Source: a virus. Taken from it: a stretch of 20,680 nucleotides of DNA. Shown in pieces: positions 1-20,680 of the stretch (position 1 is its first letter; every line of letters starts with the position of its first letter). The notes under the pieces were generated by a model. The model worked only from the letters and a program-made list of their open reading frames with translations. It ran no database searches and was not told where the DNA came from. The translations under genes and the position numbers were made by a program. The stretch spans positions 1 through 20,680 of the IMG/VR virus record IMGVR_UViG_3300020438_000349; one strand, given 5' to 3'.

Positions 1-42
1 TTTTACAATATTATCAGGAATAGGAGTTATATTTTATGTTGC

Positions 43-909
43 ATGGAGAGCATCTTGAAAGATACAATATTATTTGGTGATTGTGTAGAAACACTTAAAC
101 AATTCGATGAAAAAGCTAGGTGTTGCATCACATCTCCACCTTATTATGGTTTAAGAGACTATGGAGGGGAGGATTGTCAGATAGGGTTAGAAGAATCTCC
201 AGAAGAGTATATTCAAAAATTAGTAAAAGTATTCCGAGAGGTAAGAAATAATCTAACAGAAGATGGAACATTATGGGTGAATATTGGTGATAGTTATTAT
301 AACTATAGACCTGGAAAAGGTCAAGGATTAGTTAAACAAACTGTTTCTGCTAATAAACAAGATCTACCAGACAAATGTGCAAGACGAGGTAATAAATTAG
401 AAGGATATAAAGAGAAAGATTTAATGGGAATACCTTGGATGTTAGCATTTGCATTAAGAGCAGATGGATGGTACTTAAGGCAGGATATTATATGGAGTAA
501 ACCTAATCCTATGCCAGAAAGTGTAAGAGATAGATGTACTAAATCCCATGAATATATGTTCTTATTGAGTAAGAATCAAAACTATTATTTTGATGTTGAT
601 GCAATTAAAGTAGCAAATTCTACTGGTAATCAACTCAAACGTAGGAAAAGTGTATGGAATGTTAACACTAAACCCAATAAAGATGCACATTTTGCAGTAT
701 ATCCACCTGAACTAATTGAACCATGTATATTAGCAAGTAGTCAACAAAATGATATAATTCTTGATCCTTTTATGGGATCTGGAACTACTGCAATGGTAGC
801 AAAATCATTAGGAAGGTATTACATAGGGTGTGAATTGCATGAGGATTATGTTAATCTAATAGAAAACAGAATATCACAACAAGGGGGGACGCTTAAAGCG
901 TTCCTATAG
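43..909 (+). CDS. DNA methyltransferase, N4-cytosine/N6-adenine type (beta class)
   Basis: This protein should transfer a methyl group from S-adenosylmethionine to an exocyclic amino group of a base in phage or host DNA. The catalytic motif SPPY is at residues 31-34 (in TSPPYYGLRDYG). The SAM-binding motif DPFMGSGTT is at 241-249. Catalytic motif first and SAM motif last is the beta-class order of the N4/N6 family. SPPY is more usual in N4-cytosine enzymes, but the base cannot be fixed from sequence. At 288 residues the length is normal for a complete enzyme. The frame is open to the window edge, but the ATG at 43 fits the family, whose members begin shortly before a GDC motif (here residues 12-14). 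No restriction endonuclease lies beside it, so it looks like an orphan methylase, perhaps protecting phage DNA. The last codons and the stop lie inside repeat copy A. Confidence 0.93.
   Translation: MESILKDTILFGDCVETLKQFDEKARCCITSPPYYGLRDYGGEDCQIGLEESPEEYIQKLVKVFREVRNNLTEDGTLWVNIGDSYYNYRPGKGQGLVKQTVSANKQDLPDKCARRGNKLEGYKEKDLMGIPWMLAFALRADGWYLRQDIIWSKPNPMPESVRDRCTKSHEYMFLLSKNQNYYFDVDAIKVANSTGNQLKRRKSVWNVNTKPNKDAHFAVYPPELIEPCILASSQQNDIILDPFMGSGTTAMVAKSLGRYYIGCELHEDYVNLIENRISQQGGTLKAFL
883..909 (+). repeat. Junction hairpin element, copy A
   Basis: This is the first of six related copies. It has six G at 883-888, then a hairpin: GGACGC (887-892), loop TTAAA, and GCGTTC (898-903) as the 3' arm with one G-T pair. 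The methyltransferase reads through it and stops at TAG 907-909. The arm pair C:G next to the loop matches copies B and E, while C, D and F have other bases at that position. A further structured stretch follows at once (909-987). I do not recognise the element from a named family. Confidence 0.75.
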
Positions 910-987
910 TGTAAGGCATCCGTAAGACTTTCAAGGTTGCGTTCAGTCGCATTTAAGTCGAACTTAAGCAAATATAAGTCCTTACAC
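909..987 (+). other. Possible structured RNA leader (three-way junction)
   Basis: The intergenic stretch before the gene at 1011 has nested inverted repeats. GTGTAAGG (909-916) pairs with CCTTACAC (980-987) and ACTT (927-930) with AAGT (976-979). Inside are two hairpins: TGCG/CGCA (938-941/948-951, six-base loop) and TTAAGT/ACTTAA (953-958/962-967, three-base loop). The outer stem resembles a tRNA acceptor, but there is no T-loop GTTCRAN motif and no anticodon arm, so it is not a tRNA. CTTAAAGCG of copy A (892-900) could instead pair with 948-957 with one bulge. Confidence 0.4.
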
Positions 988-1010
988 CTATTGTTTAAAT
1001 TTTTAACTAC

Positions 1011-1316
1011 ATGGCAACACGCAGAAGAACTTCAGCAACTCGTAAGACTGCTAAATCTGCTACACCCATTGTTAAGGAATCAAGGGCAAGTGTTAAGAAA
1101 GTTACAACAACTGCCCCTAAACGTGTAAATAAAGTTACACCAAAGAAGGTAATTGAAGTGGCAGAAGTAACACCAACTCCCGTAAAAGATACCCTTAACC
1201 TAGAGAAACTATTTCAGGATTATCCTCGTGACGGTTTCGCACTTGCTCTCCTTCCTTTACTATTATTGGAAGCATTAACCAAAGAAGGTTTAAAGATAGC
1301 AGGTGTAATTTCTTAA
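1011..1316 (+). CDS. Small basic Lys/Ala/Thr-rich protein, function unknown
   Basis: The protein has 101 residues. Roughly residues 1-55 form a low-complexity tail rich in Lys, Arg, Thr, Ala, Val and Pro (it starts MATRRRTSATRKTAKSA), like histone H1-type or other nucleic-acid-binding tails. Residues 62-101 are ordinary and partly hydrophobic, with a Leu-rich run (ALALLPLLLLEAL) that looks like an amphipathic or packing helix rather than a signal peptide. A DNA- or RNA-binding role is an inference from charge only. The gene follows the structured leader, and the box TTGTTTAAATTT sits at 991-1002, eight bases before the ATG. The same box precedes two other genes after element copies C and F. 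A terminator closes the gene. The overlapping frame from 937 is a shadow. Confidence 0.72.
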   Translation: MATRRRTSATRKTAKSATPIVKESRASVKKVTTTAPKRVNKVTPKKVIEVAEVTPTPVKDTLNLEKLFQDYPRDGFALALLPLLLLEALTKEGLKIAGVIS

Positions 1317-1329
1317 ATTATATTACACT

Positions 1330-1353
1330 GGGGGTTGAAAGATCCCCTTTTTT
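1330..1353 (+). terminator. Rho-independent terminator
   Basis: GGGGGT (1330-1335) pairs with ATCCCC (1342-1347) with one G-T pair. The loop is TGAAAG and six T follow directly (1348-1353). It lies 14 bases after the stop of the basic-protein gene and before the ligase-like gene at 1376. Confidence 0.8.
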
Positions 1354-1375
1354 ATGTTAAAATTGACTTATTATT

Positions 1376-2308
1376 ATGCAAAACAAACACATTGAACATC
1401 CTGAAGATTCCATACTAAATGGCAATTTGGATGTATTAGATTGGTTTACCAGTAATGGTAAGATAACAGCAAAGATTGATGGTGCCCCAGCAATAGTTTG
1501 GGGGACTAATCCTGTTAATAATAAATTTTTTATAGGAACTAAAAGTGTCTTCAACAAAAAACTCATCAAAATCAACTATAACCATACCGATATTGATAGA
1601 AACCATAAAGGAGAAGTGGCAAATATTTTGCATATCTGTTTTGATAATCTTCCTGATACAAGTAATATCTACCAAGGTGATTTCATCGGTTTTGGTGGGA
1701 CTGATTCTTTCAATCCTAACACCATCAGATACATTTTCCCAGATAAAGTTTCCCAAGAAATAGTAATCGCACCGCATACAACTTACACCACTAATGGTGA
1801 TTTAAGGGATGCAATCGCAAGACCTATTAGTGATAAAGAACTGATATCTTTATGGCAAGATGCAGAAGATGTTTACTTTGTTTATCCAGATGTAACAATA
1901 GATCAGCAAAGAGATAATATACATGACCTATGCAAATTTGCAAGACAAATTGCAACTTTATGTGAGTTCCCTAATGATAAACAAGTCAAGACAATTAAGA
2001 AGCAATTGAATACATGTATCAGAGAAGATATTGATGTTGATGATATTGTACAGGACGTATTAGCTGATGATAACAACATAGATGTAAATGTATTGCGTTT
2101 GTGGAAGTTAGTGCAGTCAATTAAGCACGATATGTTTAACTATATCTCATGTAATGATGATATTGAATGTTACATTGAGGAAGAATATTGTGACCATGAG
2201 GGTTATGTAATGGTGAATGAGTTTGGTACATTTAAGATCGTTAATCGTGAAGGTTTCAGTAAGTCAAACTTCTTACTGTCCAAGATGAGAACAAAGGGGG
2301 ACGCATAA
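1376..2308 (+). CDS. Ligase-like nucleotidyltransferase (KxDG motif)
   Basis: This protein has the hallmarks of the covalent nucleotidyltransferase fold used by ATP-dependent DNA ligases, RNA ligases and capping enzymes. Motif I is K33-I-D-G36, with K33 the expected AMP-accepting lysine. A YQGDFIGFG segment is a possible motif III. EGYV (E275-G276) and FKIV (K287) match motifs IV and V. At 310 residues it is the size of small phage RNA ligases. Residues about 180-250 look helical and acidic and may be an added domain. I recall proteins like this in cyanophages as uncharacterised or RNA-ligase-like, so the substrate is open: sealing broken tRNA or RNA is one possibility, DNA joining another. 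No Shine-Dalgarno is evident. The last codons (TKGDA, stop) lie in repeat copy B and are shared with the small gene at 5060. Confidence 0.8.
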   Translation: MQNKHIEHPEDSILNGNLDVLDWFTSNGKITAKIDGAPAIVWGTNPVNNKFFIGTKSVFNKKLIKINYNHTDIDRNHKGEVANILHICFDNLPDTSNIYQGDFIGFGGTDSFNPNTIRYIFPDKVSQEIVIAPHTTYTTNGDLRDAIARPISDKELISLWQDAEDVYFVYPDVTIDQQRDNIHDLCKFARQIATLCEFPNDKQVKTIKKQLNTCIREDIDVDDIVQDVLADDNNIDVNVLRLWKLVQSIKHDMFNYISCNDDIECYIEEEYCDHEGYVMVNEFGTFKIVNREGFSKSNFLLSKMRTKGDA

Positions 2309-2322
2309 AGTGTTATAATAAT
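2296..2322 (+). repeat. Junction hairpin element, copy B
   Basis: Five G, then GACGC (2300-2304) pairs through loop ATAAA with GTGTT (2310-2314, one G-T pair). The stop TAA of the ligase-like gene is in the loop. The motif ACAAAGGGGGACGCATAAAG (2291-2310) is identical to that in copy E. The tail reads TATAATAATG instead of CTATTAATG, and a terminator hairpin follows directly. Confidence 0.75.
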
Positions 2323-2354
2323 GAGGAGGCAATCTCCTCATTAATCATTTTTTT
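2319..2354 (+). terminator. Rho-independent terminator after ligase-like gene
   Basis: TAATGAGGAG (2319-2328) pairs perfectly with CTCCTCATTA (2334-2343) across the loop GCAAT. Seven T follow at 2348-2354 after four bases. It takes the place of the second hairpin seen after the other element copies. Confidence 0.8.
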
Positions 2355-2363
2355 ATTTTGTTT

Positions 2364-2783
2364 ATGTCAAATTTATCTGAAAGAGTTCTTGATTGGACTA
2401 AAACCTATTGTGAGACTCTAACAGAAAATTATAAACAGCATAGTGTAAGAATGTTTCAAAGTTCTGATTCTAACTATTCTAAACAAAGGTTAGAAGATGT
2501 AAACAATGGAACTGCTAATCTTACCACGTTTGTTATCAAAAATGGTCGCAAGTATTACAAGATTATGCAACGAGAATTTGATACATTCCAAGACCGTAAT
2601 GAATGGAGAGAAGGATGTGTTCATGCTTTCGTTGATAAGAATACAGGCGAAGTTTACAAACCTGCTGGATATAATGCACCAGCAAAGCACGTTAGATATG
2701 ATTTAAGAGTCATAAATGATCGTGCTAAATTACATGACCCAGACTATACTGGATGGGCAGGTGGTTATCTCTATATGAGATAA
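2364..2783 (+). CDS. Conserved cyanophage-type hypothetical protein
   Basis: The protein has 139 residues. The frame can be extended two codons upstream to a TTG, but the ATG at 2364 is the better start (MSNLSERV). The middle and C-terminal parts hold FVIKNGRKYYKI, HAFVDKNTGEVYKPAGYNAP, VRYDLR and a terminal WAGGYLYMR. I remember this pattern as a recurrent small protein of T4-like cyanophages, but I know no function for it. It is soluble, with no signal peptide or membrane segment. It sits between two terminators (2319-2354 and 2766-2795), so it may be transcribed alone or by read-through. Confidence 0.85.
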   Translation: MSNLSERVLDWTKTYCETLTENYKQHSVRMFQSSDSNYSKQRLEDVNNGTANLTTFVIKNGRKYYKIMQREFDTFQDRNEWREGCVHAFVDKNTGEVYKPAGYNAPAKHVRYDLRVINDRAKLHDPDYTGWAGGYLYMR

Positions 2784-2795
2784 TCCATTTTTTTT
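2766..2795 (+). terminator. Rho-independent terminator overlapping a gene end
   Basis: TATCTC (2766-2771) pairs with GAGATA (2777-2782) across loop TATAT. Eight T follow at 2788-2795. The stem is made of the last codons and stop of the gene ending at 2783. Confidence 0.65.
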
Positions 2796-2820
2796 ATTCT
2801 AACATAAGGAGGTTAATTCC

Positions 2821-3048
2821 ATGTATAAAAGTGAAACATTCGGGAGAATCTTCTGGGTTGATGATGAGAACGATTTCAAATCATGCCCACTAAATGTAGA
2901 TGGAACGGGTGATTTTAATTGTGAAGATTATGTATCAGAGTGGTCAGATTGGGATGGAGTTAATTATGAAACTCTCTTTAATATCCATCAGTCATGTGTA
3001 CTTAACAAGAACAATTACGCAGGTTCATTAACAATTAATGGAGTATGA
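2821..3048 (+). CDS. Small acidic hypothetical protein
   Basis: The protein has 75 residues and is rich in Asp, Glu, Asn and Trp (EDYVSEWSDWDGVNYE), so it is acidic and soluble. I do not recognise it. The start is well supported: a strong Shine-Dalgarno, TAAGGAGGT at 2805-2813, lies eight bases before the ATG, which is unusual here because most genes in the window lack one. It opens a three-gene set with 3045 and 3227, each overlapping the next by ATGA, which implies coupled translation. Confidence 0.8.
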   Translation: MYKSETFGRIFWVDDENDFKSCPLNVDGTGDFNCEDYVSEWSDWDGVNYETLFNIHQSCVLNKNNYAGSLTINGV

Positions 3049-3230
3049 TTACAACTACTATTTCATTCGCACCTATCACAAATAGGGCAAGAGCAGGTAA
3101 ATGGGGCAAACATATTATGTGTCCTAATTGTAAATCAATCAATAAAGTTTATCACTTTAATTGGTCAGGATTACAATGCTCTCAATGTAAAGAATTAATT
3201 GACAAACCTCTATGGAGTATAGAACAATGA
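3045..3230 (+). CDS. Small zinc-ribbon-like protein
   Basis: The protein has 61 residues with two cysteine pairs: C26-x2-C29 and C45-x2-C48, separated by 15 residues (CPNC and CSQC). That is the spacing of a zinc ribbon, so it should bind one zinc ion and may contact nucleic acid or a protein. The segment VYHFNWSGLQC between the pairs resembles a small family I recall from cyanophages. The ATG overlaps the previous stop as ATGA, which supports this start. Another start at Met25 (3117) would leave only the ribbon. The function is unknown. Confidence 0.8.
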   Translation: MITTTISFAPITNRARAGKWGKHIMCPNCKSINKVYHFNWSGLQCSQCKELIDKPLWSIEQ

Positions 3231-3478
3231 CCAGACAATCATTCAAACCAACTGTTAGCGAAAATCTAAATGTTGATCACAAAGTAACACTAACTGAAGG
3301 TGAAATTAGTACTATATTGTATTACCTTGATCAAGTTGCTGATGATATTGGAGAGTCCTATATTGCATCTCTTGAGGTACAATCAATATACAGTAAGTTA
3401 GAAACAGTTGTTGATACTTACTATGATAAATTAGAGAGGGCAAGAAGTCAACAACCAAATGCAGAATGGGAGGACTAA
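3227..3478 (+). CDS. Hypothetical helical protein
   Basis: The protein has 83 residues from the ATG at 3227, which overlaps the upstream stop as ATGA. The frame also has an ATG at 3212, but that would sit inside the preceding gene without a ribosome site. The sequence reads as mostly helical (GEISTILYYLDQVADDI, then SIYSKLETVVDTYYDKLERA) and acidic, and would suit a small protein that binds a partner. I do not recognise it. It ends the coupled set that begins at 2821. Confidence 0.8.
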   Translation: MTRQSFKPTVSENLNVDHKVTLTEGEISTILYYLDQVADDIGESYIASLEVQSIYSKLETVVDTYYDKLERARSQQPNAEWED

Positions 3479-3484
3479 TTAACA

Positions 3485-3625
3485 ATGAAATGGGACGTTA
3501 AGTTATACGTAGGCGGTCAAGTCTTCGTAGAAAGTGTTAGAGCAGTCAACTATTCTGACGCAAAAGAAACAGCAATGGCACGAAATCCGAAAGCAAAGTT
3601 TATATCAGCAAACCCAATTCCATGA
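3485..3625 (+). CDS. Small conserved-looking protein
   Basis: This frame has 46 residues, ATG at 3485 and TGA at 3623-3625, six bases after the previous gene. The protein begins MKWDVKLYVGGQVFVE and continues SYSDAKE-like into ARNPKAKFISANPIP. The layout is beta strand, beta strand, helix, strand. I recall similar very short proteins (ending in ARNPxAK) in cyanophage genomes, without a known role. Alternating hydrophobic residues and an ordered pattern make it likely to be real despite its size. Confidence 0.72.
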   Translation: MKWDVKLYVGGQVFVESVRAVNYSDAKETAMARNPKAKFISANPIP

Positions 3626-3639
3626 GAAATGTATATAAT

Positions 3640-3668
3640 GGGGGGACGGGTAAAGTGTCCTATTAATG
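3640..3668 (+). repeat. Junction hairpin element, copy C
   Basis: Six G, then GGACG (3644-3648) pairs with TGTCC (3656-3660, one G-T pair) across a seven-base loop. CTATTAATG follows. All 29 bases are identical to copy D. A second hairpin, TGAAGG/CCTTCA (3667-3672/3680-3685), starts at the terminal ATG, and the box TTGTTTAATTT follows at 3690-3700. Confidence 0.8.
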
Positions 3669-3707
3669 AAGGCACGAGTCCTTCACAAGTTGTTTAATTT
3701 TGAATCT

Positions 3708-3911
3708 ATGAACGAATTTTTATATACAGTCGAAACTCCAAAGAATTTCGAGGATGGAAACATCCAAACCTCTAGTCTTGACAAGGCAAATGACCTATGT
3801 TTTGACTTACATTTAGAGTATGATTATTCATGCGTTAGATGTAACATAACAGGCGAAATCGTTGCCGAATATGGCGAAGTTTTCCCATTAGTTGCGGAGG
3901 GTTATGTATAA
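3708..3911 (+). CDS. Hypothetical protein
   Basis: The protein has 67 residues from ATG 3708 (MNEFLYTVETPKNF). The frame is also open from an ATG at 3666, which would add 14 residues. That ATG belongs to repeat copy C, and in copies D and F the same ATG is followed at once by a stop, so it is probably not a start in general. The box TTGTTTAATTT seven bases before 3708 matches the leader of the genes at 1011 and 7002. The protein is acidic and contains DLHLEYDYSCVRCN and NITGEIVAEYGEV. I do not recognise it. Its stop overlaps the next start as TAATG. Confidence 0.75.
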   Translation: MNEFLYTVETPKNFEDGNIQTSSLDKANDLCFDLHLEYDYSCVRCNITGEIVAEYGEVFPLVAEGYV

Positions 3912-4069
3912 TGAGTTGCCTACAAAATGAAATGATTCTTGAAGATCTATTTGAAGAGATTCTATCTGAACTATACATCACTCACAAAGATGATGTCATT
4001 AGTAGAAAAGAACTCGAAGAGATTGCTGCTACTAAAGCACAAGAACGCTTCGAAGATATGTGCCACTAA
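3911..4069 (+). CDS. Very small acidic helical protein
   Basis: This frame has 52 residues, with the ATG sharing one base with the previous stop (TAATG), so translation is likely coupled. The preceding GGAGGGTTATGT stretch gives a possible ribosome site. The sequence is a nearly continuous charged helix (LEDLFEEILSELY, then RKELEEIAATKAQERFEDM). The function is unknown. The terminator at 4054-4087 uses its last codons as stem. Confidence 0.68.
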   Translation: MSCLQNEMILEDLFEEILSELYITHKDDVISRKELEEIAATKAQERFEDMCH

Positions 4070-4087
4070 TTAACACATATCTTTTTT
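4054..4087 (+). terminator. Rho-independent terminator overlapping a gene end
   Basis: AGATATGTG (4054-4062) pairs perfectly with CACATATCT (4074-4082) across an 11-base loop, within a run of six T (4082-4087). The stop codon of the preceding gene is in the loop. Confidence 0.7.
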
Positions 4088-4108
4088 ATTATTCTTTCTT
4101 GATTAACA

Positions 4109-4261
4109 ATGAACACTAACGAATTACAATCTTTTCATGCTAAACTAGCAACTGAAGATAGAAACCAAACTCAAGGATTGTCTTCCTTAATTAATATACA
4201 GGAGGATGAAAGGCAAAAGGAATATTGTTATAAACCTTATCGTACTTTACACAATTACTAA
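4109..4261 (+). CDS. Putative very small protein
   Basis: This frame has 50 residues, with ATG at 4109-4111 and TAA at 4259-4261, polar and Gln/Asn/Glu-rich (MNTNELQSFHAKLATEDRNQ). It has no Shine-Dalgarno and no recognisable domain. It is supported by position only: it fills the gap between a terminator and the next small frame at 4267, in the same strand and packing style as its neighbours. It may be spurious. Confidence 0.5.
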   Translation: MNTNELQSFHAKLATEDRNQTQGLSSLINIQEDERQKEYCYKPYRTLHNY

Positions 4262-4266
4262 CACTT

Positions 4267-4407
4267 ATGCAAGACTATTCTGCTCCTGAATATAAAGATC
4301 TCTACAAAGAAATCCTTATTGATTCACAATGGACTTACGGAAAGTTCTGTGTTATTCCTTATCCATTCTATCAATCTTCTGAACAAAATGAAAAACAATC
4401 TACTTAA
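4267..4407 (+). CDS. Putative very small protein
   Basis: This frame has 46 residues, starting five bases after the previous frame. The composition is aromatic (YKDLYKEILIDSQWTYGKF, then PYPFYQ), which is protein-like rather than random. It overlaps the next gene by 20 bases in another frame. I do not recognise it. Confidence 0.55.
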   Translation: MQDYSAPEYKDLYKEILIDSQWTYGKFCVIPYPFYQSSEQNEKQST

Positions 4408-4612
4408 TTCTTTACAGAAAGATATATCTTACTGCATTGATTACCTTGAGCTAGATGATACTCAAATCGGAGAAATGCTTCGTGCTTGTGAACAATTAGG
4501 GAACATCTCTGTTGAATACTTTTGCGAAGAATTTATCTTCCAATGTGATACTGAAGAGGAGTTAGATCGTTACCATGATGATAACTATCTAAAAATTAAT
4601 TGGAAGTTATAA
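4388..4612 (+). CDS. Small acidic hypothetical protein
   Basis: The protein has 74 residues from ATG 4388 (MKNNLLNSLQKD). The frame extends up to an ATG at 4319, but that part lies inside the frame 4267-4407 and reads poorly, so the shorter start is preferred. It is Glu/Asp-rich and helical (DISYCIDYLELDDTQIGEML, then CDTEEELDRYHDDNYLKI), with three Cys that do not form a metal-site spacing. The function is unknown. Repeat copy D starts two bases after the stop. Confidence 0.75.
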   Translation: MKNNLLNSLQKDISYCIDYLELDDTQIGEMLRACEQLGNISVEYFCEEFIFQCDTEEELDRYHDDNYLKINWKL

Positions 4613-4613
4613 A

Positions 4614-4642
4614 GGGGGGACGGGTAAAGTGTCCTATTAATG
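4614..4642 (+). repeat. Junction hairpin element, copy D
   Basis: This copy matches copy C base for base over 29 bases. The terminal ATG (4640-4642) is followed directly by TAA, so it cannot start a protein here. A second hairpin TGTAA/TTACA (4641-4645/4651-4655, five-base loop) follows, then the gene at 4665. Confidence 0.8.
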
Positions 4643-4664
4643 TAAGCACATTACAAAAGCATTT

Positions 4665-5012
4665 ATGAGAAAACTTGAAAGACAAATGAACTTCGCTATC
4701 TCTAATAAGGGTAACTGGGCAGGATCCAATACCACTGTTACATATAACGAGTTTACTAATTGCAGTCAAGTTCTTCTACATGGTCACAACATTGCATCCT
4801 ATGATCATAATACTTCAGGATTGAAATTGTCCTCTTGTGGTTATGAAACAGTGACGACAAAAAGCAGACTAAATGCTATTTTGTTTGAACTAAAAACAGG
4901 TTGTAAAGTATTCCAAAAACAGTGGGAGTGGTTCATTGGTAACAATCAAGAGACCAAATCCTTTGTTGATGGTATGATTTTGTTAGATGAATATGCCCTA
5001 GAGATAGTATAA
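4665..5012 (+). CDS. Conserved cyanophage-type hypothetical protein
   Basis: The protein has 115 residues (MRKLERQMNFAISN). It contains VLLHGHNIASYD and TTKSRLNAILFEL, a combination I remember from a small protein family repeated across T4-like cyanophages, with no known function. The body looks like alternating beta strands followed by a helix and an aromatic stretch (FQKQWEWFIGN). It is soluble, with no signal peptide. Its leader is repeat copy D plus a small hairpin. The stop lies in the loop of the terminator 5001-5029. Confidence 0.85.
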   Translation: MRKLERQMNFAISNKGNWAGSNTTVTYNEFTNCSQVLLHGHNIASYDHNTSGLKLSSCGYETVTTKSRLNAILFELKTGCKVFQKQWEWFIGNNQETKSFVDGMILLDEYALEIV

Positions 5013-5029
5013 CTTACTATCTCTTTTTT
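5001..5029 (+). terminator. Rho-independent terminator overlapping a gene end
   Basis: GAGATAGTA (5001-5009) pairs perfectly with TACTATCTC (5015-5023) across loop TAACT, which holds the stop codon of the upstream gene. Six T follow (5024-5029). Confidence 0.85.
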
Positions 5030-5059
5030 CTGTCCTTTATTATCACATTACTAAAGCAA

Positions 5060-5221
5060 ATGCGAATCTTAACTATCAACGAATACAGTGAAGTCTGTAA
5101 GAGTTATGAACAATTTGGTTCTAAACTATTTGATGAAATGTTTTTAGGTTATGATGACAATTCTGTCTCATATCTTTATAACGAAGATTATTACCAATGT
5201 AATACAAAGGGGGACGCATAA
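5060..5221 (+). CDS. Very small acidic protein sharing a C-terminus with the ligase-like gene
   Basis: This frame has 53 residues (MRILTINEYSEVCKSYE), acidic and Tyr-rich. The last five residues, TKGDA, and the stop are encoded by repeat copy E. The same codons end the unrelated ligase-like gene at 2308. The clean position between a terminator and the element supports a real gene. The function is unknown. Confidence 0.68.
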   Translation: MRILTINEYSEVCKSYEQFGSKLFDEMFLGYDDNSVSYLYNEDYYQCNTKGDA

Positions 5222-5236
5222 AGCGTTCTATTAATG
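5209..5236 (+). repeat. Junction hairpin element, copy E
   Basis: Five G, then GGACGC (5212-5217) pairs with GCGTTC (5223-5228) across ATAAA, with one G-T pair. CTATTAATG follows. The stop of the 53-residue gene is in the loop and the terminal ATG (5234-5236) is the apparent start of the next gene. I see no clear second hairpin after this copy. Confidence 0.78.
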
Positions 5237-5500
5237 TACACCACTATTCAAAACTTTCAAATGGAAATTACATCCAAAGACGGAAATATGGTTGTTGATT
5301 TCTATCCTGTTAAGAATTGGGATGGTAAATTAATTAGCAATCGTATGCTCAAAGTATTATCTTTTCGAGGTGATATGCAAAAGAAAATGATAATAAGCAG
5401 AGATGAGTTTTATTATCAAGTAAGAGAGTATATTAAGGATTATAAGTATTCAGTTACTTCTGAATATATGCCAGCACAATTTATTAATCAGGAGGTGTAA
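5234..5500 (+). CDS. Hypothetical protein
   Basis: The protein has 88 residues (MYTTIQNFQMEITSKDG), with alternating hydrophobic residues that suggest a small beta-sheet fold followed by helices. In-frame Met10 (5261) is an alternative start. Here the ATG of repeat copy E coincides with the frame start, unlike copies D and F. I do not recognise it. It is followed at three bases by the next gene, whose ribosome site lies inside its last codons. Confidence 0.78.
   Translation: MYTTIQNFQMEITSKDGNMVVDFYPVKNWDGKLISNRMLKVLSFRGDMQKKMIISRDEFYYQVREYIKDYKYSVTSEYMPAQFINQEV
5490..5496 (+). promoter_or_regulatory. Shine-Dalgarno that fixes a GTG start
   Basis: AGGAGGT at 5490-5496 lies six bases before GTG 5503. 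It is one of only a few strong ribosome sites in the window and selects the GTG as start of the next gene. Confidence 0.75.
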
Positions 5501-5502
5501 TC

Positions 5503-5772
5503 GTGCTTGAAACATTTATTGAACTTGCTGATTATGTGTGGTCATTCTATTCACCTAACAGCGAATTGTATCCGATTAAAGGTTTAACTATGGATGAAGT
5601 TTATGCTGCTATATTTGAATATAAGCAAAGATTGTTGAAGGTAAGTTATAACAACCCCGAATATATTAAAGCATTTGGTAACAATTATACTTACGGATAT
5701 GGTGATAGTTTAGATAGAGAAAGAGTCAGAGATATATTACTTGAAAATCCAAATCTATCATGGGGTAACTAA
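5503..5772 (+). CDS. Hypothetical helical protein
   Basis: The protein has 89 residues starting at GTG, with the ribosome site just upstream. It is mostly helical and Tyr-rich (FIELADYVWSFYS, then TMDEVYAAIFEYKQRLLKV). The stretch NNYTYGYGDSLDRERV is Gly/Tyr-rich. There is no recognised domain, signal peptide or membrane segment. It is the first of three closely packed genes (gaps of 2 and 16 bases) that are probably co-translated. Confidence 0.78.
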   Translation: MLETFIELADYVWSFYSPNSELYPIKGLTMDEVYAAIFEYKQRLLKVSYNNPEYIKAFGNNYTYGYGDSLDRERVRDILLENPNLSWGN

Positions 5773-5774
5773 CA

Positions 5775-5966
5775 ATGAAAACAACTCAATTAGAAACCAA
5801 ACTTAACTTTTTATCTGACGTATTAGAAGACTTTTGTATTAAGAATGGAATTGAATTTATGTCTGCTGATGATATATTATATTCAGACATTCCATTAACA
5901 ACTTATCAGAAAGATTGGTTAAGATTGTATATTAATACGTGGGACATTATCGAACAAAACTATTAA
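5775..5966 (+). CDS. Small hypothetical protein
   Basis: The protein has 63 residues, starting two bases after the previous stop. It is helical with aromatic residues (NFLSDVLEDFCIKNGIEF, then YQKDWLRLYINTWDII). I do not recognise it. The packing and composition match the surrounding accessory genes. Confidence 0.75.
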   Translation: MKTTQLETKLNFLSDVLEDFCIKNGIEFMSADDILYSDIPLTTYQKDWLRLYINTWDIIEQNY

Positions 5967-5982
5967 CCAAGAGGACACAATC

Positions 5983-6267
5983 ATGCCACAAATTAACAGA
6001 AACCCAAATGCAACTAATAGTGAATTAGATGCAAAACAGATAGTAACAAATAAGGAGTTAAATCCTAAACAAAGAGATGAACTAATTGAACAGTATGTAG
6101 AGTTAGTTGTTGATAATATGGACGTTAAATCTATGATGCAATTTATCACTGAAGAGTTAGAAATTAGGTATCGAAATGATTATACAGATGTTGAATTAAG
6201 AGAAGAAATTAATAACTTTGATGAGGAATTATATGATGAGTTAGTTGATAACGTAACCAGTGATTAA
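5983..6267 (+). CDS. Acidic hypothetical protein of cyanophage type
   Basis: The protein has 94 residues. The N-terminal ~25 residues are polar and probably loose (PQINRNPNATNSELDAKQ), followed by an acidic helical domain (RDELIEQYVELVVDNMDVKS, then EELEIRYRNDYTDVELREEI). I recall similar short acidic proteins in cyanophage accessory regions, without an assigned role. A weak ribosome site, GAGG at 5971-5974, lies eight bases before the ATG. It is the last gene before the long intergenic region 6268-6727. Confidence 0.82.
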   Translation: MPQINRNPNATNSELDAKQIVTNKELNPKQRDELIEQYVELVVDNMDVKSMMQFITEELEIRYRNDYTDVELREEINNFDEELYDELVDNVTSD

Positions 6268-6330
6268 GAAGGTATTATTAACAGTTAGAGAAGGTAATAT
6301 GTAAGGGGTAAGTATTAACCAATTTCATAG

Positions 6331-6639
6331 AGTTTTCCACAGTTATTGATACTATCTGTGGAAAACTATTGTATTATGATGTTAAATAGCGTTTTAAATG
6401 GTCTTATAAATATACATCTTCGTTGTAAAGGTTTTCCACAATGTTGTTAATAACTGGATGTAATATGTGGAATAAGTGTGTATAAAGGGGGTTATATTGT
6501 GGAATAATTGTTGATAAGTAGTGGTGATAATAGTGTGATTAAATGTGTAGAATTCTAGTGATTTTAGCGAGCGTAGTATAACACGAACTTGCGTAATATG
6601 TCAAGGGTTTTTTTACATTTTTCTGACAGGTTTTCCACA
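6331..6639. other. DnaA-box-like cluster, candidate replication origin
   Basis: The 460-base gap 6268-6727 holds no convincing gene but has repeated 9-mers. TTTTCCACA occurs at 6333-6341, 6432-6440 and 6631-6639 on the + strand and at 6357-6365 on the - strand. TATTCCACA occurs on the - strand at 6466-6474 and 6498-6506. The first pair forms a perfect 12-base inverted repeat (6331-6342/6356-6367) with a 13-base spacer. TTTTCCACA is, as I recall, the DnaA-box form of cyanobacterial origins and is close to the general TTATNCACA. Surrounding DNA is AT-rich, and a 10-base palindrome TAGAATTCTA is at 6548-6557. This could be a phage origin that uses host DnaA, a decoy for DnaA, or a DnaA-controlled regulatory region. 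The box count is what I see; the function is inference. Confidence 0.55.
6405..6412 (+). promoter_or_regulatory. TATAAATA late-promoter-like motif
   Basis: This is an exact match to the T4 late-promoter core TATAAATA. It sits inside the candidate origin region with no gene directly downstream. It could start a non-coding or primer transcript, or be chance in AT-rich DNA. Confidence 0.3.
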
Positions 6640-6669
6640 CAAAGTTATAACAATTCTGACACACGGTAG

Positions 6670-6698
6670 TTGACAACAATCCCGTATAATATTATAAT
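6670..6698 (+). promoter_or_regulatory. Sigma70-type promoter (early-like)
   Basis: TTGACA (6670-6675), a 17-base spacer and TATAAT (6693-6698) are both consensus boxes. A second TATAAT lies at 6685-6690, eight bases upstream. Transcription would begin near 6705 and reach the ATG at 6728. It shares the boxes, a CCC in the spacer and the doubled -10 with the promoter at 7156. Confidence 0.85.
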
Positions 6699-6727
6699 AG
6701 AGTATCAACAACCATCCCCCTAATCTA

Positions 6728-6901
6728 ATGACAGTTACTAACAACAACTGGACGAAGAGTAAGTATAGAATAACACTAGAGATTGATGCGTTCGATGACT
6801 TTAACCCCAGACAAATTGCGTGGGATAAAGTGTTACAAATGGGAGACAATGAGCAGGTACAAAGTTACATCGAAGACCTATCGAATCCCGTGAGTTGGTA
6901 A
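6728..6901 (+). CDS. Very small cyanophage-type protein, early-like
   Basis: The protein has 57 residues (MTVTNNNWTKSKYRITLEID). It carries YRITLEIDAFDDFNPRQIAW followed by a helix and VQSYIEDL, an arrangement I recall from tiny cyanophage proteins of unknown function. It is read from the consensus promoter at 6670-6698 with a leader of about 22 bases, so expression early in infection by host RNA polymerase is likely. Repeat copy F starts seven bases after its stop. No ribosome site is visible. Confidence 0.72.
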   Translation: MTVTNNNWTKSKYRITLEIDAFDDFNPRQIAWDKVLQMGDNEQVQSYIEDLSNPVSW

Positions 6902-6907
6902 CAGTAA

Positions 6908-6936
6908 GGGGGGACGAATAAAGTGTCCTATTAATG
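6908..6936 (+). repeat. Junction hairpin element, copy F
   Basis: Six G, then GGACG (6912-6916) pairs with TGTCC (6924-6928, one G-T pair), followed by CTATTAATG and a TAA directly after. The second hairpin AGCGA/TCGCT (6939-6943/6965-6969) follows. ATAAAGTGT inside the element (6918-6926) is also fully complementary to ACACTTTAT (6971-6979), giving a competing fold. The box TTGTTTAATTT is at 6981-6991. Confidence 0.78.
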
Positions 6937-7001
6937 TAAGCGAGGGCAGCAAATTGCAGTCTCTTCGCTAACACTTTATGTTGTTTAATTTCACACACAA
7001 A

Positions 7002-7130
7002 ATGTCAAACAGTACCGAACAGTTTGTATCATCTAACTTCGCAGAATTTCTGTTGGATAGTGTTAGTAATGGTAATGAAATCCTTGCGGTTTTAGATGAT
7101 CTTTATGAGGTGCAATCTACCCCGCTTTAA
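7002..7130 (+). CDS. Putative very small protein
   Basis: This frame has 42 residues (MSNSTEQFVSSNFAEFLLDS), then a helical acidic end (EILAVLDDLYEV). The start lies ten bases after the TTGTTTAATTT box that also precedes the genes at 1011 and 3708, and after the two-hairpin leader of copy F. It would be transcribed from the promoter at 6670. The function is unknown and the size keeps confidence moderate. Confidence 0.58.
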   Translation: MSNSTEQFVSSNFAEFLLDSVSNGNEILAVLDDLYEVQSTPL

Positions 7131-7155
7131 TGTTAATAACCGTTAGGGGCAGTTG

Positions 7156-7184
7156 TTGACACATTGCCCCTATAATGTTATAAT
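7156..7184 (+). promoter_or_regulatory. Sigma70-type promoter (early-like), twin of 6670
   Basis: TTGACA (7156-7161), a 17-base spacer and TATAAT (7179-7184). A second TATAAT lies at 7171-7176. The doubled -10 and CCC in the spacer match the promoter at 6670. Transcription would start near 7191 and serve the frame at 7236 and perhaps the HNH gene at 7372. Confidence 0.85.
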
Positions 7185-7235
7185 AATTATATACACTTAA
7201 GGCACGAACAGTTAGTAACAACAATACACTGTAAT

Positions 7236-7361
7236 ATGGCAGTGGTTTATAATAGCGTGGCGACAGTGTTTGCGGGCGTTCGTTGTTATTTTATGGCGGG
7301 CGTTGCGTATATTAAAAAAAGGAACCTTTGTGACCTCCAGAGGTGGCAAATCGAGCGATAG
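7236..7361 (+). CDS. Putative tiny membrane-type protein
   Basis: This frame has 41 residues (MAVVYNSVATVFAGVRCYFM) directly downstream of a consensus promoter. Residues 1-26 are largely hydrophobic (AVVYNSVATVFAGV, then YFMAGVAYI) and could form one membrane helix, broken by one Arg. A charged tail follows (KKRNLCDLQRW). It uses GCG, GTG and GGC codons far more than its neighbours. No ribosome site is visible. It could be an early host-takeover peptide, or a chance frame in a leader. The frame of the HNH gene is also open here from TTG 7270, but without support. Confidence 0.4.
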   Translation: MAVVYNSVATVFAGVRCYFMAGVAYIKKRNLCDLQRWQIER

Positions 7362-7371
7362 ATATCGTTTT

Positions 7372-8070
7372 ATGAAAAAAATTCCCCAGGAAAAAATATA
7401 TCCCACAAGGTTCGATGGTTATTACGTCGGCAAGGATGGTAGCGTATGGACGCACTGGACACACGGAGGATATACAGGACCTATTCGAAGGATGACACAA
7501 AACCCCAGAGGTGGAGTGGATCCAGAGGATAGGTATTTGGCTGTCAATATATCTCTACGGGACCCACAGGGAAAATCACTCAAACAGATCAAATATTATT
7601 CTCACAGGTTGGTTGCAGAGACACTTGTAGAGAATGTAGAGGGACTCCCAGAAATTAATCATAAGGATGAGAATAAGAAAAATAATTCCGTGAGTAATTT
7701 AGAGTGGACGGACAGAAAAACAAATATGGATCATTCAAGAAATGAGAATGGTATGTTAACAGGATCTCACAAATCACATGATATAGTATTTGAAGAGTAC
7801 ATCCCAGTGATTGATCACATTCCAGAGAGCTGGGTGGCATACTATAAACCAGAGAAGGTAATAGCAAAGCGACCTCCGAAGTTTAAGGTAGTTGATCTGT
7901 ATACTGATGAAGAGCACTATGTAAGGTCTATGACAACATGGGTGAATGTGAATTGGGAATACATCTCAAAGAGGTGTAGAACAAAGAGTTCAAAGAATTT
8001 CTATACAGGTTTGATGGTGGCAAAATCCAAGAACAAACCGTTGAATGGTTTTCTAGTAACTAATATATAA
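7372..8070 (+). CDS. HNH homing-type endonuclease
   Basis: The protein has 232 residues from ATG 7372. The frame continues upstream to a TTG at 7270, but the ATG is better placed: it begins MKKIPQEKIYPTRFDGYYVG. Residues 14-30 (DGYYVGKDGSVW) resemble the NUMOD4-type segment of these enzymes. The HNH core is H78-R79-L80 then INHKDENKKNN (95-105) and VSNLEW (107-112), with H97, D99 and N105 as likely metal or catalytic residues. The C-terminal part (about 180-232, Lys/Arg-rich) may bind DNA. It would nick or cut a specific site and spread its own gene between related phages. It stands alone here, not inside an intron that I can see, between the early-like region and late genes. Confidence 0.9.
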   Translation: MKKIPQEKIYPTRFDGYYVGKDGSVWTHWTHGGYTGPIRRMTQNPRGGVDPEDRYLAVNISLRDPQGKSLKQIKYYSHRLVAETLVENVEGLPEINHKDENKKNNSVSNLEWTDRKTNMDHSRNENGMLTGSHKSHDIVFEEYIPVIDHIPESWVAYYKPEKVIAKRPPKFKVVDLYTDEEHYVRSMTTWVNVNWEYISKRCRTKSSKNFYTGLMVAKSKNKPLNGFLVTNI

Positions 8071-8078
8071 AAATAAAC

Positions 8079-8249
8079 ATGGCAAGTACTTATCACATAT
8101 ACTTAAAGGATAGATGTCTTTTCAAGGATCTTGATGAGGGAGAGTTTGAAGTTATATGGGGAAGGTTATACAGATCTTATTGGGACGATATTACATATTC
8201 AGAGGTTACGGATATCCCTACAGAAAAATACATCGAAGATTCATATTGA
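8079..8249 (+). CDS. Small conserved cyanophage-type protein
   Basis: The protein has 56 residues (MASTYHIYLKDRCLFKDLDE), then FEVIWGRLYRSYWDDITYSE. I recall this short pattern, with its STYHI start and WGRLY segment, from T4-like cyanophages near the baseplate genes, with no known function. It starts eight bases after the HNH gene. Its stop codon overlaps the -35 box of the promoter at 8246. Confidence 0.75.
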   Translation: MASTYHIYLKDRCLFKDLDEGEFEVIWGRLYRSYWDDITYSEVTDIPTEKYIEDSY

Positions 8250-8274
8250 CAGATACATAGAATTACTTTATAAT
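8246..8274 (+). promoter_or_regulatory. Sigma70-type promoter for the glycosyltransferase gene
   Basis: TTGACA (8246-8251), a 17-base spacer and TATAAT (8269-8274), with both boxes perfect. Transcription should start near 8281, leaving about 16 bases of leader before the ATG at 8297. Unlike the promoters at 6670 and 7156 it has a single -10 and no CCC in the spacer. Confidence 0.8.
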
Positions 8275-8296
8275 AAGAGGGTAATTACAAAACGCT

Positions 8297-9070
8297 ATGG
8301 CAAAAGGATTTACTGTTAAAGCAAACCCTCCTTCAAAGAAAAAAGCAAAGGAAGATTGGGATATTGCTGCTGTTAAAGAGAGGATGAAAGGCAAGTCAAT
8401 TGTCTTCTGTTTACCTGGTAGAGGTTGTTCATATATTTTCTTAAAGAACTTTGTACAGTTGTGCTTTGATATTGTACAGAATGGAATGAGTATTCAGATA
8501 TCACAAGATTACTCATCAATGGTTAACTTTGCAAGATGTAAGTGTCTTGGTGCGAATGTACTACGTGGACCATCACAGAAACCTTGGGATGGTAAGCTAG
8601 AGTATGATTATCAACTATGGATTGACTCGGATATTGTCTTCGACACTAACAAGTTCTGGCAGTTGTGTGATCTTGCATTACCAGCAGAGGGTGAGGAGAA
8701 AGAAATCACCGCAGGTTGGTATGCTACTGAAGACGGCACGACTACATCTGTCGCCCACTGGTTAGAGGAAGAGGATTTCCGTAAGAATGGTGGAGTCATG
8801 AACCACGAAACCGTTGAGTCAATCAGTAAGCGTCGTCAACCATTCACCGTGGACTACACAGGTTTCGGATGGGTGCTCGTTAAGAAGGGTGTCTTTGAAG
8901 AACTCCCATATCCTTGGTTTGCTCCGAAGATGCAAGAGTTTGAATCAGGAAAAGTTCAGGATATGTGTGGAGAGGACGTTAGTTTCTGTTTAGATGCAAT
9001 TGAAAAGGGATATGATATCTGGTGCGATCCTCGGATTAGAGTGGGTCACGAAAAAACTCGTGTTCTTTGA
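8297..9070 (+). CDS. Glycosyltransferase-like protein (GT-A type)
   Basis: The protein has 257 residues. After a Lys-rich start, residues 33-70 form a strand-helix-strand unit (SIVFCLPGRGCSYIFL). LWIDSDIVFD gives a DxD motif at D110-S-D112, the usual metal and nucleotide-sugar site of GT-A glycosyltransferases. GEDVSFCLDAIEKGYDIWCD near the end matches the acceptor-side EDxxFC region of the same fold. VDYTGFGWVLVKKGVFE lies between. It probably moves a sugar onto phage DNA, a virion protein or a host surface molecule; the sequence does not say which. The length is typical of phage members. Its own consensus sigma70-type promoter suggests expression by host polymerase before or independently of the late genes. 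Confidence 0.85.
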   Translation: MAKGFTVKANPPSKKKAKEDWDIAAVKERMKGKSIVFCLPGRGCSYIFLKNFVQLCFDIVQNGMSIQISQDYSSMVNFARCKCLGANVLRGPSQKPWDGKLEYDYQLWIDSDIVFDTNKFWQLCDLALPAEGEEKEITAGWYATEDGTTTSVAHWLEEEDFRKNGGVMNHETVESISKRRQPFTVDYTGFGWVLVKKGVFEELPYPWFAPKMQEFESGKVQDMCGEDVSFCLDAIEKGYDIWCDPRIRVGHEKTRVL

Positions 9071-9073
9071 GTT

Positions 9074-9253
9074 ATGGAGAAGCAACTCCATGAATGGGTA
9101 GAGAAACATCTACCCAATAAGACTAACGGGGACTTATGGGACCTTCAGGCAGCGATTCTCACCGAATTGTCTCGTAGGGATGATGTTAAATATCAGGTCC
9201 GTGCCTCGAAAGAGTCATTAGATGAGAAATTTAGAGAACTTGGGGTGATTTGA
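9074..9253 (+). CDS. Small helical hypothetical protein
   Basis: The protein has 59 residues (MEKQLHEWVEKHLPNKTNGD), helical and charged (LWDLQAAILTELSRRDDVKY). The start codon lies in a small hairpin, ATGGAG/CTCCAT (9074-9079/9086-9091, six-base loop), which could slow initiation. It starts three bases after the glycosyltransferase stop and is probably co-transcribed with it. The function is unknown. Confidence 0.72.
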   Translation: MEKQLHEWVEKHLPNKTNGDLWDLQAAILTELSRRDDVKYQVRASKESLDEKFRELGVI

Positions 9254-9275
9254 TCCCGACCCATCTCGTAAAAAA

Positions 9276-9350
9276 CAAAAAAACCAATATTAAGTGTCTA
9301 AATAGCATTAAAACGTGCCTTTAGACACTTTTTTTATCAAAAAAACCAAT
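9276..9350 (+). repeat. Direct 13-base repeats flanking a terminator
   Basis: CAAAAAAACCAAT occurs at 9276-9288 and again, identical, at 9338-9350, exactly bracketing the terminator hairpin at 9292-9335. The arrangement may be a movable terminator cassette or only AT-rich coincidence. Confidence 0.6.
9292..9335 (+). terminator. Strong Rho-independent terminator before the late block
   Basis: AAGTGTCTAAA (9292-9302) pairs perfectly over 11 bases with TTTAGACACTT (9320-9330) across a 17-base loop. Seven T in total close the 3' side (9329-9335). It separates the glycosyltransferase unit from the structural genes. Confidence 0.88.
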
Positions 9351-9361
9351 TGGAGGTCTAA

Positions 9362-9523
9362 ATGTCGCCAAAAATGTTAAGAGAAATTGCTGAAGATGAC
9401 CTAACACCCAAGAAAAGCGATAAAATGGAGAATTCTAACGACTTTTACCAACGCTTAAATGATCCAGATGACGGTTTTGACTATGATATTGAAAGTTATG
9501 AGGTAATTTCAGAATATCGTTAG
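9362..9523 (+). CDS. Small acidic hypothetical protein
   Basis: This frame has 53 residues (MSPKMLREIAEDDLTPKKSD), acidic with a DDGFDYDIESYEV end. GGAGGT at 9352-9357 is four bases before the ATG and supports it. I do not recognise it. It lies between the terminator and gp25, so it may share the late transcription of the baseplate genes. Confidence 0.68.
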   Translation: MSPKMLREIAEDDLTPKKSDKMENSNDFYQRLNDPDDGFDYDIESYEVISEYR

Positions 9524-9531
9524 ATTATGAT

Positions 9532-9546
9532 GATAAATAATAAATA
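9532..9546 (+). promoter_or_regulatory. Tandem late-promoter-like motifs before gp25
   Basis: GATAAATA (9532-9539) and AATAAATA (9539-9546) overlap by one base. Each has seven of eight bases of the T4 late core TATAAATA. They lie 15-22 bases before the gp25 start, where a late promoter for the structural genes would be expected. Confidence 0.55.
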
Positions 9547-9560
9547 ATTGCTGTATTTCA

Positions 9561-9962
9561 GTGCCATTAGAAAGGGTTAGTCAAGGTTTTAAGGACATAA
9601 GTATGACGTTTCAGGCAAATCCCCTGAATCAGGACCTTATTGTGCTTAAAAACGATAATGCTATTGCCCGATCAGTTAGGAATATCGTATTTACTGTTCC
9701 TGGTGAGAAGTTTTTTCAGGAAAACTTCGGATCTAGGATATCAGAGTCTCTTTTTGAAAATATAGATGAGGTATCTGCTCTTGAGATTAAGGATGAAATA
9801 ACTGAATCTATTAATAGATTTGAACCAAGAGTAAAATTGATTAGCGTTGATGCAATTCCCGATTATGCGGGTAATGCATTTAACGTTCTTATTGTTTATG
9901 AGATAATTGGAATAGACACTCCAGCACAACAATTAGAATTCGTTTTACAATCAACCAGGTAA
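9561..9962 (+). CDS. 25: Baseplate wedge subunit gp25
   Basis: The protein has 133 residues starting at GTG (MPLERVSQGFKDIS). It matches the T4 gp25 family, a lysozyme-like fold that joins the baseplate wedge to the inner tail and is shared with contractile injection systems. Diagnostic segments are NENAIARS-like IARSVRNIVFTVPGEKFF (residues 36-53), GSRISESLFENIDE, and EITESINRFEPRVKLISVDA. Length and order of segments are normal for cyanophage members. The stop is one base before gp6, the usual gene order. The tandem late motifs at 9532-9546 are its likely control. Confidence 0.93.
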   Translation: MPLERVSQGFKDISMTFQANPLNQDLIVLKNDNAIARSVRNIVFTVPGEKFFQENFGSRISESLFENIDEVSALEIKDEITESINRFEPRVKLISVDAIPDYAGNAFNVLIVYEIIGIDTPAQQLEFVLQSTR

Positions 9963-9963
9963 A

Positions 9964-12045
9964 ATGCCGTTAGTTAACTTTTCTAACCTGGACTTTGATC
10001 AGGTTAAGACAACTCTTAAGGATTATTTAAAATCCAACTCGAATTTCACGGACTATGACTTCGAGGGATCGAACTTATCAACAATTATTGATGTTTTAGC
10101 ATATAATACTTACATCACTTCATATAATGCCAACATGGTGGCGAATGAAGTGTTCATTGATAGTGCAACATTGAGAGAAAATGTAGTTGCATTAGCAAGA
10201 AACATAGGATATACACCAAAATCAAGAAAAGCAGCAAGAGCAACTGTTAGTTTTTTCGTAGATACGACTGATGTTACACCAAAACCTGTTACATTGACTC
10301 TTAAGAAGGGTCCTATAGCAGCATCAAAGGGTAATTTTAGTGGTCAATCGTTTGTTTTTTCAATTTTAGAGGATATTACAGTTCCTGTTGTTGATGATCT
10401 TGCAACATTTAATGATATTACCATATATGAAGGTAGTCTCTTACAGTCAAATTACACATATTCTGCAAGAAATCCCAATCAGAAGTTTATTTTACCAAAT
10501 ACTGGGGTAGATACTGAATTAATTGGTGTAGGAATTAGGTCAAATGAGTTTAGCACTGCTTCAACCAAGTATAGTATGCACGATAATCTCTTTGATATTG
10601 GTTCAGCATCAAGAGTTTACTATATTCAAGAAATAAATGATGAAAGATATGAGATATTTTTCGGTGATGGTATATTTGGAGCATCTCTTGAAGATCAAAA
10701 TTACATTACTGTTGAATATATTGCAACAAATGGAGCAGATGGTAATGGAATTTCCAACTTCTCCTTTGCTGGTAAGTTAAGTCATACCCATAATGCAGTT
10801 GAATATCCTATAACTTCTGGAATTTCACTATTATCTACTGGATTACAATCATCTGGTGGTGAAGTTATTGAAAGTGTAGAGTCTGTAAGGAAGTTTGCAC
10901 CCAAGATATATGCTACTCAAAATAGAGCAGTAACAGCAAATGACTATGAATCACTAGTTCCAACAAAAATTTACCCAGAAACGGAGTCAATTTCTGTATT
11001 TGGTGGTGAAGAGTTAGTTCCTCCACAATATGGAAAGGTTTTTATTAGTATTAAACCAAGATTTGGTGACTTTTTACCAAATTTAGTCAAACAGAATATA
11101 AAATCCAAACTTAAAAAGTTTAGTGTAGCAGGTATTGTACCAGAAATCTTGGATTTGAAGTACTTATATCTAGAAATTGATTCTAAAATATACTATAATA
11201 CTAATCTAGCACCTAGTGGAGCTTTTGTTGAGGGTAATGTTCAGGCAAATACAACCAAATATGCAGATTCTTCTGAATTGAATAAGTACGGTGCAAGATT
11301 TAAGTATAGTAAATTCTTGAAAATCATTGACGAAAGCAATGAAGCAATTACATCAAACATCACAACTCTTCAAATTAGAAGAGATTTAAGAGTTGCATTG
11401 AATGCATTTGCAGAATATGCTATTGGTTTTGGTAATGAATTTTATATTAAAAGTATGAGTGGATACAATATCAAATCTTCTGCCTTTAGAGTTCAAGGAA
11501 TCTCAACTGATGTGTATATTTCAGATATACCCAACAATGATAGGGAGAATGGAGAGTTATTCTTGTTTAGTGTTCCTTCTATAAACTCTACAAGTCCAAC
11601 GATTATTAAGCGTAATGTTGGTAGCATAAATTATAAAAAGGGTGTTTTAACATTGAATCCCATTAACATACTTTCAGGTAAGGTTAAGGATGGTCAAACA
11701 ATCATTGAGATTTCTGCATGTCCTAAATCTAATGATGTTATTGGGTTACAGGATTTGTATTTACAATTAGATATTGGTCAAAGTGTATTTACAACAATAG
11801 TAGATGAAATCTCTTCTGGACTTGATCCTTCAGCATCGAATTATGTTGTCACTTCAAGTTATCATAATGGTGTTTTAGTACGTAGTGGTGGACGTGACAG
11901 TAGACCCACTCAAACGGCATCTACAGCGTCTACAACAGCACCTACAGCATCTACAGGTACTATCGCTAGTGGAAACACTAATTACGGTTCTTCCTCGACT
12001 CCTTCATCATCAACTCCTTCATCATCTCCTTCTTCAGGGTACTAA
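9964..12045 (+). CDS. 6: Baseplate wedge subunit gp6
   Basis: The protein has 693 residues. The N-terminal part (FSNLDFDQVKTTLKDYLKSN, LSTIIDVLAYNTYITSYNAN, then ARNIGYTPKSRKAARA) is the family signature of T4 gp6, which forms the continuous ring around the baseplate hub. The YEIFFGDGIFGASLEDQN segment (about 222-245) is the typical FGDGxxG stretch of baseplate J-like proteins. NRAVTANDYESLV (about 320-332) is also conserved. From about residue 640 to the end there is a low-complexity Ser/Thr/Pro/Ala tail (TASTASTTAPTAS, then SSSTPSSSTPSS) that is not part of the core fold. It lies directly after gp25 and 13 bases before the next large gene. Confidence 0.93.
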   Translation: MPLVNFSNLDFDQVKTTLKDYLKSNSNFTDYDFEGSNLSTIIDVLAYNTYITSYNANMVANEVFIDSATLRENVVALARNIGYTPKSRKAARATVSFFVDTTDVTPKPVTLTLKKGPIAASKGNFSGQSFVFSILEDITVPVVDDLATFNDITIYEGSLLQSNYTYSARNPNQKFILPNTGVDTELIGVGIRSNEFSTASTKYSMHDNLFDIGSASRVYYIQEINDERYEIFFGDGIFGASLEDQNYITVEYIATNGADGNGISNFSFAGKLSHTHNAVEYPITSGISLLSTGLQSSGGEVIESVESVRKFAPKIYATQNRAVTANDYESLVPTKIYPETESISVFGGEELVPPQYGKVFISIKPRFGDFLPNLVKQNIKSKLKKFSVAGIVPEILDLKYLYLEIDSKIYYNTNLAPSGAFVEGNVQANTTKYADSSELNKYGARFKYSKFLKIIDESNEAITSNITTLQIRRDLRVALNAFAEYAIGFGNEFYIKSMSGYNIKSSAFRVQGISTDVYISDIPNNDRENGELFLFSVPSINSTSPTIIKRNVGSINYKKGVLTLNPINILSGKVKDGQTIIEISACPKSNDVIGLQDLYLQLDIGQSVFTTIVDEISSGLDPSASNYVVTSSYHNGVLVRSGGRDSRPTQTASTASTTAPTASTGTIASGNTNYGSSSTPSSSTPSSSPSSGY

Positions 12046-12058
12046 TCTAATATAAACA

Positions 12059-15000
12059 ATGGCAGAGAATAGAGTTCAATTTAATAACATTGTTCAGAAT
12101 CAATTACCTCAATATGTAAGGGAGGAATATCCTTTAATTGAGGAATTTTTGAAGCAGTATTATATTGCACAGGAGTTTGATGGTGCTCCTGTTGATTTAA
12201 TTCAGAATATTGACAAATATATCTCACTTGACAAAACAACAAATTTAGTTGAATCTACTGCATTAAGTACAGAACTTCAAGAATATGATAAAACTATTAC
12301 AGTTACTGGTACTGAAGGATTTCCCGATTCTTATGGTCTTTTAAAGATTGGTAATGAGATAATAACATATACAGATAAAACCGAATATTCATTTACTGGT
12401 TGTATCAGAGGATTTTCTGGAATTAGTAATTATATTTCAGAAGATAATCCCGAATCATTAGTATTTGAATCAACAACTGCTGCACTACATTCAAATGGTG
12501 CAGAAATTCATAATTTAAGCAATCTTTTTCTAAAAGAGTTTTTAAAGAAAACAAAACGCCAATTTTTACCACTTTTAGATGAAAGAAAGTTTGATGATCA
12601 ATTAGATCAAAGTACGTTTATAAAACAATCAAAAGATTTCTTTAGTAGTAGAGGAACAGATAGATCTTTTGAGATATTATTCAAATCTCTTTATAATAAA
12701 GAAGTAGAAGTAGTAAAACCAAGAGAATTACTTTTTACACCTTCAAATTCAGATTATAGAGTTACCAATGATTTAATAGTTGAAGCTATTGAAGGGGATC
12801 CAACAAATCTTGAACTTGCAACCTTAATTCAGCAACCATATGGTTTTGGATCTGGAATTGAAAAAGCATATGCACCCATAACTGCAGTTGAGACGATTGT
12901 TGCTAATGATGGTAGTACTTTTTACCAATTAAGCATTGATGCTGGATATAGTAGAGATATTTCTGTTGATGGTGCAACTTATGGTAAGTTTTCAGCAATT
13001 CCAAGAACTAAAAATATAGGACAGATATCTGCAGGATCATCTTTCTTCGATGTTGATTCAACTGTTGGATTTGGAACTAATGGAGAATTATCAGTTACTT
13101 ATAATGACGAAAGTATTGGAATTGTATCATATACTTCAAAATCACTAACTCAATTTTTTGGAGTTACTAATGTAACTGGAAATATTCTAGATGCAACAAG
13201 TATTGGAATTGATACATGTGCATATGGTCAATCAACTCTTGATTCTACAGAAAGAATAAAGGTAAGAGTAAATTCAGTTATTAACAGATTAGAATATCCT
13301 GAAAATGCACATTATTATAATACAGGAGATACTGGTAAAATATCTGCATTAGGTAGAAAGTCTCGTAATTTTAAAACAAACAATTGGTTTTATAACAACT
13401 ATGCCAAGTATAATGTAAAAAGTGTAACTCTACTTGATGCGTCTGACCAAACATGGGATATTCTTTTAAATGTTGATCATTCATTTAAAGTAAGTGATTC
13501 AATTACAATTACTGGGCAAGATGGTGCAGATAAGGTAGGTCAAGTTACTGATATCACTTCATCAAAATCATTAACTATTAAAGGTCAAGGTGGATTAAAC
13601 ACCACAGAAAGTTATACTATTTTCAGAAATATATTAAAAGCAGCGACAGTAAATTTTGTAAAGGCAAGAGAATTTGCATGTAATGTACAAAATGTATATG
13701 AGACTGATGAGAATGTATTAGTAGCATCTTCATCACTACCATCATATACAGTCAATACTAATGATAGAACTATTACATTTAGTGGAACTTTTGTTGGAAC
13801 AGAATTTATAATTACAACAGGATTAGATCATGGATTATATACAGGAGACGCAATACTTTATCAATCTAATAGGGTAACATCAACTACCTTTGATTATTAT
13901 GGAAACCCTATTAACACAACAATACCTGGTGATAAATTATTCAATGAAGGTTTGTATTTTGCATATAGAGTAAACAGTTCAACAATAAAAGTTGCAAAAA
14001 GTAGAACTGATATTTACAATGACAAATTTATCGAAGTTGAGAGTTCAACCACAGTTACTGATAATACTTTACAACCATATGATTTTAGAAGTAAGACTCT
14101 AGAGTCTCAAAAACTTTTAAGAAAGATTTCTGAACCGATTCATGATAGATCAGTAAAACCAGAAACAAAACCAGGATATAACGGAATTCTGTCTAATGGA
14201 GTAGAGATATTAAATTACAAATCAGCTGATCGAGTTCATTATGGTCAAATTAATAAAATTGATGTTCTTGATCCTGGTCTTGATTATGATGTTGTAAGTC
14301 CACCTTCATTACTAATTAAAGATCAAACTGGAACTGGTGCTACTGGTAATGTTGCAGTTAGGGGTGTTTTAACCCAATTAAGAATTTTAGATACTGGATT
14401 TGATTATTTGGATGTACCAAAGGTAACAATATCTGGTGGTAATGGAACTCCTTCTTCAGTTTTAGTAAATATGAAGAATATTGACCATTCGGTAGATTTC
14501 TTTGCTGATGGTTCTTCTGCTCAAGTTGGTTTAGGCACTACAGGAACAATTGGGCAAACTATTGGATTTAGCACTTTCCATAAATTTAAAAATGGTGAAA
14601 GGGTAATATATGATTCAGTCAACCAACTAGGTGTTGGTGGAATGTCAACAAACGCAGAATACTATGTTTCTACATTTGTTGAGGAAGGTAATGCAAAGCA
14701 GAGTTTCACGAAAATAAAATTATACCCAACATCAAGAGATGCATTGGCAGGTATCAATACTGTTGAATTAACATCATTTGGTGTAGGTAAGCAATCTTTA
14801 AGATCTTTTGATCATAAATCTGTAGTTGCTGGTGTCAATGTTGTATCAGGTGGAGTTTATGAAAATAAACAAAGAAAGGTTGCTGCTGCTACTGGAATAA
14901 GCACTTCTAAAAATGAAATTACAATTAAGGATCATGATTATAAAGATGGTGAAGTAATTAAGTATACTGCTGGAGATAAGGGAATTATAGGTCTTACTGA

Positions 15001-18000
15001 TGGATCAGAGTATTATGTTTTAAAGGTTGATGATGATAAGTTTAAATTAGCAAATGTTGGTGTTGGCACTACTAATGGTGTTGATTATTTTTATCAGTCT
15101 GGACAATATGTTGGTTTATCATCCATAGGAACAGGAACACATACATTCAATTATCCAGATATAACAGTTACTGTATCTGGTAATGTTGGAGTTGCTTCTA
15201 CTGGATTGGAAACTTTCCAAGCAAATGTTCAACCAATTATCAGAGGACAGATTACATCTGTCGATTTAGATAATCAAGGTAGTGGATATGGATCTGAAGA
15301 AATTATTAATCACAATAGAAAACCAGAAGTTACTCTTATATCTGGATCACAAGCAGAAATTCTTCCTATTGTGGTTGATGGTAAAATAACAGAAGTTGTT
15401 GTTCTCAATAAAGGTAAGAAATATAGTTCTCCTCCTGATATAAGAATCACTGGTGATGGACAAGGAGCTGCAGTAACTCCAATATTATCTGGTGGTTTAT
15501 TAAATTCTGTAAAAGTAGTTGAATCTGGTTCTGGATACACTCAACAAAATACTTCTGGAATAGTAGTATTTACTGGAAGAGGTGCTGAATTTGATCCACA
15601 ACTTCAAACATGGACAGTTAACCTTGTTAAGAAACTCGAAGCTTTTGTAGAAGAAGATGATGGATTTATAGAAAGAGGAACTAATAGAGGATTTGGATTG
15701 CAATATTCACATTTATACATTCCAAGAAAATTCAGACAATCAGTATATTCTGTAGATCAAGATGGAAATACTGTATGGGGACAAAAAGATTTAACTAGAC
15801 AAGAAGGTCAAGAGCAAATAGCAGAAAAACATTCTCCTATTATTGGTTGGGCATATGATGGATATCCAATTTATGGACCTTATGGGTATATTACGAAAGA
15901 AGGTGGTTTAGTAAGTAAGTTAAAAAGTGGTTATGTAGAAGAAGCAGTTAAGAAAACTAATAGACCATCTGTTGCCATATTCCCACCAGAATTTTTTGTT
16001 GAAGACTTTACTTATAAACTAAAAAATGAAGAAACAATATTAGATCAGAATAACGGAAGATTTTGCGTAACTCCAGAATATCCAAATGGAACTTATGCAT
16101 ATTTTGCAACCATTGATTCAATAGTAGCACAAACTGCTCCATTTAATGGATACTTTGAACCAGTATTCCCATACTTTATCGGAAATACCTTTTATGGTAG
16201 ACCTGATGAATTTAACTTTAGTAAAGAGTCTAATCAAGATGAATTTGATTTAAACAAAACTGAATATTTTAGAAATACCAAACCCTATAACCTAATTGAA
16301 GGTAAAATAAAATATAAGTATCTAACATTACCAAATAATTTAGAACAGACAGTAGATGTTAAAGGAGTTACTGCTGGTAAAATTGAAGAGGTTGGTATAA
16401 TTACTGCTGGTACTGGATATAGAGTAAATGACGAATTAGTATTTGATAATGACGGGACTGGTGGTTTTGGTGTTGCAGCAAGAGTATCAAAAATAAAAGG
16501 AGTATCTGTTGACTCTATAAGTGTTGCTACTAGTTCTATTACTAATGTTGAGATATATCCAACAGGAAAAAATAAGTATACTCTCTACACAACTAATCCC
16601 CACAATTACAATAATCTTGATGTATTATCAATTACTGGATTATCAACATCAACTACTGGTCTTGAAGGTGCTTATGTTGCTGGTGTTACAACCACTACAT
16701 ATGTGTTTGCTGGAGTAGGAACCACTGGTGGTGGTGGTATAGGAACCGCAGGAGCAAGTGGAATAGTAACTCATTTTAATATTGCTGGTAGAGATCTTGG
16801 TTTTGATCAGATTAGAGAGAATGATATTGTTGGTATTGGAACTGAAGAAGTAAGAGTAATAGAGGTTCTTAAGAATGCTTCTGCACTTAGAGTTATAAGA
16901 GGAACAAATGGTATAAGTGCTGCTCATACTGCAGGTGCAGTTATGACAGTTAATCAAAGACAAATAAAGATAGATTCTGGATTTAAGACGGATTATCAGT
17001 CCAAAGTAAATACGCAATATTACTTCAACCCAGAACAAGCTGTTGGACTTGGATCTACTGCTGGTGTTGGTATTGGAACTACTATATTCTTTACTGGAAT
17101 CACATCAACCAATCTTGGAATATCTTCAATTTACATTCCAACTCAAGCAGTTTATCTTCCAAATCATAATTTAGCAACAGGAGATAAAGTAACATATTCT
17201 CCAGGCACTGGTGGTCAGGGAATTCATTATTCTGAATCGGGACATACAACAATAGGATCAACTTCAGGAGTTACGAAAGCAACTGATGGGCAAGAATTCT
17301 TTGTTGCAAGATTTAGTGATACTTTAGTTGGTTTAGCAACTGTACGAGTTGGATTAGGTACAACTGGAATTTACATTGGTCTTGAAACTGGATCAATTGG
17401 TGGTAGAAACCAAACTCCAGTATTCTTCAGAACTATTGGTGCTGGTAACAGTCATAGTATTAAAACTAACTATGTTCCAATAACAGGTGAGATTGTTAGA
17501 AATCTTGTAACTGTTGATACTGGAATATCTACTCATGGATTACATGTTGGGCATCACGTAGATGTTTCTGTAAATGCTGGAGCATCTACATCGTTTGTTT
17601 TCAATTATGATGACTATCATAGAAAACTTATCGTAAATCCAAGAGAATTTACTGGTGGTGATGTAACTACAACAACAGATTCAATCACAGTTAAGGATCA
17701 TCATCTTGAAACTGGTCAAAAAATTATTCATACTTCTGGTGGACCTGCTGCAGGACTAGTTGATAATAAGGTTTACTATGCAGTTAAGGTTGATAAAGAT
17801 ACCATTAAGTTATCAGATACTTATTACAATTCTACTCAAGGAATTCCAGAAACCGTTGGAATAGGAACTACAGGGATTGGTGGTACCATTAAACCAATTA
17901 ACCCTCCCCTAGAGGTCTACAGAGACGCTACAGTAACGTTTACACTTGCTGATGGATCATTAGGTTATGAAGTACAAGGAACTTCATATCCAGCATTCCA

Positions 18001-20680
18001 ATTGAATTTTTATAAAGATAGTGGATTCTGCTATCAATACGATAAAAATGCTCTTGAGAAGAATTTTAATGTTCAAAGAACTGGAACTATTGGTGTTGAT
18101 GGGACAGCAAAAGTTACTTTGACAGTTAATGAAGATAGTCCAAAACTTTTATATTATAAGTTAGATCCTGTTGAGGTAAGTAACTTACCAACTATAAAAT
18201 CAGAAATAAACATTGATGATGAAGTTGATTATAACAATCAATTTGCAACTAAAACAAGTTTATATAATGGAACATATAGAGTTTCTTCTGGAACAGGAAA
18301 TACTCAATTCTCATACAGTGTAAACAGAATTCCAGAGAAAACTTCTTATCTATCTACAGATAATGCATTCATAACATATGAAACTGATTGCACTCATACT
18401 ACTGGACCGATTGCACAGATTGAAATAAAGGATGGTGGTAAAAATTACTACAATCTTCCAGGAATTACTACTGTTACTACTGGTGTTGGTAAAAATGCAA
18501 TTTTAGAACCATCTAGTACATCTATTGGTAAGATTAAAACAAATAAAATTAATAAAATTGGTTTTGATCTCTCTATAGACAAAACAGTTAGACCATCAGT
18601 TTCTCTACCAAATCTAATAGATATTGAATCATTTGCTTCTTTTGATTCTATTGGAATTTCTTCTCAAGGTAGAGGTTATTCAGCTGCTCCACATATTGTA
18701 GTATTGGATGGAAAAGATAAGACTGTAATTAATGATGTAGATCTCAAATACTCATTAGGTGATACTTCAGTAAAAATATTGAAGAATACCTATGGAATGA
18801 ATAATATATCTCCAAGACTAGTCCCTACTGCAAATACAAATGGTGTGGGAATTAGTACTGTTGGATTTAACACAACTACTAAATTTGCAACTGTAACATT
18901 AGATGTTGGATTTAGTACAGCAAACACATTCCCATTCGTTGTTGGTGATAAAGTACTAATTGAAGGTGTAAGTGTTGGTGTTGGATCAACAGGTAAAGGA
19001 TTTAATTCATCTGCATATAATTACAAACTATTCACTATAACATCAACAGATCCAAATATTGGTGGAGTTGGTGCTACTGTATCATACAGTCTTGATGGTG
19101 ATTATAAAGAAGGTGAGGTTATTGGATTCTATGATGATCAAAACTCTGGTGGTAGAATAATTGCTGAAAAGGCATTCCCAATTTATACTCCAAAACTTAA
19201 GTTTAATAACTATGCAATTGGTGAAACAGTAGAATCAGATACTAGTTCAGGTTCTGTTGAATATTGGGATAGGCAAAATGGAGTTTTAAAAGTTTCTACA
19301 ACTGACAATTTTGTTGTTAATGAAAGAATAAAAGGATTATCATCAAATACTGAAGGAATTGCTTCTTCCATAACAACGTATGATTCATCTTTTGAATTAA
19401 GTCCAATAACAAGAGTTGTTAAAGGATCTACAACCGTATCAGGTTTCTTGAATGAAGGAATTCAAAGAATACAAGATAGTCTTTATTATCAGAACTTCTC
19501 ATATGCTTTAAAGTCTGAAGTTGATTATGATACATGGGATGATGCAGTAGGTTCTACTAATCATACTGCTGGATTTAAGAAATTTGGTGATTATCAGTTA
19601 GTTACTCCTGCTGGTGATGATTCTAGTCCAAGTGGAATGATAGTTGGTGTATCATCCAATGCTATTGAAATTACTAACGAATTAGTTGGGTTTGGAGATT
19701 TAAATTGTGTTCATGATTTTGATAATGTAAAAGAAAATGTTTTAAACCTTGGTGGTGGTATTTCTTCCGATGAAATAATATTTACCAGTAGAATATTGAC
19801 TGATTATTTTGAGTCTTCAGGAAATAGAGTTCTGTTAATAGATGATATGAGTGGACTATTTAATAGTAATCCACGACCAACTGTTTTTTCTATTATTGAT
19901 ACCTTCCCTGCTGCAGAGCATAGGGCAATGAAATATTTCATGTTCTATAGAGATAGAAGATTTGTTTCAGAAAGAGAGATGATGGTTGTCACTCTTACTC
20001 ATGATGATCAATATGCATATATGAATCAATATGGCGGTATTGATACTAAACAACCTCTTGGAAGATTTGATTTCTCAATTGCTGGTTTAGATGGTCAATT
20101 ACAATTCTTCCCCTTTGATTTTACTGTAAATGATTTTGATATTGGATTTATTGCTTACACATTAGATGATAATATTCTAGGTATAGGTACAACCAATCTA
20201 GGTGGTGTTGTTGATATTGATACAAGTAGTTGTTCTACTTACGATTCTAGTGGTGGCACAGGTATTACTACAACATTAGTTTCTGTTGCACACACATACA
20301 GATCAATGAAACTTTTAGTATCATTGTCTGATGCAAATAATGAGCACCAATTTAATGAACTTAACCTTGTTCATGACAATAGTGATGTATATGGTGTTGA
20401 TTATGGCGAATTAACTTCTACAATACCAATCACTGCTGGTCCAGGATTTGGAACATATTATGCTCGTCTTGATGGCACAAATATGAAGGTTGACTTCATA
20501 CCCAAGAATAGTGGTATAGGAGTAACAATCAATACAATTCAGGTAGGAATACATAGCAACCATGCACAAGGTATTGGAACAGCATCCCTAAAACATGCTC
20601 TTTTAGAAGCAAGAACTACAAATATTGCATCTTCTGGTAGTCCAGGTATTACAACTATTGGTCAATATAGTTCTTCCTTT
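12059..20680 (+). CDS. Giant virion structural protein with YHYH-type domain, incomplete
   Basis: The frame opens at ATG 12059 and is still open at the window end, giving at least 2,874 codons. The N-terminus (VQFNNIVQNQLPQYVREEYP, then EEFLKQYY) looks like the large tail or baseplate protein that follows gp6 in cyanophages, where T4 has gp7. Several GxGY or GxxY beta motifs recur (near residues 775, 1072, 1158, 1452 and 2200), each in a V-x-GSGY-x-P pattern ending in a GG turn, as in beta-rich fibre or spike proteins. Residues about 1258-1277 (HSPIIGWAYDGYPIYGPYGY) and NGTYAYF at 1343-1349 form a YHYH-type domain with the namesake motif changed to YAYF. Gly/Thr/Val-rich repeats fill the rest. 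It probably builds the outer baseplate or tail fibre attachment; this is inferred from position and composition. No signal peptide is seen. Confidence 0.88.
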   Translation, partial: MAENRVQFNNIVQNQLPQYVREEYPLIEEFLKQYYIAQEFDGAPVDLIQNIDKYISLDKTTNLVESTALSTELQEYDKTITVTGTEGFPDSYGLLKIGNEIITYTDKTEYSFTGCIRGFSGISNYISEDNPESLVFESTTAALHSNGAEIHNLSNLFLKEFLKKTKRQFLPLLDERKFDDQLDQSTFIKQSKDFFSSRGTDRSFEILFKSLYNKEVEVVKPRELLFTPSNSDYRVTNDLIVEAIEGDPTNLELATLIQQPYGFGSGIEKAYAPITAVETIVANDGSTFYQLSIDAGYSRDISVDGATYGKFSAIPRTKNIGQISAGSSFFDVDSTVGFGTNGELSVTYNDESIGIVSYTSKSLTQFFGVTNVTGNILDATSIGIDTCAYGQSTLDSTERIKVRVNSVINRLEYPENAHYYNTGDTGKISALGRKSRNFKTNNWFYNNYAKYNVKSVTLLDASDQTWDILLNVDHSFKVSDSITITGQDGADKVGQVTDITSSKSLTIKGQGGLNTTESYTIFRNILKAATVNFVKAREFACNVQNVYETDENVLVASSSLPSYTVNTNDRTITFSGTFVGTEFIITTGLDHGLYTGDAILYQSNRVTSTTFDYYGNPINTTIPGDKLFNEGLYFAYRVNSSTIKVAKSRTDIYNDKFIEVESSTTVTDNTLQPYDFRSKTLESQKLLRKISEPIHDRSVKPETKPGYNGILSNGVEILNYKSADRVHYGQINKIDVLDPGLDYDVVSPPSLLIKDQTGTGATGNVAVRGVLTQLRILDTGFDYLDVPKVTISGGNGTPSSVLVNMKNIDHSVDFFADGSSAQVGLGTTGTIGQTIGFSTFHKFKNGERVIYDSVNQLGVGGMSTNAEYYVSTFVEEGNAKQSFTKIKLYPTSRDALAGINTVELTSFGVGKQSLRSFDHKSVVAGVNVVSGGVYENKQRKVAAATGISTSKNEITIKDHDYKDGEVIKYTAGDKGIIGLTDGSEYYVLKVDDDKFKLANVGVGTTNGVDYFYQSGQYVGLSSIGTGTHTFNYPDITVTVSGNVGVASTGLETFQANVQPIIRGQITSVDLDNQGSGYGSEEIINHNRKPEVTLISGSQAEILPIVVDGKITEVVVLNKGKKYSSPPDIRITGDGQGAAVTPILSGGLLNSVKVVESGSGYTQQNTSGIVVFTGRGAEFDPQLQTWTVNLVKKLEAFVEEDDGFIERGTNRGFGLQYSHLYIPRKFRQSVYSVDQDGNTVWGQKDLTRQEGQEQIAEKHSPIIGWAYDGYPIYGPYGYITKEGGLVSKLKSGYVEEAVKKTNRPSVAIFPPEFFVEDFTYKLKNEETILDQNNGRFCVTPEYPNGTYAYFATIDSIVAQTAPFNGYFEPVFPYFIGNTFYGRPDEFNFSKESNQDEFDLNKTEYFRNTKPYNLIEGKIKYKYLTLPNNLEQTVDVKGVTAGKIEEVGIITAGTGYRVNDELVFDNDGTGGFGVAARVSKIKGVSVDSISVATSSITNVEIYPTGKNKYTLYTTNPHNYNNLDVLSITGLSTSTTGLEGAYVAGVTTTTYVFAGVGTTGGGGIGTAGASGIVTHFNIAGRDLGFDQIRENDIVGIGTEEVRVIEVLKNASALRVIRGTNGISAAHTAGAVMTVNQRQIKIDSGFKTDYQSKVNTQYYFNPEQAVGLGSTAGVGIGTTIFFTGITSTNLGISSIYIPTQAVYLPNHNLATGDKVTYSPGTGGQGIHYSESGHTTIGSTSGVTKATDGQEFFVARFSDTLVGLATVRVGLGTTGIYIGLETGSIGGRNQTPVFFRTIGAGNSHSIKTNYVPITGEIVRNLVTVDTGISTHGLHVGHHVDVSVNAGASTSFVFNYDDYHRKLIVNPREFTGGDVTTTTDSITVKDHHLETGQKIIHTSGGPAAGLVDNKVYYAVKVDKDTIKLSDTYYNSTQGIPETVGIGTTGIGGTIKPINPPLEVYRDATVTFTLADGSLGYEVQGTSYPAFQLNFYKDSGFCYQYDKNALEKNFNVQRTGTIGVDGTAKVTLTVNEDSPKLLYYKLDPVEVSNLPTIKSEINIDDEVDYNNQFATKTSLYNGTYRVSSGTGNTQFSYSVNRIPEKTSYLSTDNAFITYETDCTHTTGPIAQIEIKDGGKNYYNLPGITTVTTGVGKNAILEPSSTSIGKIKTNKINKIGFDLSIDKTVRPSVSLPNLIDIESFASFDSIGISSQGRGYSAAPHIVVLDGKDKTVINDVDLKYSLGDTSVKILKNTYGMNNISPRLVPTANTNGVGISTVGFNTTTKFATVTLDVGFSTANTFPFVVGDKVLIEGVSVGVGSTGKGFNSSAYNYKLFTITSTDPNIGGVGATVSYSLDGDYKEGEVIGFYDDQNSGGRIIAEKAFPIYTPKLKFNNYAIGETVESDTSSGSVEYWDRQNGVLKVSTTDNFVVNERIKGLSSNTEGIASSITTYDSSFELSPITRVVKGSTTVSGFLNEGIQRIQDSLYYQNFSYALKSEVDYDTWDDAVGSTNHTAGFKKFGDYQLVTPAGDDSSPSGMIVGVSSNAIEITNELVGFGDLNCVHDFDNVKENVLNLGGGISSDEIIFTSRILTDYFESSGNRVLLIDDMSGLFNSNPRPTVFSIIDTFPAAEHRAMKYFMFYRDRRFVSEREMMVVTLTHDDQYAYMNQYGGIDTKQPLGRFDFSIAGLDGQLQFFPFDFTVNDFDIGFIAYTLDDNILGIGTTNLGGVVDIDTSSCSTYDSSGGTGITTTLVSVAHTYRSMKLLVSLSDANNEHQFNELNLVHDNSDVYGVDYGELTSTIPITAGPGFGTYYARLDGTNMKVDFIPKNSGIGVTINTIQVGIHSNHAQGIGTASLKHALLEARTTNIASSGSPGITTIGQYSSSF

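Follow-up and report, generated by a model that had tools for sequence, protein, structure and literature searches.

A two-part repeated element with a genome-specific half at gene junctions of T4-like cyanophages: a candidate promoter class

The described elements closest to the one reported here are the PeSL (promoter-early stem-loop) cassettes, which are reportedly found in T4-like phages. Few PeSL-like features are present in S-PM2 (Puxty 2015, PMC4503421). Neither motA nor asiA is reported from cyanomyoviruses in general, and how these phages achieve middle transcription has been called unclear (PMC2984593); the annotation of S-SM2 looked for sigma-70, T4-late, Pho, and NtcA promoters only (PMC3037559). 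In the halovirus HF2, intergenic repeats carry promoters by reporter assay (PMC8707807).

The window analysed here is a whole IMG/VR virus record of 20,680 nt, a segment of a T4-like cyanophage that encodes a dam methyltransferase as well as gp25, gp6, and a gp7-like protein, that has numerous very small ORFs, and whose closest named relatives are Marine virus AG-345-O18, S-TIM4, and P-TIM68. It carries six related copies of a short element, with G-runs beginning at 883, 2296, 3640, 4614, 5209, and 6908, all on the + strand and all six at the end of a gene or just ahead of the next one (Table 1). A sequence-only reading of the window had pointed out these copies, with an invariant TAAAG and a usual ending of the 3' arm, and this description holds, TAAAG being present in 6/6 copies and the ending CTATTAATG in four of them. 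In each copy, two variable bases separate AAGGGGG(G)ACG from TAAAG, which is followed by the right arm, and the pattern GGGGACGNNNAAAGNG gave six forward, 0 reverse, and 0 reversed-control matches in the whole record. The same reading knew of no named family, which is borne out for Rfam, where a search with the element returned no match for the six copies, and no earlier description was found in the open-access literature searched. Its view of an undescribed and apparently functional multi-copy element at gene junctions can be extended to many cyanophages.

Table 1. Positions of the six element copies and of two leader stems in the window.
Feature	Coordinates	Strand	Parts	Context
Copy A	881..918	+	left half 881-893 (AAGGGGGGACGCT), right half 894-918	overlaps 3' end of dam methyltransferase ORF; precedes leader of 1011-1316 ORF
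Copy B	2293..2330	+	left half 2293-2305, right half 2306-2330	stop codon of 1376-2308 gene is the TAA of TAAAG
Copy C	3638..3675	+	left half 3638-3650, right half 3651-3675	
Copy D	4612..4649	+	left half 4612-4624, right half 4625-4649	immediately behind stop of 4319-4612 ORF
Copy E	5206..5243	+	left half 5206-5218, right half 5219-5243	TAAAG gives 5060-5221 ORF its stop; ATG 5234 (columns 15-17) starts 5234-5500 ORF
Copy F	6906..6943	+	left half 6906-6918, right half 6919-6943	immediately behind 6728-6901 ORF
Leader stem after copy A	909..987	+	GTGTAAGG (909-916) pairs with CCTTACAC (980-987)	begins within right half
Leader stem after copy B	2319..2343	+	TAATGAGGAG/CTCCTCATTA, then T-rich stretch	begins within right half

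Other signals lie around the copies. Perfect TTGACA-N17-TATAAT promoters, separate from the copies, are found at 6670-6698, 7156-7184, and 8246-8274, and similar early promoters occur in all cyanophage genomes checked except S-RSM4, which has a weaker match only. In four other loci (L020, L067, L007, and L011), a sigma-70 promoter (TTGACA-N17-TAAACT or TATACT) directly follows some copies, in some cases with its -35 box covered by a stem, so that the element and a PeSL-like promoter stand in tandem. Strong terminator-like hairpins with T-runs lie immediately before genes at 1330-1352, 2763-2793, and 5000-5030 of the window, and the genes behind them lack both the element and any strong sigma-70 promoter. 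Directly behind the first of these, at the start of a phrog_455 gene, positions 1359-1384 match, in degenerate form, the P-TIM68 type of right half (TTAAAATTGACTTATTATTATG), with no left half beside it. In the non-coding stretch 6333-6640, 3 kb upstream of gp25, TTTTCCACA occurs four times without mismatch, where 0.3 occurrences would be expected in the whole window, and two of these copies form an inverted pair with a spacing of 24 nt. We take this sequence to be of the cyanobacterial DnaA-box type; inverted or close pairs of it were also found 2-8 kb upstream of gp25 in P-TIM68, Syn9, S-SM1, Syn33, S-PM2, and S-SM2, and the cluster is possibly an origin or a DnaA-binding site.

Viral contigs were scanned with the G-run pattern, which matched 116 stretches holding as many as nine copies apiece, and with the right half only, which matched at least 120 stretches, partly overlapping the G-run set and many of them without a G-run. 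A strict count yielded 837 copies in 201 cyanophage loci or genomes. In 152 of the 153 multi-copy loci, every copy has the same orientation; the single deviation, in S-SM2, is due to a chance match. In five complete or near-complete genomes, the copies are confined to the variable region beside gp25-gp6-gp7: S-SM2 (12 copies, 42.7-58.5 kb), SynMITS9220M01 (12, 36.3-50.0 kb), P-TIM68 (13, 47.1-56.0 kb), the IMG/VR genome G001 (11, 156-169 kb), and S-B05 (14, located at 31.7-40.4 kb except for two at 156-157 kb, a place that also holds homologues of other phages' variable-region genes). The left half was found nowhere else on either strand of these five genomes. The repeated family was not seen in eight other cyanomyoviruses (S-TIM4, Syn9, S-PM2, S-SM1, P-HM1, S-RSM4, metaG-MbCM1, and Syn33), and 257 Gb of cellular genomes gave five matches, which is chance level apart from one Prochlorococcus single-cell contig that carries a full copy and is probably viral. 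A sense ORF precedes 589/602 copies, and this preceding gene in most cases ends at a stop codon in columns -24 to -13, counted from TAAAG as column 0, or at the TAA of TAAAG itself. Outside S-B05, in which the local gene order may have been rearranged, strand switches, at which nothing but a promoter would be sensible, were without a copy, which counts against a promoter. The small genes headed by the elements are situated in the variable region and are mostly without known function.

The element proved to be a site of about 37 bases in two parts, spanning columns -13 to +24 around TAAAG. Its right half (TAAAGTGTCCCTATAGTRTRASCAC) is constant across phages, while its left half, about 11 nt long, differs from phage to phage and is near-identical among the copies of one genome; identity within and between loci is 0.90 vs 0.45 for the left half, 0.875 vs 0.80 for the right half, and 0.52 vs 0.36 for the upstream flank. 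The left half reads AAGGGGGGTCG in S-SM2, GTTACTCACCTC at the same place in SynMITS9220M01, AATTACTCACCTC in S-B05, and GTTAGTTACCTC in P-TIM68, where the right half is somewhat different as well (TAAATTGACNTANTAATGTAA), and 31 left 7-mers were seen at least twice inside one locus. In a per-column analysis of twelve left-anchored groups, columns -10, -9, -7, -6, and -5 are almost fixed inside a group and almost free across groups, with about 1.95 bits at columns -10 to -5 within genomes and 0.04-0.5 bits when pooled, except at -8; C-4, T13, A14, and T16 are constant everywhere, A1-A3 having been required by that search. Within one genome, variable columns (-2, -1, 5, 9, and 12) stand next to fixed ones (in S-SM2, the variable columns are, for example, -2, -1, 5, 8, 9, and 12), and the boundaries at -13 and about +24 are sharp. 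Because fixed and free columns alternate inside a single genome, gene-conversion tracts do not explain the pattern. Five loci (L051, L155, L168, L199, and L203) are mixed, all of their copies being of one left type except for one of a foreign type, which looks like the recent acquisition of a cassette that brought its element along.

The copies in the five genomes sit shortly ahead of the next start codon. Among 355 non-redundant copies, 103 have an ATG at columns 17-19, and in 96 of these (93%) it opens the downstream gene; 39 of the genes that start in this way have no second in-frame ATG nearby. In the remaining copies, the start lies mostly at columns 32-38. Their leaders are poor in G (8% vs 20% in the genome), and a Shine-Dalgarno-like sequence was present in 6/207 of them. 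Strong leader stems beginning at columns 13-17 are more frequent than in swapped controls (21 vs 7.8 expected), also in the strongest class (9 vs about 1 expected), and stems of this kind were seen after copies A, B, and C of the window; some leaders, not all, have a further hairpin. From the column-17 start codons and the leader stems, we infer that the 5' end of the mRNA would lie at or before about column 15 and that the functional RNA would contain column 15 onward. The 48 nt at 921-968, in the leader after copy A, have 96% identity to a place in metaG-MbCM1 that is without the element. Structured leaders similar to this one follow copies in three other loci (L003, L010, and L117), and none is known to Rfam.

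On these comparisons, we narrowly favour the reading that the element is a phage-specific cis-regulatory site, most likely a class of promoter read by a candidate fast-evolving phage factor. The stop-to-start placement, the single strand, and the lineage-specific leaders suggest that the site sets the start of a message or of its translation. It would launch the short gene cassettes of the variable region in one lineage of T4-like cyanophages. Because the left half is common to all copies of a genome and changes as a set between genomes, its reader would be a phage-encoded trans-factor, binding the left block just upstream of TAAAG. The mRNA would then start near columns 12-15 (TATAG), giving nearly leaderless messages where an ATG stands at column 17 and short, G-poor leaders elsewhere, and the promoter class would be distinct from both the sigma-70 early promoters and the late promoter. 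A promoter is favoured because a 37-bp site with a variable and a constant part is ordinary for an RNA polymerase plus an activator, and also because cyanophages are without MotA/AsiA and their middle transcription has been left open (PMC2984593). Among the roles that the sequence-only reading had offered, the best match is a protein-binding site, taken here as a promoter-like site specific to each genome, and a recombination handle is possibly a by-product.

Several observations speak against a promoter. The region contains ordinary sigma-70 promoters whether or not a phage has the element, and no good -10 box is rightly placed in all lineages, TAAAGC being the commonest form in S-SM2 and NAAANG the one in S-B05. 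Conservation also extends beyond the inferred start and covers part of the leader, an uncommon feature in a bacterial promoter. Reading TATAGT or TAGTRT as a sigma-70 -10 box, so that transcription would begin around column 25, was rejected, since the column-17 ATG is used and the leader stems use columns 13-22; a -10 box at TAAAGT fits several lineages, not S-SM2 or S-B05. The idea that the element replaces early promoters is unsupported, as both clades have early promoters.

Gene-profile searches for the trans-factor gave only lineage-wide genes and no clear regulator. Genes common to the five element-bearing genomes and absent from the eight negative ones are mostly lineage markers. In SynMITS9220M01, a gene of 94 aa next to the first element tracks the left half but adjoins fibre genes and looks structural, and RegA is highly conserved across element-bearing phages and does not track the left half. 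A family of small, unusually fast-evolving genes of the variable region (S-SM2 49271-49495; 9220M01 40565-40792) is present in all five element-bearing genomes, not in the eight others, and is a weak candidate for the factor.

A bolder form of the promoter reading, which we regard as plausible though somewhat doubtful, is a hitherto undescribed transcription or mRNA 5'-end system of T4-like cyanophages. Each lineage would use a promoter password of its own, one of at least 31 specificities built on one constant core, and a fast-evolving phage-encoded factor would read it. If this were true, each phage would possess a private regulon of 11-14 host-takeover cassettes, shielded against cross-activation by co-infecting relatives. 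A constant core joined to a genome-specific half, in 11-14 copies per genome, predicts both a regulon and its regulator, and the natural series of paired sites and factors could reveal how a regulator switches specificity together with all of its targets. It would also bear on the timing of early and middle genes in cyanophages without MotA/AsiA, which has been described as unclear (PMC2984593).

Action at the level of RNA is the serious rival, because sigma-70 promoters are present, a common -10 box is missing, and no factor was found, although we consider it rather unlikely. Long sigma-70 early transcripts would be cut or translationally controlled at the junctions by a phage RNA-binding protein or RNase, with the left half as the specificity part and a new 5' end near TATAG. 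With sigma-70 promoters present, a few early ones could cover the array, which would leave the element to act on RNA; such promoters are few per variable region. The motif fills the space between the preceding stop codon and the following start codon without a gap, its conservation extends into the leader and over the column-17 ATG, and the leader stems start within it. Against this, a conserved fold is absent, and RegA is too conserved to follow the left half. Moreover, we know of no phage RNase or repressor that reads a single-stranded site of 25-37 nt with at least 31 co-evolving specificities.

It is improbable that the element is a recombination handle, that is, a PeSL-like repeated junction for cassette swapping without a regulatory role of its own. 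Its position at cassette junctions in the hyperplastic region and the single foreign left types in the five loci named above would fit such a role, but homology tracts leave the alternation of fixed and free bases within a genome unexplained, differing left halves reduce homology between phages, and the element is tied to start codons.

The sequence-only reading had proposed a conserved RNA hairpin whose two arms change together under selection for folding, an explanation to which we now give very little credence. The G-run copies do fold, with a median energy of -8.5 kcal/mol (z -2.7) vs -0.8 for the other left types, and the five inner pairs all form in 61% of G-run copies vs 1% of 199 unique copies of other types. 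However, the pair-keeping differences among the six window copies are all one-sided (G-C to G-U), and across 185 unique G-run copies 0/7 pairs show a two-sided change. In 28% of these 185 copies, the A of column -5 is a T, which breaks an A-U pair, and the partner never compensates; mutual information of paired columns is at shuffle level. Pairing with the right half is possible only for the G-run left type of the window, and related phages keep the position at junctions and not the pairing: the other left types retain the same right arm, GTGTCCC, without a partner, and SynMITS9220M01, P-TIM68, and S-B05 have no such stem. A conserved hairpin is rejected for the family and is at most a secondary trait of the G-run class, where it would be incidental to the left-half type of the window.

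Neutral concerted evolution, in which gene conversion homogenises the copies while the left half simply drifts, is equally hard to credit; T4-like phages recombine heavily and the copies are alike inside a genome, but the edges are sharp, fixed and free columns alternate singly, and no trace appears in unrelated parts of the genome. Least probable of all is a phage guide RNA that pairs with the left half, which would make specificity switching easy, since exact full-length searches (shorter or wobble pairing aside) found no reverse complement of the 10-11-nt left half in S-SM2, SynMITS9220M01, P-TIM68, or G001, and none in S-B05 outside its own elements.

Compared with known systems, the favoured promoter reading resembles T7-family single-subunit RNA polymerase promoters in combining a constant core (CTATAG-like) with a specificity block that differs between phages, but the variable block of the element lies about 20-25 nt upstream of TATAG and not at -5 to -17. 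A T7-like promoter was rejected for either strand, CTATAG being palindromic, as the variable block is misplaced and no T7-like polymerase gene is annotated in S-SM2. The octamer of the T4/cyanophage late promoter, NATAAATA, does not occur in the element consensus. Like the T4 middle promoter (a MotA box plus a -10, with AsiA), the element would form a second, phage-factor-dependent class beside the early and late ones; it differs in its motif, which is far more conserved, in a left block nearer the inferred start than the MotA box, and in that cyanophages lack motA/asiA (PMC2984593). The HF2 repeats are likewise repeated intergenic viral sequences, but they belong to an archaeal virus, have other sequences, and keep their positions between relatives, and the abstract of PMC8707807 mentions no half that switches from genome to genome.

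The comparison with PeSLs draws on PMC4503421 and general background. A PeSL consists of a terminator stem-loop and a sigma-70 early promoter, and both defining parts are missing from the element: its G-run stem is followed by TATAG rather than by a T-run, as the GC stem of an intrinsic terminator would be by a U-run, the other left types are stemless, and no host-type early promoter (TTGACA-N17-TATAAT, at least 9/12 matching) overlaps any of the six copies. Its genome-specific left half is a further difference. PeSLs are nevertheless the closest described elements, since both are short, multi-copy, and intergenic, lie near expression signals at cassette junctions of the hyperplastic region, and possibly aid gene shuffling.
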